A program made the translations under genes and the position numbers. A stretch of 64,000 nt of DNA from Natrinema versiforme (lineage in GTDB: Archaea > Halobacteriota > Halobacteria > Halobacteriales > Natrialbaceae). The DNA is taken from assembly GCF_005576615.1 (NCBI RefSeq), contig NZ_CP040330.1:868001-932000 (forward strand). The letters run 5' to 3'. Positions within the stretch are counted from its first letter, which is position 1. Each line of letters begins with the position of its first letter. The notes under the pieces are model-generated. The model did no database searches. It saw only the letters and a program-made list of their open reading frames with translations, and was not told the origin of the DNA. Of this stretch, positions 1 through 64,000 are shown piece by piece.

Positions 1-129
1 CCCTACCTCGTCCGACTCGCCTCGATCACCCGGATACCATCGAACGAGCGCGACAGCCGCGTTGATCGCGGTATCGGCGTCGCCTTCGAGACCGTTTCAC
101 GAGCAAAACACCGTGTAGCGGTCGTTTGA
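1..129 (+). CDS. Possible C-terminal end of a gene cut by the window edge
   Basis: Frame 1 stays open from the first base to a TGA at 127-129 and encodes about 42 residues, ending in AKHRVAVV. The first 20 codons have the G/C-rich third positions expected here, but other frames are also partly open, so coding is not certain. No family is recognisable from so short a piece. It would lie just upstream of, and in the same direction as, the ABC transporter operon. Confidence 0.28.
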   Translation, partial: PYLVRLASITRIPSNERDSRVDRGIGVAFETVSRAKHRVAVV

Positions 130-191
130 CAGGGGTAGCCGGGTCGAAACAATGAGTCGGTGGGCGGTCACTGCGAGTGAGACCGTTGGGA

Positions 192-953
192 ATGTCAAAC
201 CAATCAGTACACGGTTCGCGATCGTCGGCGAGGGATCGGACGGACGAACGCGAATCGACGGCGGCCGTTCGCCTCGAGGGCGTCACCCACGAGTACGGGT
301 CGACCGGCGGGCGCTTTCGCTCGGGTGACGAGCGGACGGTGACCGCGCTCCGCGACGTCTCCTTCGACGTGCCAGAAGGGATGATCGTCGGCCTCGAGGG
401 ACCGAGCGGGAGCGGGAAGTCGACGGTGTTACACGCGGTCGCGGGGCTGTTAGTTCCGACGAGCGGCAGCGTCGAACTGCGCGACACTGATCTCGCGGCG
501 CTGTCCGACGCCGAGCGGACCCGGGTCCGGCGACACCATATCGGGATCGTCTTCCAGCGATTCCACCTCCTGCCGTCGCTGTCCGCCCGGGCGAACGTCG
601 CCTTGCCGCTCGTCCAGTCCGGGGTGCCGCGAGCCGACCGGCGAGCGCGCGCGACGGCGCTGCTCGAGGAGGTCGGGCTGGGCGACCGCGCCACGCATCT
701 GCCGGGCGAACTCAGCGGCGGGGAACGACAGCGCGTCGCGATCGCGCGGGCGCTGTCGACGGACCCGGACGTGATCGTCGCCGACGAGCCGACGGGCGAA
801 CTTGACACGGCGACCGGGGCGGATGTCCTCGAACTGCTGACCGATGTCGGCCGCGAGCGGGCGGTGTTGGTCGCCTCCCACGACGAGGCCACGCTCGATG
901 TCGCCGATCGGATCGTCACGCTGTGTGACGGACGGGTGGACGATGTCCGATGA
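192..953 (+). CDS. ABC transporter ATP-binding protein, LolD/MacB type
   Basis: A 253-residue nucleotide-binding subunit that would energise the two FtsX-like permeases encoded next. Visible motifs are Walker A GPSGSGKST (about residues 70-78), a Q-loop at FQRFHLL, the signature LSGGERQRVAIA, Walker B VIVADEPTG and the H-loop SHD. Family knowledge places this type in exporters of lipoproteins, peptides or cell-envelope substrates rather than importers, and no solute-binding protein is encoded nearby. The ATG at 192 is preferred over an in-frame GTG at 177. The first 20 residues are an extra polar tail. The stop overlaps the next gene's start by 11 nt, so translational coupling is likely. The substrate is unknown. 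Confidence 0.93.
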   Translation: MSNQSVHGSRSSARDRTDERESTAAVRLEGVTHEYGSTGGRFRSGDERTVTALRDVSFDVPEGMIVGLEGPSGSGKSTVLHAVAGLLVPTSGSVELRDTDLAALSDAERTRVRRHHIGIVFQRFHLLPSLSARANVALPLVQSGVPRADRRARATALLEEVGLGDRATHLPGELSGGERQRVAIARALSTDPDVIVADEPTGELDTATGADVLELLTDVGRERAVLVASHDEATLDVADRIVTLCDGRVDDVR

Positions 954-2241
954 CGACGACGTATTGCCCGAGGCGGTCGACTCGCGGCGGCGGACGCGCT
1001 GGTCCGGTATCGTCGGTCTGACCCTCGGCAGGTGGTGGCGGCGGGCGACGCGAACGACGAGGGGACGAATCGCGTCGACGATCGCCGCCGTCGCGCTGAC
1101 GATCGCGCTCTTGGTGGTCGTCACCGGCGTCGCGCTGGCGCTCGCCGACGGCGGCGTAACCAACGGCGATGACGCCGATGTCCGAGTCATCCCCGAGGAG
1201 AGCGGAACGCTGTCGTCCGTCAACGGGGTCGAGGACCCGCGGCTCGGCGCGACCAACGAACGGGCCGCGACGATCCGAGCCCAGGACGGCGTCGAACACG
1301 CATCGCCGGTACTCGTCGAAACGGCACAGCTCGAGGCGTCCGACGGCGAGCCGCGAACCGTCCGCCTCGTCGGCGTCGTCCCGGATGAGGAGTCACGAAC
1401 CGTCGCGGGTCTGCCGGCCGGCGAACTCGAGGCGGGCGATCCCCATTACGCGAACGGTTCGTACGAGGGACCACAGGAGCGCGAGATCGTTCTCTCGTCG
1501 ACCGCCGCGGAGCAACTCGGCGTCAACGCGGGGGACGACATCCCCGTTTCGATCGGTGGAACGGGCGGAACGGACCGAGTCGATACCGCCACACCCTCGG
1601 TCACGGTGACGGTGACCGCCATCGCGGACGAGGGTGCCCGCGGCAGCGACGCGCCCGTCGGCGTGGTTCATCTGAGCGAACTCCAGTCGTATTCGGGGAG
1701 CGACGACGGCCAGCTCGCGGATCGACTGCTGGTCTGGGGCGAGACCGAGGCGGCGCAGTCGGCGGCGTCCGACGCGTATCCGGCCGCCGCGGTCGAGGTG
1801 GCCGGCGGCACCGATCCGTCGGCGCTGTTCGACGACGGGCTGGCGTTCGCGACGAGCGTCATCGCGTTGCTGGTCGGCGTGACGATCTGTGCGTCGTTCG
1901 TCGCGACCACCATGGGGATGACCGTCAACGAGGACCGTCGTACCCTCGCCGTCCTCGAGTCGGTCGGGTTCCCGACGCACAGCCGGCTCGCCGTCGTCGC
2001 GGTGTCGACGGGGATCACGACGGTGGTCGGATCGATCGCGGGGATCGGACTCGGGATGGCCGGAATCGTCGGCGTCAACGCCGTCGCCGGCGCGACGGTC
2101 GCGCCAGGAGCGGTCGCCCAGTTCCACCCGCTACTGGTGCCCTACGCGATCGGCGTCGCCCTCCTGTCGGGACTGGTCGCCGTTCCGTACCCGCTTGCCG
2201 TGGCCGCGCGAACGTCCGTCCTCGAGGAGGTGGGCCGATGA
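943..2241 (+). CDS. FtsX-like ABC transporter permease (first of a pair)
   Basis: A 432-residue permease of the LolC/MacB/FtsX fold. It has one N-terminal membrane helix (about residues 43-66), a large extracytoplasmic domain of about 240 residues, then three helices near the C-terminus. The ATG at 943, overlapping the end of the ATPase gene, is chosen because the upstream in-frame extension to 844 merely reads through ATPase codons. The conserved stretch after the third helix (EDRRTLAVLESVGFP) is the cytoplasmic coupling region typical of the family. It ends in an ATGA overlap with the second permease and probably forms a heterodimer with it. Confidence 0.9.
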   Translation: MSDDDDVLPEAVDSRRRTRWSGIVGLTLGRWWRRATRTTRGRIASTIAAVALTIALLVVVTGVALALADGGVTNGDDADVRVIPEESGTLSSVNGVEDPRLGATNERAATIRAQDGVEHASPVLVETAQLEASDGEPRTVRLVGVVPDEESRTVAGLPAGELEAGDPHYANGSYEGPQEREIVLSSTAAEQLGVNAGDDIPVSIGGTGGTDRVDTATPSVTVTVTAIADEGARGSDAPVGVVHLSELQSYSGSDDGQLADRLLVWGETEAAQSAASDAYPAAAVEVAGGTDPSALFDDGLAFATSVIALLVGVTICASFVATTMGMTVNEDRRTLAVLESVGFPTHSRLAVVAVSTGITTVVGSIAGIGLGMAGIVGVNAVAGATVAPGAVAQFHPLLVPYAIGVALLSGLVAVPYPLAVAARTSVLEEVGR

Positions 2242-3470
2242 CGCTGAGCGGGGCGGTGGTTCGCCTGCGCGCCGTCGTCGGACTCGCGTTCGCACAGCTC
2301 CGCCGGTCGCCCGGTCGAACCGCCCTCACCGTGCTCGCGGTCACGCTGGCCGTGCTCTCGGTGACGGTGCTCGCGAGCCTCGGGGTCGGGGTCGTCGACA
2401 AGGGCGAACAGGGGCTGGACAACGCCGACCGGGACATCTGGATCTCGAGCGATCCGGTCGATCCGTCCGCGAGCGGCACCGAGAACCCGATCGTGGTGGC
2501 ACACGCCAAGTCGGCCGAGATCACCGCACGGGACGACATCCAGAGCGCCTCGCCGATCGCGATGTACGACGTCTATCTCGGAACGAACGCGTCGGACCTC
2601 GAACGCAGGCCCGCGGTCGGCGTCCAGGAGACCCACGATGGGTTCAACTTCCGGGAAGGACGCGGGTTCGAGGTCGACGAGGAGACGGCTGCCACTCCGC
2701 CGCCCGAGGAGCCGACGGTGGGCGAGATCGTGATCGATCCGCGCGTCGCCGACTCGCTGAACGTCTCGGTCGGCGAGACGATTTACGTCGGGACCAGCAG
2801 ACAGACGGCGGACGCAGCCGAGTTCACCGTCGTCGGGACCTCCGGCTACTACTCGCAGTATCTGGGCTCGCCGGGGGTGACGGTCCCGCTGGGCGATCTG
2901 CAGGCGGTCGCCGGTACGTCGGGAACCGACCGGGCGACGTTCATCACGGCTGACGTGACCGATGACGCCGATCGAACGACCGTCGCGAACGACCTCGACG
3001 AGGAGTACCCTGAGTACGACGTCCGGACCAGCGACGAACAGGTCCAGTCGATGGTCGAGGAGCGCACGATCGTCCTCGCGAGCGGCGCGACGCTGGTCGG
3101 CCTCGCCGTCGTCGGCGGCGTCGTCCTGACGGCGAACCTGTTCGCGCTCGTGGCCCACCAACAGCGCGAGCAACTCGCGGCGCTCCGGGCCGTCGGGCTC
3201 TCCCGGCGGGTGCTCGCGGGCACGATCGGCACGCAGGGCCTCGTCATCGGGCTGCTCGGCGGCCTCGTCGGGCTCGCGACGACGCCGCTGGCCGTGCTCG
3301 GGGTGAACCGATTCGCGGCGTCGGTACTCGGCTTCGAGGGACTCCTCCGGACCCCGCCCGCCGTCTATCTCGGCGGGTTCGCGCTCGCGCTCGTCGTCGG
3401 CACGGTCGTCGCGATCGTCGCCGGCTGGCGGGCCGGCCGCTATGCCCGCATCGAACACCTCGAGATCTGA
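2238..3470 (+). CDS. FtsX-like ABC transporter permease (second of a pair)
   Basis: A 410-residue permease with the same architecture as its neighbour: an N-terminal helix (about residues 25-50), a periplasm-type domain (about 55-270), and three C-terminal helices. The coupling segment AALRAVGLSRRVLAG lies between helices 2 and 3. It starts inside the stop codon of the preceding permease (ATGA, 2238-2241), so the three genes form a tight operon for a complete MacB/LolCDE-like exporter. The two permeases are divergent in sequence, which fits a heterodimer. No substrate can be assigned. Confidence 0.9.
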   Translation: MTLSGAVVRLRAVVGLAFAQLRRSPGRTALTVLAVTLAVLSVTVLASLGVGVVDKGEQGLDNADRDIWISSDPVDPSASGTENPIVVAHAKSAEITARDDIQSASPIAMYDVYLGTNASDLERRPAVGVQETHDGFNFREGRGFEVDEETAATPPPEEPTVGEIVIDPRVADSLNVSVGETIYVGTSRQTADAAEFTVVGTSGYYSQYLGSPGVTVPLGDLQAVAGTSGTDRATFITADVTDDADRTTVANDLDEEYPEYDVRTSDEQVQSMVEERTIVLASGATLVGLAVVGGVVLTANLFALVAHQQREQLAALRAVGLSRRVLAGTIGTQGLVIGLLGGLVGLATTPLAVLGVNRFAASVLGFEGLLRTPPAVYLGGFALALVVGTVVAIVAGWRAGRYARIEHLEI

Positions 3471-3556
3471 TTGCGAGCACCCGACGCCGCGGCCCGCGAG
3501 CGCTGCCGGCTTGCGCACGCCGAACCCACTTGCCGGCCGAGTGCGAACGACTCGTG

Positions 3557-4237
3557 ATGCAACTTCGAACACCCGACCGCGACCGAGCGACCTCGGCCGC
3601 TGCCGACCCGCCGGCCGACGCATCTTCCTCGAGACGGCTCGCCAAACACCTGCTCACTGCGGCCGGCCTCTTCGGGTTCACGTACGCCGTATTGCGAGTA
3701 CTGGGCGGGCGCGACGACGTTCCCGTCCAGTCCGTCGACGAGGTTCAGGCCGGCGTCGAGGACGCCGTTCCCGACGAGATCCAGCGCCGTGCTGCGGATG
3801 CGGTCCCTGGGGATCGGATCGAGACGATCCGGAACCGGACCGCCGCCACCGTCCCCGACGATATCACCGAGATCTCCATCGACGGCCCCAGAAGCGAGGA
3901 GTCGGAGACCGACCTCGATGTCGACGGGTCCGCCGACGCGAGCGAGGGCGAGAGCGAGGACGCCGACGTGACCGGGCTGGACGAAAGCGGTGACGACGAG
4001 ATCGGCGACTCCGGAGCGGACGAGGCAAGCGCCGACGTCCTCGAGGAAACCGAGACGAACGCGGACTACACCGACGAACGCTCGGACGAGGAGATCGCCG
4101 AACGCGCCGAACCCGGCGTGCAGGACGAACCGGCCGAGCCGGGAGAGATGGCGGTCGACGAAGACGTTGCGGCGGATCTCGTCGACACGGATCTCGACGC
4201 CGAGTCCGACGGCGAGAGCGACGAATCCGAGGAGTGA
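3557..4237 (+). CDS. Acidic single-membrane-span protein of unknown function
   Basis: A 226-residue protein with a short charged N-terminus, one candidate membrane helix (about residues 32-50, around LLTAAGLFGFTYAVL), and then a long tail of about 175 residues made largely of Asp, Glu, Ser and Ala. The tail looks disordered and low-complexity, as is common in haloarchaea. No catalytic motif is visible. The ATG at 3557 is preferred to a TTG at 3530. It follows the ABC exporter by 86 nt in the same direction, but a functional link is not shown. Confidence 0.7.
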   Translation: MQLRTPDRDRATSAAADPPADASSSRRLAKHLLTAAGLFGFTYAVLRVLGGRDDVPVQSVDEVQAGVEDAVPDEIQRRAADAVPGDRIETIRNRTAATVPDDITEISIDGPRSEESETDLDVDGSADASEGESEDADVTGLDESGDDEIGDSGADEASADVLEETETNADYTDERSDEEIAERAEPGVQDEPAEPGEMAVDEDVAADLVDTDLDAESDGESDESEE

Positions 4238-4373
4238 GTCGTCTCCGAGACCGATCCGACAGCCGCCGGCGTTCTCCCGGCGGCCGTCGGCACTGGCTCG
4301 AGTTGGTCGTCGATCCGGGCCGCGTTCACCGGAAACGTGGGCCTTATCCGGCGTTCGCCCCTAGCGCGTTTCG

Positions 4374-7214
4374 ATGACTGACGGGGACGTCGCGGCCTTT
4401 ACGCGCCTCGGACCGACGGTTCGGGGGGCGCTCTCCGAACGCGGATTCTCACAGCCGACGGCACCGCAGCGACTGGCGATTCCGCCGCTGTCGGCCGGCG
4501 AGAACACGCTCGTGATCGCGCCCACCGGCAGTGGCAAGACCGAGACGGCGATGTTGCCCGTCTTCGACCATCTCGTTGCTGATGACGGCCCACCGGAGGG
4601 GTTCGGCGCGCTCTACATCACTCCGCTGCGGGCGCTCAACCGCGACATGCGCGAGCGCCTCGAGTGGTGGGGCGACTACCTCGATCTCGAGGTCGACGTT
4701 CGCCACGGCGACACGACCCAGTACCAGCGGGGCAAACAGGCCGAGGACCCCCCGGACGTGCTGATCACGACGCCCGAGACCGTCCAGGCGATGCTCACCG
4801 GCGAGCGCCTGCGCGAGGCCCTCGAAGACGTCTCCCACGTCGTGATCGACGAGGTCCACGAACTCGCGGCCTCGAAGCGGGGCGCGCAGTTGGCGATCGG
4901 CCTCGAGCGGCTCTACGACCTCTCGGGGCGGTTCCAGCGGATCGGGCTCTCGGCGACCGTCGGCGACCCGGGGGAGGTCGGCCAGTTCCTCACGGGCGGT
5001 CGGCCCTGCGAGATTCGGGAGATCGACGTGGGAAGCAACGTTGACGTGACGGTCCGCGAGCCGGAGATCACCGACGAGGACGAGCGACTGGCCGGCGAAC
5101 TCATGACCGAAGCCGACACGGCCAGCCACGTCCGCGTCATTCGGGATTTGGTCGCGGAAAACGAGTCGACGCTGATTTTCGTGAACACGCGCCAGACGGC
5201 CGAGGCGCTCGGCTCGCGGTTCAAGGAACTCGACCTGCCGATCGGCGTCCACCACGGCTCGCTCTCGAAGGAGGCCCGGATCGACGTCGAAGACCGGTTC
5301 AAAGCCGGCGAACTCGACGGATTGCTCTGTACCTCGTCGATGGAACTCGGGATCGACGTGGGGCAGGTCGACCACGTGATCCAGTACAAGAGCCCCCGAC
5401 AGGTCACCCGCCTGCTCCAGCGGATCGGCCGCGCGGGCCACCGGCAGGACGAGGTCTCGAGCGGAACGGTCGTCACGACGCGTCCCGACGACACCTTCGA
5501 GGCGCTGTCGATCGCCCGCCGGGCCCGCGACGGCGAGGTCGAGCCGGCGGCGATCCACGAGGGCAGTCTGGACGTGGTCGCGAACCAGTTGCCGGCGATC
5601 GTCCAGAGCCGCGGCGACACGTACGTCGACGAGGCCGTCGAGACGGTCACCCGCTCCTATCCGTTCCGGAACGTGCCCGAAGCGACGATCCGCGAGATCA
5701 TCTCGGAACTGGACCGCAACCGCGTTCTCTGGTTCGACGAGGGCGAGGACCGCATCGAGACCACCGGCGGCACGTGGCAGTACGTCTACGCGAACCTCTC
5801 GATGATCCCCGACGAGGAGACCTACGAGGTCCACGACATCGCCTCGGGCGGCCAGATCGGGACCTTAGACGAGCGGTTCGTCGTGAACTTCGCTCAGCCC
5901 GGCGAGGTGTTCATCCAGCGCGGCGAGATGTGGCGGATCGCCGAGATCGACGACGAGGAAGCGCGGGTCAAAGTGAGCCCCATCGAGGACCCCGCCGGCG
6001 AGGTGCCGTCGTGGATCGGCCAGGAGATCCCGGTCCCCGCGGCGGTCGCCGGCGAGGTCGGCGACATCCGCGCCGTCGCGGAGCCGCAGTTCGAAGCGGG
6101 AGCCGACGCGGCCGCGGTCGGGCACGAACTCGCCCATCGATACCCGGCCGACGAGTACACCCTGACCGAGGCCTGTACCCAGCTCGAGCAGCAGGTCGAG
6201 AGCGAGTCGCCGATGCCGACGGCGGATCGGCTGGTCCTCGAGCGACAGGGGCGGACGATCGTACTCAACGCACCCTTCGGCCACACGGCGAACGAAACGC
6301 TCGGCCGGATCTGTTCCGCGCTGCTCGGCCAGCGCGCCGGCTCGTCGGTCGGCCTCGAGACCGATCCCTACCGGATCGAACTCGAGGTCCCGAACTCGAT
6401 CGCGACCAGCGAGGTGATCGAGGTGCTCGAGACGACCGATCCCGATCACGTCGAGGCGATCGTCGAACTCGGGCTCAAGCGGTCGGACGCGCTCGCCTTT
6501 CGGCTCGCGCAGGTCTCGGCGAAGTTCGGCGCGCTCAAACGCTGGCAGGGCAGCGGGTCGGGCCGGCTCTCGAACGACCGCTTGCTGTCGGCGCTCGAGG
6601 ACACGCCGATGTACGAGGAGGCGATTCGCGAAGTGTTCCACGAGGACCTCGACATCGAGCGCGCGAGTGCGGTGCTCGAGGGGATTCAGTCGGGCGACCT
6701 CGAGTTGGTGACCCACCGCGGTCGGACGCCGATCGGACAGGGCGGGCGCTCCTCGGGCGGCAAGGAACTGCTCGCGCCGGAAAACGCCGACGCGAGCGTC
6801 ATCAAGACGGTCCGCGAGCGGATTCAGAACGACCGCGTCATCCTGCTGTGTACCCACTGCAAGGAGTGGAAGGTGAAGACGAAAGTCAAGCGGGTACCCG
6901 ACCGGCCCGAGTGTCCCGAGTGCGGCTCGACCCGGATCGCGTCGCTGAACCCGTGGGCCGACGAGGTCGTCCAAGCGGTCCGCTCTCAGGAGAAAGACGA
7001 CGAGCAGCGAGAGATGACCGAACGCGCGTTCCGGGCCGCGAGCCTCGTCCAGAGCCACGGCAAGCAGGCGGTGATCGCGATGGCTGCCCGCGGGGTCGGC
7101 CCGCACAACGCCGCCCAGATCATCAACAAGCTCCGCGAGGACGAGTCCGAGTTCTACCGGGACATCCTTTCGAAGGAACGTGAGTACGCCCGGACGCAGG
7201 CGTTCTGGGACTGA
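4374..7214 (+). CDS. Lhr-family superfamily 2 ATP-dependent helicase
   Basis: A 946-residue helicase of the archaeal Lhr group (aLhr-type; roles in RNA metabolism or DNA repair have been reported for relatives). Motif I is PTGSGKT (about residues 50-56), motif II is the DEVH box (159-162), motif III is SAT, and motif VI is in QRIGRAGHR. After the two RecA-like domains comes the long Lhr-type C-terminal region. Near the end four cysteines in the pattern CxxC-x18-CxxC (about 826-850) probably bind zinc. Length agrees with haloarchaeal homologues. It is monocistronic, with a 136-nt gap upstream. The exact substrate, DNA or RNA, cannot be read from sequence. Confidence 0.92.
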   Translation: MTDGDVAAFTRLGPTVRGALSERGFSQPTAPQRLAIPPLSAGENTLVIAPTGSGKTETAMLPVFDHLVADDGPPEGFGALYITPLRALNRDMRERLEWWGDYLDLEVDVRHGDTTQYQRGKQAEDPPDVLITTPETVQAMLTGERLREALEDVSHVVIDEVHELAASKRGAQLAIGLERLYDLSGRFQRIGLSATVGDPGEVGQFLTGGRPCEIREIDVGSNVDVTVREPEITDEDERLAGELMTEADTASHVRVIRDLVAENESTLIFVNTRQTAEALGSRFKELDLPIGVHHGSLSKEARIDVEDRFKAGELDGLLCTSSMELGIDVGQVDHVIQYKSPRQVTRLLQRIGRAGHRQDEVSSGTVVTTRPDDTFEALSIARRARDGEVEPAAIHEGSLDVVANQLPAIVQSRGDTYVDEAVETVTRSYPFRNVPEATIREIISELDRNRVLWFDEGEDRIETTGGTWQYVYANLSMIPDEETYEVHDIASGGQIGTLDERFVVNFAQPGEVFIQRGEMWRIAEIDDEEARVKVSPIEDPAGEVPSWIGQEIPVPAAVAGEVGDIRAVAEPQFEAGADAAAVGHELAHRYPADEYTLTEACTQLEQQVESESPMPTADRLVLERQGRTIVLNAPFGHTANETLGRICSALLGQRAGSSVGLETDPYRIELEVPNSIATSEVIEVLETTDPDHVEAIVELGLKRSDALAFRLAQVSAKFGALKRWQGSGSGRLSNDRLLSALEDTPMYEEAIREVFHEDLDIERASAVLEGIQSGDLELVTHRGRTPIGQGGRSSGGKELLAPENADASVIKTVRERIQNDRVILLCTHCKEWKVKTKVKRVPDRPECPECGSTRIASLNPWADEVVQAVRSQEKDDEQREMTERAFRAASLVQSHGKQAVIAMAARGVGPHNAAQIINKLREDESEFYRDILSKEREYARTQAFWD

Positions 7215-7321
7215 CGGGCGACGGCGAGGAGATGTACGCGGTCCCGTCTTCCGCTCGAGGATCGCTCGACTCGAGTCTCTCGACCGGTCCCTCGCCGCGA
7301 ATCTCGCGACGATCGGGTATG

Positions 7322-7405
7322 TATAGTAGCCACTGAAACGATTTACACACTGATCGCAACGTCGTCCGGCGATCAGGAGCGCATTGACTTGCAGTGGCTA
7401 CTATA
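7322..7405. repeat. 84-bp palindromic intergenic element
   Basis: Outer arms TATAGTAGCCACTG (7322-7335) and CAGTGGCTACTATA (7392-7405) are perfect 14-bp inverted repeats. An inner pair CTGATCGC (7350-7357) and GCGATCAG (7369-7376) shares almost the same centre, and the sequence between is partly complementary. The whole can fold as one long hairpin or cruciform. I recall similar sequences scattered in haloarchaeal intergenic regions, from memory only. It lies between the helicase stop and the histidine kinase start, ending 62 bp before the kinase ATG. It could be a MITE remnant, a terminator or a regulator. Confidence 0.75.
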
Positions 7406-7467
7406 ATCAAGACCTACACGTCACGCGTTCCACAGCCCTTATCTACGGTACGGCCAAAGGGCTGCCA

Positions 7468-9519
7468 ATGGAACCTGGCCCGTCAAATGACCCGTCCGTA
7501 TCCGAGGAGGGGGCCACCGCCGGTCCGATAGCCGACCGGATGGAAGGGCTGCTCGAGGCGGCGGACGTCGCCTGCTTCCGAGTGACGCCGGCGGGGACGA
7601 TCGCCGCCGTCAACGACGCGTTCACGCGGTTGACCGGCTACACGCGGGCCGAACTCCGCGAGCGATCCTTCGAGACGCTTTTCGACGATGAAACGACCCT
7701 CGAGTCGCTCGGGTCCGATCTCGAGCAGGCGGGCTCGACACCGACCTCGACGCCGATCCCGATCCGAACGAAGACGGACGTCGTTCCCTGTACCGTCCAC
7801 CTCGAGCGACAATCGCGAGCCGGGGACGTGGAGGGAGACGCCGACCGACAGCCGTCGATCACCGGGATCGTCCGCCGCCGAGCGTCGGCGGCCGATTCGA
7901 CGGTGAAGTCCCAGTCCGATCTCACGTACGGCCGCACCTTCGAGGCGCTCGCCAACGCGTTGCCCGACGGCATCATCGTCCTCGACACGAACAGCGACAT
8001 TCAGTACGCCAATCCCGCCGTCGAGCGCATCCTCGGCCACGACCCCGACGAACTCGTCGGCTCGAGCAAGGTCAAGATCATCCCGGAGCGGCTGCGCCAG
8101 ACCCACCTCTCGGCGCTCCAGCGCTATCTCGACACCGGCGAGCGACACATCAACTGGACCTACGTCGAGTTACCGGGCCAGCACACCGACGGCCACGAGG
8201 TGCCGCTGGGCGTCTCGCTCAACGACTTCACGTACGAGGGCGACCGCTACTTCGTCGGCCTCTTCCGGGACATCTCCCCGCGCAAGGAGGCCGAGCGAAC
8301 CCTGACGGAGAAAGTCGTCCAGCTCGAGTCGGTCTCGTATCTCGGTCGCAACGCCCTCGAGAGCGCCGATACCGACGAGTTGCTCGAGAAGGCGACCGAA
8401 CTGGTCGCGGCGGCGCTCGACACGGAGTACGCGGCCATCTTCGAACACGAGGTGGCCGGCCCCGACGGGGAGGCGCTTCGGCTCCGAGCCAACACCGGCT
8501 TCGACGCCGCCGACGGGACGATCGCCTCCGCAACCGATTCGATCGGCGCGGCCGCGCTGGCCGACGACGATCCCGTCGTGATCGAAGACTTCGAGACCGA
8601 GGACCGGTTCGACGGGCCGTCGCTGGTGGACGACCCCGACGCCCGGAGCGGGATCACTGTCACCGTCGGCCCGGCGACCGATCCGTGGGGCGTCCTCGAC
8701 GTCTACGACACCCGCCGGCGGGAGTTCGCCGATCACGACGTCGACTTCCTCGAGAGCGTCGCGACGATCCTCGCGACCGCGATCGAGCGCCAGCGGTACG
8801 AGCGACAGCTCAACGAGACCGTCTCGGACCTCGAGGCCTCGAACGAGCGCTTAGAGCAGTTCGCCTACGCCGCCTCCCACGACCTCCAAGAGCCCCTGCG
8901 GATGGTCTCGAGTTATCTCCAACTGATCGAGGGCCGCTACGCCGACGACCTCGACGCGGACGGCCGGGAGTTCATCGAGTACGCCGTCGACGGCGCGGAC
9001 CGCATGCGCGACATGATCGACGGCCTCCTCGAGTACTCCCGGATCGACTCGCAGGGTGACCCGTTCGAACCCGTCGATCTCGACGCCGTCCTCGAGGACG
9101 TACTGACGGATCTGCAGGTGATGATCGACCGGCAGGACGCCGAGATAACGGCCGCGTCGCTTCCAGAGGTCACGGGCGACTCGCGACAGCTCCGCCAGCT
9201 GTTCCAGAACCTGCTCTCGAACGCGATCGAGTACAGCGGCGACGAGCCGCCGCGGGTGCGCGTCAGCGCCGAGCGAAGCGGCAGGAACTGGGAGATTTCG
9301 GTCCGCGACGAGGGGATCGGGATCGATCCCGACGATCAGGACCGGGTCTTCCGGGTCTTCCAACGCCTGCACAGTCGCGAGGAGTACGACGGCACCGGCA
9401 TCGGGCTCGCGCTCTGTCGCCGCATCGTCGAGCGCCACGGCGGTCGCATCTGGGTCGATTCCGAACCCGGTGAGGGGTCGACGTTTTCCTTTACGATCCC
9501 GGTCGAGGCCCCACAGTAG
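7468..9519 (+). CDS. PAS-PAS-GAF sensor histidine kinase
   Basis: A 683-residue soluble kinase. An N-terminal PAS domain covers about residues 20-130, a second about 160-280 and a GAF domain about 300-455. The dimerisation/phosphoacceptor box FAYAASHDLQEPLRMVSSY (phospho-His in SHDLQEP) and a HATPase_c domain with DEGIGIDP and GTGIGLAL follow. No membrane span is seen, so it should sense an internal or membrane-permeable signal. The ATG at 7468 is chosen; the in-frame TTG at 7384 lies inside the palindromic element. No response regulator is adjacent, which is usual for haloarchaeal orphan kinases. Its kinase core is strikingly like that of the kinase at 41701. Confidence 0.92.
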   Translation: MEPGPSNDPSVSEEGATAGPIADRMEGLLEAADVACFRVTPAGTIAAVNDAFTRLTGYTRAELRERSFETLFDDETTLESLGSDLEQAGSTPTSTPIPIRTKTDVVPCTVHLERQSRAGDVEGDADRQPSITGIVRRRASAADSTVKSQSDLTYGRTFEALANALPDGIIVLDTNSDIQYANPAVERILGHDPDELVGSSKVKIIPERLRQTHLSALQRYLDTGERHINWTYVELPGQHTDGHEVPLGVSLNDFTYEGDRYFVGLFRDISPRKEAERTLTEKVVQLESVSYLGRNALESADTDELLEKATELVAAALDTEYAAIFEHEVAGPDGEALRLRANTGFDAADGTIASATDSIGAAALADDDPVVIEDFETEDRFDGPSLVDDPDARSGITVTVGPATDPWGVLDVYDTRRREFADHDVDFLESVATILATAIERQRYERQLNETVSDLEASNERLEQFAYAASHDLQEPLRMVSSYLQLIEGRYADDLDADGREFIEYAVDGADRMRDMIDGLLEYSRIDSQGDPFEPVDLDAVLEDVLTDLQVMIDRQDAEITAASLPEVTGDSRQLRQLFQNLLSNAIEYSGDEPPRVRVSAERSGRNWEISVRDEGIGIDPDDQDRVFRVFQRLHSREEYDGTGIGLALCRRIVERHGGRIWVDSEPGEGSTFSFTIPVEAPQ

Positions 9520-9622
9520 CCCGGTCGCCGGTTTCCGGTCATTCGGTCGATGGGTCTCATCGACGCCATCGTCGACCGCTCCATCCGTAACGGCCATACG
9601 ATTCCGTCCCGTTACCGCTCCT

Positions 9623-10417
9623 ATGAACTTCGCGCCGGGGGCCTGGAAGTACGCCGTCCTTCCACTGCTCGCTGCCCCGTTCGCCCTTTTCATCAGTGTC
9701 ACGGCGGGGCTCGTCGCGTTCGCGGCCGGAGCCAGCACCCTCGCGTTCTTCCGCGATCCCGAACGTACCCCGCCGCCGACGGGCGTCGTCTCGCCCGCGG
9801 ACGGGAACGTCTCCGTCCTCCGCGAGGAGGGCGATCAGGTCCGGCTGGGGATCTTCATGAACGTCTGGCACGTCCACGTCGTCCGCGCCCCCTTCGCGGG
9901 CCGCGTTACCGACGTCGAACACGTCTCCGGCGCGAACCGACCCGCCTTCTCGAAGGAATCCGACCGGAACGAACGCGTCCACGTCCGCCTCGAGACCGAC
10001 GCTCCGACCCTGCCGTCCGACGGTGACGAAACGGCGACGATCGCGGACAACGGCGGGGAACCGGTCGCCGCCGACAGCGAGGCGACGGCCGGCGACGGCC
10101 CCACGAATTCCCACCCCGACGAGCCGAACCACGACGCCGAAGTCACGCTGATCGCCGGCGCGTTCGCCCGCCGCATTCATCCCTACGCCGAGCGCGGCGA
10201 CGACCTCGAGCGCGGCGACCGCATCGGCCACATCGCCTTCGGGAGCCGCGTCGACCTGCTCTTCCCGCCCGCGGTCGACCTCGAGGACGTCGCCGCCGAT
10301 ATCGGCGATTCGATGACCGCCGGGGAGACGGTCGTCCTCGAGTCCGCCGGCGGGTCGGTCGCCGGCGAGTTCGACCTCGGAACCGACGCCGGCGGCGACG
10401 GCGACCGAGCCGAGTAG
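9623..10417 (+). CDS. psd: Phosphatidylserine decarboxylase (archaeal Asd/PSD type)
   Basis: A 264-residue proenzyme that converts archaetidylserine or phosphatidylserine to the ethanolamine lipid. Hydrophobic helices fill residues 10-45. The conserved VSPADG and NVWHVHVVRAPFAG segments follow, and the self-cleavage Gly-Ser pair that yields the pyruvoyl group is in FGSRVD (about G207-S208). Between the halves (about residues 128-175) is an acidic, low-complexity insert that looks like a haloarchaeal surface loop. The ATG at 9623 fits the family N-terminus; longer in-frame extensions do not. No PS synthase gene is adjacent. The enzyme should sit at the cytoplasmic membrane face. Confidence 0.9.
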   Translation: MNFAPGAWKYAVLPLLAAPFALFISVTAGLVAFAAGASTLAFFRDPERTPPPTGVVSPADGNVSVLREEGDQVRLGIFMNVWHVHVVRAPFAGRVTDVEHVSGANRPAFSKESDRNERVHVRLETDAPTLPSDGDETATIADNGGEPVAADSEATAGDGPTNSHPDEPNHDAEVTLIAGAFARRIHPYAERGDDLERGDRIGHIAFGSRVDLLFPPAVDLEDVAADIGDSMTAGETVVLESAGGSVAGEFDLGTDAGGDGDRAE

Positions 10418-10460
10418 CGGACCCCTGTGGCACCGCTACAGTCGCCCCGACAGCGATCAC

Positions 10461-10470
10461 CTTTTTATCG
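10461..10470 (+). promoter_or_regulatory. TATA box for the 10492 operon
   Basis: CTTTTTATCG is centred about 25 nt upstream of the GTG at 10492. That spacing predicts a transcript that begins at the start codon (leaderless) and supports the GTG start. Confidence 0.6.
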
Positions 10471-10491
10471 GATCGGGCGGCCAAGCCGGCC

Positions 10492-10866
10492 GTGATCGAA
10501 CTCGAGTGGGAGACGGACCGAACCGAGGGAGTGACGCTGGTCTCGGCGATCGTCACGAACGCGCTGACGACGCCCCAGATCGTCCGTATCGAAAATCGCG
10601 TCGACGGTCCGCTTTGGACCCCGAACGGCGAGCGACAGTCGGCCCCCGAGTGGAGCGACGGCTGTTGGGAGGGACTCGTCGAACCGAACCGCTGTCGCGG
10701 GTTCGGCTTCGCGACCCCGATGGAACTGGCAGCGGTAGCCGACCCGCCGCTCGCGGTGACCGAGACCCGCCGTGCCTCGAACGATCGGGCCCCGGAACCG
10801 ACCGACGTGTTCGCGTCGATGGCCGACTGGCGACCGCCGCTCGAGAGCCTCGAGCGGGTGCGATGA
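10492..10866 (+). CDS. Conserved haloarchaeal protein upstream of a MinD ATPase
   Basis: A 124-residue acidic protein of unknown function. The sequence begins IELEWETD and alternates short beta-prone hydrophobic segments (VTLVSAIVTNAL, QIVRIEN), suggesting a small beta-sandwich fold; two cysteines flank a WEGLVEP stretch. The GTG start is supported by the TATA box 25 nt upstream. Its stop overlaps the ATG of the MinD-type gene (ATGA), so the two are translated together and probably act in one process. I recall this pairing from other haloarchaea but cannot name a characterised role. Confidence 0.75.
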   Translation: MIELEWETDRTEGVTLVSAIVTNALTTPQIVRIENRVDGPLWTPNGERQSAPEWSDGCWEGLVEPNRCRGFGFATPMELAAVADPPLAVTETRRASNDRAPEPTDVFASMADWRPPLESLERVR

Positions 10867-11561
10867 TCGTCGCCGTCAGCGGCGGGAAAGGCGGCGTCGG
10901 CAAATCGACGGTCTCGCTCAACCTCGGCCGCGAACTCGACGCGGTCGTCGTCGACGGCGATCTGACGACCGCGGACCTCCCGCGCGGTCACGGGCCGGAC
11001 CTCCACGACGTGCTGGCCGGTCGAGCCGACCCGCTCGAGGCGATCGACCGACACCAAGCCGTCCGATTCCTCCCGGCCGGACGCACGCTCGCCGGTGCCC
11101 GAGCGGCGGACGTGACGACGCTTCCACGCGTCCTCGAGCGGATCGAACGCGAGTGCGGGCGCGTCGTCGTCGACTGCCCGGCCGGGCTGGCACGCGACGT
11201 GGGCCACCAGCTCGAAAGCGCCCAGATGACGGTCCTCGTGACGACACCGACCGAGTCGGCGCTGGCCGACGCACTCCGCACGAGACGACTCGCGCTCGAT
11301 CTCGAGACGCCGGTCGCAGCGGTCGTACTCAACAGAGCTGACGCCGCCGCCGTCGACCGGCTCGCCGACCGCGTCGAGCGGACGTTCGGCGCGCCGGCGA
11401 TCGGGATCGAAGAGCGGTCGGCGGTCGCCGACGCACAGCGCCGGTGGCGCGCCGTCCGCGATGTCTATCCGAACTGTGGCGCAGTCGACGCGATCCGGAC
11501 GGTCGCTCGACGGATCGAACGCTGTGAGAAGCGGCTGTCCGATCGAATCGGTGTCGTCTAA
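10863..11561 (+). CDS. MinD/ParA-type P-loop ATPase
   Basis: A 232-residue ATPase with the deviant Walker A motif GGKGGVGKST at residues 7-16, the Walker A' DGDLTTAD, and a Walker B-like VVVDCPAGL. Family members are ATP-driven dimeric switches that position other complexes on membranes or nucleoids. There is no clear C-terminal membrane-targeting helix, though the last 20 residues are basic/amphipathic (RRIERCEKRLSDR). It is coupled to the small upstream protein by a 4-nt overlap and faces a second MinD-type gene, with 37 nt between the stops. Confidence 0.88.
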   Translation: MIVAVSGGKGGVGKSTVSLNLGRELDAVVVDGDLTTADLPRGHGPDLHDVLAGRADPLEAIDRHQAVRFLPAGRTLAGARAADVTTLPRVLERIERECGRVVVDCPAGLARDVGHQLESAQMTVLVTTPTESALADALRTRRLALDLETPVAAVVLNRADAAAVDRLADRVERTFGAPAIGIEERSAVADAQRRWRAVRDVYPNCGAVDAIRTVARRIERCEKRLSDRIGVV

Positions 11562-11598
11562 CCGGTCTCGCTCGGTCGGCCGCTCCGCTCCCAGCTAC

Positions 11599-12888
11599 TC
11601 AGGAGTCGTCTCCGACTGATTCGACCGGGCTCGAGGAGTCACCGAACTCGAGTTCGATCGGCTCTATCGACCGCCCACCGGCCCTGAACTTCGGGATCGA
11701 GAGGCGGTGCTCAAGGGTCGATCCGGCCTCGGTCGCGACCGTCTCCATCTCGAAGACCGCATCGACCGCGTGCGTCGTCGCGCTCCGATGGGCAGCGTCT
11801 CCCGGCTCGTCGAGACAGTGTAACAGACCGATACTCTCGGTCGCGACCAACTGCTCTTTGAGGTCGTCGAGAAAGGTGACGTAGGCGTCCCGATCGCCGC
11901 TCTCCAGTGCGTTTACGGGGTCGACGATGAGCGTCGACGCGGCGGGGAGTTTCTCGATCAGGTCCATCGCCGCCCCAGGCTCGTCACCGCCGTCGAGGCG
12001 GCGAACCGTCGGGTTTCCGGTCGTCGTCGCCGTGGCCTCGAGCGCTCGCTCGACGTTCGCGGCCGACCGTTCGGTCGAGAGATAGAGCGTCCCGCGGACG
12101 GCGGTCGCCTCGTAGAGGAGCTGCTCCGACTGGCTGGCCGGATCCGCGACCACCGCGACCAGCGACCCCGGAGCCAGCCCCCCGCCCAAGCGCCGGTCGA
12201 GGTCGTCGATTCCCGTCGGTAACAGGTCGCCGTCGTACTCCACCGGCGTTCGGTCCGGTGACGCCCTCCGCTCTAGCGTCTGTGCGAGTTCGTCGTAGGC
12301 CACGCAGGTCGCCTCGTTCGTCAGGGGCGACGATTCATCGGGAACTCGCCCCAACACCGGAACGTCGGTCCACGATTCGACCGCCTCCGGAACGCTGTCA
12401 CATCGATTCAGTACCGTTCCGAGCACCGGGATCTCGAGTCGACGCGCCATCTCGATCGTCGTCTCGGCGGCACTGCAACTGCGCTCGCCGTCGGTCGTCA
12501 CGACGATCACGCCGTCGGCCGCCGAGAGCGGTTCGACGACATCGGGACCCGCCCCCGACGGGCAGTCCACGAACGTTCGGACGCCGTCGGCCTCGAGCAG
12601 TTCGAAGGCCGTCCCGAAGTCGACCTCCGTCGACGGCTCCGGAGCCGAGAGCAGTCCGACGTTCGAGACCCGCGGACTCGACTGTGCGACCGAATCGACG
12701 TTCGTACCCGGCTCGAGCGCCTCGAGCGTCGGTTCCCGATCGACGCCACCCGCGACGTGGACGTTCGGCAGTTGCCGGTCGGCGTCGACGGCGATCGCCG
12801 CCGTCCCGCGCCGGCCGAACGCTTCGGCGAGCCCGATCGTCGTCACCGTCTTTCCACAGCCGCCTTTCGCACCCGCGATAGCGATCAT
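11599..12888 (-). CDS. MinD-type ATPase fused to a KaiC/RAD55-like domain
   Basis: A 429-residue two-domain protein. Residues 1 to about 210 are MinD-like, with the deviant Walker A AKGGCGKT (7-14), DADRQLPN, and FVDCPSGAG. Residues from about 222 on resemble the RecA-fold KaiC/RAD55 family, opening with TGIDDLDRRLGGGLAPGSL. Where a Walker A should follow, the sequence is VADPASQSEQLL, without the GKT/S lysine, so this half is probably a non-hydrolysing scaffold. The ATG at 12888 is preceded about 25 nt upstream by TTCAAAAG, consistent with leaderless transcription. Longer upstream in-frame codons cross the intergenic promoter zone and are rejected. Confidence 0.85.
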   Translation of the reverse strand: MIAIAGAKGGCGKTVTTIGLAEAFGRRGTAAIAVDADRQLPNVHVAGGVDREPTLEALEPGTNVDSVAQSSPRVSNVGLLSAPEPSTEVDFGTAFELLEADGVRTFVDCPSGAGPDVVEPLSAADGVIVVTTDGERSCSAAETTIEMARRLEIPVLGTVLNRCDSVPEAVESWTDVPVLGRVPDESSPLTNEATCVAYDELAQTLERRASPDRTPVEYDGDLLPTGIDDLDRRLGGGLAPGSLVAVVADPASQSEQLLYEATAVRGTLYLSTERSAANVERALEATATTTGNPTVRRLDGGDEPGAAMDLIEKLPAASTLIVDPVNALESGDRDAYVTFLDDLKEQLVATESIGLLHCLDEPGDAAHRSATTHAVDAVFEMETVATEAGSTLEHRLSIPKFRAGGRSIEPIELEFGDSSSPVESVGDDS

Positions 12889-13022
12889 ACCGACAGTGGC
12901 TCGGCATCCCTTTTGAACCTCCGTTCGGGCATAGTCGTGGTCTTCGCCCCGTCTGTCGATGCTCGTTCGACGGCGGATTGCTCGAGATATATCACTCCCA
13001 TTGAAATATGAGATAGCGAGAG

Positions 13023-13030
13023 TTTTATTT
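13023..13030 (+). promoter_or_regulatory. TATA box for the PQQ-propeller lipoprotein gene
   Basis: TTTTATTT is centred 31 nt before the ATG at 13058, which predicts a start of transcription only a few bases upstream of that codon. The alternative GTG at 13046 would be too close to the box. Confidence 0.5.
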
Positions 13031-13057
13031 GATTGAAGGAGAGAAGTGACGTATATT

Positions 13058-14269
13058 ATGGATGATCGATCGATTCGAACTCGTCGCGGTTGGTTGGCGA
13101 GTTGTCTCGGTGCGACTGCTGGGATTTCGGGACTTGCAGGGTGTATGAATGATGACAAGAGCAATAACAAGGATAGCGGGACCGGTGATGAACTGCCAGC
13201 CAGCGAGTGGCCGATGTACGGAGTCGATCCGCAGAATACGGGGTATCATCCGACTGCGACTGGGCCGACGGGAGACGATGTGGAGCTAAACACGGTCTTC
13301 GAATCTGAGGGTGTAATTAGCAATAGCCCGGCGATCGTCGATGAAACGCTCTACGTCGCTGCTGACAACCATCTACACGCAGTTGATCTTCCGAGTGGAG
13401 ACCTCGAGTGGAAAGAAGAAGTGAACGCATCACCCACCGCTCATCCAGCTGTTGGTAAGGGGGTATATGCCGGAACAAAAGATGGGATCGTTGCGATTGA
13501 CCGCGACGGAGAGGAGGTATTGTGGAGGGAAGATATCGGTATTAGCAGTATCAATCCAGTCATTGCTGGTGATGCGGTAATCGGAACACAAAATCTGCTT
13601 CTTCATCGTTTCGACCCAGAAAATGGTGATGAAACAACTTTACATAATATGCGCAATCATCAGGGTCGCGGGCCACACACGAACGTACCAGCGTTTAATA
13701 ATGGAAGTGTGTATTTTGCAGGTGAGAATACACTCTATGCAGTAGATTCTGAAAACGGTGAAATCGAGTGGAGATTTAAGAACCCAAATGAAGAGCCACT
13801 AGGAGAGAGTAATCCAGCAGTCGCAGATGGAACTGTCTATGTTGGTGGCGAGGATCAGCGACTGTACGCAATTGATGCCGAGAATGGCGAAGAGGAATGG
13901 TCAATTGGAATCGACGCACGTGTGGAATGTAGTCCATCAATAGCGAATGGGACCGTCTATTTTGGTGGAGCAGGCACAGGAGCACAGAAATTCTTTGCTG
14001 TCGACATCAAATCTCAGGAGTATCTGTGGGATCCGATAAAGCTCCCATATCGTGTACAGACAAAGCCATTGATTGCTGATGGGATCGTTTATATACCTAG
14101 CTATCATGATTTGGTTGCCCTCAACTCAAGTAACGGTACCGTGAAATGGCATTATAAAGAGTTTGGAAAGAGAGAGGGAGAATCAATCAGAGCACCACTT
14201 GCCATCTCGAATGATATTCTTTATGTCCCAACCGCAGGTGGAAATGTTTATGAAGTGAAGGAGAAGTGA
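13058..14269 (+). CDS. Tat-exported lipoprotein with PQQ-type beta-propeller
   Basis: A 403-residue protein. The N-terminus has a twin-arginine segment (RTRRGWLA), a hydrophobic stretch and the lipobox LAGC, so it should be Tat-exported and lipid-anchored outside the cell. About seven blades of the PQQ/quinoprotein-like repeat follow, each with a pattern such as LYAVDSENGEIEW or LYAIDAENGEEEW. These are structural WD-like repeats; catalytic PQQ-binding residues are not evident. Base composition is clearly more AT-rich than most of the window, with A/T-ending codons, and the same composition continues into the 3' part of the convergent gene (stops 9 nt apart). That suggests both arrived together. 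Confidence 0.85.
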   Translation: MDDRSIRTRRGWLASCLGATAGISGLAGCMNDDKSNNKDSGTGDELPASEWPMYGVDPQNTGYHPTATGPTGDDVELNTVFESEGVISNSPAIVDETLYVAADNHLHAVDLPSGDLEWKEEVNASPTAHPAVGKGVYAGTKDGIVAIDRDGEEVLWREDIGISSINPVIAGDAVIGTQNLLLHRFDPENGDETTLHNMRNHQGRGPHTNVPAFNNGSVYFAGENTLYAVDSENGEIEWRFKNPNEEPLGESNPAVADGTVYVGGEDQRLYAIDAENGEEEWSIGIDARVECSPSIANGTVYFGGAGTGAQKFFAVDIKSQEYLWDPIKLPYRVQTKPLIADGIVYIPSYHDLVALNSSNGTVKWHYKEFGKREGESIRAPLAISNDILYVPTAGGNVYEVKEK

Positions 14270-14278
14270 TGTGGGGTG

Positions 14279-17200
14279 TCAATTACTAATCCCTATCTTC
14301 TCCTTTGAAATACAACTGCTACTTTCCTTATTGAAGTTTGGGCCAGTGTTCTTCCACGCTACTGAACATTTTTCCTGTGGTGAATCTGAACCCTTGTAGC
14401 GCCACGTATCACCAACTCCTGGTGAACCCATGGACATTAATTGCGGACTTGGAGCAATAATTGGAATGACTAGATCATTGGCAAATGAGATTGGTTCAAC
14501 AGAACCAACTGCAAGGTCCTCTTGATCTGCCCAGGATGGTGTTTCGATAGTAACTTTTGATGCCTGTTGGACATAGGTCATTCCATCATTGGTCGTTGGA
14601 GAACCGGCATTAGAACGTACTTCAAAACGCGCATATTCTCCTTGTATCTTCACGTAATAAGCGTCAAGTTGCAAATAGAACAGGGATGGCCATGGCAGAA
14701 GAGGAAAGCCTGGGTGGCCAACTCCATCAAGATAACCAGCACCCATGGGAGCATGCTCTGAATCATTGATATTACTGACTGAGAGTGTGTTGCCGCTATG
14801 CGGACGCACTGCTGGAACCTCAGTGCGATTAACGCTCTCTAATGAGAGATACGTTGGTGAGGCCTCAACTCGATAGTCCATATCATCCACTAATGGAGAT
14901 TGATTGAATGATGCTTGTGTATCTTGAGGCCGGGTTTCGGGATCCATCATCTGATCGATAAAGTTCATTGGACCGCTGAGGAGGTCATTACTTGTATCAA
15001 GGACTCCCCCAAAGAGGTCATTTAGGATCGCGCTGCTCTCCCCGAGTGTCTTGTCATGCCAACCGTTGATCAGGTCAATATTATCGTGAGTGTTCTCAAA
15101 ATATTGTTTTCTAACTTCGGCTCGAAGAAGATCTGCTGTATTATTATAAGGCTCAGAAGCATCCTCATACACTAATTTACGCTCTAATTTACTCACATTC
15201 TTCTCGATACCTCCAAGCGGACTTGGTCTTTCAACCATATCCCACAAGTCTGTCTGATGAGGCTCTGTAGTCGTGATAACGTCATAATGTGTCTGATTGA
15301 GATCTGATAATGCCCATTCGTAGAGTTTTTCCCGATTTCGTGGACTTACATCAATATCTGGATCAGCAGAGTAGGGGATTGCTTTCTTAAAATCAGGAGT
15401 ATGTATTATACCATCACTTGATTCGACTATTTCGTCCTCAAGTTCTCTTTCTTGGTATCTAATAGATGTCGAACTGAGACCGAACGTTTCTCTGATTGCT
15501 ATGTTTTCAGATCCGTTAAAATTTTTCACAAACCCATATTCCTCATTCCACGAATCTCCTCTGAATAGAGATTGTATCCCACGCTTTTCCCGTTCAGTTA
15601 AAATTTCGTCAGAAACAAAATCACCGGTGATTTTGTAACTAGCACTGTACGTTACATTCTCCTTCCAATTCCAACGAATTCGTGGTGATCGATTCACATC
15701 CTTATGCTTCCATTCTGATTTCACACCGACAGATGTATCATAGTTGATATCTATTTTAGCGAGGTCACGGTTATCGAAACTTGTATTATTATCTTCCGAT
15801 ATAATATTAATAGTTACGTCAACATCTGATTGAGATTGATCAGCGTGGTAGGTCTGATTAATTGGACCAGACCAGTTCCCTGGGTTTTGAGCCCATTCAG
15901 CAGGAGATGTTGGATTTGGTAAACTATCATGTTTATATGGTCCATTTTCTGTTGTTTTCACATCTACAGCGTATACTTTCTCTATTATCTTAGATATGCC
16001 ATCTTCCTGTGGATAATTAGTTAAAAATAATTCCTCAACATCCGCTAGAACACCACTCTCATCATCTCTGAAACTTCCGACTCTATCAGCCATACCTTGG
16101 TTTTCCAACTCATCTGAGAAGTAGTTTTCAAGATATTGGCTGTTGAACCGGTCAGTTTGTCCAAGCGACTCATTAAACTCTGCTTCCACTTGCTCCATAT
16201 CCATCCCGGCCGCCATCTGCATATAGGAGACATCAGCGAACGGATGGGCCTGAATCTCGACATCGGTCTCGACGTTGTCCTCGAGCATCGTCAAAACGAT
16301 ATCTTGGACGGTCGGCGCGTCCGGGAGCTCACCCTCGGCGTCGATCAGATCGGCGTTACAGAGGTTGCTCTCGTTGGCAAGTGAGTTGTTCTCGCCGCCG
16401 GGAAGGAAGTCCTCCGTTTCAACATCGCCCGCGCTCGAGGCGAGATCGCTCCCCATACAGAGCGTCGGGAGGAGCATGGCGCGGTCCTTGGAGGGGTCGG
16501 TCGTGCCGAAGGTCTTCTCTTGGAGGCCGAAGACGGCGTCGTTGACCATCACTTCGGTGTGCTCGTTCGGGGTGAGGTTGTGGAAGGCGCGGTCGCCGCT
16601 GGAGAGTCGGTCGTAGTAGGCTTTCCCCCACGTGTAGGGGTACATTCGTGCTGCGAAGTACCGGCCAAAGCCGTCGTAGCCGTCGGTTTCGAAGAACCCT
16701 TTGTTGAGTTGGCTCTGGAACTCCTCGGTTCGGTCTTTGAGCTGGTAGAGCGGCGTGCCGACCGTCACCGCCAGCGACCGTTGCTCGGTCACCGTCTCGC
16801 CGTCGCTTTCGGTGACGGTCAGTTTGATCCCGTCGATGTCGACGGTGAGGACGCCGGGTTCGCGCCTGTCGATCGAGACGCGATCGATCGCCGCCTCGAG
16901 GTCGTCGCTATCGCCCCAGTCGATCCGCTCGACCGAGGCTCGAGCGGTGGTGTCTTGGTCGACCTGTTGCTCGGCGTTCGCGAACGATTCGGAGACTTCG
17001 CGGTAGATGAGGAGTTTGAAATACTGATCGAACACAGCTTCGTCCTCGTCGACGGCATTGCTGAAGGCTGCGTCCGCCCCCTCAGTCGAGGTGACGGGTG
17101 CGCTGGCGGCGTCGTCGGCAGCACGGAGGACTGCCTGTCGCAGTTCGCCGACAGCGACGGACTCGGCGCGATCCATCGCGAGTGCGTTGTCGGTGTCGAC

Positions 17201-17335
17201 GGTCGGTGTGTCTCTGGACTCCAGCACGCCGACGATCATGATGCTGCTGACCAGCAACAGGACGGCGATCAGGGCGAACGGAATGCGGGCGCGGTCATCG
17301 TCTGCGATCGAAACGGTGTGAGGTCGGTCAGTCAT
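14279..17335 (-). CDS. Large membrane-anchored protein of the pilus locus, mosaic gene
   Basis: A 1018-residue protein with one N-terminal membrane helix (about residues 18-38, IPFALIAVLLLVSS) and a long external part. From memory it belongs to one of the haloarchaeal DUF728x families that accompany TadA/TadC. The first 365 or so residues are encoded by normal GC-rich sequence. From about position 16,230 to the stop the DNA is AT-rich and the protein is rich in Asn, Ser, Lys and Tyr, unlike its neighbours. The start overlaps the preceding gene by 8 nt. Probable role: extracellular pilus-tip, adhesin or assembly component. Function is unproven. Confidence 0.82.
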   Translation of the reverse strand: MTDRPHTVSIADDDRARIPFALIAVLLLVSSIMIVGVLESRDTPTVDTDNALAMDRAESVAVGELRQAVLRAADDAASAPVTSTEGADAAFSNAVDEDEAVFDQYFKLLIYREVSESFANAEQQVDQDTTARASVERIDWGDSDDLEAAIDRVSIDRREPGVLTVDIDGIKLTVTESDGETVTEQRSLAVTVGTPLYQLKDRTEEFQSQLNKGFFETDGYDGFGRYFAARMYPYTWGKAYYDRLSSGDRAFHNLTPNEHTEVMVNDAVFGLQEKTFGTTDPSKDRAMLLPTLCMGSDLASSAGDVETEDFLPGGENNSLANESNLCNADLIDAEGELPDAPTVQDIVLTMLEDNVETDVEIQAHPFADVSYMQMAAGMDMEQVEAEFNESLGQTDRFNSQYLENYFSDELENQGMADRVGSFRDDESGVLADVEELFLTNYPQEDGISKIIEKVYAVDVKTTENGPYKHDSLPNPTSPAEWAQNPGNWSGPINQTYHADQSQSDVDVTINIISEDNNTSFDNRDLAKIDINYDTSVGVKSEWKHKDVNRSPRIRWNWKENVTYSASYKITGDFVSDEILTEREKRGIQSLFRGDSWNEEYGFVKNFNGSENIAIRETFGLSSTSIRYQERELEDEIVESSDGIIHTPDFKKAIPYSADPDIDVSPRNREKLYEWALSDLNQTHYDVITTTEPHQTDLWDMVERPSPLGGIEKNVSKLERKLVYEDASEPYNNTADLLRAEVRKQYFENTHDNIDLINGWHDKTLGESSAILNDLFGGVLDTSNDLLSGPMNFIDQMMDPETRPQDTQASFNQSPLVDDMDYRVEASPTYLSLESVNRTEVPAVRPHSGNTLSVSNINDSEHAPMGAGYLDGVGHPGFPLLPWPSLFYLQLDAYYVKIQGEYARFEVRSNAGSPTTNDGMTYVQQASKVTIETPSWADQEDLAVGSVEPISFANDLVIPIIAPSPQLMSMGSPGVGDTWRYKGSDSPQEKCSVAWKNTGPNFNKESSSCISKEKIGISN

Positions 17336-18386
17336 GGGTCCACGTTTGAATCGTAATCGTCACGTCGGCAGTCGATATCTCGTCGGCGAGCAGCGCCGCG
17401 ATCTCCTCGTCTCGTCGTTGGCCGTCGTACTCCGCCTCGATCGCCGCGATCTCGGGAGCGAGAGCGGTCTGTAGGTCTGCCCCGATCCAGTGGCCCAGTC
17501 CGTCCCGACCGAACGCGTCAGCGTCCTCGAGTCCGCGGAGTACCTGTGCGTTGGCTTCGACGGCGTCCGCCTCGTTGCGCTTGAGCGGGCCGTGATGATC
17601 GGGGTTCGTCGTCCCGGTAAACTCGTACTCGAGGGGTGCGACCATCCGCTCGTAGCGAAAGACCGCGAGTTCGTGGGAGACGCCTTGGCTCTCGAGGGTT
17701 CGCTGGGTGTCGGCCGGCGGGAAGTAGCCGTCGACGATCGCCGACCCGACTACCATCCCGGCCGCCTCGAACGACTCGTTCTGGGGCGTTTCGACGCGGT
17801 CGGTTCGATCGCCCAGATACTCGTTCCAGTCGGTGCCCCCGTCCAGATACGCGCGTTCGATTTCGTCCGAATCGACGGCTGGGAGTCCGCTTGAGGCGGT
17901 CAGTGTCACGCTCGAGACGTCCGCGGTCGGCGGGGGTCGTTCGCCGGCGGTGGCGGTGCCGTTGATCGAGGCGTTGTCGTAGGGCTCCCACTCGGCGACG
18001 GCGTAGAAATCGCCGCTCGAGCCGACGAGGGCGCTTCCGATGGACGCGTCGACGGCGGTTTCGAACTCGTCGCCGGCGGGTCGGATTCGGGTCCCGTCGA
18101 TGCGAGCGTTCGCGACGGCCGCGTCCGCGAGCAGTCCGGTGGCCGAGCCGTACTCGGTCCGGTGGTACTCGCCGGCGCGGTCGTCGATCGGTGCGGTGTC
18201 GGCGAGACTGTACCTGACACTGAGCGTCGATTCGCCGAGGAGTTCGGCCGTTCTGTCGGCGCGGTCGTCGTCGAACTCGTCGTCGGAGTCGGAGAGGTGG
18301 AGCCCGACCAGCAACACGCTCGCGCTGATGAGCAAGAGCGCCATCGTAACGTCGACGACCGTACTCACGGCGCGGTCACCGCTCAT
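17328..18386 (-). CDS. Pilin-like secreted protein of the pilus locus
   Basis: A 352-residue protein whose N-terminus, GDRAVSTVVDVTMALLLISA, resembles the class III signal peptide and hydrophobic helix of archaeal type IV pilins, so it may be a minor pilin or pilus-associated subunit processed by a PibD-type peptidase. The remainder is acidic and extracellular in style. The ATG at 18386 is preferred because it forms an ATGA overlap with the preceding gene's stop; a GTG three codons earlier is possible. It overlaps the next gene by 8 nt. No enzymatic motif is visible. Confidence 0.8.
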   Translation of the reverse strand: MSGDRAVSTVVDVTMALLLISASVLLVGLHLSDSDDEFDDDRADRTAELLGESTLSVRYSLADTAPIDDRAGEYHRTEYGSATGLLADAAVANARIDGTRIRPAGDEFETAVDASIGSALVGSSGDFYAVAEWEPYDNASINGTATAGERPPPTADVSSVTLTASSGLPAVDSDEIERAYLDGGTDWNEYLGDRTDRVETPQNESFEAAGMVVGSAIVDGYFPPADTQRTLESQGVSHELAVFRYERMVAPLEYEFTGTTNPDHHGPLKRNEADAVEANAQVLRGLEDADAFGRDGLGHWIGADLQTALAPEIAAIEAEYDGQRRDEEIAALLADEISTADVTITIQTWTHD

Positions 18387-18850
18387 CCGTCCCACACCCC
18401 CACAGTCAGGGTTCCGCCGCGGACGGCACCGGGTCTCGTTTCGACGGCGACCGGACGTTCGGCTACGCTCGCCTCGTCCGGCGGCCCCTCGAGTTCCCCG
18501 CTTTCGATGGGGTTCCGGTCCGGTTGCCCGTCCGTCCCGAAGAACGCGTCGGCCACGACGGTCTCGCGGCCGTCCTCGACGGTCGTGACCTGTACGTAGA
18601 CGTTCCGTCCGTGCGGAAGCGACGCCGTCTCGATCTCGTCGCCGAGCGCGCGGTCGCCGCCGGGAACGACGCCGTCGGTCTCGATATCGTCTTTGATCCG
18701 GGTGACTGCCGTCGTCTCCGTCGTCCGGTCGGTAGCACCGGGGAGCGTCTCGGTGATATAGAGCCCGTACAGTCCCACGCCGACGAGGAGCGCCGAGACG
18801 GCGACGAGCGCGGCGAGCGGTTCGGTCTGTCCGCGCCGGCGGCTAGACAT
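18383..18850 (-). CDS. Small pilin-like protein of the pilus locus
   Basis: A 155-residue protein beginning with basic residues, then RGQTEPLAALVAVSALLVGVG. The polar cut region followed by a Glu at +5-like position and a hydrophobic helix is a pilin/pseudopilin style N-terminus. The mature part is short, acidic and rich in beta-prone segments. The ATG at 18850 overlaps the stop of the upstream gene by 8 nt, and the end overlaps the next start by 4 nt, so it lies in a fully coupled operon. Probably a minor pilin; not tested. Confidence 0.8.
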   Translation of the reverse strand: MSSRRRGQTEPLAALVAVSALLVGVGLYGLYITETLPGATDRTTETTAVTRIKDDIETDGVVPGGDRALGDEIETASLPHGRNVYVQVTTVEDGRETVVADAFFGTDGQPDRNPIESGELEGPPDEASVAERPVAVETRPGAVRGGTLTVGVWDG

Positions 18851-19769
18851 CGACGAGTGTGACATCGAAGGTTTCCGTCGCCGCGTTGTGTCTCACGTAT
18901 CCCGGCGTCTCCGCGGGAGTGTCGATGGCTGCGCCGCCCGACTCACACACCGAGACCGGCTCGGAGTCAGGCTCCGCACGGAGCCCTTTAGGGGCGTCGA
19001 TGCCCTGGTCGGCGCTTATCGTCTCGGCACAGACCTCCTCTCCGCCGACCCGAATCCGCACGTCGATCGGGAAATACAACGAATTGTGATCGGTGAGATC
19101 GTCTGAGTCGAGGCGGGCAGTTTCTGCCGTAGGACTCGCGTCGACGGATTTCTCGATCCGGCCGAGATCCTTCTCGCCGGTCGCCAGTATCTGTACGGTC
19201 GCGTCCGTGTTCGCCTCGTAGGCGAACCGAGCGTCATGCGTCTGGTCTCCCGCAACGCGTTCGAATTCGACGGCGACGCTGACGGTCGGTACCGGCGTGG
19301 TGCTGACGGTCCGGGTTCGGATCCGGTCGTCCGCAGTCCGCCACTCCCCGGTGTTGTCCGCGTACGCGTCGTCGACATCCTCGAGGAAGACGTCGAACGC
19401 GTTCGTGTCCGCTCGGTCGAGTTCCGTCGCGTACTCGTCTTCGAAGGCGCGCCCTTCGGAGAGGTTCTCGAGGCGCTCGTGGCCCATGACGGGGACGACG
19501 CGTCCGTAGGTGAGACTCGCTCGAGCGGTGCCGTGCTCGTTTCGCATCGCGACCGTTCGGCCGTCGAACTTGATCTCGGTCGCGTCGTGGTCGTAGGTCG
19601 AACTCGCCTGGGCGGTGCTGCCGGCGGTTTCCTCGATGGCGTTTACCGCCCGATTGGCATCCGGCGGTGGCCCGTTCGGCAACCCGACTGCGATACCGGC
19701 GACAGCGACGCTGACGATGGAGACGGCCAGCCAGACGTACCAGCCGTCGACCGGGGTTTCCAGATCCAT
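18843..19769 (-). CDS. Membrane-anchored protein of the pilus locus
   Basis: A 308-residue protein with a single N-terminal helix (about residues 10-30, WYVWLAVSIVSVAVAG) and an acidic external domain of about 270 residues. Two cysteines near the C-terminus (EVCAET and VSVCESG) could form a disulfide. It heads the last transcription unit of the locus: a TATA box lies 27 nt before its ATG, so the mRNA should be leaderless. The three genes after it overlap each other end to start. From memory it matches a haloarchaeal DUF728x family always found beside TadC; the role is inferred from context. Confidence 0.82.
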   Translation of the reverse strand: MDLETPVDGWYVWLAVSIVSVAVAGIAVGLPNGPPPDANRAVNAIEETAGSTAQASSTYDHDATEIKFDGRTVAMRNEHGTARASLTYGRVVPVMGHERLENLSEGRAFEDEYATELDRADTNAFDVFLEDVDDAYADNTGEWRTADDRIRTRTVSTTPVPTVSVAVEFERVAGDQTHDARFAYEANTDATVQILATGEKDLGRIEKSVDASPTAETARLDSDDLTDHNSLYFPIDVRIRVGGEEVCAETISADQGIDAPKGLRAEPDSEPVSVCESGGAAIDTPAETPGYVRHNAATETFDVTLVDV

Positions 19770-19791
19770 GCTGCCTCTCGCCGCGTGTTCG

Positions 19792-19799
19792 TATTTAAA
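19792..19799 (-). promoter_or_regulatory. TATA box for the four pilin-like/secreted protein genes
   Basis: On the minus strand TTTAAATA is centred about 27 nt before the ATG at 19769, in the 48-nt gap after the TadC gene. The spacing fits a leaderless promoter, so these four genes can be transcribed apart from the assembly ATPase. Confidence 0.7.
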
Positions 19800-19817
19800 T
19801 CCGAGTCCGAGACGGGC

Positions 19818-21533
19818 TCACAGGAGGATGTCGAGCGCAGTTACTGTCACGACGTACAACACCATCGAGGAGGCGAGCGCGCGGCCGATGTGGTAGCCGA
19901 AGAGGGCCCGATCGATCCCGTGACGCAGGGCGATCGAGAGCGGCGTGACGATGAAACACAGCGCGATCAGGTAGACCCCGATGACGACCGCGAGCGATTC
20001 GGCGGGGAACGCGGCAGCATCGACCCCCTCTGCGCCGCTCAGATCTGCACTGGACATCATCGCGGCCATCCCGACGGTCGCACCGGCCACGAGCGGCGCG
20101 AAGTACGCCGCCGTGTTGTCGAGCGTGCCCGTCACCTGTTTGAGGTCCCGTTTCGCCTCGGCTTCGACCTCCTCGAGCTCCTCGAGGTGGTCGGCCATCG
20201 AGACGATGGCTCGGCCGGCGGGTTTCCCCTCGTCGGCGGCGATCGCGAGCAACGCGGCGGTCCCGCGAGCGCGCGGACTCGGGATATCTCGAAGCGCGCC
20301 GTAGCTCCCGAGAAACGCCTCCCGGACGCCCATATGCAGCCGCCGCTGGAGGCCGGCCGCACGTTCGAAGACAGCGCCGGTCTCGGCGGGAACGCGGTCG
20401 GCCGCCAGCTCGACCGCCGATTCGACGGATTCGCCCTCGGCGACCTGCCGTCCCACGATGTACAGCGCGTCGGTGAGGTGTGCTTCGACATCGCGGACGT
20501 AGTGGCGCACCTCGAGGATAGGGCCGTACGTGGCCAGCAGCGCGATACCGACGCCGATACCGACGGCGGCGATCGGTGCGAGGTGAGCGGGGCCGAACGC
20601 GGCGACCAGCAGGTAGCTACAGAGACCGGCGAGCACGCCCCAGAGCGCCCGAAGGTGGAGCCGATCGGGGACGTCCGGATGATCGTGGCCGATCGTCGGC
20701 GGCGGAAACGCGACCGGGCGGCGAACGAGTAACCAGAGGCTCGCGCCGATCAGCACGGCGGGGAGGACCGCGTTGTACAGGAAGACGAAGAGCCAGATGT
20801 TGACCGAGTAGCCGACCATCGGGACCGTCGGGACGAGCGAGACCAGCGCGAGCGGGATCATGATCCCGAACGCGAACAGCCCCGTCGCCGGCGCTCGGAT
20901 CGCGGTCGTGAAATCGGCCATCTGACTGCGAGTGCCCGAAAGGATGGCCGAGAGCGATCGATCGAGCGTGCGGACGCGCTCGGCGTCCGGCGCGTCTTGG
21001 GCGGCCACGAGCAGGTGCGCCGACCGCCGGAGCGCCGGGAACCACTCGGCCCACTCGTCGGCGAAGGAGAGCAGCCCCGTTCCGGACGTACCGATCGATC
21101 GATCGATGTGACCGTCGAGACTCCGCGAGAGCGGGCCGTGGCCCGTTTCGGCCGCGAACCGAACCGCGCCCTCGAGCGCCGGTTGGACCTGCATTCGCAG
21201 CACCGCTCGGCCGATGAGATTCGGCGTGTCGCCGAGCGCCTCCGTTCGGCGAAACGCCGCCTGCAAGTGCGGCATCGAGTGAACGGTGTGGATCGCCGCG
21301 AGCGGTGCGACGAGCACGAAAAACAGGACGAAGGGGATCGGAGCCGACGTGACCAGTAGCGCCACCGGGAGAAACGCCGCGACGATCCCGGCCCCGTATC
21401 CCGCCCGGACGATCGTCTCGGCGTCGTGTGGCGAGTCGGTAAAGGAGAGCGACTCCTCGAGGTCGTCGCTCCCGTCGACGGCGGCTGGATACAGCGCGGC
21501 GAGTGCGCGGACGAGCGTCGATGAGAATCCCAT
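19818..21533 (-). CDS. tadC: TadC-like type IV pilus platform protein (T2SS F domain)
   Basis: A 571-residue polytopic membrane protein of the GspF/TadC family, the platform that couples the assembly ATPase to pilin polymerisation. Hydrophobic clusters lie at about residues 45-95, 215-275, 300-355 and 485-571. The soluble loops contain the two F-domain repeats: one from about 110 to 210, and one from about 370 to 480 (VEAHLTDALYIVGRQVAEG). The long, duplicated form is the usual archaeal one. It starts 7 nt after the TadA gene, so the two are co-transcribed and their products should contact each other. Confidence 0.9.
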   Translation of the reverse strand: MGFSSTLVRALAALYPAAVDGSDDLEESLSFTDSPHDAETIVRAGYGAGIVAAFLPVALLVTSAPIPFVLFFVLVAPLAAIHTVHSMPHLQAAFRRTEALGDTPNLIGRAVLRMQVQPALEGAVRFAAETGHGPLSRSLDGHIDRSIGTSGTGLLSFADEWAEWFPALRRSAHLLVAAQDAPDAERVRTLDRSLSAILSGTRSQMADFTTAIRAPATGLFAFGIMIPLALVSLVPTVPMVGYSVNIWLFVFLYNAVLPAVLIGASLWLLVRRPVAFPPPTIGHDHPDVPDRLHLRALWGVLAGLCSYLLVAAFGPAHLAPIAAVGIGVGIALLATYGPILEVRHYVRDVEAHLTDALYIVGRQVAEGESVESAVELAADRVPAETGAVFERAAGLQRRLHMGVREAFLGSYGALRDIPSPRARGTAALLAIAADEGKPAGRAIVSMADHLEELEEVEAEAKRDLKQVTGTLDNTAAYFAPLVAGATVGMAAMMSSADLSGAEGVDAAAFPAESLAVVIGVYLIALCFIVTPLSIALRHGIDRALFGYHIGRALASSMVLYVVTVTALDILL

Positions 21534-21540
21534 TTTGCGA

Positions 21541-23511
21541 TCACTCGTCCCCGTCGCCCCGATCGGCGTACACTGCGGCGACCGATTGTGGGTCCGTTCG
21601 GCCGTCGCGGGCGAGCGTCGACAGGAGCTCCGTTCTCGCCGAAATCGCCCGGCGAACGTCGGCGTAGTTCTCGGTCGGTCCGGCGAGGCGCTCGACGACC
21701 CGGCTCTCGCCGCGATCGATCCGACCGGTCGCGACCGCTCGCTCGCCGTCTAACTCGTACAGCGGCTCGAACCAGATATCGTCGCCGCTGCCCACGACCT
21801 CCTCGATGCTGGCGAGGCGTCGTGTTCGCCCGTCGGGCGTTCGGTGGGCTTGGACGGTGACGACGAGATCCGTCGCACCGAACGACGAGGGTTCGACGGC
21901 GAGATCGGAGACGACGCGCTCGTAGACCGCGTCGGCGCCGTCGCCGTGAATCGTCCCGAGCACCGCGTTCGCGTTGGCACCCACCCGCATCGCCTCGTAG
22001 AGAACTTGGGCCTCCTCGCCGCGGATCTCGCCGACGACGAGCGCCCCGTCGCCGAGCCGAAGCGCCGTCCGGAGCGCCGTTTCGGCCGTTATCTCGGGGC
22101 CGTCGCCGGACCCCGTCCGCAGCGCCTGCACGTCTCGCCCGACCGACTGCAGCGGCCCGACCGGGAGTTCGGGCGTGTCCTCGATCAGGACCGTTCGGGT
22201 CCCCGCCGCGAGTTCGTACAGCAGCGTTCCCAGCAGGGTCGTCTTTCCGGACCCGCGGGTCCCGGCGATCAGCGCGGCGGCGTTGCGTTCGACGGCGACC
22301 GAGAGAAACGCCGCGACCGCCGCCGACATGGTTCCGTTCGCGACGAGCGCCGGCAGGGTGAACTCGTCGTCGGGCTGTTCCCGAAACGCGAAGGCGATGC
22401 CGTCCGCGACCGGATCGGTGACGCCGGCGACCCGAATGCGGGTGCCGCTCTCGAGTGCAGCCGTCGCGTCGACCGTCGGGCTCGCCCGGGAGAACGCCCG
22501 GCCGCTCGTGCGCCGAACCCGCGAGGCGAGCGCCCGAGCGCCGCCGGATGTGAGGTGGACGTTCGTGGTCATCGACTCCCCGTCGACGACGACGCGGATG
22601 GGGTTCGCCGAGACCGGCGACGTGACGTACACGTCGGTGACGCGGGGATCGGCGAACAGGTCCTCGAGGACCCCGTACCCGATCGTGTGCTTGCGCAAGA
22701 TTGCCGTCAAACGCGGGTCGGCCGGCTCGTCGCTGGCGGCCTCGATCGCCTGCGAGGCCGCGCGATCCCCTTCCACGGTTCCTTCCGCGATCGCTTCGTA
22801 TCCCTCGATGAGGACCCGCCGTTCGTCACCGGAAAGAGTCGTGTCGATCACGTCGAGGGCGTAGCGCGCGACGCCGTCCGACCGTCCGTAGATCCGTGCG
22901 TCGCTCCCCGTCTCGAGCGACCGGGCGTCCCTGAGATGTGCGCCGTCGGCGACCGTCCGGTCGACGAAGTACTGGCCGACGGTGAGCCCGACGGTCGGCG
23001 TCAGCGCCGATTCATCGCTCCCGGTCTCGAGCGCGCTCGCGGCCGCGACCAGTCCCGATTCGATGCCGATGTCGGCGATCGGGCCGACCCTCGTTCGCAG
23101 TTCCTCGCCGACCGCGAGCGGCTCCTGCGCGGCCGCCGTCGCCAACTGCTCGTCGCGATCGCCGAGCAGTGCGACGAACCGGCCGGCCGCGCCGAGGAGG
23201 TCGACGCCGCGACCGTCATACCGGAACTCGAGCCCGTTCGATCGGACGACGATCCGGGACGCGTCGCGGTCGGCGAGCGCTTCGACCGCCGTCTGACGGC
23301 AGGCACTCGCGCTCTCGAGGTCACCGTCGCAGTCGGCCGCATCGAGGAGCAGCGTCTCGTCCTCGAACGATACCCGACAGGCACACGGCGATAGTCGATC
23401 CTCGTTTCGGCCGAAGAGACCGCCCACTCCGGGGGCGTCCCGACCGAAGAAGTTGCGAACGCCGAGGCCGTCGATGACCGATCGAAGGTGTCCGGTCCCG
23501 TCCTGAGACAT
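21541..23511 (-). CDS. tadA: TadA-like type IV pilus assembly ATPase
   Basis: A 656-residue secretion ATPase of the PilB/VirB11/TadA family that powers pilus assembly. Walker A is GTRGSGKTT (about residues 417-425), the Asp box is IEDTPELPV, Walker B is GALVVGEIRGEEA, and the His box is GTIHGDGADAV. The N-terminal region carries four cysteines (CAC, DC, SAC within about residues 40-75), a possible metal site of the haloarchaeal branch. The ATG at 23511 is supported by a TATA box 26 nt upstream. The ATPase pairs with TadC immediately downstream. Confidence 0.93.
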   Translation of the reverse strand: MSQDGTGHLRSVIDGLGVRNFFGRDAPGVGGLFGRNEDRLSPCACRVSFEDETLLLDAADCDGDLESASACRQTAVEALADRDASRIVVRSNGLEFRYDGRGVDLLGAAGRFVALLGDRDEQLATAAAQEPLAVGEELRTRVGPIADIGIESGLVAAASALETGSDESALTPTVGLTVGQYFVDRTVADGAHLRDARSLETGSDARIYGRSDGVARYALDVIDTTLSGDERRVLIEGYEAIAEGTVEGDRAASQAIEAASDEPADPRLTAILRKHTIGYGVLEDLFADPRVTDVYVTSPVSANPIRVVVDGESMTTNVHLTSGGARALASRVRRTSGRAFSRASPTVDATAALESGTRIRVAGVTDPVADGIAFAFREQPDDEFTLPALVANGTMSAAVAAFLSVAVERNAAALIAGTRGSGKTTLLGTLLYELAAGTRTVLIEDTPELPVGPLQSVGRDVQALRTGSGDGPEITAETALRTALRLGDGALVVGEIRGEEAQVLYEAMRVGANANAVLGTIHGDGADAVYERVVSDLAVEPSSFGATDLVVTVQAHRTPDGRTRRLASIEEVVGSGDDIWFEPLYELDGERAVATGRIDRGESRVVERLAGPTENYADVRRAISARTELLSTLARDGRTDPQSVAAVYADRGDGDE

Positions 23512-23533
23512 ACCGATGCTGGCAGCGGCTTCC

Positions 23534-23541
23534 GATTTAAA
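23534..23541 (-). promoter_or_regulatory. TATA box for tadA-tadC
   Basis: Minus-strand TTTAAATC is centred about 26 nt before the tadA ATG at 23511, inside the 31-nt gap after the preceding gene. It predicts a leaderless tadA mRNA. Confidence 0.65.
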
Positions 23542-23542
23542 C

Positions 23543-24007
23543 TCACACACGGCTCGCGACGACGACCGGATCCCCATTGTCGTCGGCCTGCAGCGTCAGC
23601 GCGAGCCGTACTCCGCCGGTTCCGCCGAGTTCGACCGATTCGTTGTCGGCGGGATCGTTCCGGACGATCGGCTCTCCGATGACCGTCTCTCGCGTCGTGC
23701 CGTCCTCGAGAACGTAACGAACGGCGCTGTAGCTCCCGTTCTCTCGCGGCGTAATCTCGAAGTGATCGACGGATTCGGTCGTGAGCGACCCCCGCGGCAG
23801 CGTCACGTCGACGACTCGCCGGGGATCGGGATGACCGTCGGGCGAGAGTTCTTCGGATTCGGCGAGCGAGGTCGCCGCGTCGTCGATCGCCGCGATGCTC
23901 GCGTCGACCTGCCGCTGGCTGTTCATCGATGCTCCGCGTTCGATCGCCGGGACCGCGAGCACCACGAGCGCGACCGTGAGCACGATCGCGACGACGTACC
24001 GAATCAC
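23543..24007 (-). CDS. Small single-pass protein of the pilus locus
   Basis: A 154-residue protein with an N-terminal hydrophobic helix (IRYVVAIVLTVALVVLAVPAIE, about residues 2-23) followed by an acidic external domain with several beta-prone segments. It starts in an ATGA overlap (24004-24007) with the coiled-coil gene before it and precedes tadA. From memory it matches a haloarchaeal family (DUF7311-like) tied to this locus. It may be a pilus assembly accessory or minor pilin. There is no enzymatic motif. Confidence 0.8.
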   Translation of the reverse strand: MIRYVVAIVLTVALVVLAVPAIERGASMNSQRQVDASIAAIDDAATSLAESEELSPDGHPDPRRVVDVTLPRGSLTTESVDHFEITPRENGSYSAVRYVLEDGTTRETVIGEPIVRNDPADNESVELGGTGGVRLALTLQADDNGDPVVVASRV

Positions 24008-24747
24008 GGCAGTCTGGCGCGAAGCGACTGCAACACGCCCCCGGTTGACCCCTCGTCGCTGTCGGACGGTGAGTCGTGTGTCTCGTCTGGGCGGGACGCG
24101 CCGTCGACACAGTCATCGTCGGCCGCCCCGTCCCGACCGGCCGATTCGGAGAGCCGGGAGTCGAGGGCGGCCTGCGTCGCGCCGGCGGTGGTCCGTGGCT
24201 CTCGAGTCGTCGAGGCGTCTCCATCGGTCGTCGGCGAGACGATCTCCGAGACGGTTCGTTCGATGGCGGGCGGATCGCTGCCCGACTCGCCCGCATCGTC
24301 CGGTTCGCTCGAGACCGTGCTCGAATCGCGGTCGCCTCGAGCGGAGCTCAATCGGTTCGTCTCGGTAGCTCCGGTCCGGTCGTCGGACGTGGCATCGGCG
24401 GTGACCGGTCGCGGGTCGTCTATGTTGAGATCGGTCGCGTCGTCGACGGCTCGCTCGATGTCGCCGAGGCGGTACTCGAGTCGATCGACGGCGGCGACGG
24501 CCGCGTCGGCGCGCCGTTCGACGGCTCCGTTGACCGATTCGACGTTGCCGACGACCCCATCGAGGGCGTCGATCCGTCCTTCGAGGGTGGCGATACGGCG
24601 CTCGTGTTCCTCGACCCGCGCGGTCAGGTCCTCGAGCGCGCTGGCGACGGACGCGATGTCGGCGAGTTCGTCCAGTTCGATATCGCCGTCGACGACGGCG
24701 CGTTCGACGGCGGACAGTCGCCGCTCGATCCGCTCGATGTCGCTCAT
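24004..24747 (-). CDS. Coiled-coil protein heading the pilus locus
   Basis: A 247-residue soluble protein. Residues 1 to about 100 form a strong heptad coiled coil (IERIERRLSAVERAV, EEHERRIATLEGRIDALDG). The rest is a long acidic, Ser/Thr/Asp-rich tail, probably disordered, ending with a short basic segment (LQSLRARLP). From memory this is the DUF7310-type family adjacent to haloarchaeal tadA genes. The ATG at 24747 is set by the TATA box 26 nt upstream; a longer in-frame start would run into that box. It may scaffold the assembly machine on the cytoplasmic side. Confidence 0.8.
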   Translation of the reverse strand: MSDIERIERRLSAVERAVVDGDIELDELADIASVASALEDLTARVEEHERRIATLEGRIDALDGVVGNVESVNGAVERRADAAVAAVDRLEYRLGDIERAVDDATDLNIDDPRPVTADATSDDRTGATETNRLSSARGDRDSSTVSSEPDDAGESGSDPPAIERTVSEIVSPTTDGDASTTREPRTTAGATQAALDSRLSESAGRDGAADDDCVDGASRPDETHDSPSDSDEGSTGGVLQSLRARLP

Positions 24748-24769
24748 GGCGAGCGTTGCCGAGCCTTCG

Positions 24770-24777
24770 TATTTAAA
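24770..24777 (-). promoter_or_regulatory. TATA box for the first pilus-locus unit
   Basis: Minus-strand TTTAAATA is centred about 26 nt before the ATG at 24747, giving a leaderless transcript for the coiled-coil gene and the overlapping gene after it. Confidence 0.7.
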
Positions 24778-24967
24778 CATGAGACTACGTCCTCCGGCGA
24801 ACCGCTTACCGAACGGTATCGCTGCCGTTCGCGTGTCAAACGACAGCCTTCGTCGGTAAATCGATCGTTCAGTCTGCCCGATTCCACTGAATTGGTCCGA
24901 ATCGGTCGAAACGGTCGGGCCGGTATTTGGGTCGCCGAGACCGAGACGTACACTCTCGGTGATCCCA

Positions 24968-25243
24968 ATGGCGAGTCCCCCTTCCCTGCCCGATCGGCGA
25001 TCCGCCGACTCGAGCCCGCCGAGCGACCGCCGTGACGACGAACACGGCGCACTCGAGCGCGCAGCACCGAGGATCGCGACACCGATCCGCGCGGCGGGGT
25101 TCTGGACGGCGATCGCGATGCCGATTCTGTACCTGCCCCTGCTCGCCGGCGGCCTGTCGTCGTCGCTCGAGGGAGGCGCGTTCCTCGGGCTGGTCGTCGG
25201 GAACCTGCTGGCGCTGTACGTCGGACACGCGCATCGCCGGTGA
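24968..25243 (+). CDS. Small two-span membrane protein
   Basis: A 91-residue protein of unknown function. The first 40 residues are polar (Ser, Pro, Arg, Asp). Two hydrophobic helices follow: about residues 43-63, around AGFWTAIAMPILYLPLLAGG, and about 68-85, around GGAFLGLVVGNLLALYVG. The end is His/Arg-rich. The ATG at 24968 is preferred to a GTG at 24959. It is divergent from the pilus locus and convergent with the transporter gene. No family is recognised. Confidence 0.6.
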   Translation: MASPPSLPDRRSADSSPPSDRRDDEHGALERAAPRIATPIRAAGFWTAIAMPILYLPLLAGGLSSSLEGGAFLGLVVGNLLALYVGHAHRR

Positions 25244-25260
25244 GAGACACGTCGCGGAGC

Positions 25261-26187
25261 TCAGTCGCTCGAGCGCCGCGATCGAACGTGGCCGAACTCC
25301 TGTCGGATCGCCCGTCGCTTGACGAGGACGAATCCGACCGCGATGAGCCCAAACCCGAGCAGCGTCGCGGTATCGACGAGTTCGCCGAGATAGAGCCACC
25401 CGACGATCGCGGTGACGATCGGTGCGACGTACGACACCATGTTGATCTCGACGGCACCCAGTCGCTCGAGCAGGTCGAAGTAGATGAGGAAGCCGACGGC
25501 GCTTGCGCCCACCGACAGGTACGCGATCGCGCCGATCGCCTCCGGATTGGTCCACGCGGCCGGCTCGACGGGCTCGCCGATCGCGAGGCTCGCGAGGTGC
25601 ATCAGGAGCGCGCCGCCGAGCATCGACCACGCCTCCATCGTCTCGATGGGGAGCGAGGCGTCGATCCGCCGGGTGAGGACGCTGCCGAGTGCAAACGCCG
25701 CCGCGGCACAGAAGACGAGTCCCTTCGCCACCGCGTCGGTGGCGAGCAGATTGGACGGATCGGGGCGGACGATGACGGCGACACCGACGAGACCGACGAG
25801 GACGCCGACGATGCCGACCGACGAGAGCGCGTCGGAGGGGACGAGCAGTCGGGCGAACCCGGAACTCAGGACCGGCGAGAGACTGACCAGGATCGCGGCC
25901 GCCGCGGCCGTCGTATTCACCTGTCCGACGAACAGGAACGCGTGGTAGGCCGCGATTAAGAGCGTGGCTCCGACGGCAACCTGCATCCACTCGAGTCGGC
26001 CGCGGGGCCGCCAGTTATCGACGGCGTACACCGCGTAGCCGAGCATCAGTAGGCCGGCGATATCGTATCGCAGCGCCGCGAACAGCACCGGTGGAATATA
26101 CGAGAGTCCGGCGCTGATCGCGACGAACGCGGATCCCCACAGCGTTGCGAGCGTCAGGAAGAGGGCGAGATTTCGATATCGGCTCAC
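25261..26187 (-). CDS. DMT-superfamily transporter (EamA/RhaT type)
   Basis: A 308-residue integral membrane protein with ten hydrophobic segments in two repeats of the EamA domain. Each repeat has a characteristic opening (TLWGSAFVAISAG; GLVFCAAAAFALGSVLTRR) and a conserved end with GERLG/ERLG-like loops (DLLERLGAVEINMVSY). Members export or import small metabolites such as amino acids, drugs or sugars; the substrate is not predictable. The start is a GTG (26185-26187). The last 15 residues form a basic cytoplasmic tail. It is a single gene, 245 nt downstream of an HTH gene on the same strand. Confidence 0.88.
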   Translation of the reverse strand: MSRYRNLALFLTLATLWGSAFVAISAGLSYIPPVLFAALRYDIAGLLMLGYAVYAVDNWRPRGRLEWMQVAVGATLLIAAYHAFLFVGQVNTTAAAAAILVSLSPVLSSGFARLLVPSDALSSVGIVGVLVGLVGVAVIVRPDPSNLLATDAVAKGLVFCAAAAFALGSVLTRRIDASLPIETMEAWSMLGGALLMHLASLAIGEPVEPAAWTNPEAIGAIAYLSVGASAVGFLIYFDLLERLGAVEINMVSYVAPIVTAIVGWLYLGELVDTATLLGFGLIAVGFVLVKRRAIRQEFGHVRSRRSSD

Positions 26188-26346
26188 GGTGGCTTCTCCC
26201 GGGAGGGACGGCCTCTGTCTTTCGATTCGAAGCAGCCGTGACGAGCAGTGGACGGCCGCTTCAGTCGTCGAAACGTCACGACTGTTTCAGGAACGGTCGA
26301 AGCAGTAGAGCAGCGGGTGTCGATGGAACGGCGGAACGGTGGATCC

Positions 26347-26417
26347 GCGGGTCGGCGGTCAGCGAATCAGTGGGGTAGCGGGTCGGCGGGTCGGCGCGGT
26401 AGGTCGGCGGGTTGGTG
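26347..26417. repeat. G-rich direct repeats, GCGGGTCGGCGG
   Basis: The 12-mer GCGGGTCGGCGG occurs at 26347-26358 and 26379-26390, with degenerate copies (GCGGGTCGGCGC, TAGGTCGGCGGG) overlapping and following. They fill the gap between the HTH gene's stop and the DMT gene's start, so they would form the C-rich 3' end of the HTH mRNA. They look like slippage-generated simple repeats. Confidence 0.6.
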
Positions 26418-26432
26418 GGTTTGTGGACCGGT

Positions 26433-26798
26433 TCAGAGCGGGGGCCGCTCGCGAATTTCGGGTTCCTCCTCGGTCTGTCTGAACTGCTCGAGCAGGGGCT
26501 TGATGTCGTCGAATCCCTCGGCCAGTACGATGTCGCCGCTCCGGAGATCGTACTCGATGATGTCGTAGTCCTCGAGTCGCGGCAGGTGGTTGTGGACTAA
26601 CGAGACGTAGACGCGCTGTCTGGTCTCCTTGCCGACCGCGTCGGCACGGGCGTCGAGTTCCCATGCCGCGACCTGCGTAACGAGATCTTCGAGGTTCGCA
26701 GTGGCGTCGTCGGCTAACTGGTAGAGCAGATATCGCCGTTCGGATTCCGCGAGCAGGGAACAGGCCGCCTCCATCCGACTGGCGTTCGTCTGGTTCAT
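26433..26798 (-). CDS. HTH regulator, haloarchaeal DUF7344-like
   Basis: A 121-residue protein with a winged-helix pattern: a first helix (ACSLLAESERRYLLYQLA), a recognition region, and the segment VYVSLVHNHLPRLEDYDII followed by a beta-wing EYDLRSGDIVLAEG. This is typical of a large haloarchaeal family of putative transcription factors. The ATG at 26798 is chosen; the weak box GTAATACC lies about 26 nt upstream. No target operon is evident. The stop is followed by C-rich repeats. Confidence 0.75.
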   Translation of the reverse strand: MNQTNASRMEAACSLLAESERRYLLYQLADDATANLEDLVTQVAAWELDARADAVGKETRQRVYVSLVHNHLPRLEDYDIIEYDLRSGDIVLAEGFDDIKPLLEQFRQTEEEPEIRERPPL

Positions 26799-27040
26799 AG
26801 TTCGTCCAAGCACCAAGTGGTATTACACCTACTGCCAACACAGATAGGGTTCGCGTCCCCGCCGATCCGGACGCGTTCTCGAGAGCGCTCGGGAGGAGCC
26901 CGAAATCGAACGATTTCGGCGAATTCGGCGTTCATACGTCGTCTCGAGACTGTTTCGATAATCGGTCTTTCCGCCGTTGCTGTGAGTCGTGACGGTCGTA
27001 TCGGTTCCTATGACTATACTTGTCACATGTTATGGGATGA
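26799..27040. other. Intergenic stretch before the insertion element
   Basis: This lies between the divergently placed HTH gene and the TnpB element. It holds the presumed HTH promoter near 26820 and otherwise mixed-composition sequence with no convincing gene, RNA or repeat. Confidence 0.5.
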
Positions 27041-27052
27041 ACAGGCGCAAAA

Positions 27053-27072
27053 CCTCGCCGTTTACGGCGAGG
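27053..27072 (+). repeat. Left-end hairpin of the TnpB element
   Basis: An 8-bp perfect stem CCTCGCCG/CGGCGAGG with loop TTTA. In this family such subterminal hairpins are recognised by TnpA as single-stranded DNA during transposition. Confidence 0.8.
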
Positions 27073-27186
27073 ATACGCGCCGTCACCGGATGACACTAAC
27101 CACCGATAACTGCACAGTTGGATATTCCACGCTCAACCACTATATTTAATACGGAAAATTCTATAAGTACTTATGAACACAGTCAG

Positions 27187-28455
27187 ATGCTGGAAACAAC
27201 CCGCACCTATCGAGCGAAAATCGTCAACCACTCTCAAGTGAGTGACGATCTCGATGACTGCGGACACTCAGCATCCAAACTGTGGAATGTCGCCCGCTAT
27301 CACACCCAACAAGAATGGGATGAAACCGGCGAGATACCGTCCGAAGCCGACCTCAAGCGTGAACTAAAAGACCACGAACGATACAGTGACCTACATTCTC
27401 AGTCAAGTCAGCGAGTTCTAGAAGAGCTTGCTGAGTCGTTCAACGGTTGGTTCAAAAAGCGCAAGAACGGCGATACAGACGCGAATCCACCCGGCTACCG
27501 AAAGCGAGGCGACGACCACCCACGCTCCACCGTAACGTGGAAACAAAACGGCATCAAACACGACGACAAGCACAACCAACTCCGCCTGAGCAAGGGCTTC
27601 AACCTGAAGAACCACCGCTCGGACTTCATCCTTGTAGAGTACGAAACGCGACCGGACGTAACCGTAGAGAACATCCAGCAAGTTCGAGCCGTATGGAACG
27701 GCGACCGTTGGGAACTCCATCTCGTCTGCAAGGTCGAGATTCCCGTCGAGGACGCACCCGGCGACAACACTGCTGGAATCGACCTCGGTATCAAGAACTA
27801 TCTGGCCATCGCCTATGACGATGGAGACGCCGAGTTGTATCCGGGGAACGCGCTGAAGCAGGATAAACACCACTTCACCCACGACGAGTACAAGACGGAA
27901 GGCGAGAACGGCCCGTCCAAACGTGCGCTCCGCGCTCGGCAGAAGTTGTCTCGGCGGAAAGACCACTTCCTGCATGCTCTTGCCAAACACATTGTTGAGC
28001 TGTGCATCGACCACGAGGTTGGTCGTATCGCTATCGGTGACTTGAGCAAGATTCGTGAGGACGAGAACGGTGACTCACGGAACTGGGGCAAGCGTGGAAA
28101 CAAGAAACTCCACGGATGGGAGTTCGACCGCTTCACCACGTTGCTCGAATACAAGGCCGAAGAACATGGTATCCTCGTTGACCGCAAGAGCGAGCGCGAC
28201 ACGAGCAAGACGTGTTCGTGCTGTGGCCGGAAGCGTGATGCGAATCGGGTGGAGCGTGGATTGTACGTCTGTGAATCGTGCGGAGCAACGATGAACGCAG
28301 ACGTGAACGGTGCGGTGAACATTCGCAGAAAGATAACTCAGAATCCCCCAACTGGGGATATGAGTAACGGTCGTTTGGCACGGCCAGTAACCTACCTGTT
28401 TAACCAAACCTCGGGGCGTTTCGCACCGAGCGAACAGGTAGGTTGCGAACCTTAA
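27187..28455 (+). CDS. tnpB: RNA-guided nuclease-family protein TnpB
   Basis: A 422-residue IS200/IS605 OrfB/TnpB protein. The RuvC-like domain shows the first acid in GIDLGIKN and the third in NADVNGAVNI. The second site, usually an E in a (V/I)xEDL segment, reads IAIGDLSKIRED, with Gly in the Glu position. A zinc ribbon with two CxxC pairs (CSCC and CESC) lies between RuvC-II and III. The ATG at 27187 begins the typical METT/LETTRTYR N-terminus. TnpB proteins use the RNA from the element's right end to cut DNA and favour element retention. If the missing Glu is not replaced, this one may bind without cutting. Confidence 0.92.
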   Translation: MLETTRTYRAKIVNHSQVSDDLDDCGHSASKLWNVARYHTQQEWDETGEIPSEADLKRELKDHERYSDLHSQSSQRVLEELAESFNGWFKKRKNGDTDANPPGYRKRGDDHPRSTVTWKQNGIKHDDKHNQLRLSKGFNLKNHRSDFILVEYETRPDVTVENIQQVRAVWNGDRWELHLVCKVEIPVEDAPGDNTAGIDLGIKNYLAIAYDDGDAELYPGNALKQDKHHFTHDEYKTEGENGPSKRALRARQKLSRRKDHFLHALAKHIVELCIDHEVGRIAIGDLSKIREDENGDSRNWGKRGNKKLHGWEFDRFTTLLEYKAEEHGILVDRKSERDTSKTCSCCGRKRDANRVERGLYVCESCGATMNADVNGAVNIRRKITQNPPTGDMSNGRLARPVTYLFNQTSGRFAPSEQVGCEP

Positions 28456-28522
28456 TATCCCAACTCTCAGGAATCCTCGCCCTTCAGGGCGAGGAGGATG
28501 TCAACAGGGACAGAATAGTTAA
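28330..28522 (+). ncRNA. Predicted TnpB guide RNA (omega/reRNA) overlapping the right end
   Basis: In TnpB systems the guide RNA comes from the 3' end of tnpB through the right-end hairpin, with roughly 16-20 nt of flanking DNA as guide. The same layout is present here: the end of tnpB, a spacer, the hairpin at 28475-28494, and then GAGGATGTCAA before the flank. Sense-overlapping RNAs from haloarchaeal tnpB genes are known. The start position is a guess. The guide would begin near 28507. Confidence 0.55.
28475..28494 (+). repeat. Right-end hairpin of the TnpB element
   Basis: An 8-bp perfect stem CCTCGCCC/GGGCGAGG with loop TTCA, differing from the left-end hairpin at one base pair and the loop. 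It is both the DNA end structure and probably the scaffold stem of the guide RNA. Confidence 0.8.
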
Positions 28523-28523
28523 G
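28514..28523 (+). promoter_or_regulatory. TATA-like box for the RNase H-like gene
   Basis: ATAGTTAAGG is centred about 28 nt before the ATG at 28548, consistent with leaderless transcription. It starts about 8-10 bp beyond the estimated right end of the TnpB element. Confidence 0.5.
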
Positions 28524-28547
28524 GCGGCGTGTGACGTAGGCGGGAGC

Positions 28548-29183
28548 ATGGCCGCTCACGGCCGGCCCGCACTACGGGATCTGTTCGACGAGTCGCCCAC
28601 ACCCCATATCGCCCATCCGCCGCGGACCCATCATCGTGACTTCTACGTCGCCACCGACGGGTCTTTCCGGGGATCGGGCGGTGGGCTGGGTGCCGTTATC
28701 GAAACACGCGACGGTACCCGCGTCGCACGCGTCTCGACTGCGGACACGCCGCCGGACAACAACGTCGCGGAGTATCGGGCGCTCCACCTCGGACTCGACG
28801 TCCTCGCAGCGCGAGCGCCGCGAGACGCCGCTGTCGGCGTCCTCATCGATCACGACGCGCTCGCCAGTAACGTCAACAGTGCCATCCTCGCGACGCGGCA
28901 CCCGGACGGAAAACCACCCCGTCCCGTCTCCGTCCCGGCCGCGACGCGATATCACTGGCGCGGGATTCAGGCCCGACTCAACGGGTTCGACGAGGTTCGA
29001 GCCGCGCGGATCGACAGCGATCAGAACCCCGCTCACCCGCTCGCGAACGCGCCGGACCAGTACCGCCACGTCAACCGCGAACTCGACCGCTGTGTCCTCC
29101 CCGAGACGCCGGAGCCGGCGGCCGGCGAGTTCCCGCCGCCGTCTCGAGCCGATCGGAACAGCGGTGGCCGCGCGTCCGACTGA
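28548..29183 (+). CDS. rnhA: Ribonuclease H-like protein (type 1 RNase H fold)
   Basis: A 211-residue protein with the RNase HI signature. The first Asp is in YVATDGSFRG, the Glu in NVAEYRALHLG, the next Asp in LIDHDALASNV, and a late acidic/His region is DSDQNPAHPLAN. Such enzymes cut RNA in RNA/DNA hybrids. The first 35 residues and the last 30 are polar extensions. The ATG at 28548 is preferred; upstream in-frame codons run into the insertion element. It is followed 93 nt later by the DUF2240 gene. Confidence 0.85.
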   Translation: MAAHGRPALRDLFDESPTPHIAHPPRTHHRDFYVATDGSFRGSGGGLGAVIETRDGTRVARVSTADTPPDNNVAEYRALHLGLDVLAARAPRDAAVGVLIDHDALASNVNSAILATRHPDGKPPRPVSVPAATRYHWRGIQARLNGFDEVRAARIDSDQNPAHPLANAPDQYRHVNRELDRCVLPETPEPAAGEFPPPSRADRNSGGRASD

Positions 29184-29276
29184 TCGCCTGACACGCCGGC
29201 AGTTTCGCTCGCGCTCCGGCCCCCGAGTCGGCCGGAACCGCCATCGTTTTCTCACCGCTCGAGGAAGTCGTCCCCG

Positions 29277-29735
29277 ATGAGCCTCCGCGTCGCGGTCGCC
29301 GCCCCGTTCATTCAGAACGGGACCCGTCGGCTGAAGGAAAACGAGTTCGTCGTCGCCCTCTCGCTCGACCGGGACTGGTTCTCCCCCGATCAGGCCAAGC
29401 GACTGATCGACATCGCCACCGGCGAGGGCCTGCTCGAGCGCGGCGACGACGGCCTCGAGGTCGCGTTCGATCCCGCCGAGGTGACGGTGCCCGAGGAGTT
29501 CGTCCCCGACGAGGACCTCCTGCGGGAACGGTCGGCGTTCGAACGCGTCCTCGACTCGCTGGTCGCCGAGGGGATGGCGAAACACGAGGCGGTCGGCGCG
29601 ATCAACACCCTCCAGCGGGACCTCGGGCTGACGATCGAGGCCGCCGCGGTGGTCTACGCCCGCCGCGAGGGGATCGATACCGACGACCTCGTTCCGATCG
29701 CCCGGGCGGCCGTCGTCGACACCGAAGAGGGTTAA
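29277..29735 (+). CDS. DUF2240 family protein
   Basis: A 152-residue archaeal protein of unknown function, recognised by the opening SLRVAVAAPF and the segments DRDWFSPDQAKRLIDIA and VEVTVPEEFVPDEDLL-like centre. A helical C-terminal part (about 85-135) resembles a small winged or ubiquitin-associated helix bundle (VAEGMAKHEAVGAINTLQ). Soluble, acidic and highly conserved in euryarchaea. Followed 23 nt later by another small gene in the same direction, probably co-transcribed. Confidence 0.88.
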   Translation: MSLRVAVAAPFIQNGTRRLKENEFVVALSLDRDWFSPDQAKRLIDIATGEGLLERGDDGLEVAFDPAEVTVPEEFVPDEDLLRERSAFERVLDSLVAEGMAKHEAVGAINTLQRDLGLTIEAAAVVYARREGIDTDDLVPIARAAVVDTEEG

Positions 29736-29758
29736 TCCCGCCGCCCGCACCACCGAGT

Positions 29759-30151
29759 ATGGTCGAGGATCGCATCACCGACGGCCGCCGGATCGCCCAA
29801 CTGCTCTCGAGCGAACTCGACGGCCGCGAGGACGGCGAACTCGCCCGCTTCGCCGTGACGAACGCCGATCGGGACGTCGAACCGACGGCCGACGGCGCTC
29901 GCGCCTACGACGTGATCCGCGACGACGAGCGGATCGCCCGCGCGTTCGTCCACGACGACCGGGCGCACCTCGAGTTCGAGGCCGCCCAAGACGCGGCGGC
30001 CGAGGCAGCCTCGGACGTCGATCTCCGGGTGCGCCCGAAGGCGACGAATCCGCCCCGCACGCTGGTTTTCGTGGAGAGCGGCGCCGAGGTCAAGCGCGCG
30101 ACTGACGTGGTACAGCGGGTGAGTCAGGCGCTCGCGGAGACCGACGAATAA
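29759..30151 (+). CDS. Conserved haloarchaeal hypothetical protein
   Basis: A 130-residue acidic soluble protein. It starts with a helix (ITDGRRIAQLLSSELDG) and continues with an alpha-beta arrangement ending in RTLVFVESGAEVKRATDVV. It has no membrane span, metal site or catalytic motif. It follows the DUF2240 gene closely on the same strand. I do not recognise a characterised family. Confidence 0.75.
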   Translation: MVEDRITDGRRIAQLLSSELDGREDGELARFAVTNADRDVEPTADGARAYDVIRDDERIARAFVHDDRAHLEFEAAQDAAAEAASDVDLRVRPKATNPPRTLVFVESGAEVKRATDVVQRVSQALAETDE

Positions 30152-30460
30152 GGGCTAGAATCGCCCACAGAAGAGGACCACTGCGGTGGCGCGCGCTGTC
30201 GGCCGCCCGAGTGCGAGCGAGGGTGGCCGACGACGATGTGCGAGGGATGAGGACCGCAGCGACTGCGGGAGCGAGGACCGCAATCGGATGGGGAGGCTGT
30301 GGTTTTCCGTGCTGCCAGCCGTCGCAGAACGCCGTTCTTCGTCAGTACCACGATCGCCAGTACGACGATCGGCAGTACCACGAAACAAATCGTCCCGAAA
30401 CGATCGTGATCCCATCGAACGGCGAAGTCGATCTCGAGTCCGGTCTCAGGACTCGACCTC
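30152..30460. other. Intergenic region with strong hairpins
   Basis: Between convergent genes. It contains an 11-bp stem, one G-T pair, at 30198-30208/30221-30231 (GTCGGCCGCCC/GGGTGGCCGAC) and a 6-bp perfect stem CCGCAG/CTGCGG at 30254-30268. Short direct repeats follow at 30343-30387. The open frames here have poor codon usage and I see no gene. The hairpins could act as 3'-end structures for either neighbour. Confidence 0.6.
30343..30387. repeat. Three tandem 15-bp imperfect repeats
   Basis: CAGTACCACGATCGC, CAGTACGACGATCGG and CAGTACCACGAAACA follow each other without gaps, in the space between two convergent genes. They look like a small tandem duplication. Confidence 0.65.
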
Positions 30461-31120
30461 TTACTCGAGATCCGCGATGATGTCCGGCAGCGTCGCGGCG
30501 ATCTCCGCCTGCTCGACGTGTGCGACCGCGCGCGAATCGGGCTCCGAACCGTCCTCGAGCACCACCTGAATCGCTCGCATCCCCGCCTCGGTCGCGCCCC
30601 GAATATCGGCCTCGACCTCGTCGCCGACGTAGACCGCGTCGACGGGATCGACGCCCAGCGCGTCGGTGATCGCCTCGAACGCGCGGGGGTCGGGCTTGCC
30701 GGCCTCGAGTTCACCGGTGACCAGCGCGGCGTCGAAGGCGTCCTCCCAGCCCAGCGTCTCGAGTTTGTCCCGCTGGGCCCGGACGGGGCCGTTCGTGAGC
30801 AGGCCGACCCGGTACTCACCCCGCAGGTCGGCGAGCATGGATTCGACGCCCGGCAGGGGCTCGAGGGAGTCCGAAATCGTCTCCCGGTAGGCCGTCGCGA
30901 CGGCGGCCGGATCGGCGTCGCTCTCGGCCCCCTCGAGCAGGTCGGCGAAAATGGGTTCGCGCGTCTCGCTGGTGAGGTTCCGGCGATGGGCCTCGAGGTA
31001 CGCGTCGCGAGTGAGCGACGGCGCACCCGTTGCGGCCGTGGCTTCCTCGAGGATGGTCGCCCGAGTCCGTCGGGGAACGGCGAGCGTGTAATCGAGGTCG
31101 AAGACGACCGCCTGTGGCAT
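30461..31120 (-). CDS. HAD-superfamily hydrolase, phosphoglycolate phosphatase-like
   Basis: A 219-residue phosphatase of the haloacid dehalogenase fold. Motif I is VFDLDYTLA (nucleophile Asp in DLD), motif II LLTNGP, motif III in GKPDPRAF (Lys), and motif IV VYVGDEVEADI. A helical cap of about 75 residues follows motif I. Substrates of this subfamily are small phosphate esters; the specific one is unknown. The ATG at 31120 begins exactly at the family N-terminus. It is encoded 52 nt after an antiporter-gene end on the same strand, not clearly in operon. Confidence 0.88.
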   Translation of the reverse strand: MPQAVVFDLDYTLAVPRRTRATILEEATAATGAPSLTRDAYLEAHRRNLTSETREPIFADLLEGAESDADPAAVATAYRETISDSLEPLPGVESMLADLRGEYRVGLLTNGPVRAQRDKLETLGWEDAFDAALVTGELEAGKPDPRAFEAITDALGVDPVDAVYVGDEVEADIRGATEAGMRAIQVVLEDGSEPDSRAVAHVEQAEIAATLPDIIADLE

Positions 31121-31172
31121 AGGTATGTGAGAGACCTCGAGCGGGTTGAAGCTATCCCTTCGAACGGGCGGG

Positions 31173-32504
31173 TCAGTCCTCGCTCGACTGGGCCGGCCCC
31201 GCACGCCTGCGCTCGAGCGCCGAGACGACGACGGGTTCGATCCGACTCGAGTACTGCATGAGCGACGTGCCGAGGATGCTCATGACGAGGACGTAGCCGA
31301 CGGTGAAGGCGTACAGCGTCTGTGCCGTCTCCGCGGCGATGCCGGTCCCGGCACCCGAGAGCGCGAGGCTGGCGATGATCAGCGAGAACTCGCCGCGGGT
31401 CGCCATCCCGAACCCGACCCGGAGCGATCGGCGGTCGTCGAGGTCGTAGATCCGGCCGCCGAGGTAGCCGCTGACGATCTTCGTCGGCGTCGTCACGACC
31501 ACGCCGGCGACGATCATCCCGAGCACCGAGAGCGTGAACAGCCCCGGATCGGTGACGAGCCCGATCCAGAAGAAGAAGATCACCGCGAAGGCGTCCCGGA
31601 GCGGCTCGAGCAACCGCTCTAAGTCGTGGGCGTGGTCGGTCGACGCGAAGGCCATGCCGACGAAGAACGCGGCGACGGCCTCGCTGACGCCCAGCGCGAG
31701 CGCGGCGCCGGCGACCAGAATCGTGACGCCGAGCGCGCGGACGACGACGAACTCGTTGGTATCGGCGTCGAGAAAGCGCTGGAAGAAGTCGGTCCCAAAC
31801 GTGACGAGCGCGAGCAGGGCGATGATGACGCCGATCGCGACCCCGATCTGCCCCATCGCTTCGCCGACGTCGCCGCCCCCGAGGACGAGCGCGGACACGA
31901 TCGCCAGATAGACCGCGATAAAGAGGTCCTCGTAGACGAGCGTCCCCAGCAGCGGTTCGGCCTCGTCGTTCGCGATCCACCCCAAATCGATCAGCGACTT
32001 CGTGATGATCGCACTCGAGGAGATGTAGACGATGCCGGCCGTGAGAAACGCCGCGAGGAAGCCCCCGAAGACGAGATAGCCGAAGCCCAGTCCGATACCG
32101 AAGTTGATCGCCAGATCGACGCTCCCCGCCTTGCCGATCCGATCCCTGCTCGCGAGCAGCCGGTCCAGGTTGAACTCGAGACCGAGGAAGAACAACAGGA
32201 GGACGATCCCGATCTCCGCGCCGATGACGATGAAGTCGGTTTCGCCGAGGGAGAGGCCGCTGACCGCTGCCAGCACGTCGACGCCGCCGATCGTCACGTC
32301 GGGAACAGTGACCGTGACGCCGGCGACGCCGACCTCGCTGCCGGCGAGTGCGGGGAGTTCACCAAGCACGTTCGACCCCAGCAGCATCCCGGTAATGATG
32401 TAGAATGGAATCACCGACTGATCGATCCGACTCGAGCAGATCCCGGCGAACGCCGCCGCGATGAAGAGGATCCCGACGTCGACGAGCGCCGTTTCAGTCG
32501 CCAC
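31173..32504 (-). CDS. Cation/proton antiporter, CPA2 (KefB-like)
   Basis: A 443-residue integral membrane protein with about 12 helices of the Na+/H+ exchanger fold. Signatures include FFLGLEFNLDRLL and the motif around EDLFIAVYLA, where the acidic residues should bind the ion, plus FFFWIGLVTDP and GFGMATRGEFSLIIA. The start is GTG (32502-32504). The preceding gene, 33 nt upstream, encodes a TrkA-C-type regulatory subunit, and this pairing implies a gated K+ or Na+ efflux system important in high salt. The last 20 residues form a charged tail. Confidence 0.9.
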   Translation of the reverse strand: MATETALVDVGILFIAAAFAGICSSRIDQSVIPFYIITGMLLGSNVLGELPALAGSEVGVAGVTVTVPDVTIGGVDVLAAVSGLSLGETDFIVIGAEIGIVLLLFFLGLEFNLDRLLASRDRIGKAGSVDLAINFGIGLGFGYLVFGGFLAAFLTAGIVYISSSAIITKSLIDLGWIANDEAEPLLGTLVYEDLFIAVYLAIVSALVLGGGDVGEAMGQIGVAIGVIIALLALVTFGTDFFQRFLDADTNEFVVVRALGVTILVAGAALALGVSEAVAAFFVGMAFASTDHAHDLERLLEPLRDAFAVIFFFWIGLVTDPGLFTLSVLGMIVAGVVVTTPTKIVSGYLGGRIYDLDDRRSLRVGFGMATRGEFSLIIASLALSGAGTGIAAETAQTLYAFTVGYVLVMSILGTSLMQYSSRIEPVVVSALERRRAGPAQSSED

Positions 32505-32537
32505 TCATCTCACCTCGGGCGAGAACAGCCGTTTCGA

Positions 32538-33032
32538 TCACTCTTCGAGTCCGGCTCCGAGCAGTTCCTCGAACTGGGCGCAGTCCTCGCGGTCGCCGAT
32601 GACGACTAACGTGTCGCCGACCTCGAGGATCGTCTCCGGCGTCGGCGGCGAGATCAGTTCCTCGCCGCGCTGAATGGCGACGATGGAGACCCCCGTCCGA
32701 TCGCGGATATTTGCCTCGGCGAGGCTCCGACCGGCGACCTCGGCACCCTCGGCGACGCCGTACCACTCGAGGTAGGTGTCGTCGGAGAGCATCGTCTCGA
32801 CCTGTTCGGCCTGTACCGGCTGGAAGTACGCCCCCTCGAGAATCGTCCCGATCTTCCGGGCGAGCCGGTCGGAGACCTCGAACAGTTTGTCGCTGTCGGC
32901 GTCCGCGTCCGACTTCAGGTAGACCTCCCGTTTTCCCGTGTTGTGGGTCACGATAACGAGCCGTTCGTCGCCGTCGAGTTCGACCTCGAACTTCTTCCCG
33001 ACGCCGGGGAGGTCGCTCTCGTAGATAGCCAT
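32538..33032 (-). CDS. TrkA-C domain regulatory subunit of the antiporter
   Basis: A 164-residue soluble protein. The N-terminal half starts IYESDLPGVGKKFEVEL, and the C-terminal half (about 80-160) is a TrkA-C (RCK-C) fold with the segment GVSIVAIQRGEELISPP and VGDTLVVIGDREDC. Such proteins gate partner K+ channels or antiporters. The ATG at 33032 lies 27 nt after a TATA box, so the mRNA is leaderless. The antiporter gene follows, so the two form an operon. Confidence 0.88.
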   Translation of the reverse strand: MAIYESDLPGVGKKFEVELDGDERLVIVTHNTGKREVYLKSDADADSDKLFEVSDRLARKIGTILEGAYFQPVQAEQVETMLSDDTYLEWYGVAEGAEVAGRSLAEANIRDRTGVSIVAIQRGEELISPPTPETILEVGDTLVVIGDREDCAQFEELLGAGLEE

Positions 33033-33054
33033 ACGACAAAACGCGCAGCGAATG

Positions 33055-33063
33055 CTAATAAAT
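33055..33063 (-). promoter_or_regulatory. TATA box for the antiporter operon
   Basis: Minus-strand ATTTATTAG is centred 27 nt before the ATG at 33032. Confidence 0.6.
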
Positions 33064-33115
33064 GGCGTGACCCGGTCGCCGGATTCGGGGTCCGGTCCGT
33101 CGACCGCTTCGCGGC

Positions 33116-33484
33116 TCACTCCGCGAGCCCTTCGATGAGAAACGTCGCGGACGCGAGGTTCGTCGCGAGCGCCGTGTCGTGGACGTCACAGATCCGCAAC
33201 AGCGCCGAGATATCGGGCTCATGGGCCTGCGCTCGCAGCGGATCGCGGAGGAAGACGATCCCGTCGAGGCGGTCCTCCGCGACTTCGGCACCGATCATCA
33301 GGTCCCCGCCGAGCGGGCCCGATTCCTTGCGCTCGATCTCGAGGTCGGTCTCTTCCATGAGCCGCGCGCCCGTGGTCCCGGTCGCGATCAGGTCGTACTG
33401 CTGCAGTTGCTCCTCGTGCGTCCGTGCGAACTCGATAATATCCGGTTTCTTCTCGTCGTGGGCGATCAGCGCGACGCGTGTCAT
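33116..33484 (-). CDS. mgsA: Methylglyoxal synthase
   Basis: A 122-residue enzyme that turns dihydroxyacetone phosphate into methylglyoxal and phosphate, relieving sugar-phosphate build-up. Family features are the opening VALIAHDEKKPD, the phosphate-binding ATGTTGARL, the ESGPLGGD loop with the catalytic Asp, and VFLRDPL followed by HEPDISALLRICDVHD. Length is normal. The ATG at 33484 is 26 nt after a TATA box, so it has its own leaderless promoter despite lying upstream of the antiporter pair on the same strand. Confidence 0.94.
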   Translation of the reverse strand: MTRVALIAHDEKKPDIIEFARTHEEQLQQYDLIATGTTGARLMEETDLEIERKESGPLGGDLMIGAEVAEDRLDGIVFLRDPLRAQAHEPDISALLRICDVHDTALATNLASATFLIEGLAE

Positions 33485-33505
33485 ACCGTCCCATCACCCT
33501 CGGTC

Positions 33506-33513
33506 GAAATAAA
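33506..33513 (-). promoter_or_regulatory. TATA box for mgsA
   Basis: Minus-strand TTTATTTC is centred about 26 nt before the ATG at 33484. Confidence 0.6.
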
Positions 33514-33565
33514 CGCTCGTCCGTGGCGGCTATCGATTTTTGTGCGTGGCGACCGACCACCGGGT

Positions 33566-34366
33566 ATGGACGACCCGACCGAACCCGGCGACCGATCGGC
33601 GAGACACGTCTGGTCGGCCGGCCGGTACCCCGCGATGGCCCCGAACATGCTGCCCGCCATCGCGCGACTGGTCAACGTCGCCGGCATCGATCCGGGCAAC
33701 CGCGTCCTCGACGTCGGCTGCGGGACCGGCAACGCCGCGCTGACGGCCCGCCGAGCGGGGGCCGACGTCGTCGGTCTCGATCTCGCCCACAACATGCTCG
33801 AACTCGCCCGCGACAACGCGGCGCTGGCCGGCTACGACGACATCGGCTGGCTCACCGGCGACGCAGAGACCCTCCCCGTGCCCGACGACGCGTTCGATGT
33901 CGTCCTCTCGAACTTCGGCCACGTGTTCGCGCCGGACTCGACCCGCGCCGGCGCGGAACTCCGGCGCGTGACGAGGCCCGGCGGACGCGTCTGTTTCACC
34001 GCGTGGTCGCCCAACGGCGTCGTCGGGGATCTCACTGACGTCCTGACCGACCACGTCGCAGACCCGCCGAGCGATCCCCGGTCGCACCTGCAGTGGGGCG
34101 ATCCCGCGTTCGTCCGCGAGCAGTTCGCCGACGTCGCAGACTGCTCGTTCCAGCGCCGCCTCCTCGAGTTCCGGTACGCGACACCCCATCACTTCTGGCG
34201 CGAGTTCGCCGAGGAGTCCGGCCCGCTCTCGCCGGTGCTCCGCCGTATGGACGACGACGACGCGCGGGCCGCGCTCCGTCGGGACGCCGTCGCGGCCCTC
34301 GAGGAGTGGTTCGGGGATAACGCGATCCGCGTCGAGTACCTCCAAGTGCGGGCCGTCGTCGAGTGA
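33566..34366 (+). CDS. Class I SAM-dependent methyltransferase
   Basis: A 266-residue enzyme of the UbiE/Methyltransf_11 type. Motif I VLDVGCGTGNAAL (about residues 48-60) binds S-adenosylmethionine, DVVGLDLAHNML is the post-I acidic site, and AFDVVLSNFGHVFAPD and RVTRPGGRVCFTAWS are later motifs. The C-terminal 100 residues, likely the substrate lid, give no clue to the acceptor. The ATG at 33566 is chosen on alignment with family N-termini. It is divergent from mgsA and monocistronic. Confidence 0.88.
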   Translation: MDDPTEPGDRSARHVWSAGRYPAMAPNMLPAIARLVNVAGIDPGNRVLDVGCGTGNAALTARRAGADVVGLDLAHNMLELARDNAALAGYDDIGWLTGDAETLPVPDDAFDVVLSNFGHVFAPDSTRAGAELRRVTRPGGRVCFTAWSPNGVVGDLTDVLTDHVADPPSDPRSHLQWGDPAFVREQFADVADCSFQRRLLEFRYATPHHFWREFAEESGPLSPVLRRMDDDDARAALRRDAVAALEEWFGDNAIRVEYLQVRAVVE

Positions 34367-34528
34367 ACGCGACGCCACACAACCGGCGATCGCCGGCGGT
34401 ACGGATGGGCTGACTCCTCGATCGAGTCCGGCAACGCCGGCTCTCCGATCGCCGACTCGTCGCCCCGCTGGTCCGCGAGCCCGCGCGTCGGGCCAAGCTA
34501 TTTCGACGTTCGCCGGATAGGCGGGGCC

Positions 34529-35218
34529 ATGTCCTTCGACCCCGACGCGGTCGAAACGATCGCGTTCGATTCCTATGGCACGCTCGTGGACGTCTCGGCC
34601 GTCGCCGACCCCCTCTCGGAACACGTCGACGAACACGATCCCGAACTCGTCGCGAACCTCTGGCGGGAGCGGTCGCTGTCGTACGCGATGGTCGGCAACG
34701 CGATCGGCGAGTACGACTCGTTCTACGAGATGAACCGCCACGCGTTACGGTACGCCCTCGAGACGATCGGCGTCGATATCGGCGCGGACGAGCGCGAGGA
34801 ACTCCTCTCGAAATATCACGATCTGCCGGTCTTCGACGATGTCCACGACGGCATCGAGCGGTTACGCGACGCGGGCTACGACTGCTACATCGTCTCGAAC
34901 GGCAGCGAGGACATGCTCGAGTCGCTGCTCGAGGAGGCCGAACTCGGCGATCTGATCCGCGACACGGTCAGCGCCGACGAGATCCAGCAGTTCAAACCCC
35001 AACCCGAACTCTACCGCCACGCCGCCGACCGGATCGGCACGCCGATCGGGGAGATCGCGTTCGTGGCCGCGGGCTGGTGGGACGTACCGGGTGGTAGCAA
35101 CGCCGGGATGCAGGGCGTCTGGATCGACCGGCAGGACACCCTCTGGGGACCCTACGAGATGGACCCGGATCTGACCGTCGAGAGCGTCCACGAACTCGCA
35201 GACACGCTCGACGCCTAG
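34529..35218 (+). CDS. Haloacid dehalogenase, type II (HAD family)
   Basis: A 229-residue protein like L-2-haloacid dehalogenases. The nucleophile Asp is in IAFDSYGTLVD, Ser/Asn in YIVSNGSED, the Lys in QQFKPQPELY, and the end motif is AAGWWDVPGGSNAGM. Type II dehalogenases displace halide from 2-haloacids; in archaea the real substrate may be another small acid or phosphate. It has the small four-helix cap after motif I. It is a single gene, 162 nt after the methyltransferase. Confidence 0.86.
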   Translation: MSFDPDAVETIAFDSYGTLVDVSAVADPLSEHVDEHDPELVANLWRERSLSYAMVGNAIGEYDSFYEMNRHALRYALETIGVDIGADEREELLSKYHDLPVFDDVHDGIERLRDAGYDCYIVSNGSEDMLESLLEEAELGDLIRDTVSADEIQQFKPQPELYRHAADRIGTPIGEIAFVAAGWWDVPGGSNAGMQGVWIDRQDTLWGPYEMDPDLTVESVHELADTLDA

Positions 35219-35310
35219 CGGATTCGATATCGGCTGGTACGGCGCAGCTCCCCCTCCCCCCATCCAGTGGGCTCTCGGCGGCTGTGTAGGTCCGATTCCT
35301 TGCAGGGTAC

Positions 35311-35319
35311 GATTAAAGG
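35311..35319 (+). promoter_or_regulatory. TATA box for the small HTH gene
   Basis: GATTAAAGG is centred about 29 nt before the ATG at 35344, consistent with a leaderless or very short leader mRNA. Confidence 0.5.
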
Positions 35320-35343
35320 CAGTCGGTGGCGAGGGACCAATAT

Positions 35344-35619
35344 ATGAGTGAACAGGTCGTTCTCACGTCGAACACCGCTCCGGACGCCGTCGACGATGTC
35401 CCGCCGAGTGCCAAACTCGTGTTGACCGTCCTCGCACACGAGGGAAGCCTCACACAGTCCCGACTCGCCGAGGAAACGATGCTTCCCGCCCGAACGGTTC
35501 GCTACGCGCTGAAACAGCTCGAGGAACACGACCTCGTCACCTCGCAGATCTCCTTTTCGGACGCCAGACAGCACGTCTATTCGCTGAATACCGACCGGTT
35601 CGCGGACCCGGCGTCGTAG
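35344..35619 (+). CDS. MarR-like winged-helix transcription regulator
   Basis: A 91-residue DNA-binding protein. Residues about 22-82 form a winged helix: SAKLVLTVLAHEGSLTQ, then LAEETMLPARTVRYALKQLEEHDLVT as helix-turn-helix, followed by a wing ending HVYSLNTD. Such small regulators are common and highly conserved in haloarchaea. The ATG at 35344 agrees with the TATA box. It lies just upstream of the ring-cleaving dioxygenase-like gene but has its own promoter; a regulatory link is possible, not shown. Confidence 0.82.
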   Translation: MSEQVVLTSNTAPDAVDDVPPSAKLVLTVLAHEGSLTQSRLAEETMLPARTVRYALKQLEEHDLVTSQISFSDARQHVYSLNTDRFADPAS

Positions 35620-35689
35620 GTCGCCGATCCGCCCTGCGGGGTCGTCGCCAGGCCCGGGGTTCTTTCGGGAGGTCGTCGTACGTGTCTCC

Positions 35690-36619
35690 ATGCCCGCAGA
35701 CATTCCCGGCATCCACCACGTGACGGCCATCGGGAGCGACCCCCGACGTAACCTCGAGTTCTACACCGAGACGCTCGGGCTCCGGTTGGTGAAGCGCAGC
35801 GTCAATCAGGACGACGTCTCGGTCTATCACCTGTTCTACGGCGACCGCGGCGGGAACCCCGGGACGAGCATGACGTTCTTCCCGTACCCCGACGCCCGTC
35901 AGGGGCAGGTCGGTACCGGACAGGCCAGTGCGGTCGCGTTCCTGATCCCGGACGGGGCGGTCGATTTCTGGACCGATCGACTGGCAGACGCTGGCGTCGA
36001 CGCCGACGAACCCCACGAACGGTTCGGCGACACTGTGATTCCCTTCCGGGACCCGGACGGCCTCCCGCTCGAGCTCGTCGCCCGGGCCGACGCGCCCGCC
36101 GGCGATCCGCCCGAGGGACCGGTTTCGGACGAGCACGCGATCCGCGGGTTTTTCGGCGTGACGCTGTCGCTTTCGACGGCCGACCCGACCGAGGGAGTTC
36201 TAGAGACGATGGGCTACGCCGAGACCGATTCGGATGGGAGTCGCCGGCGATACGAGAGCGACGGCGAACTGGGATACGTCGTCGATATCTGCGAGGAGCC
36301 ACAGGCACCACGGGGCCAGCCCGGTGCCGGGACCGTCCACCACGTGGCGTTTCGGACGACCGCCGACGACCAGCCCGAGTGGCGCACCGTCCTCCAGGGA
36401 GAGGGACTGCGCCCGACCGAGATCATCGACCGCAAGTGGTTCGAGTCCGTCTACGTCCGCGAACACGGCGGTGTCCTCTTCGAGTTCGCCACGAAGGAAC
36501 CGGGGTATACCGTCGACGAAGACCTCGAGTCGCTCGGCGAGCGCCTCGTCCTTCCCGAGTGGTTGGAGAGTCGCCGCGACGAGATCGAAGCCGGGCTCCC
36601 GGACCTCTCGCTCGACTAA
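35690..36619 (+). CDS. Ring-cleaving dioxygenase-like VOC protein (MhqO type)
   Basis: A 309-residue protein with two vicinal-oxygen-chelate modules. Likely metal ligands are His in PGIHHVTAIG, His in TVHHVAFRTT, and Glu in VLFEFATKEPGY. Relatives act on hydroquinones or related aromatics and are sometimes induced by quinone stress. A conserved C-terminal tail, LEYLG/LPEWLESRRDEIEAGLP, marks the family. Iron would be the expected metal. The ATG at 35690 fits the family start. Substrate unknown. Confidence 0.87.
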   Translation: MPADIPGIHHVTAIGSDPRRNLEFYTETLGLRLVKRSVNQDDVSVYHLFYGDRGGNPGTSMTFFPYPDARQGQVGTGQASAVAFLIPDGAVDFWTDRLADAGVDADEPHERFGDTVIPFRDPDGLPLELVARADAPAGDPPEGPVSDEHAIRGFFGVTLSLSTADPTEGVLETMGYAETDSDGSRRRYESDGELGYVVDICEEPQAPRGQPGAGTVHHVAFRTTADDQPEWRTVLQGEGLRPTEIIDRKWFESVYVREHGGVLFEFATKEPGYTVDEDLESLGERLVLPEWLESRRDEIEAGLPDLSLD

Positions 36620-36739
36620 TCCCGCGCGGACCGACGCCTGCGGGCGACTCGACTCGGCGGCTACCCCATCACAGCCTGCGGGGTGGAACCCGAACGGCAG
36701 ACGGAAGCGTTTTTCTCCCGGGCTCGCAGGACTTACACC

Positions 36740-37165
36740 ATGACAGCGGAAGCACTCAGCGCACACCACGTCGGTCTCACCGTCACCGATCTCGAGGAGA
36801 CGCTCGCGTTCTACCGGGACGTGCTCGGTCTCTCGGTCGCCGATCGGTTCAGCGTCGGCGGCGAGGCCTTCGCCGACGCCGTCGGTATCGAGGGTGCAAG
36901 CGCCGACTTCGCGCACCTCGAGGCCGACGGGGTCCGCATCGAACTCGTCGAGTACGATCCCGAAGCGCGGGGCTCCCCGGCCGCGGGGCTCAACCAACCG
37001 GGAGCCTCGCACGTCGGCCTCTCGGTCGACGACCTCGAGTCGTTTTACGAGACCCTCCCCGACGACGTGCCGACGATCAGCGAACCGCGGACGAGCGAGA
37101 CCGGGACGACGATCCTGTTCCTCCGGGATCCCGAGGGGAACCTGATCGAGGTACTCGAGGCGTAA
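36740..37165 (+). CDS. VOC family protein, methylmalonyl-CoA epimerase-like
   Basis: A 141-residue glyoxalase/VOC fold protein. It starts SAHHVGLTVTDLEETLAFY; the metal ligands are likely His in AHHVGL, Glu in RIELVEYD, His in SHVGLSVDD and Glu in NLIEVLE. The size and pattern match methylmalonyl-CoA epimerase-like proteins, but other lactoylglutathione lyase-like roles are possible. The start at 36740 is chosen because the N-terminus aligns there. No mutase gene is adjacent, so the epimerase label is tentative. Confidence 0.75.
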   Translation: MTAEALSAHHVGLTVTDLEETLAFYRDVLGLSVADRFSVGGEAFADAVGIEGASADFAHLEADGVRIELVEYDPEARGSPAAGLNQPGASHVGLSVDDLESFYETLPDDVPTISEPRTSETGTTILFLRDPEGNLIEVLEA

Positions 37166-37220
37166 CGAGCGGAACGTGCGGACGACGCGGTCGATATCGG
37201 CTCAGTCGAGGAGGAGAGGG

Positions 37221-37487
37221 CTATCGGCCGTTGCACGCCAGCGTCGATCGAACCTGTTCGACCTCCGCGTCACAGTCCGAGCAGACGCGCTTCTCGGTGG
37301 CGATGTAGACGTCGCCACAGCGCGAGCAGTGAAAGAGATTGCCGAACGAGTTCGAGACGCGTTCCTCGCCGCCGTTGTCTCCGTGGGCGGTCTCGTCACC
37401 CGCCGGTTCCGGCTCGTTCAGCAACGTCGACTGAACCTGTTCGCGGAGGCGATGTGAGAACGACGTTACATTATTCCTGATTCCCAT
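37221..37487 (-). CDS. Small zinc-ribbon protein
   Basis: An 88-residue protein, acidic in the middle (EPEPAGDETAHGDNGGE). Its C-terminal half has two CxxC knuckles, FHCSRCGDV and RVCSDCDAE, spaced 14 residues apart. This should bind one zinc. Similar small haloarchaeal proteins are common and mostly uncharacterised; they may bind nucleic acid or protein partners. The ATG at 37487 is preferred over longer in-frame extensions that have poor codon use. Confidence 0.75.
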   Translation of the reverse strand: MGIRNNVTSFSHRLREQVQSTLLNEPEPAGDETAHGDNGGEERVSNSFGNLFHCSRCGDVYIATEKRVCSDCDAEVEQVRSTLACNGR

Positions 37488-37770
37488 ACAGTGTCCAACT
37501 ATTATACGAACGAAGTAGCTGATGTCTAAAATATTTGGAACGGCTCGGTGTACCGTGGCACACCGAGAGACGCGCCACTGGATCGACCGATACCGCGAAC
37601 GAACCGCTGCCGACGACGCTGCGTGTCTCTCCGTCGACAAGAGCCGGTGACCGCTCGATCGCGTTTCGACGACCCGCGGAAACGTGACGGGTATCTGTCT
37701 CGAGTGCGGCACGAACCGTTTCGGCCGACGGTATAGCAACCTTTTCGACCGTCGCGGGACCACGTCCGGC

Positions 37771-38622
37771 ATGAACTTCTTCGACCGCTTGCACGACCGC
37801 ATTCGGACGGTCGACAGCGTCGTCTCGGTCGGCCTCGATCCTGACCCGTCGCGCATCCCCGAGCACCTCCGCGAGTACGACCTGCCGCGCTGGGCGTTCA
37901 ACCGGCGGATCATCGATGCGACCCACGAGCACGCCGCCGTCTACAAACCCAACGCCGCCTTCTATGAGGACCCGGACGGCTGGGCCGCCTTGGAGGAGAC
38001 CATCGCCTACGCCCACGGGAAGGACGTCCCCGTCCTGCTCGACGCCAAGCGAGCCGACATCGGGAACACGACCCGCCAGTACGCGCAGTTGCTCGAGCGG
38101 GCCGACGCGATCACCGTCAACCCCTACATGGGACGGGACTCGCTGCAGCCGTTTCTGGCGGACGAGGAGGCGGGCGTCTTCGTCCTCTGTCGGACCTCGA
38201 ACCCGGGCGGCGCCGACATTCAGGACCTCGAACTCGAGACGGGCGAACCCGTCTACGAGCGGGTCGCCGCGCTCGCGGACCTCTGGAACGAGAACGACAA
38301 CGTCGGGCTCGTCGTCGGCGCGACTCAACCCGAGGAACTCGAGGACCTCCGCGAGCAGGTGCCCGACCTCCCCTTCCTCGTCCCCGGCATCGGCGCGCAG
38401 GGCGGCGACGCCGAGGCCGCCGTGGAGTACGGCCTCGCGGACGGCGTCGGGCTGGTCAACTCCTCGCGCGGGATCATCTTCGCCGGAGAAAATAGCGAGG
38501 CGCAAAGCGCCTCGAACAGTCGAGCGGCGGAGCCGCGAGACGACGACGGCGAGGAGTTCGCGAGGGCCAGCGGGCAGGCCGCAAAGCGGCTCAAGAAGCG
38601 GCTGAATCAGTACCGCGACTGA
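37771..38622 (+). CDS. pyrF: Orotidine 5'-phosphate decarboxylase, with an insert
   Basis: A 283-residue enzyme for the last step of UMP synthesis, family 2 type. The catalytic Lys and Asp are in DAKRADIGNT (about K93, D96), the loop TVNPYMGRDSLQPF follows, and GATQPEEL and VPGIGAQGGD are phosphate-binding. Near the C-terminus, between GIIFAG and the final helix, about 22 residues (240-262) are low-complexity and are encoded by palindromic DNA (38497-38536), making the protein longer than usual. The insertion is in frame and at the surface-exposed tail, so activity is probably kept. The ATG at 37771 matches the family start. Confidence 0.93.
   Translation: MNFFDRLHDRIRTVDSVVSVGLDPDPSRIPEHLREYDLPRWAFNRRIIDATHEHAAVYKPNAAFYEDPDGWAALEETIAYAHGKDVPVLLDAKRADIGNTTRQYAQLLERADAITVNPYMGRDSLQPFLADEEAGVFVLCRTSNPGGADIQDLELETGEPVYERVAALADLWNENDNVGLVVGATQPEELEDLREQVPDLPFLVPGIGAQGGDAEAAVEYGLADGVGLVNSSRGIIFAGENSEAQSASNSRAAEPRDDDGEEFARASGQAAKRLKKRLNQYRD
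38497..38536. repeat. Palindromic insert inside pyrF
   Basis: Two perfect hairpins in tandem: GAGGCGC-AAA-GCGCCTC (38497-38513) and GCGGC-GGA-GCCGC (38524-38536). They lie in the pyrF reading frame and encode the low-complexity insert. They look like a short repetitive-extragenic-palindrome type sequence that landed in a gene. Confidence 0.65.
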
Positions 38623-38694
38623 GAGCCCGCTTCCTCCCGATCGCGTTCACCGGTCCGACCGAACGACTAACCCGATCGCCCCGTTCGGTAGCGT

Positions 38695-39282
38695 ATGGGC
38701 GTTTACGAGGAGATCTGTGCGACGTTCCGACCGAACACGGCGTCGCCGAGCGACGTCGAGCGCGAACTGGAACGGTTTCTCGACCGTCCGCGATCGGAGT
38801 TGCCTGACCTCTCGGACCGCCTCGCCTCGTTTTTCGCCGAGAGCGACCGCTACGACGACTATCAACGGGACCGACTGCGTGTCGACGCCGACGATCGGCA
38901 GGCGTACCTCGGCGGGAAGACGCACACGCACGGCGACTACTGGCGTGAGTTGCTCGTGAAAGCGGGCATCGGCGACGGGCTGCTGGTGATCGTCCACCAT
39001 CACGAAACGGACCACGTCGGGTTCGTCGACGTCTACGAGTGGGACGAGGCGGCCGAGCAGTACCGAGACGTCAGCGACGAACTCACCGCGGATTGTGAGG
39101 GAACGCCCCGCCGCGGCGACTCGTTGGGGATGGGCGCGATCGTCGCACGACGAGTCGCCGAGCAGTGGGATATCGAGCCCGCCCGGTTCACGACGCTATC
39201 GAAACGCGGGTTCGTGAAAATGGACGACGAGGGATTCCTCCCCGAATCGTACAGACGGCGGAACCCGGAGTCGGAAGAGTGA
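38695..39282 (+). CDS. Conserved hypothetical protein
   Basis: A 195-residue soluble acidic protein of unknown function. Features are a helical N-terminal half (VERELERFLDRPRSELPDLSDRL), a segment GLLVIVHHHETDHVGFVDVY with a His cluster, and a conserved-looking RRGDSLGMGAIVARRVAEQW. The His-rich patch might be a metal site but no family pattern is recognised. It follows pyrF by 72 nt in the same direction and has no obvious own TATA box. Confidence 0.72.
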   Translation: MGVYEEICATFRPNTASPSDVERELERFLDRPRSELPDLSDRLASFFAESDRYDDYQRDRLRVDADDRQAYLGGKTHTHGDYWRELLVKAGIGDGLLVIVHHHETDHVGFVDVYEWDEAAEQYRDVSDELTADCEGTPRRGDSLGMGAIVARRVAEQWDIEPARFTTLSKRGFVKMDDEGFLPESYRRRNPESEE

Positions 39283-39309
39283 CCTGCTCGCGACCGCGTT
39301 CGGACGCAG

Positions 39310-39579
39310 TCATTCGGGCTCGTCGGTTCTGTGCGGGTCCGGCCCGACCACGCGACCCCCGACGTAGCCGTCGATGGTCCGGCCGAGAACCTCGACCGTG
39401 ACGGGATCCGTCGGTGGCCGTTTCTCGAGTCGATCCAGCCCTTCCACGACGGCGATGTCCATCGGGCTAGCGTCGTTCGGGTGCTCGGCGACGAGACGGC
39501 CGTCGCGCTCCTCGAGCCGGAGGTGATACGTCTCGCCGACGCCGAGTGACTCGCCGAGCAGGTCGCGGATCGAGGTCAC
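39310..39579 (-). CDS. Small conserved haloarchaeal protein
   Basis: An 89-residue acidic protein with a beta-rich core (TYHLRLEERDGRLVAEHP, DPVTVEVLGRTIDGYVGG). No enzymatic or metal motif. The start is GTG. Its end is 27 nt from the end of the preceding convergent gene. Function unknown; probably a single small domain. Confidence 0.6.
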   Translation of the reverse strand: MTSIRDLLGESLGVGETYHLRLEERDGRLVAEHPNDASPMDIAVVEGLDRLEKRPPTDPVTVEVLGRTIDGYVGGRVVGPDPHRTDEPE

Positions 39580-39606
39580 GATATCGAGTGCGTTCGACGC
39601 TGTCGG

Positions 39607-39786
39607 TTAGAACCGGTTGATCTCCACGTCGTCGTTTCCGGGCCCCGGCTGGGCCTGTGAGGCGCAGTCGGCACAGAGGTCCATACTGTCCTCAAAGTGG
39701 ACCTCGCACGCGAGCGTGCCGCAGTTGGAACACCGTTCCTGTGCGGGACGGGATTCACAGATCTGACAGAGGCCGCTGACACTCAT
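39607..39786 (-). CDS. Small zinc finger protein (HIT/B-box-like)
   Basis: A 59-residue protein whose cysteines and histidine, CQICESRPAQERCSNCG, LACEVHFED and LCADCA, fit a two-zinc treble-clef or HIT-type finger. The C-terminal tail is acidic (PGPGNDDVEINRF). Widely conserved in haloarchaea as a stand-alone domain; likely mediates protein contacts. The ATG at 39786 is chosen; the longer frame upstream is not codon-like. Confidence 0.78.
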   Translation of the reverse strand: MSVSGLCQICESRPAQERCSNCGTLACEVHFEDSMDLCADCASQAQPGPGNDDVEINRF

Positions 39787-39949
39787 GTTTCGAGGAACGG
39801 GCTCGAGGGGCTTGAAAGCAAGCCCGGCACGTTCGGCCCGATTCGTCGCCGCCGGTCGGTGGCGGTCGCGGGGCGCACACCGCGGCAACGATCCGCAGCC
39901 ACGGCGCCGAGAGAGCGGCCGGCGACGTAGTTTTCTTCGATTCGGCAGT

Positions 39950-39963
39950 TATACTATGGTATA
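39950..39963 (+). promoter_or_regulatory. TATA region with dyad for the GTPBP1-like gene
   Basis: TATAC-TATG-GTATA is an inverted repeat that also contains TATA-like sequence, 52-65 nt before the ATG at 40015. It predicts a leader of about 35-40 nt. The dyad might bind a repressor, or be a by-product of AT-richness. Confidence 0.4.
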
Positions 39964-40014
39964 CATTGTCAATACACGGGAAGGCTTTTGCCGTGTGCTC
40001 GACTAACAGGGAGT

Positions 40015-41616
40015 ATGAGCCGTGACCGGGCTCTCCTTGAGCGAGCCCTGGACCGTGGCGAACAGGACGGTGGCAACGTCGAGTTCAAGGAACGGTTGTC
40101 ACGAGACGTCCACCTCGAGGGTGGGCGGCGAGAGAGCCTGGCCGCACAACTCCGACACCGACTCCTTTCGGGCGACGGCGAGGCGACGTACGTCGTCGGC
40201 GTCACCGACGACGGCGGCCTCGCCGGCATCGATCCCGATACCTTCTCCGAGACGATGGACGTGCTGTCCCTGCTGGCCGAGGAGGCCGACGCACACATCG
40301 AGGACGTCCAGACGTGGGGTATCAACGACGGGCTCGTCGGCGTCGCACAGGTCCGGGAAGGCGGCGTCCTCGAGACGGACGACGAACACGTCGTCGTCGG
40401 GACGGCGGGCCACGTCGACCACGGCAAGAGTACGCTGGTGGGGTCGCTCGTCACGGGCAAGCCCGACGACGGGGACGGCGCGACGCGGGCGTTCCTCGAT
40501 GTCCAGCCCCACGAGGTCGAGCGGGGGCTCTCCGCCGATCTGTCCTACGCCGTCTACGGCTTCGACGACGAGGGCCCGGTCCGCGTTCGCAACCCGAACC
40601 GCAAGGCCGACCGCGCGGACGTCGTCCAGGAGGCCGACCGGCTCGTCTCCTTCGTCGACACCGTCGGCCACGAGCCGTGGCTCCGGACGACGATCCGCGG
40701 CCTCGTCGGGCAGAAACTCGACTACGGCCTGCTCGTCGTCGCCGCCGACGACGGCCCGACGCGGACGACGCGAGAACACCTCGGCGTCTTACTCGCGACC
40801 GATCTCCCGACGATCGTCGCGATCACGAAGACCGACACCGTCGACGACGACCGCATCGAGGAGGTCGAACGCGAGGTCGAACGGCTCCTCCGCGAGGTCG
40901 ACAAGTCGCCGCTGCGGGTCAGCCGCCACGGCATCGACGCCGCCATCGAGGAGATCAGCGAACGGGTCGTCCCCATCGTCGAAACGAGCGCGATCACGAT
41001 GGACGGCCTCGAGACGCTGGACGAGTTGTTCGACCGGCTCCCGAAGACATCCCAGGACACCGGCGAGTTCCGGATGTACGTCGACCGCAGCTACTCGGTC
41101 ACCGGCGTCGGCGCGGTCGCCTCGGGGACGGTCATGTCCGGCGAGGTCGAGGCCGGCGACGAACTCCTGATCGGGCCGATGGCCGACGGCCGCTTTCAGG
41201 AGGTCGAGGTCCGCTCGATCGAGATGCACTACCACCGGGTGGACAAGGCCCAAGCGGGCCGGATCGTCGGCATCGCGCTCAAGGGGATCAAGGAGAGCGC
41301 CATCGAGCGCGGGATGGTCTTACTGCCCCGCGACGCCGACCCCGACCCCGTCCGGGAGTTCGAGGCCGAGGTCATGGTGCTCAACCACCCCACCCGGATC
41401 GGCGAGGGGTACGAACCGGTCGTCCACCTCGAGACGATCGGCGAGGCCGCGGCCTTCTACCCGGAGAACGGCCGCCTCCTGCCGGGTGATAGCGGCAAGA
41501 CCTCCGTCCGGTTCAAGTTCCGTCCGTACCTCGTCGAGGAGGGCCAGAAGTTCGTCTTCCGCGAGGGCCGCAGCAAGGGCGTGGGGACGGTGACGGACGT
41601 CCACCCCGCGGACTGA
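40015..41616 (+). CDS. GTPBP1-like translational GTPase
   Basis: A 533-residue GTPase of the GTPBP1/GTPBP2 branch of the EF-Tu superfamily. The N-terminal 125 residues match the GTPBP1 head domain (NVEFKERL; GEATYVVGVTDDGGLAGI). G1 is GHVDHGKST (about 132-140), G3 DTVGHE, G4 ITKTD and G5 ETSA. Domains II and III follow, with SYSVTGVGAVASGTVMSG. Relatives are linked to mRNA surveillance or tRNA delivery to ribosomes. It stands alone, with 84 nt to the next gene. Confidence 0.9.
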   Translation: MSRDRALLERALDRGEQDGGNVEFKERLSRDVHLEGGRRESLAAQLRHRLLSGDGEATYVVGVTDDGGLAGIDPDTFSETMDVLSLLAEEADAHIEDVQTWGINDGLVGVAQVREGGVLETDDEHVVVGTAGHVDHGKSTLVGSLVTGKPDDGDGATRAFLDVQPHEVERGLSADLSYAVYGFDDEGPVRVRNPNRKADRADVVQEADRLVSFVDTVGHEPWLRTTIRGLVGQKLDYGLLVVAADDGPTRTTREHLGVLLATDLPTIVAITKTDTVDDDRIEEVEREVERLLREVDKSPLRVSRHGIDAAIEEISERVVPIVETSAITMDGLETLDELFDRLPKTSQDTGEFRMYVDRSYSVTGVGAVASGTVMSGEVEAGDELLIGPMADGRFQEVEVRSIEMHYHRVDKAQAGRIVGIALKGIKESAIERGMVLLPRDADPDPVREFEAEVMVLNHPTRIGEGYEPVVHLETIGEAAAFYPENGRLLPGDSGKTSVRFKFRPYLVEEGQKFVFREGRSKGVGTVTDVHPAD

Positions 41617-41672
41617 GTCCGCGGTTGCGAGGCCGTGCGTTCACACTCCGCGCAGTAGCCGAACACAAGCGT

Positions 41673-41699
41673 TTATGCGCATAATACTCACACGTGAGT
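41673..41699 (+). promoter_or_regulatory. Promoter with two dyads before the 41701 kinase gene
   Basis: A perfect 12-bp palindrome TTATGCGCATAA (41673-41684) overlaps the presumed TATA box. A second dyad, ACTCAC-AC-GTGAGT (41686-41699), covers the predicted start of transcription. The ATG at 41701 follows at once, so the mRNA would be leaderless and both dyads are placed where a repressor could block TBP or RNA polymerase. Confidence 0.55.
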
Positions 41700-41700
41700 C

Positions 41701-44184
41701 ATGGGAGCTTCAGGGTCCACTCCGGATGCCGTTCGGGAACGCATTCGGGACATCTTTCGGCAATTGGACCGGCCGTCGACGCCGATAACGGTTGCTGGAG
41801 TCGTTACCGAACTCGACTGTACCCGTCGGACCGCACGACACCACCTGCGTGAACTCACCGATCTCGGTGAACTACAGTCGACGGAGATCCACGACGGGAC
41901 TCGAGTCTGGTGGCAGTCCGGGGATCGGCGGGGGACTGACCAATCCGAGCGGCGGGAGAACGATCGCCGACAGCGCCGGAAGCCCAACACCACCGACCGC
42001 GAGGAACGCGAGCGGGAACTCGAGCGAACCGAACGCCGCTTCGAAGCGATCTTCGAGGACCCGAACATTCTCGTGGGACTGCTCGAGCCAGACGGGACGG
42101 TCGTCGACGTCAACGGGACGGCGATGGAGTACGTCGACACCGACCTCGCGGACGTGACCGGCGAGCCGTTCTGGGAGACGCCGTGGTGGGACGAGGGCGA
42201 TGGGGCTCAGTCGGCCGTCAGGGAGTGGACCGAGCGCGCGGCGGCCGGCGAGTACGTCGAGTTCGAGGTCGATCTCACTCGGCTGGACGGGTTGCAGTAC
42301 ACGCTCGACGGGGTCGTCAGGCCGGTCACGAACGACGACGGGGACGTGGTGTCACTGATCGTCTCGAGCCGCGACGTTACGGCGCGAAAACAGCACGAAC
42401 ACGAACTCGAGGCGCTCGAACGCCGCTACCGAACCCTCGTCGACAACTTCCCGAACGGGGTGGTCGCCCTCGTCGACGAGGACCTCACCTATCAGACCGT
42501 CGGCGGGAGCTTTCCATACACCGACACCACGACCGAGAGCCTCGAGGGACAGTCAGTGGCGACGGCCGTGCCGTCGGAACTGGCCGGCGAACTCGTCCCG
42601 CGTTACGAGGCCGCACTCGACGGCGAGTCCGACGCCTTCGAAATCGAACTCGACGGCGGGTTCTACCAGTTCCATATCGTCCCGGTGCGTGACGACGACG
42701 GCGACGTCTTCGCCGCCTTGAGCATGTCACAGGACAGCACCGAACGCCGCGAGTACGAGCGCCGACTCGAGGAGTCCGAACGCCGGTATCGAACCCTCGC
42801 GGAGAACTTCCCGAACGGGTCCGTGACGCTGTTCGACGACGAACTGGTCTATACCCTCGTGGCCGGGCAGGGATTTGCGGATCTCTCGGTCGATCCGGCG
42901 ACGGCCGAAGGACGACACGTCCGCAAGGTCTGGGACGACGACACCGCCGACGAACTCGAGCCGGCGTTCCGTGGGGCGCTCGCGGGCGAGGATCGGTCCG
43001 TCGAGTTCGCCTACGAGGATCGGGAGTGGGTCGCACACGTCGTCCCCATCACCGACGATCAGGGCAACGTGGTCGCCGGGATGGCGATGATTCAGGACAT
43101 CACCGACCGCAAGGAACGCGAGCGAGAGCTGACCGAGTACGAAACGATCGTCGAGACGGTCAACGATGGCATCTACGTGAAAGACCGAGCGGGGCGGTTC
43201 ACGATGGTCAACGACGCGTACGCGTCGCTCACCGGGTACGATCGCGAGGACCTGATCGGCGAACACGCCTCCCTCGTCGTCGACGAAGACGCGATCGAAC
43301 AGTCGGAAGCGATGCGGGACGCGATGTCCGACGGGATCGAGACCAATCCGACCATGGAAGCGGCGATCCGGACGGCCGACGGCGACACCGTTCCCACGGA
43401 GGGGACCCTCTCGACGCTCGAGACCGGTGACGGCGAGCGAAAGCAGGTCGGCGTCGTCCGGGACATCACCGACCGCAAGGAACGCCAGCAGCGCCTCGAG
43501 GAGTCCAACGAACGCCTCGAGCAGTTCGCCTACGCCGCCTCCCACGACCTCCAAGAACCGCTGCGGATGGTCTCGAGTTACCTGCAACTGATCGAGCAGC
43601 GGTACGCCGACGAACTCGACGAGGACGGCCGCGAATTCATCGAATTCGCCGTCGATGGCGCGGACCGCATGCGAACCATGATCGAGGGCTTGCTCGAGTA
43701 CGCGCGGGTCGACACTCGCGGGGAGTCCTTCGAACCCGTCGAGGTAGACGCGGTCCTCGCAGCCGTCCGCGACGACCTCCAGGTCAAGATCGACGAGCGG
43801 GACGCCGAGATCACGGCGACATCACTGCCCCGCGTCGAGGCCGACAGCGAGCAGTTGCGGCAGGTCTTCCAGAACCTGCTGGACAACGCCATCGAGTACA
43901 GCGGTGACGAGCCACCCCGTGTCTCGATCGACGCCGAGCGCGACGGCGAGGAATGGCTGCTCTCGGTTCGCGACGAGGGCATCGGGATCGATCCGTCCGA
44001 CGCCGACCGCGTCTTCGAGGTCTTCCAGCGCCTCCACACGCCCGACGACCACGACGGGAGCGGCATCGGACTGGCGCTGTGCAAGCGGATCATCGACCGC
44101 CACGGCGGCGATATCTGGATCGAGTCCGAACCCGGCGAGGGGACGATCTTTTACTTCACGCTCCCCGCACCCACGGACTCGTAG
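41701..44184 (+). CDS. HTH-PAS4 sensor histidine kinase
   Basis: An 827-residue soluble kinase. The first 75 residues look like a winged helix (TVAGVVTELDCTRRTARHHLRELTDLG), unusual for a kinase. Four PAS domains follow (about 100-220, 235-350, 360-460, 465-585); the second and third are a tandem duplication starting RRYRTLVDNFPNG and RRYRTLAENFPNG. The phospho-His is in ASHDLQEPLRMVSSYLQL, and a HATPase_c domain has DEGIGIDP and GSGIGLAL. No transmembrane span, no adjacent response regulator. Its kinase core is very close to that of the kinase at 7468. The DNA-binding domain may let it control its own promoter, whose dyads lie immediately upstream. Confidence 0.9.
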   Translation: MGASGSTPDAVRERIRDIFRQLDRPSTPITVAGVVTELDCTRRTARHHLRELTDLGELQSTEIHDGTRVWWQSGDRRGTDQSERRENDRRQRRKPNTTDREERERELERTERRFEAIFEDPNILVGLLEPDGTVVDVNGTAMEYVDTDLADVTGEPFWETPWWDEGDGAQSAVREWTERAAAGEYVEFEVDLTRLDGLQYTLDGVVRPVTNDDGDVVSLIVSSRDVTARKQHEHELEALERRYRTLVDNFPNGVVALVDEDLTYQTVGGSFPYTDTTTESLEGQSVATAVPSELAGELVPRYEAALDGESDAFEIELDGGFYQFHIVPVRDDDGDVFAALSMSQDSTERREYERRLEESERRYRTLAENFPNGSVTLFDDELVYTLVAGQGFADLSVDPATAEGRHVRKVWDDDTADELEPAFRGALAGEDRSVEFAYEDREWVAHVVPITDDQGNVVAGMAMIQDITDRKERERELTEYETIVETVNDGIYVKDRAGRFTMVNDAYASLTGYDREDLIGEHASLVVDEDAIEQSEAMRDAMSDGIETNPTMEAAIRTADGDTVPTEGTLSTLETGDGERKQVGVVRDITDRKERQQRLEESNERLEQFAYAASHDLQEPLRMVSSYLQLIEQRYADELDEDGREFIEFAVDGADRMRTMIEGLLEYARVDTRGESFEPVEVDAVLAAVRDDLQVKIDERDAEITATSLPRVEADSEQLRQVFQNLLDNAIEYSGDEPPRVSIDAERDGEEWLLSVRDEGIGIDPSDADRVFEVFQRLHTPDDHDGSGIGLALCKRIIDRHGGDIWIESEPGEGTIFYFTLPAPTDS

Positions 44185-44334
44185 ATCGACTCTCGCCGAG
44201 TCGAACCCGCTCTTCTCCCGTCCTCGAGGCCCAGTCCCCACCGAACGGCCGACTGAGGCGGTTCCGGACGACCGCCGCGGCGCGATCGAAACCAAAGTTG
44301 GTATGTCCGCCTCGGCACATCAGAGTGAGATAAG

Positions 44335-45120
44335 ATGGTACAGACGAGCGTTATCGGTTGTGGCAACATGGGGAGCGCCCTGATCAAGGGCCTCCATCGA
44401 TCGGGGAACCACACGGTGACCGCGTGTGATCTCGACCCCGACGCACTCGAGGCAGTCGCGGATTACGTCGACCACACGACATCGGACATCGCCGAGGCGT
44501 CCGACGCGGACGTTGTGATCGTCGCGGTGAAACCGGACATCGTCGGCGCGGTCCTCGACGATCTCGATCTCTCGCCGGAACAGACCCTTCTCTCTATCGC
44601 CGCCGGCGTCTCCACGGACTACGTCGAGGCGCGGACCGACGCGAACGTCGTCCGGATCATGCCGAACCTCGCGGCCGAGACGGGGGATATGGCCGCGGCC
44701 GTGACCGCCGACGGCGTCACCGACGAGGTGCGCGAACTCCTCGACGATGTCGGCGAGTTCGCCGAGATCGACGAGGCGAAGATGGACATCGCGACCGCGG
44801 TCAACGGGAGCGGCCCGGCCTTCGTCTTCTATCTCATTCGGGCGATGGCCGACGCGGGCGTCGAGGGCGGCCTCGAGGAGGGGGACGCCGAGACGCTGGC
44901 CGCACAGACGTTCAAGGGGGCCGCCGAGACCGTCCTCCGCTCGGAGCAGAGCGTCGACGAACTGATCGACGCCGTCTGCTCGCCCAACGGGACGACCATC
45001 GAGGGGATGGAGGTCCTCTGGGACAGCGACGCCGATGCGGACGTCGCCGCGGCGGTTGCGGCGGCCGAAGAGCGCTCGGGAGAACTCGCGGCCGAATTCG
45101 GCAGTGAGGACGATGAGTAA
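44335..45120 (+). CDS. proC: Pyrroline-5-carboxylate reductase
   Basis: A 261-residue NAD(P)H-dependent enzyme, last step of proline synthesis. The Rossmann motif is [13 protein letters not shown] (residues 5-17), the nicotinamide region VVIVAVKPD, and the C-terminal catalytic helix [20 protein letters not shown] (about 155-175), followed by TTIEGMEVL. First gene of the proC-proB-proA operon; its stop overlaps the proB start by 8 nt. Confidence 0.95.
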
Positions 45121-45946
45121 GGGACTCACGGACGCCGCCGTCGCGGAGACGCGGCAGTTGGCGGCCGACGCCGACCGCGTGATCGTCAAGGCCGGGACGA
45201 ACTCCCTGACCGACGAGGACTCCAACCTCGACGACGGGAAACTCGACAAACTGGTCGACGACATCGAGGACCTGCTCTCCCGCGACAAGGAAGTCATCCT
45301 CGTCTCCTCGGGCTCGATCGGGGCCGGAACGGGCCGGATCGAACAGTCGAGTGGCACCGTCGAGGAGTCCCAGGCACTGTCGACCGTCGGCCAGAGCCTC
45401 CTCATGCACCGCTACACCGAGAGCTTCGACCGGTACGACCGGAAGGTCGCCCAACTCCTCCTGACCCAGCACGACCTCGAGAACCCGGAACGATTCACGA
45501 ACCTCCGGAACACGATCGAGACGCTGCTCGACTGGGGCGTCGTCCCGATCATCAACGAGAACGACGCCGTCGCGACCGAGGAGATCCGGATCGGCGACAA
45601 CGACATGCTCTCGGCGGCGACGACGATGGGCGTCGACGCCGACCTGCTGGTCACGCTGACCGATGTCGGCGGTGTCTACACCGGCAACCCGAAAGAAGAC
45701 GACGACGCCGAGCGCATCGAGGCGGTCGGGGCGAACTACGACGAGGTCCAAGAAATCATCTCCGAGAGCACGTCCGACGGGTTCGGCGGCATCCAGACGA
45801 AAGTCGAGGGCGCACGCGATGTCAGCGAGCACGGCATCCCGGCCTACATCGCGAAGTCGACGGAACCCGACGTGCTCGAGAAGATCGCTACTGCCAAGCC
45901 CGTGGGGACCATATTCCTCCCCATCAACGGTGGGAGCGATGACTGA
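45113..45946 (+). CDS. proB: Glutamate 5-kinase
   Basis: A 277-residue amino acid kinase that phosphorylates glutamate for proline synthesis. The N-terminal [13 protein letters not shown] is the phosphate-binding loop, [15 protein letters not shown] the nucleotide/substrate loop, and [21 protein letters not shown] the glutamate site. Unlike many bacterial ProB it has no C-terminal PUA domain, as in other archaea. The ATG at 45113 overlaps proC by 8 nt, and its stop overlaps the proA start by 8 nt. Confidence 0.94.
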
Positions 45947-47276
45947 GACCGACATCGAACGGGACGTCGACGAGGCACAGACCGCGGCCTTAGCGCTCGC
46001 GAAACTGGGAGACGAGGAGCGGAGCGCGGCCCTCCACGAGATCGCCGACGCGATCGAAGCCCGCACGGACGAGATCCTCGCGGAGAACGAGACGGACGTC
46101 GAGGAAGGCGAGCGACTGCTCGAGGACGGCGAGTACACGCAGGCGCTGGTCGACCGGCTCAAACTCTCCGAGTCGAAGATCGAGGACATCGCCGAGATGG
46201 TCCGCAGCGTCGCCGAACAGGACGACCCGCTCGGCAAGACGCTCTCGGCCAGAGAGCTCGACGAGGACCTCGAACTCTACAAGGTCGCCGTCCCGATCGG
46301 CGTCGTCGGAACGGTCTTCGAGTCCCGGCCCGACGCGCTCGTCCAGATCGCCGCGCTCGGCCTGAAATCCGGCAATGCGGTCATCCTGAAAGGCGGTAGC
46401 GAGGCGCTGCACTCGAACCGCATCCTCTTCGAGATCATCGAGGACGCCGCGGCCGACGCCGGAATCCCGGACGGTTGGGCCCAGCACATCGAGGCTCGCG
46501 AGGACGTCGACGCCTTGCTCGAGATGGACGACGCGATCGACCTCCTCATGCCCCGCGGCAGCTCCGCGTTCGTGAGCTACATTCAGGACAACACGAGCAT
46601 CCCGGTGCTCGGCCACACGGAGGGGATCTGCCACGTCTACGTCGACGACGAGGCGGATCTCTCCATGGCCGAGGACATCGCCTACGACGCCAAGGTCCAG
46701 TATCCGGCGGTCTGTAACGCCGTCGAGACCCTGCTGGTCCACGAGGATGTCGCCGAGACGTTCCTGCCGGCGATCGCCGACCGCTACGAAACCGCCGACG
46801 TCGAGATCCGCGGCGACGAGACCGCGCGCGACATCGTCGACGTCGAAGCCGCGACCGACGCCGACTGGGACACCGAGTACGGCGACCTCATCGTCTCGAT
46901 CCGCGTCGTCGACTCGCTCGAGGCGGCGATCGATCACGTCACCACCCACGGCTCGAAACACACCGAGTCGATCGTGACCGAGGACGCCGACCGCGCGAGC
47001 GCGTTCATGCGCAGCCTCGACTCCGCGAGCGTCTTCCACAATGCGTCGACCCGCTTTGCCGACGGCTACCGGTTCGGCCTCGGCGCCGAGGTCGGCATCA
47101 GCACGGGCAAGATCCACGCCCGCGGCCCCGTCGGGCTCGAGGGGCTGACGACCTACAAGTACCACCTCGAGGGCGACGGCCACCTCGTCGCCACCTACGC
47201 CGGCGAGGACGCCGCGCCGTTTACACATCAGGAGTTCGACGGCGAGTGGACCCCCGGCCGGCTGTCCGACGAGTAG
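45939..47276 (+). CDS. proA: Gamma-glutamyl phosphate reductase
   Basis: A 445-residue NADPH-dependent aldehyde dehydrogenase-fold enzyme; it reduces glutamyl phosphate to the semialdehyde. Signatures are [29 protein letters not shown], the catalytic Cys in [14 protein letters not shown], and [24 protein letters not shown] near the end. Length is normal. It overlaps proB by 8 nt, completing a compact three-gene operon that makes proline from glutamate. Confidence 0.95.
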
Positions 47277-47281
47277 CGGTT

Positions 47282-47824
47282 TTACTTTTTCTCGCGCGCG
47301 GGCGAAAATCGGTATCTGCTTTCGTCTCGTTCCCCGTTTTCGCCTCGCTCGGCTACGTCGAGCAGTACTGCCCACTCGAGGAGTCGCTCGACTCGATCCT
47401 CCGAAACGCTGTTCGGGCGGGAGCGCCGCTCGCTGTTCGACCGGTCGTCGCCCAACGCGTCGGCGACCGCCTCGGCGGTCAGCGGCTCGTCGGCGCGCTC
47501 GAGGGCGGCGAGAACCGCGTCGGCTCCGTAGACGCGGTCTCGAAACGCCCGACCGATTCGATCCCGCTCGAGGACCGGTGAGTCCGCGTCGCCGCCCGAG
47601 GCCGGACCGCGGTGACGAAAGCCCGCCGGCTCCTCGGCCGCGAGCTCGAGCGCGCGCAAGAAGGTGAGCCACGTTGCCGCCTCGTCCCGGGTCTCGAGGG
47701 GCGTTTCGTCGATGAGGAGCCGACAGCAATCGTCGATATCGCCGGCGTCGGTGGGGAGGGTTCGCCGGACCGTCGCGAGGAGCGCGAGGTCGGCGGGCGG
47801 TTCGGGAACCGGCTTGAACCGCAC
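47282..47824 (-). CDS. Conserved haloarchaeal hypothetical protein
   Basis: A 180-residue acidic, mostly helical protein. The N-terminal part, MRFKPVPEPP then LALLATVRRTL and DEAATWLTFLRALELA, looks like a conserved helical domain. The C-terminal part resembles a small winged helix (ADAVLAALERADEPLTAEAVADALG ... RVERLLEWAVLLDVAE) and could bind DNA. The start is GTG and lies 2 nt after the mch stop, so the two genes form an operon. No characterised family is recognised. Confidence 0.72.
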   Translation of the reverse strand: MRFKPVPEPPADLALLATVRRTLPTDAGDIDDCCRLLIDETPLETRDEAATWLTFLRALELAAEEPAGFRHRGPASGGDADSPVLERDRIGRAFRDRVYGADAVLAALERADEPLTAEAVADALGDDRSNSERRSRPNSVSEDRVERLLEWAVLLDVAERGENGERDESRYRFSPAREKK

Positions 47825-47826
47825 GA

Positions 47827-48759
47827 TTACAGCTCGAAGGAGTCGACGAGCAGTTCCTCGTCCGTTTCGCCGTGCACGTAGGTCGGCCCGCCGATCACGT
47901 CGATCGTCACCGCCGCGGGTGCAAAGAGGTCCGACGGCACCTCCGCGAAGTCCCAGTCGAGGTCGTCGAAGACCTCGCCGAACGGCCGGCCGTGGTCCTC
48001 GGCGGCGGTCGACGGCACCGAATCGAAGATATCGGCGTCCTCACGAACGGTGAGGTGTGCGCGCCCGCCGTAGGCGATCGCGTCGTTGGTGCGGGCGATC
48101 GCCGTCCGCTCGTCGCCCGCGACGGGCGCGACCGGTGCGCGGCCCGTCGCCGAGACGATGTCGAGGGGATCGTAGCCCAGTTCCGAGAGCCGGAAGGTCG
48201 CGAGTTCGGCGGCTCGAGCCGCGTTCGTAATACTCCCGGCGATGCTCGCGGTCGGATAGGCCAGCAGGAAGACGCTACTCGTCTCGACCTCGGCGCGGTC
48301 GGCGACGTGTTCGGCCACGGATTCGGTCGGGTCCATCTCGGTCTCGACGGCCAACGCCGTCAGATCGAAGGCGTCGGTGTAGCCGATGCGGCGGAACTCG
48401 TCCTCTTCTGCCACCAGCGCACGTGCGGGCCCGCTGCCGAGCCCTTCGAAGTCTTCCGTCATCACTTCCCAGCCCGCCTTCTGGGAACACAGCAGCGAGA
48501 GGGCCGGCTGATCCGTCGACAGTTCGACGTACGGAATCGACGCGTCGCCGAGTTCACCCAGCTCGTAGCTCGGCGTCGCCATCCCGGCCGTCTGGATCTC
48601 CGTCAGCAAGAGCCCGGCCTCGATCCCGCCGTCGAACTCGAGCCCGAAGTCGAGTACCGTCGATTCGTTCTCGAGGTCGTAGCCCCCGATGTTCAACTCC
48701 TCAGCGTAATCGAGGGCCTCGTCGACCAGCTCGATCGCCATTCGATTGAGACTTTCCAT
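47827..48759 (-). CDS. mch: Methenyltetrahydromethanopterin cyclohydrolase
   Basis: A 310-residue enzyme of the C1 pathway that hydrolyses methenyl-H4MPT or, in haloarchaea, probably a folate-type analogue. Recognisable parts are MAIELVDEALDYAEEL, the GLLLTEIQTAGMA stretch, LLCSQKAGWEV, SVFLLAYPTASIAGSIT, and GRAPVAPVAGDERTAIARTNDA. The size is standard. The ATG at 48759 is used; the upstream in-frame run to 48918 has poor codon use. It leads a two-gene unit with the GTG-start gene after it. Confidence 0.93.
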   Translation of the reverse strand: MESLNRMAIELVDEALDYAEELNIGGYDLENESTVLDFGLEFDGGIEAGLLLTEIQTAGMATPSYELGELGDASIPYVELSTDQPALSLLCSQKAGWEVMTEDFEGLGSGPARALVAEEDEFRRIGYTDAFDLTALAVETEMDPTESVAEHVADRAEVETSSVFLLAYPTASIAGSITNAARAAELATFRLSELGYDPLDIVSATGRAPVAPVAGDERTAIARTNDAIAYGGRAHLTVREDADIFDSVPSTAAEDHGRPFGEVFDDLDWDFAEVPSDLFAPAAVTIDVIGGPTYVHGETDEELLVDSFEL

Positions 48760-49010
48760 GCGACCGGGTTCACCCTCCGTGGTAAAACCGTTTGTCCGTT
48801 CGTGTCTGACCGGTGTCTGACGAGGGCAGCCTCGAACCTCGACGGTGTCGCCCGCGTCCTCGATCGTCCCCGAAACCGACGCCGCGTCGACGCTCGTCTC
48901 GTCGTGCTCGACTCGCACCTCGTCGATCCCCCGATCCGCTCGTGCCGCCGCGGCTCCCTCGAGCGCCGTACGGTCGCCCGACCACCGCCGGCGCGCGGAT
49001 TGGGTTCTTC

Positions 49011-49151
49011 GTGCTCGGCGTCGCGGCTATGGTCCATCCGAGCCTGCTGCTCCAAGCGGGGTCCCTCGTGGCCGCGCTGGGGCTGTACGCGCTTCAGTCG
49101 ACCGTTGGACCGGAAACCGGATCGACGGACCCGCAGGTCCCCGGCCAATAA
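49011..49151 (+). CDS. Very small membrane protein
   Basis: About 46 residues, one or two hydrophobic helices (VLGVAAMVHPSLLLQAGSLV and AALGLYALQS), then a polar tail ending VPGQ. A GTG start at 49011 or the ATG at 49029 is possible; coding sequence just upstream in the same frame is also hydrophobic (GFFVLG), but no start codon is found there. Codon usage is normal for the region. It is monocistronic. Function unknown, and the call is tentative. Confidence 0.45.
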   Translation: MLGVAAMVHPSLLLQAGSLVAALGLYALQSTVGPETGSTDPQVPGQ

Positions 49152-49267
49152 CGACGATCGCGGTTTTTTCGCGGCGAGAACGGACCGACGATGGGAATCG
49201 ATCGGATACTTGCCCGGTTCGGGCGATAGCTGTCCACCGTCGCGTAGTCGCCCGTCGAGATCGTTCA

Positions 49268-49582
49268 CTACCCCTCGCGATTCGTCGCCGGCCGACCGAG
49301 GTGCTCTTCGACGGCCTCGACCTTCTCCGACGCGTCGACGTCTCGAGTCCGTTTATCGTCGATTTTCAGCACCGTACTCACGCGGTCGGCGTCGACGGCA
49401 TCGTGAGCCGCCTGTGCGGCCGAAAAGAGTTCATCCGTCGTCTCGGCCTCGATCACCGTCCCCATCGGGTTCGTCTCGTAGGTAACGTCGTACTCCTCGA
49501 GCGCGTCGACCGCGTTCGCGACTTCGTCGGCCATGCTGTCCTCGATTACCGGTGCGACGCTCAGTAGTGCGACTACCGTCAT
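49268..49582 (-). CDS. MTH1187-type thiamine-binding protein
   Basis: A 104-residue ferredoxin-like fold protein of the YqgV/MTH1187 (thiamine_BP) family. It starts TVVALLSVAPVIEDSMADEV, has the segment YETNPMGTVIEAE, and ends with a charged tail. Relatives bind thiamine or hydroxymethylpyrimidine and occur as stand-alone tetramers. The ATG at 49582 aligns with the family start. No transporter is adjacent. Confidence 0.86.
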   Translation of the reverse strand: MTVVALLSVAPVIEDSMADEVANAVDALEEYDVTYETNPMGTVIEAETTDELFSAAQAAHDAVDADRVSTVLKIDDKRTRDVDASEKVEAVEEHLGRPATNREG

Positions 49583-49748
49583 ACGGATCACTAACGGCAG
49601 CGGGGACCTAAAGAGGTGTCATGTGGACGTCTCCCCAGTGCCGACGAACACCTCGAGGGCCCCGAACGGCCGCGACGCTCGCGGAGCGGTCGTCGGGTCC
49701 GTGAAAAACGATCAGTGCCGACTGCGAGGAGGCTGTGACCGAGGATGG

Positions 49749-50102
49749 TCAGTTCGTCGTCGGCGTTCGGGGCGCCTCCGCGGGCGGGTAGATGATGACG
49801 TCCCCGTTCGCGTAGACGTACACCTCGTGCTCGAGGGCCGTGAAGGCGATGTGGCCGCCCGTTCGCTCGGTGCCGTCGGCCTTTTTGCTGAAGATGCGAT
49901 CGAGCGCGTCCGGGTCGACGCTATCGTAGAGGGAGAACTCCCCCTGTGAAACGTCGGTGTCCGCGATCGACGCGAGCGCGTGGACGATCGTCGTCGTGAT
50001 CGTCGCGGTGCCGTCGGGGTCGTGGCGGAAGACGTAGCGGTCGTTTGGTTGGTCGTACTGGAGATCGTCCGTGCCGTCTGCGGGTGAGAGTTCGGTCTGC
50101 AT
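49749..50102 (-). CDS. HalOD1 output-domain protein
   Basis: A 117-residue haloarchaeal protein. The segment VFRHDPDGTATITTTIVHALASIADTD, then FSLYDSVDPDALDRIF and GHIAFTALEHEVYVYANGDVIIY, fit HalOD1, a domain often found at the end of signalling proteins but also alone. It may act in signal transduction; no partner is encoded nearby. A TATA box at 50151-50158 predicts a leader of about 25 nt. Confidence 0.82.
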   Translation of the reverse strand: MQTELSPADGTDDLQYDQPNDRYVFRHDPDGTATITTTIVHALASIADTDVSQGEFSLYDSVDPDALDRIFSKKADGTERTGGHIAFTALEHEVYVYANGDVIIYPPAEAPRTPTTN

Positions 50103-50463
50103 TGCTAAATCTGATCGTTCAATCGTGTGTTAGACTGTAGTTACTCACGGTATAAAAGCCACTCGTCGCCGAAAACAGTAGTCATACGTGAACTAGTCTA
50201 TCGTATGAGTATCGAATGTGAAATCCCTGTTCCGAAGGGCATTCCCGGGTCGGTGCCACCCGTTGGCCGCACACAGTCACGACAACACGGACTTTGACTT
50301 CGTCAATCGGTGATTGCCACCGCTCAGTTCGACCGCCGCTCACGTTCGTGGCTCCTGCTCTCGATTGTCTCGAGTTCGGGGCGACAACGGGACCAGATCA
50401 CACGGCCCGCCGCTTGCTACGGCCGCCCGGTGCCTTATCCACGCACGCGTCCTCGGCACACGT
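50103..50463. other. 361-bp divergent intergenic region
   Basis: It holds the TATA box of the HalOD1 gene (minus-strand CTTTTATA, 50151-50158) and an inverted repeat CATACG/CGTATG at 50183-50188 and 50202-50207. A 30-codon ORF at 50205-50297 has unconvincing codon use. No clear promoter is seen for the DUF4112 gene. Confidence 0.5.
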
Positions 50464-50910
50464 ATGGCACCTGACTCTTCCAACGACATCAGCTCGGAAC
50501 TCGAGCGATTCGAGGACGACCTTCCGGCGACCGTCGACGAGGCGGCGCTCGAGCGCATGCAGACGGTCGCCAACGCCCTCGACGAAGGGATCCGACTTCC
50601 GGGGACCGATTTCCAGTTCGGGATCGATCCGATCGTCGGCATCCTCCCGGGAGCCGGCGACACCGCCACAGCAGTCGTCTCGCTGTACATCGTCGCCGAA
50701 GCCGCCCGCATGGATGTCTCCCAGTCGACGCTGCTCCGCATGCTCGCGAACATCGGCGTCGACACGTTGGGCGGCTCCGTCCCCGTCCTCGGTGTGGTCT
50801 TCGACGCCTTCTGGAAGTCGAACAAGTGGAACCTCCGACTCGCCCTCGAGGACCTCGCCGAGGAGGGCGGACAGACGGATACCGAACCCAAGACCGTCAC
50901 GATCGATTAA
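50464..50910 (+). CDS. DUF4112 membrane protein
   Basis: A 148-residue protein with two hydrophobic helices, about residues 60-85 (FGIDPIVGILPGAGDTATAVVSLYIVAEA) and 92-115. The motif GIDPIVGILPGAGD is the DUF4112 signature found in bacteria and archaea; function unknown. The N-terminal 30 residues are acidic and the C-terminal tail is also charged. The ATG at 50464 is supported by alignment. It sits alone, before the tRNA-Gly cluster. Confidence 0.88.
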   Translation: MAPDSSNDISSELERFEDDLPATVDEAALERMQTVANALDEGIRLPGTDFQFGIDPIVGILPGAGDTATAVVSLYIVAEAARMDVSQSTLLRMLANIGVDTLGGSVPVLGVVFDAFWKSNKWNLRLALEDLAEEGGQTDTEPKTVTID

Positions 50911-51026
50911 CTCGAGTAAACAAGCGAGTCGATGAGATGAATTGTTAGGGGTGCCTCCGTGCCGTTGTAATCGGCACGTACGCGCAACACACTATTGGGG
51001 GCGCTCGTAGGATTGGATTCAGAGAA

Positions 51027-51154
51027 GCGCCGGCTGGGATTTGGACAACGCGAAGACAGTCCCGCTCGCTCACGTCGTTCGCTCGCAGGCTGCGACTTCT
51101 CTCGTCAAATCCAGACCGATTCCTGTCGCTCACGGAGTTGTTCGCGACAGAAAT
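51027..51154 (-). mobile_element. tRNA-Gly-derived mini-element, copy 1
   Basis: A segment bounded by the 3' end of the tRNA-Gly gene ending at 51154 and a degenerate 20-bp copy of that end (51027-51046, two mismatches). The 108 bp between contain hairpins: CTGTCGC/GCGACAG (51123-51149) and an inverted copy of the tRNA T-arm (CAAATCCAG at 51106-51114) facing the boundary repeat. The same segment, nearly identical, recurs at 51544-51671. It has no coding capacity. Confidence 0.55.
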
Positions 51155-51224
51155 GCGCTGGCTGGGATTTGAACCCAGGTTGTGACCATGGCAAGGTCAC
51201 GTGATACCACTACACTACCAGCGC
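51154..51224 (-). tRNA. tRNA-Gly (anticodon GCC)
   Basis: The minus strand reads as a 71-nt tRNA with discriminator A. The acceptor stem is GCGCTGG/CCAGCGC, the D-arm is GTGTAGTGGTATCAC, the anticodon stem is TGACC/GGTCA around loop TTGCCAT (anticodon GCC), and the T-arm is CCTGGGTTCAAATCCCAG. There is no intron, and CCA is not encoded. A TATA box (TATAAATA) at 51274-51281 predicts a leader of about 28 nt. Identical to the copy at 51672-51742. Confidence 0.95.
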
Positions 51225-51273
51225 GTTCGACCGCCACTCGTTCTCGAGTGCAAATAGACGGTTGCCCCTCATC

Positions 51274-51281
51274 TATTTATA
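51274..51281 (-). promoter_or_regulatory. TATA box of the first tRNA-Gly gene
   Basis: Minus-strand TATAAATA lies about 54 nt before the 5' end of the tRNA at 51224, so transcription should start near 51250. Confidence 0.6.
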
Positions 51282-51407
51282 CATAACGAACCGATGGCAA
51301 ATGGTTGGAAATCCATCTCATTCCGGGTTTCGGCGGGCGATCCGCTACGGTATCGTCAGCTCTGGAACCATTTCGTGGCGCGAGTGAAGACTCGAGGCTC
51401 GAGAAAC

Positions 51408-51543
51408 GCGCTGGCTGGGATTTGAACAACGCCTGAGAACCTGCTCACTGCGGTCGCAGAACCTCAGTCTGATACAAATCCCTGGATGATTTTCCAACAC
51501 TCGGACTTCTCGCTCCGCTCGTTGTTATTGAGTATCGAAAAAT
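51408..51543 (-). mobile_element. tRNA-Gly-derived mini-element, copy 2 (distinct interior)
   Basis: It starts with an exact 20-bp copy of the tRNA-Gly 3' end at 51408-51427, followed by AACGC, and ends at the next exact copy at 51544. The interior differs from the other two mini-elements, but the layout is the same: the boundary repeat faces an internal inverted copy (ACAAATCCCTGG, 51474-51485), and an inner stem includes CTGAG/CTCAG. No ORF. Period to the next repeat is 136 bp. Confidence 0.55.
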
Positions 51544-51671
51544 GCGCTGGCTGGGATTTGAACAACGCGAAGACGGTCCTGCTCGCTCACGTCGTTCGCT
51601 CGCAGGCTGCGACTTCTCTCGTTCAAATCCAGACCGATTCCTGTCGCTCACGGAGTTGTTCGCGACAGAAA
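51544..51671 (-). mobile_element. tRNA-Gly-derived mini-element, copy 3
   Basis: It lies directly 3' of the second tRNA-Gly gene. An exact 20-bp tRNA 3'-end copy is at 51544-51563, and an internal inverted copy GTTCAAATCCAG is at 51621-51632, so the pair can form a 12-bp stem around a GC-rich hairpin (GCTCGC...). The hairpin CTGTCGC/GCGACAG is at 51641-51667. It is nearly identical to copy 1, with a few substitutions. Confidence 0.6.
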
Positions 51672-51742
51672 TGCGCTGGCTGGGATTTGAACCCAGGTTG
51701 TGACCATGGCAAGGTCACGTGATACCACTACACTACCAGCGC
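51672..51742 (-). tRNA. tRNA-Gly (anticodon GCC), second copy
   Basis: Same 71-nt sequence as the tRNA at 51154-51224, with all four arms intact. Its own TATA box, minus-strand TTATACAT at 51773-51780, lies about 35 nt upstream, so a short leader is expected. The two copies are 518 bp apart and share downstream sequence, consistent with a local duplication. Confidence 0.95.
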
Positions 51743-52044
51743 CCTGTTGCACTCATACCTACTGCCGGATGGATGTATAAGGGTTGCGAATCGGTTCAGC
51801 ATCGGCATGCCCACGCATGGCGATTCTCGAGCTATCGACCGCCGAGTCGGCCCGTCTTGCAGCAATTTTCTCCGACTCCGCTGCGGATCGAATGGGACTA
51901 GTTATCGCGAGTGAGTGTGTGTCCGTTCGGCACGAATTCGTGGGTGTGAGCCGTTGACAGCCGGAATCGAATCCGCTATTCTTTTAAGACCCTCTCCGCA
52001 ATACATCGCTACAGTCTAGTGACGCGGCGCCGAAGCGTTTCGGC
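51743..52044. other. Intergenic region before the ribosomal operon
   Basis: It carries the second tRNA-Gly promoter near its left edge and the S10-operon TATA box at 51981-51988. Between them I see no gene, RNA or notable repeat. Confidence 0.5.
51981..51988 (+). promoter_or_regulatory. TATA box of the S10/spc operon
   Basis: CTTTTAAG, centred about 60 nt before the ATG at 52045, predicts a transcript with a leader of about 34 nt for the long ribosomal protein operon. Confidence 0.55.
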
Positions 52045-52920
52045 ATGACTGTCAGCGTACTCGTGCCGTCGTCGCTCAGCCGAGAAGCCGAGGACAAACG
52101 CGAGGCAACTCGCAAACTCGGATACGTCGCCCGCGCGGCGACGATCTTCCGTGCTGATCGCCTGGTCGTCTATCCCGATCGGGATGGGGAAACCGGGCAG
52201 TTCGACGGCGGGTTCGTAAGCACCGTACTGCGATACGCCGCAACGCCCCCCTACCTCCGCAACGAGGCATGGGGGATGCGGGACGAACTGGAGTACGCGG
52301 GCGTCTTGCCGCCGCTCCGCGCCATGTCACAGACCGGCTCCGAATCTACCGGTTCGGGGTCGTCAAGACAAGGAATCGTGACCGAGGTCGGACCTGAAGG
52401 GCGCGTCCGGGTCAATTGCGGACTGCAACACCCGATCTCCCTCAACGTACCGCCGAAAATGGCGGTCGAGGAGGGGGAGCGCGTGACCATCAGGATCTCT
52501 TCGCGACGACCGGTCCGGGCGAAGCTCGTCGATGAACCCCTTCCGGGGCTTTCGATCGAGCAGACGGACCTGCAGGCAGCACTCGGCCGTGAGGACGCCG
52601 GCGTTCGCATCGCAGCCTCCCGATTCGGTGCAGAACTCACCGTCGGGCGGCTCGAGACGCTGGCCGGACGCACCAAGCGCGACGGGATGACCGTCGCCTT
52701 CGGCGCGCCCGAGAGAGGGCTGCCGGCTATCCTCGGAATCGAGGAATCGGCCATCGAAGCGTCGTCCGGACAAGACGACGCGGCCGATAACGGAGTCGAA
52801 CCCACTGCCGATCCGGGGTTCGACCTCTGGCTAAACACGGTTCCGGATCAGGGAAGCGAGGTCGTTCGAACGGAGGAGGCTCTGTTCGCGACGCTTGCTC
52901 CCCTCTCACTGAGAGAGTGA
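52045..52920 (+). CDS. SPOUT-fold RNA methyltransferase (DUF171 / SPOUT1 family)
   Basis: A 291-residue putative RNA methyltransferase, first gene of the S10 operon. The N-terminus VSVLVPSSLSREAEDKREATRKLGYVARAATIF matches the C9orf114/SPOUT1 family. A small beta-barrel insert (about 110-165) is followed by the knotted C-terminal SAM-binding part with TVAFGAPERGLPAILG. Relatives methylate rRNA or tRNA uridines; the exact site is unknown. It precedes uL3 by 4 nt, so it is co-expressed with ribosome assembly. Confidence 0.87.
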   Translation: MTVSVLVPSSLSREAEDKREATRKLGYVARAATIFRADRLVVYPDRDGETGQFDGGFVSTVLRYAATPPYLRNEAWGMRDELEYAGVLPPLRAMSQTGSESTGSGSSRQGIVTEVGPEGRVRVNCGLQHPISLNVPPKMAVEEGERVTIRISSRRPVRAKLVDEPLPGLSIEQTDLQAALGREDAGVRIAASRFGAELTVGRLETLAGRTKRDGMTVAFGAPERGLPAILGIEESAIEASSGQDDAADNGVEPTADPGFDLWLNTVPDQGSEVVRTEEALFATLAPLSLRE

Positions 52921-52924
52921 TAGA

Positions 52925-53944
52925 ATGCCACAAGCAAATACACCACGCAAAGGCTCACTCGGGTTCGGCCCACGAAAGCGTGCGACCAGCGAGGTCCCAC
53001 GCTTTAACTCGTGGCCGGACACTGACGGACAGCCGACGCTCCAGGGCTTCGCGGGCTACAAGGCCGGCATGACCCACGTCGTCATGGTCGACGATAAAGC
53101 GAACTCGCCGACCGAAGGGATGGAAGAGACCGTCCCCGTGACGATCGTGGAGACGCCGCCGATGCGCGCCGTCGCACTGCGAGCATACGAAGACACGCCG
53201 TACGGTATGAAGCCGATAACCGAGGTCTGGACCGACGAGTTCGTTCCCGAACTCGATCGCGTTCTCGACCTTCCCGGTGACGACTACGACACCGACGCCT
53301 CCGAAGACGAGCTTCGGGGCCTCCTCGAGGAGGGTCGCGTCGACGACGTCCGCGTCATCACCCACACGGTCCCGGGGGACGTTCCCTCGGTGCCCAAGAA
53401 GAAACCGGACGTGATGGAAACGCGCGTCGGCGGCGGCTCCGTCGACGACCGCGTCGAGTTCGCCCTCGAGACCGTCGCAGACGGTGGCGAACACGTCATG
53501 AACGACGTCTTCCGCGCCGGCGAGTACGTCGACGCGAGCGGCGTCACGAAAGGGAAAGGGACCCAGGGTCCCGTCAAGCGATGGGGCGTCCAGAAACGCA
53601 AGGGCAAGCACGCCCGGCAGGGCTGGCGCCGCCGCATCGGTAACCTCGGCCCGTGGAACCCGTCCCGCGTTCGGTCGACGGTTCCCCAGCAGGGCCAGAT
53701 GGGCTACCACCAGCGGACGGAACTGAACAAGCGCCTCGTCGACATCGGCGACGGCGCAGACGCGACGGTCGACGGCGGCTTCGTCAACTACGGCGAAGTC
53801 GACGGACCGCACGCGCTGATCAAGGGCTCGCTCCCCGGACCGCAACAGCGCCTCGTGCGCTTCCGTCCGGCGATCCGACCCGGAGACCAGCCGCGCCTCG
53901 ATCCCGAGGTGCGCTACGTCTCCACCGCATCCAACCAGGGATAA
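52925..53944 (+). CDS. rpl3p: Ribosomal protein uL3
   Basis: A 339-residue large-subunit protein, second gene of the operon. Archaeal uL3 features are the start PQANTPRKGSLGFGPRKRAT, FAGYKAGMTHVVMVDD, and GTQGPVKRWGVQKRKGKHARQGWRRRIGNLGPW with the His that is modified in some species. It has an acidic haloarchaeal surface. It is 3 nt from the uL4 gene. Confidence 0.97.
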   Translation: MPQANTPRKGSLGFGPRKRATSEVPRFNSWPDTDGQPTLQGFAGYKAGMTHVVMVDDKANSPTEGMEETVPVTIVETPPMRAVALRAYEDTPYGMKPITEVWTDEFVPELDRVLDLPGDDYDTDASEDELRGLLEEGRVDDVRVITHTVPGDVPSVPKKKPDVMETRVGGGSVDDRVEFALETVADGGEHVMNDVFRAGEYVDASGVTKGKGTQGPVKRWGVQKRKGKHARQGWRRRIGNLGPWNPSRVRSTVPQQGQMGYHQRTELNKRLVDIGDGADATVDGGFVNYGEVDGPHALIKGSLPGPQQRLVRFRPAIRPGDQPRLDPEVRYVSTASNQG

Positions 53945-53947
53945 CAC

Positions 53948-54700
53948 ATGGACGCAACAGTACGAAACCTGGACGGCTCGGACGCGGGCACGGTCGAGCT
54001 CCCGGCGGTCTTCGAGACCAACTACCGCCCGGACTTGATCGGCCGCGCCGTGCGCGCCGCGCAGGCAAACCGAAAACAGGACTACGGCTCCGACGAGTTC
54101 GCCGGCCTTCGAACGCCGGCCGAATCGTTCGGCAGCGGCCGCGGTATGGCCCACGTCCCACGACAGGAGGGTCGCGCACGCCGCGTCCCCCAGGCCGTCA
54201 AGGGACGAAAGGCACACCCGCCGAAAGCCGAGAAGGACCAGTCCGAATCGATCAACACGAAAGCAAAGAAACTGGCCGTCCGCAGCGCCATCGCTGCGAC
54301 GACCGACGCCGAACTCGTCGCCGAGCGCGGTCACGAGTTCGACGAGGACGTCGAGACTCCCGTCGTCGTCGACGACGAGTTCGAGGATCTCCACAAGACC
54401 CGTGAGGTCGTCGACTTCCTCGAGGTAGCCGGCCTCGCGGACGACATCGAACGCGCCGACGAGGGTCGGAGCGTCCGCTCCGGTCAAGGGAAAGCCCGCG
54501 GCCGGAAGTACAAGACGCCGACGTCGATCCTTTTCGTCACCTCGAGCGAGACCGGCCCGTCGCGAGCGGCTCGGAACCTCGCCGGTGCCGACGTGACGAC
54601 CGCCGCAGAGGTCAACGCGGAGGATCTCGCGCCCGGCGCACAGCCGGGACGGCTGACCGTCTGGACCGAGAGTGCACTCGAGGAGGTGGCCGACCGATGA
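53948..54700 (+). CDS. rpl4p: Ribosomal protein uL4
   Basis: A 250-residue large-subunit protein. It begins DATVRNLDGSDAGTVELP, with the exit-tunnel loop GSGRGMAHVPRQEGRARRVPQ and then basic extension KAHPPKAEKD. A helix near DVETPVVVDDEFEDL is acidic. It overlaps uL23 by 4 nt. Confidence 0.97.
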   Translation: MDATVRNLDGSDAGTVELPAVFETNYRPDLIGRAVRAAQANRKQDYGSDEFAGLRTPAESFGSGRGMAHVPRQEGRARRVPQAVKGRKAHPPKAEKDQSESINTKAKKLAVRSAIAATTDAELVAERGHEFDEDVETPVVVDDEFEDLHKTREVVDFLEVAGLADDIERADEGRSVRSGQGKARGRKYKTPTSILFVTSSETGPSRAARNLAGADVTTAAEVNAEDLAPGAQPGRLTVWTESALEEVADR

Positions 54701-54951
54701 GCTCGGCCATCGAACACCCGCTCGTGACCGAGAAGGCGATGAACGACATGGACTTCGAGAACAAGCTCCAGTTCGTCGTCAACCCGGACGCCTCCAAGCC
54801 GGAGATCCGGGACGAGGTCGAGGAGCGGTTCGAGATCTCGGTCGAGAACATCAACACGCAGGTAACGATGAACGGCAAAAAGAAAGCGATCGTCCGACTC
54901 TCTGAGGACGACGACGCACAGGAAGTCGCTTCGCGAATCGGGGTGTTCTGA
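54697..54951 (+). CDS. rpl23p: Ribosomal protein uL23
   Basis: An 84-residue large-subunit protein at the tunnel exit, where signal recognition particle docks. It starts SAIEHPLVTEKAMNDMDF and has VENINTQVTMNGKKKAIVRL. Length is the archaeal standard. It overlaps uL4 and is 2 nt from uL2. Confidence 0.97.
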   Translation: MSSAIEHPLVTEKAMNDMDFENKLQFVVNPDASKPEIRDEVEERFEISVENINTQVTMNGKKKAIVRLSEDDDAQEVASRIGVF

Positions 54952-54953
54952 GA

Positions 54954-55676
54954 ATGGGACGACGCATTCAAGGACAACGACGCGGTCGCGGTACCTCCAC
55001 GTTCCGTGCCCCGTCCCACCGCTACAAGGCGGAGCTCGAACACAAGAACGAGGAAGAAGACGACATCGTCCGCGGGACGGTCGTCGACATCGAACACGAC
55101 CCGGCCCGATCCGCGCCGATCGCCGCCGTCGAGTTCGAAGACGGGGATCAGCGACTGATCCTCGCGCCGGAAGGCATCACCGTCGGCGAGGAGCTGCAGG
55201 TCGGTGTCAGCGCTGAGATCAAGCCCGGCAACACGCTCCCGCTCGCGGAGATTCCCGAAGGAGTGCCGGTCTGTAACGTCGAGGCCAACCAGGGCGACGG
55301 CGGTCGATTCGCTCGAGCCTCGGGGACCAACGCTGACCTGATCACGCACGACCGCAACGCGGCGGTCATCCAGCTTCCCAGCGGCGAGGTCAAGCGCCTC
55401 GATCCGCAGTGTCGTGCCACTATCGGCGTCGTCGCCGGCGGTGGCCGAACGGAGAAGCCGATGGTCAAGGCAGGGAACAAGTATCACAAGATGAAGGCTC
55501 GGGGCACCAAGTGGCCTCGCGTCCGCGGTGTCGCGATGAACGCCGTCGACCACCCGTTCGGTGGCGGCGGCCGACAGCACCCCGGCAAGCCAAAGTCCGT
55601 CTCGCGGGACGCCCCGCCGGGACGGAAGGTCGGTGACATCGCGTCCCGAAGCACCGGCCGAGGTGGAAACAAATGA
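54954..55676 (+). CDS. rpl2p: Ribosomal protein uL2
   Basis: A 240-residue large-subunit protein needed for peptidyl transferase centre formation. It shows [19 protein letters not shown] at the start and the conserved [20 protein letters not shown] near the end with the functionally important His. It overlaps uS19 by 4 nt. Confidence 0.97.
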
Positions 55677-56095
55677 GTCAGGAGTACCGAACCGGCCGTG
55701 AAGGTGAGTTCACCTACCGCGGCCACACGCTCGAGGAGCTGCAGGATATGGAGCTCGACGAGGTTGTGGAACTGCTACCCGCACGACAGCGGCGAAGTAT
55801 CCAGCGCGGTCTCTCCGTCGAGAAGGAGAAGCTTCTCGAGGAGGCCCGCGGCAAGGGCGAAGAGGAGACGGCGAACAACCCGATTCGAACGCACCTGCGG
55901 GATATGCCGATCCTGCCGGAGTTCGTCGGTCTGACCTTCGAGGTCTACAACGGACAGGCGTTCGAGCGCGTTCGCGTCGAACCCGAAATGATCGGCCACT
56001 ACCTCGGCGAGTTCCGGCTCACCCGGACCTCCGTCGAGCACGGTCAGGCCGGTATCGGCGCGACCCGATCGTCGAAGTTCGTCCCACTGAAGTGA
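55673..56095 (+). CDS. rps19p: Ribosomal protein uS19
   Basis: A 140-residue small-subunit protein. It has an archaeal N-terminus, [21 protein letters not shown], then [23 protein letters not shown] and the C-terminal [31 protein letters not shown]. It starts in the uL2 stop overlap and is 7 nt from uL22. Confidence 0.97.
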
Positions 56096-56102
56096 TCATC
56101 GT

Positions 56103-56582
56103 ATGGGAATCAACTACTCAGTCGACGCGGACCCCGACGCCACGGCGAAAGCCATGCTTCGGGAGCGTCATATGAGCAACAAGCACAGCAAGGAGGTCGC
56201 ACGCGAGATCAAGGGCCGAACCGTCGGCGACGCGAAGGCCTACCTTCAGGACGTGATCGACGAAGTACAGTCGGTTCCGTTCAAGTCCCACAACGCCGGC
56301 GCGGGTCACCGATCCGACGTCGACGGCTGGGACGCCGGCAAGTACCCGGAGAAGGTCTCCGGCGAATTCCTCGACCTGCTCGAGAACGTCGAAGCCAACG
56401 CGGATCATCAGGGCTTCGACGGCGAGTCGATGGAGATCGTCCACGTCGCCGCCCACAAGGTCGGCGAGTCCGTGGGCCGCAAGCCCCGCGCGATGGGGCG
56501 TGCCTCCTCGTGGAACACGCCGCAGGTCGACGTCGAGATCGTCGTCGAAGAAGTCGACGAGGACGAAGCAGGTGATAGCTAA
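56103..56582 (+). CDS. rpl22p: Ribosomal protein uL22
   Basis: A 159-residue large-subunit protein lining the exit tunnel. It begins [20 protein letters not shown] and has [21 protein letters not shown] near the tunnel loop. The C-terminus is acidic ([11 protein letters not shown]). Its stop overlaps the uS3 start. Confidence 0.97.
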
Positions 56583-57550
56583 TGGCTGACGAACACCAAT
56601 TCATCGAGAACGGCCTGCAGCGGTCCCAGATCGACGAGTTCTTCCAAGAAGAGCTCGGCCGCGCGGGCTACGGTGGTATGGACGTCGCCAAGACGCCGAT
56701 GGGAACCCAGATCGTCCTCAAGGCCGAAAAGCCCGGGATGGTCATCGGCAAAGGCGGCGAGAACATCCGGAAGGTCACGACGGCCCTCGAGGAGAAGTTC
56801 AACCTCGAGGACCCCCAGATCGACGTCCAAGAGGTCGAAGAACCCGACCTCAACGCACGGATCGTCGCTGACCGACTGGCGAACGCACTCGAGCGCGGCT
56901 GGTACTTCCGAAAGGCCGGTCACACGACGATCGACCGGATCATGGAAGCCGGCGCGCTCGGCGCGGAGATCGTTCTTTCCGGGAAGGTCACCGGCGCGCG
57001 ATCGCGCGTCGAGAAGTTCAACCGCGGCTACATCAAGCACAACGGCGAGCCCGCCGAAACGGTCGTCGACCACGGCCAGGGCGTCGCGGTCATGAAACTC
57101 GGCACCATCGGTGTCGACGTCAAGATCATCCCGCCGGGCGCGGAACTGCCCGACGACTTCGAGGTCAACGAAGACATGGACCCCGAAGAGATCGTCCCCG
57201 ACGCCGTCGAGGTCAACGAGGAAGGCGGCGTCGAGGAACTCCTCGAGGGCGAACCCGAGGACGCCGAGGCCGCCGAAAGCGGTGCTGAGGCCGCGGCCGA
57301 CGAGACCGTCGAGACCGAAGAGGAAGCCGACCTCGACGAGGACGTCGTCGAGGAGGTCATCGAAGAGGAAGTCGAGGCCGACGCCGACGAGGAGTTCGAC
57401 GATGTCGAGGTCCCCAGCGGCGACGAAGACGTCGAAGAAGAACTCGAGGAACTCGAGGAAGACGTCGAAGCGGAAGCCGAGGAACTCGTCGAGGAGATGG
57501 AAGACGAGGAGACGGACGAAGCAGACCCCGACGAGGGAGGTGACGCCTGA
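56582..57550 (+). CDS. rps3p: Ribosomal protein uS3 with long acidic tail
   Basis: A 322-residue small-subunit protein. The KH domain carries [15 protein letters not shown]; the RNA-binding C-domain is [26 protein letters not shown]. After about residue 205 comes a 115-residue tail that is nearly all Glu, Asp, Ala and Val, typical of haloarchaeal uS3. The coding DNA shows short GAA/GAC/GTC-type repetition. The last base overlaps the uL29 start. Confidence 0.96.
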
Positions 57551-57780
57551 TGGCGATCCTCCACGTCGAAGAGATCCGCGACATGACGCCCGCCGAACGG
57601 GAAGAAGAACTCGAGGAACTCGAAACGGAACTGCTGAACGCGAAGTCCGTCCTCGCCGCCGGTGGTGCCCCGGAGAATCCGGGCCGCATCGGCGAACTGG
57701 GCCGCACCATCGCGCGGATCAAGACGATCCAGCGCGAGGAAGGCGACCTGGACGACGAAGTCGAAGCGCAAGCGGAATAA
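57550..57780 (+). CDS. rpl29p: Ribosomal protein uL29
   Basis: A 76-residue helical large-subunit protein at the tunnel exit. [28 protein letters not shown] and [19 protein letters not shown] are the two helices. Tail acidic. It overlaps uS3 by one base and is 14 nt from rnp1. Confidence 0.96.
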
Positions 57781-57794
57781 CGTAACCACACACA

Positions 57795-58199
57795 ATGGCA
57801 CTGACACCCGAGACCCTGCCGCGACACGAACTCAACGGACTCCCCGTCCGAGTCGTCGAGAGCGACGACTCCTCGCGGGTGGGTCTGGAGGGACGCGTCG
57901 TCATCGAGACGACGAAGACCCTGTCGATCGAAATTCGTGACGACGGCGAGTCTCGGGTCGTGATGGTGCCGAAATCGGGCTCGACGTTCGAGTTCGCGAT
58001 CACAGATGACGCCGCCGAGGACGCGAAGTCCTCGGGGACTGCGTCCAAACTGGCCGATACTCAACCTGCGACGTTCGAGCAATCGGACGGCGCAGACGGC
58101 GCCGGCGAGGATGTAGCCTACGTTACGGTCGATGGATCGCGGCTGCTCTCACGACCCGCCCGACGCACGGAAACGAGTGGTGACTCACCATGGCAATAG
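57795..58199 (+). CDS. rnp1: RNase P protein component 1 (Rpp29/Pop4)
   Basis: A 134-residue RNase P subunit for 5' processing of tRNA. The Sm-like fold is in LPVRVVESDDSSRVGLEGRVVIETTKTLSI and ESRVVMVPKSGSTFEFAIT. The middle is acidic, and the end returns to basic (SRLLSRPARRTE). Placement between uL29 and uS17 is the archaeal norm. It overlaps uS17 by 10 nt. Confidence 0.93.
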   Translation: MALTPETLPRHELNGLPVRVVESDDSSRVGLEGRVVIETTKTLSIEIRDDGESRVVMVPKSGSTFEFAITDDAAEDAKSSGTASKLADTQPATFEQSDGADGAGEDVAYVTVDGSRLLSRPARRTETSGDSPWQ

Positions 58200-58624
58200 G
58201 ACTAGACGTTGAAACCCCTCCGGAACCAGCAAACCCGGAGGAATACGACTACGAGAAGTGTCCGTTCTACGGCGAACTCTCCGTTCGAGGACAGATCCTC
58301 GAGGGGACGGTCGTCTCGACGGACATGGATAAGACCGTAGTCGTCGAGCGAGAGTACGATGTGGCGGTCCCGAAGTACGACCGACACATGAAACGACGCT
58401 CGCGCATCCCGGCACACGTACCGGGCGTGCTCGAGCCGCTCTCGGTCGGTGACACGGTCAAGATCGCAGAGACCCGACCACTGTCGAAGACGAAATCGCA
58501 CGTGGTCGTCGAAGTAACCGAAGAAGCGACTGCCGAGGACCTCGCGGAGCTGACGAGCCAGGCCGAGCCTGAGCCGGCGCTTTCCGACGAGGACCTCGCC
58601 GCAGCCGAAGAGGGTGATCAGTGA
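58190..58624 (+). CDS. rps17p: Ribosomal protein uS17
   Basis: A 144-residue small-subunit protein. It begins [32 protein letters not shown], with the OB-fold core [38 protein letters not shown], and [25 protein letters not shown]. It has an acidic C-terminal tail of about 30 residues. It overlaps rnp1 by 10 nt and uL14 by 1 nt. Confidence 0.96.
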
Positions 58625-59022
58625 TGGAGGCAATGAAAGCCGACGTCACGCAGGGCCTGAAGAAGGGCTCCCTGGTCACGTGTGCCGACAACACCGGCGC
58701 GCGCGAACTCAAGGTCATCAGCGTCGCGGGCTACCACGGCACCAAGAACCGCCAGCCGAAGGCGGGGATCGGTGACAAGGTGACCGTCTCGGTCACCAAG
58801 GGTACCCCGGAGATGCGCCGACAGGTCCTCGAGGCCGTCGTCGTCCGCCAGCGGAAGTCGATCCGCCGGCCCGACGGCACGCGGCTCAAGTTCGAGGACA
58901 ACGCGGCCGTCATCATCGACGAGAACGAGGAGCCCCGCGGTACGGAGATCAAGGGGCCGATCGCCCGCGAAGTCGCAGAACGCTTCGGAGCAATCGCCAG
59001 CACGGCGACGATGATCGTATAG
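58624..59022 (+). CDS. rpl14p: Ribosomal protein uL14
   Basis: A 132-residue large-subunit protein. The core is [37 protein letters not shown] and [17 protein letters not shown]-like, then [12 protein letters not shown]. The ATG at 58624 overlaps the uS17 stop. The next gene starts 2 nt on. Confidence 0.97.
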
Positions 59023-59024
59023 AT

Positions 59025-59381
59025 ATGACTGAACAACCACACAAACAGCGAACCCAGACGGAACGCGCGCCGCTGCACCAGCGACAGAAGCAGCTGCACG
59101 CGACGCTGTCCGACGAGCTCCGTGAGGAGTACGACACCCGTCGAACCCGCGTCAACGCGGGCGACACGGTCGAGGTCATGCGCGGCGACCACGCCGGCGA
59201 GGAAGCCGAGGTCATCCGCGCGATCCTCGAGGATGGAACCATCCACGTCGAGGACGTGACCGTCGAGACGGCCGACGGCGAGGAAGTGCCGCGGCCGCTC
59301 GACCCCTCGAACGTCCGGATCACGGAACTCGACCTCGAGGACGAGCGTCGCGAGGCGCGTCTCGAAGGTGATAGCGAATGA
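59025..59381 (+). CDS. rpl24p: Ribosomal protein uL24
   Basis: A 118-residue large-subunit assembly protein. The N-terminus [31 protein letters not shown] is followed by the KOW motif [20 protein letters not shown]. The C-terminus is acidic. It overlaps the eS4 gene by 4 nt. Confidence 0.96.
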
Positions 59382-60076
59382 CGAAACACCAGAAACGACT
59401 ATCGGTACCGAAGTCCTGGCCGGTCGAGCGAAAGACCGAGACCTTCACGGTCAAGGCCGACGCCGGTCCCCACGGCGAAGACGGCGTGCCGCTCGTCGTC
59501 CTCCTCCGGGACGTGCTCGGCTACGTGGACTCTCGGAAGGAAGCACGGTACGCCTTGTCCGAGGATTCGATCCTCATCAACGGCGACGCGATCAACGACG
59601 AACAGCGCCCGATCGGCATGTTCGACATCGTCGCGTTCCCCGAGCGAGGGGAGTACTACCGCGTCTTCCCCGACGAGGGCGGTCGGCTCGCGCTGACCGA
59701 GATCGACGAGGACTCGGCCCAGAGCCGCCTCGGCAAGATCACGGGCAAACAGCAAGTGTCGGGCGGCGACACCCAGCTGACGCTCCACGACGGGACGAAC
59801 GTCATCGTCGAGGACGACTACAGCCCGAAGGACTCGATCGTCATCGACAACGACGACAAGTCCGTCGTCGCACACTTCCCCTACGAGGAAGGCGCACTCG
59901 TGACGGCCGTCCGTGGCAACCACGGCGGCAAGGTCGGCGAGATCGACGCGATCGACGTCACCCCGGGCAGCGGCTCGAACAGCGTCGGCGTTTCGACGGA
60001 CGACGGCGGCTTCGAAACCGTCGAAGAGTACGTCGTCGTCATCGACGAGAACTTCACTGGTGATGACGATGAGTAG
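59378..60076 (+). CDS. rps4e: Ribosomal protein eS4
   Basis: A 232-residue archaea/eukaryote-type small-subunit protein. It starts [31 protein letters not shown], has an S4-like RNA-binding segment ([26 protein letters not shown]), and a KOW-containing C-domain ([17 protein letters not shown]). It ends overlapping the uL5 start by 8 nt. Confidence 0.96.
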
Positions 60077-60614
60077 TGAAAGCGAGACCAGCGGCGACTT
60101 CCACGAGATGCGCGAACCGCGCGTCGAGAAGGTCGTCGTCCACATGGGCGTCGGCCAAGGTGGCCGCGAACTCGGCAAAGCCGAGGACATTATCGAGGCA
60201 GTCACGGGTCAGGAGAGCGTCCGGACCCAGGCGAAGCGAACCGAACCGGACTTCGGTATTCGTCAGGGCGATCCGATCGGCGCGAAGGTCACCCTTCGCG
60301 ACGAGGACGCCTACGAGTTCCTCGAGAAGTCGCTTCCGCTGACGGATATCTCGGCGGCGCAGTTCGACGACACGGGGAACTTCAGCTTCGGTGTCGAGGA
60401 ACACACCGACTTCCCGAGCCAGGAGTACGACCCGAACGTCGGGATCTACGGGCTGGACGTCACCGTTAACCTGGTCCGTCCGGGCTACCGCATCGCCAAG
60501 CGCGATAAGGCCACCCGATCGATCCCCTCGAAGCACCGACTGACCCCCGAGGACGCCATCGGCTTCCTCGAGGCCAACTTCGACGTGAGCGTGGAGGGCA
60601 CGGACGATGAGTGA
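60069..60614 (+). CDS. rpl5p: Ribosomal protein uL5
   Basis: A 181-residue large-subunit protein that binds 5S rRNA. It has [54 protein letters not shown] and the C-terminal [23 protein letters not shown]. Two ATGs, at 60063 and 60069, are possible; the second is used. It overlaps uS14 by 8 nt. Confidence 0.96.
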
Positions 60615-60792
60615 AAGCGAAACAGAAGAAAACGACCGCACGGGCGAGCACGCGGCAAAGCGAACGGGACAGGTCGAATCCTGTCAGCGCTGTGGCCGCG
60701 AGCAGGGACTTGTCGGGAAGTACGACATCAATCTCTGCCGGCAGTGCTTCCGCGAGATCGCCCGCGACATGGGATTCAGGAAGTACCGATAA
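60607..60792 (+). CDS. rps14p: Ribosomal protein uS14, zinc-binding
   Basis: A 61-residue small-subunit protein. Zinc ligands are the four cysteines in [10 protein letters not shown] and [11 protein letters not shown]. The first 20 residues are an acidic/basic tail ([18 protein letters not shown]). It overlaps uL5 by 8 nt and is 1 nt from uS8. Confidence 0.96.
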
Positions 60793-60793
60793 T

Positions 60794-61186
60794 ATGACCG
60801 GGAACGATCCACTCAGCAACGCGCTCTCGGGACTCGATAACGCCGAGAGTGTGGGTCATCTCACCCACGAGGTAACGCCCGCTTCGAACGAGATCGGCAG
60901 CGTACTCGAGGTCTTCTACGACCGCGGGTACATCGACGGCTTCGAGTACGTCGACGACGGCAAAGCCGGTCAGTTCGAGGTCGAACTGAAAGGAGCGATC
61001 AACGAGTGCGGCCCCATCAAGCCCCGCTACGCTGCTGGCGCCGAAGACTTCGAGAAGTGGGAGAAGCGCTATCTCCCCGCTCGAGACTTCGGAGCCCTCG
61101 TCGTCACGACGAGCAGTGGCATCATGAGCCACTACGAGGCGCGCGACCAGGGTATTGGGGGCCAGGTGATCGCATACGTCTACTAA
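60794..61186 (+). CDS. rps8p: Ribosomal protein uS8
   Basis: A 130-residue small-subunit protein. Landmarks are [81 protein letters not shown] and the end GGQVIAYVY. It is 2 nt from the uL6 gene. Confidence 0.97.
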
Positions 61187-61188
61187 TC

Positions 61189-61722
61189 ATGCGAGTCGAA
61201 CTGGAAATCCCCGAGAACGTATCCGTCGAGGTCGACCGTTTCGATGTGACCGTCGAGGGCCCGGAAGGCGCCGTTACGCGCCGCCTCTGGTACCCCGACG
61301 TGACCGTCGAAACCGACGACGATCAGGTGGTAATCGAGAGCGGTGCCGAGGACGCGAAGACGAATTCGACCGTCGGCACCTTCGAGAGCCACATCACCAA
61401 CGCCATTCACGGCGTGACCGAGGGCTGGGAGTACGAGATGGAAGTCTTCTACTCTCACTTCCCGATGCAGGTCCGCGTGGACGGCGACGATGTCGTCATC
61501 GAGAACTTCCTCGGCGAAAAGGCACCGCGACGAACGACTATCCACGGTGAGACTGAGGTTACCGTCGACGACGAGCAGATCGTCCTCTCCGGCCCCAGCA
61601 AGGACGATGTCGGCCAGACGGCGGCCGACATCGAGCAGCTGACGAAGGTCAGCGGCAAGGACACCCGCGTCTTCCAGGACGGGGTCTACATCACCACCAA
61701 GCCCGCGAAAGGAGGTGCCTGA
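61189..61722 (+). CDS. rpl6p: Ribosomal protein uL6
   Basis: A 177-residue large-subunit protein with two uL6 repeats: VELEIPENVSVEVDRFDVTVEGPEGAVTR and FPMQVRVDGDDVVIENFLGEKAPRRTTIHG, and a signature near TKVSGKDTRVFQDGVYI. Normal length. It is 3 nt from the eL32 gene. Confidence 0.97.
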   Translation: MRVELEIPENVSVEVDRFDVTVEGPEGAVTRRLWYPDVTVETDDDQVVIESGAEDAKTNSTVGTFESHITNAIHGVTEGWEYEMEVFYSHFPMQVRVDGDDVVIENFLGEKAPRRTTIHGETEVTVDDEQIVLSGPSKDDVGQTAADIEQLTKVSGKDTRVFQDGVYITTKPAKGGA

Positions 61723-61725
61723 TAG

Positions 61726-62448
61726 ATGGCAGACGATCAATCGGACGACCCACAGGAACTCGAGGACATCAGCGGCGTCGGCGCGAGCAAGGCAGACGCG
61801 CTGCGAGAGGCTGGCTTCGAGTCCATTCAGGACGTCAAGGAAGCGGACCAGGACGACCTGGCCGAAGCCGAAGGCGTCGGGAACGCACTCGCCGCTCGTA
61901 TCAAGGCCGACGTCGGTGACCTCGAGGTCACCGAGGAGACCGAGGCCGAAATCGAAGACGAAGGCGTCGAGGAAGAAGCGGAACCCGACGAAGATGTCGA
62001 AACCGAACTGCAGCCCCGCGGGCTGACCGAGAAGACGCCCGACCTCTCCGAAGAGGAGGAGCGACTCCTCTCTCGTCGGAAGAGCGAAGGGAAACCGCAG
62101 TTCAACCGACAGGACTACCACAAGAAAAAGCGGACGCCCGAATCCTGGCGACGACCTCGCGGCCAGCTGTCCAAGCAGCGCCGCGGCGTCAAGGGCAAGG
62201 GGCCGAAAGTCCAGGCCGGCTTCCGAACGCCGAAAGCCGTCCGCGGCAAACACCCCAGCGGCTTCGAAGAGGTCTACGTCGAGAACACGGACGACCTCGA
62301 GGGCGTCGACGGCGCTCGAGAGGCGGTCCGGATCTCGTCCTCGGTCGGCGCGCGCAAGCGCGAACGCATCGAGGAACTCGCCGAAGAGCAGGACGTTCGC
62401 GTCCTGAACCCAACCTACGAGGAAGTCGAGGTGGAATCCAATGACTGA
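61726..62448 (+). CDS. rpl32e: Ribosomal protein eL32 with N-terminal helix-hairpin-helix extension
   Basis: A 240-residue protein. The eL32 core is residues about 115-240: [40 protein letters not shown]. The first 100 residues are extra: two helix-hairpin-helix motifs ([38 protein letters not shown]) followed by an acidic linker. This resembles the N-terminal extension known in haloarchaeal eL32. Its role is unknown; HhH motifs usually bind nucleic acid. It overlaps eL19 by 8 nt. Confidence 0.95.
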
Positions 62449-62890
62449 TCTGACCGCACAGAAGCGACTGGCAGCCGATGTCTTAGACGTCGGTCAGAAC
62501 CGCGTCTGGCTCGATCCCGACGCGCAAGGCGACATCGCCGAAGCGATCACTCGCGACGAGATCCGTGAACTCGTCGACGAGGGTCGCATTCAGGCCGCCG
62601 ACGCGAAGGGTAACTCTCGCGGTCGCGCCCGCGAACGGAACGCGAAGCGCGCCTACGGCCACCAGAACGGCCAGGGCAAGCGCCGCGGCAAGAAGGGCGC
62701 ACGCCAAGACGAGAAAGACGAATGGCAGAACAAGATTCGCGCACAGCGACGGAAGCTGCGCGAACTCCGCGACAAGGGCGAGCTGACGCCCACGCAGTAC
62801 CGCGAGCTCTACAAGAAGGCTGGCGGCGGGGAGTTCCGTAGCGTCCGGTACCTGTTGAACTACATCGACGAAAACTACGGTGACCAATAA
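62441..62890 (+). CDS. rpl19e: Ribosomal protein eL19
   Basis: A 149-residue large-subunit protein, archaea/eukaryote-specific. It begins [25 protein letters not shown], has [21 protein letters not shown] and the long C-terminal helix [29 protein letters not shown]. It overlaps eL32 by 8 nt and uL18 by 1 nt. Confidence 0.97.
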
Positions 62891-63438
62891 TGGCGACAGG
62901 ACCACGATACAAAGTGCCGATGCGGCGTCGCCGTGAGGTCCGGACGGACTACCACCAGAGGTTGCGCCTGCTGAAATCGGGGAAGCCCCGCCTGGTTGCT
63001 CGCAAGAGCAACAAGCACACTACGGCGCAGCTGATCACTCCCGGACCTCAGGGAGACGAGACGCTCGCGAGCGCACATTCGAGCGATCTGGCGGAGTACG
63101 GCTGGGATGCACCCACGAGCAACATTTCCGCGGCGTATCTGACCGGCCTGCTGGCCGGCACACGGGCCGTCGAGGCGGGTCTCGAGGAAGCGGTCCTCGA
63201 CATCGGTCTCAACACGGCCACGCCCGGCAACAAGGTGTTCGCGGTACAGGAAGGCGCAATCGACGCCGGCCTCGAGATCCCGCACAACGACAGCGTGCTC
63301 GCGGACTGGTCGCGTACACGCGGCGAGCACATCGCCGAGTACGCAGAACAGCTCGACGAACCGCTGTACAGCGGTGACTTCGACGCGACAGACCTCCCCG
63401 AACACTTCGACGAGGTACGAGAGGCGATTCTCGAATGA
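62890..63438 (+). CDS. rpl18p: Ribosomal protein uL18
   Basis: A 182-residue 5S rRNA-binding protein. It shows [40 protein letters not shown], then [20 protein letters not shown] and an archaeal C-terminal extension with the segment [45 protein letters not shown]. It overlaps uS5 by 4 nt. Confidence 0.97.
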
Positions 63439-64000
63439 GTGGAAACAACTACAACGACAGCGGATGGGAACCCGTCACCCGTCTCGGTCGGAAGGTCCAG
63501 GAGGGCGAAATCGAGGACATGGAGACCGCCCTCAACTCGGGACTTCCGCTGAAGGAACCCGAACTCGTCGACCAGCTCCTTCCCGGACTGGAAGACGAAG
63601 TGCTGGACATCAACATGGTCCAGCGGATGACCGACTCCGGACGACGCGTGAAGTTCCGATGCGTCGTCGCCGTCGGTGACCGAAACGGATTCATCGGCTA
63701 CGCCGAAGGCCGCGACGATCAGGTCGGGTCCGCCATCCAGAAGGCGATCGGTATCGCGAAGCTGAACATGATCCAGGTTCCCCGCGGCTCGGGTTCCTGG
63801 GAGGACCGCTCGGACCGGCCACACTCGCTGACCCGACGGACGACCGGCAAGGCCGGCTCCGTCGAAGTCGAGCTCATCCCCGCCCCCGAAGGGCTGGGGC
63901 TGGCCGCCAGCGACACCGTCCGTCACGTCCTCGAACTGGCCGGGATCGAAAACGCCTGGACCAAGAGCCACGGTAACACCCGAACGACGGTGAACCTGGC
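63435..64000 (+). CDS. rps5p: Ribosomal protein uS5, 3' end beyond the window
   Basis: The first 188 residues of a small-subunit protein of about 210. It begins [22 protein letters not shown]. The dsRNA-binding core is [36 protein letters not shown], followed by [21 protein letters not shown]-type sequence and [28 protein letters not shown]. The remaining residues lie past 64000. The next genes should be uL30 and uL15. Confidence 0.96.

Follow-up and report, generated by a model that had tools for sequence, protein, structure and literature searches.

Gene-less hairpin units bounded by copies of the tRNA 3' end behind haloarchaeal tRNA genes

Background

Half-tRNA repeats lying behind tRNA genes are usually taken as scars of integration. 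In haloarchaea, tRNA 3' duplications of 21-22 nt are typical of proviruses (PMC3119063; review in PMC8371274), and "partial tRNAs" beside full copies are reported in the genome of Haloferax gibbonsii LR2-5 (PMC7921747). The latter are very likely the tRNA 3'-end copies of the units presented here; the description cited does not extend to the hairpin unit, the inverted copy, the generality and the structure set out below.

The repeats considered here were predicted in a stretch of 64,000 nucleotides of Natrinema versiforme (NZ_CP040330.1, positions 868,001 to 932,000), hereafter the window. They belong to a repeated, structured and shuffled unit that is found throughout one archaeal class. We see an even chance that this array is the local case of a class-wide haloarchaeal family of modular, gene-less hairpin elements recombining at tRNA 3' ends. 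The open-access literature yielded no account of the hairpin unit, subscription papers being largely outside the search, so that an earlier report is possible.

The array at tRNA-Gly(GCC)

The minus strand of the window carries two identical tRNA-Gly(GCC) genes (51154-51224 and 51672-51742, N73 included), and the order on this strand is gene 2, unit a, unit b, about 180 bp, gene 1 and unit a'. The units of this array are 107-115 nt long and have the layout S - HP1 - S' - INNER - S, where S is the 3' end of the unit's own tRNA (last 21 bases, G53-N73), HP1 a hairpin starting right after N73, S' a partial, shortened inverted copy of S, and INNER a stem-loop. S', INNER and the S copy together make up HP2. 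The features are the following, in window coordinates:

51672-51742, minus strand: tRNA-Gly(GCC) gene 2, with N73 at 51672 and block S at 51672-51692 (ARAGORN; Rfam, 66.7 bits)
51637-51671, minus strand: HP1 of unit a, a hairpin directly 3' of N73, TTTCTGTCGCGAACAA..GTGAGCGACAGGAAT (from folding; HP1 type 0)
51621-51636, minus strand: S' of unit a, partial inverted tRNA 3' block, CGGTCTGGATTTGAAC
51564-51620, minus strand: INNER of unit a, a stem with two tandem G-A steps (type IN-0)
51543-51563, minus strand: S copy of unit a, GTTCAAATCCCAGCCAGCGCA, identical to tRNA G53-N73 at 21 of 21 bases
51489-51542, minus strand: HP1 of unit b, TTTTTCGATACTC...GTTGGAAAAT
51472-51488, minus strand: S' of unit b, CATCCAGGGATTTGTAT
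51428-51471, minus strand: INNER stem of unit b, CAGACTGAGGTTCTGCG... (type IN-1)
51407-51427, minus strand: S copy of unit b, the exact 20-mer with G at the N73 position
51154-51224, minus strand: tRNA-Gly(GCC) gene 1, identical in sequence to gene 2 (ARAGORN, Rfam)
51119-51153, minus strand: HP1 of unit a', same sequence as HP1 of unit a
51105-51118, minus strand: S' of unit a', two bases shorter, CGGTCTGGATTTGA
51047-51104, minus strand: INNER stem of unit a' (type IN-0)
51026-51046, minus strand: degenerate S copy of unit a', the 20-mer with two mismatches and T at the N73 position

The original prediction counted three extra exact copies of the 20-mer at the tRNA 3' end; this holds for 51408-51427 and 51544-51563, whereas the copy at 51027-51046 has two mismatches (GTCCAAATCCCAGCCGGCGC). 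Likewise, three of the intervals are spaced as it described (128, 136 and 129 bp), but the fourth, from tRNA gene 1 to the copy at 51408, measures 253 bp. The proposed layout, in which a boundary repeat faces an internal inverted copy around a GC-rich stem, is borne out by folding, and two interiors are indeed near-identical and one different. The near-identity of units a and a' is partly due to a duplication of about 518 bp that comprises tRNA plus unit a (100% identity over 120 nt and 95% over 79 nt).

With Rfam 15 at gathering score, only the two tRNAs are matched in the stretch of the array, and the units match no family. Near the tRNA-Gly locus lies a match to the L4-Archaeoglobi ribosomal protein leader (52394-52493, plus strand, 75 bits), and in Natronorubrum bangense the corresponding locus adjoins the L3/L4 genes. 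Elsewhere in the window, Rfam matches the sense overlapping transcript sot0042 (28331-28495, plus strand, 95 bits).

Composition of the units

A set of 290 units spans 31 tRNA types and 16 amino acids, with a body of 60-185 nt (median 103 nt). The S copy, which begins GTTCAAA or GTTCGAA, is identical to T54-N73 of its tRNA at 20 of 20 bases in 197 of the 290 units and at 19 of 20 in 43, the first nine bases being conditioned by the search in the units found by signature and the remaining ones free. Its edges are sharp: identity per position is 0.90-1.00 over G53-N73, 0.2-0.3 at most positions before 52 and about 0.5 past N73. Moreover, the copy keeps the identity of its tRNA also where it is unpaired. 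The first proposal from the window, of small units without genes between direct repeats of a tRNA 3' end, is supported. The accompanying proposal of an att site that is specific to tRNA-Gly and used by a single haloarchaeal integrase is rejected, since units built alike occur at 31 tRNA types, each with the 3' end of its tRNA.

S' also fits its own tRNA better than other tRNAs in a gapped alignment test (permutation z 12.6; 206 of 260 units). A class-wide unanchored duplex test of this specificity gave no effect, and an anchored test gave a modest one (68 of 20000 permutations). The matching of S' to its own tRNA is real but partial, with partial complementarity outside the T-loop core. It is clearest in the family f12, in which S' often complements S but for a few absent bases, an instance being CGGAC-GGGGATTTGAA for the tRNA-Arg TTCAAATCCCCTCGGGTCCG.

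Distribution in Halobacteria and beyond

In the genome of the window, 21 of the 49 chromosomal tRNA loci are followed, in sense, by a second copy of the same 3' end (at least 18 of 22 bases, within 300 nt). These copies are not due to chance, since none was found in antisense, none among 2060 cross-tRNA pairs in which the 3' end of another tRNA was sought downstream, and a single one upstream, accounted for by the tandem Gly pair. When 30 tRNA loci were sampled in each of two other haloarchaeal families, own-end copies were present at 16 and 6 of them, and the genome of another class had none at the 30 tRNA loci sampled. The occupancy of tRNA genes by units also varies among relatives. Two dense tRNA gene clusters resemble those of the virus type, one on a secondary replicon and free of unit-like 3' copies (G000:C3:23121-25911), the other at G052:C1:1152765-1154999.

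A signature of HP2, GGATTTGAA-N25..55-TTCAAATCC, which contains no tRNA requirement, occurs in 198 of 242 Halobacteria genomes and in 66 of 73 genera, with no match for a reversed-pattern control. Outside the class and within the same phylum, one genome of 101 has a match, and this match lacks the structure. In other families, 46 of the 47 signature matches examined directly follow a tRNA gene in the sense orientation; the remaining one sits within a 280-aa reading frame and is probably due to chance. This is also the case for 72 of 82 matches in named genomes, where six of the other ten lie at a locus edge. For example, Haloferax gibbonsii has a unit at tRNA-Glu with an S copy of 22 of 22 bases. 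A related pattern was searched in one genome per species (about 85,000 prokaryote species), and the matches listed are haloarchaeal (Natrinema, Haloterrigena, Halorubrum, Haloferax, Haloarcula, Natronomonas, Halorientalis and others) except one from an unassigned Euryarchaeota metagenome bin. Wider T-loop patterns gave about one or two structureless matches in half of the genomes outside Halobacteria, and control matches were somewhat fewer. Similar units are thus widespread, and a single local tandem duplication is ruled out as the origin of the family, although it holds for the pair of tRNA plus unit a in the window.

Structure of the tRNA-sense strand

Tandem G-A steps account for 398 of the 483 two-by-two internal loops in 277 folded units, and the tRNA-sense strand is the more stable one in 215 of the 277 (mean difference 4.7 kcal/mol). 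The unit at 51543-51671 reaches z -4.2 on this strand, with none of 200 shuffles equally good, and z -1.3 on the opposite strand. In one INNER type aligned across genera, compensatory changes are seen in 5 of 19 pairs and only two cells are broken, and changes in S' that keep pairing as a G-T wobble are more frequent than those making an A-C mismatch (0.047 versus 0.020 per site). Because the structure is conserved on one strand, which a strand-symmetric double-stranded palindrome would not give, the unit is predicted to fold single-stranded in the tRNA sense, whether as RNA or as DNA. Transcription together with the tRNA, which had been suggested for the array, is compatible with this conserved structure. 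The conserved folding and the compensatory changes are equally expected of a functional RNA.

Other hairpins were met along the way. Three exact copies of the tip GCGAACGAAGTGAGC at 76-bp spacing (G000:C2:3601847-3602013, L523-L525) possibly form a separate tandem hairpin array. In addition, a similar G-A hairpin tip marks an element that recurs away from the tRNA arrays (L078, L080, L504 and L505); GGGCCGACGACCGATGTG is common to two copies and GAGGAGTGC(TTTT) is present in several, and the element is perhaps another undescribed structured RNA or repeat.

Presence, absence and exchange of modules

Sites lacking exactly one S-bounded unit are seen in close relatives (L014 versus L017; L007 versus L004 and L016). 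Such a difference could equally be a deletion between 21-bp direct repeats, and gain versus loss is unpolarised, L004, L016 and L007 being about equally distant.

At the tRNA-Gly of the window's genus, nine HP1 types and eight INNER types occur in 17 combinations. In one genome (G042, family f12), the same HP1 and INNER lie behind tRNA-Arg(ccg) and tRNA-Lys(ttt), with S and S' each those of the respective tRNA. These combinations and the sharing between Arg and Lys suggest that HP1 and INNER are separate modules joined at S and S'. The sequence shared by Arg-ccg and Lys-ttt also supports a movement of HP1 and INNER between different tRNAs, while INNER types recur at the same tRNA within the window's genus, and much of the inheritance there is therefore vertical.

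Larger inserts are found in two Gly arrays. The one larger interval examined in detail, behind tRNA-Gly of a relative (L024, 2033-3332), has an insert of about 1 kb that separates a decayed unit from a later one. It has an apparent reading frame for an HNH-nuclease-like protein (judged by eye) and looks like a secondary insertion. The other insert (L022, 2251-3106), AT-rich, of about 0.9 kb and unrelated to the units, ends in a partial tRNA-Gly and looks like the remnant of an ordinary integrative element.

Search for carriers and partners

No viral contig of IMG/VR matched the specific pattern; a loose pattern gave 107 matches, with a similar fold in only one, which has no tRNA nearby. BLAST of the tRNA-Gly locus against a phage collection returned nothing, and against plasmids it returned two large replicons, one of which is a chromosome-like copy of this locus beside ribosomal proteins L3/L4. 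The other, a Natrinema thermotolerans plasmid (CP031304.1; locus L501, about 2990-3165), holds a partial 3' end of tRNA-Glu and, after it, a complete unit whose two S copies match; a full tRNA gene was not found there. It is a possible att-like site or a vehicle moving units between replicons.

The units are too short to hold a gene; no version bearing an integrase was seen, and no integrase was linked to the units. Together with the empty searches of IMG/VR and the phage collection and the single unit on a plasmid without a tRNA gene, this lends no support to the movement by one haloarchaeal integrase initially envisaged. With regard to MITE or IS-derived features, S acts like a 21-bp duplication; no shared terminal repeats, autonomous partner or transposase partner were identified.

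Origin of the units

The reading of the units as recombining elements builds on their location, the S copies with sharp edges, the tRNA-specific S', the structure in sense, the shuffling of modules and the clean presence/absence. The tRNA 3' end (S, G53-N73) would then be the insertion and recombination address of "tRNA-tail cassettes". Entry of a unit at S would duplicate S and leave the tRNA gene intact, later units would enter adjacent to the tRNA, and recombination between the repeats would delete and reshuffle modules. Folded from one strand, HP2 may imitate the double-stranded tRNA 3' end and could itself be where recombination takes place, as is the attC hairpin of integrons; an enzyme recognising tRNA ends could accept it as a site. 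In RNA, S' would be held by the S copy and INNER and so kept from pairing with the tRNA's own 3' end, and we propose that insertion is therefore harmless. A stronger form would be a dedicated, integron-like and Halobacteria-specific recombination system that builds gene-less cassettes at any tRNA, using the 3' end as a programmable address that is copied in sense and inverted and recognised as a folded single strand. We put this form forward tentatively and would sooner doubt than assert it.

The main and strongest rival, which the data have yet to separate from recombining elements, is that the units are conserved 3' trailers of pre-tRNAs in which HP1 and HP2 fold in the transcript, the copies arising by ordinary tandem duplication. 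They might direct the processing of the 3' end, shield the precursor or give rise to a stable small RNA with an acceptor-stem-like outer helix. A functional RNA would account for the constant use of the tRNA-sense strand, the tandem G-A steps and stability in sense alone, the compensatory changes with few broken pairs, the excess of wobble-making over mismatch-making changes in S' and the persistence throughout the class. However, units sit at only part of a genome's tRNAs (21/49, 16/30 and 6/30) with an occupancy that varies among relatives, modules pass between tRNA types, and the S copy equals the tRNA even where unpaired, beyond what structure alone demands; we consider this origin possible, if rather unlikely.

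Viruses or plasmids integrated successively at tRNA 3' ends and mostly lost could also have left att copies and flanking palindromes. The length of typical haloarchaeal provirus scars (21-22 nt; PMC3119063, PMC8371274), the N. thermotolerans plasmid with its partial tRNA-Glu and complete unit, and the unrelated insert of about 0.9 kb with a partial tRNA in one Gly array are consistent with such remnants. This explanation is already weakened by the uniform size of the units (median body 103 nt), the conservation of module types across the class and the lack of any version with an integrase among those seen, and neither a precise inverted S' nor shuffling would be expected from random decay; we hold it to be improbable. 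The same low probability is given to a by-product of replication or repair, in which palindromes behind tRNA genes trigger template switching by hairpin turn-around, S being copied inverted (S') at HP1 and then in sense at INNER. Two turn-arounds would produce the alternation S-HP1-S'-INNER-S, and the fit of both S' and S to the local tRNA would be automatic, but the sharp edges at G53 and N73 shared by 31 tRNA types and the conserved G-A mismatches suggest recognition or selection.

If the units are mobile, they would stand for a kind of insertion where the target provides the element with both of its ends, and the question becomes which enzyme reads all tRNA 3' ends alike. If they are RNAs, a large share of haloarchaeal tRNAs would have a conserved structured trailer absent from Rfam, which could matter to tRNA 3' maturation in haloarchaea. 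As a caution, "partial tRNA" calls in haloarchaea are no evidence of proviruses.

Comparison with known systems

Elements that integrate into tRNA genes by tyrosine recombinases (SNJ2, pNOB8 and SSV type) share with the units the flanking direct repeats of the tRNA 3' end, the intact tRNA gene and the clean presence/absence. In contrast to them, the units are about 100 nt long, gene-less and without integrase, occur at 31 tRNA types with the sequence of each, and contain an inverted partial att copy and conserved hairpins.

Mitochondrial double-hairpin elements, GC clusters and REP/MITE-like palindromes resemble the units in being small, non-coding, probably mobile and located beside RNA genes, and the two adjacent hairpins of each unit recall the double-hairpin elements. 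None of these is known to have ends tailored to the local tRNA.

In integrons, the attC core is GTTRRRY. The units do not match it, their S copy starting GTTCAAA or GTTCGAA; they also differ in carrying no genes and in that the recombining sequence would be a tRNA end. The likeness is one of layout only: head-to-tail cassettes beside a fixed site, shuffling of modules and, as in the attC hairpin, a folded hairpin of outer and inner helix that has a variable top and bases bulged on one strand, such bulges being present in the units.
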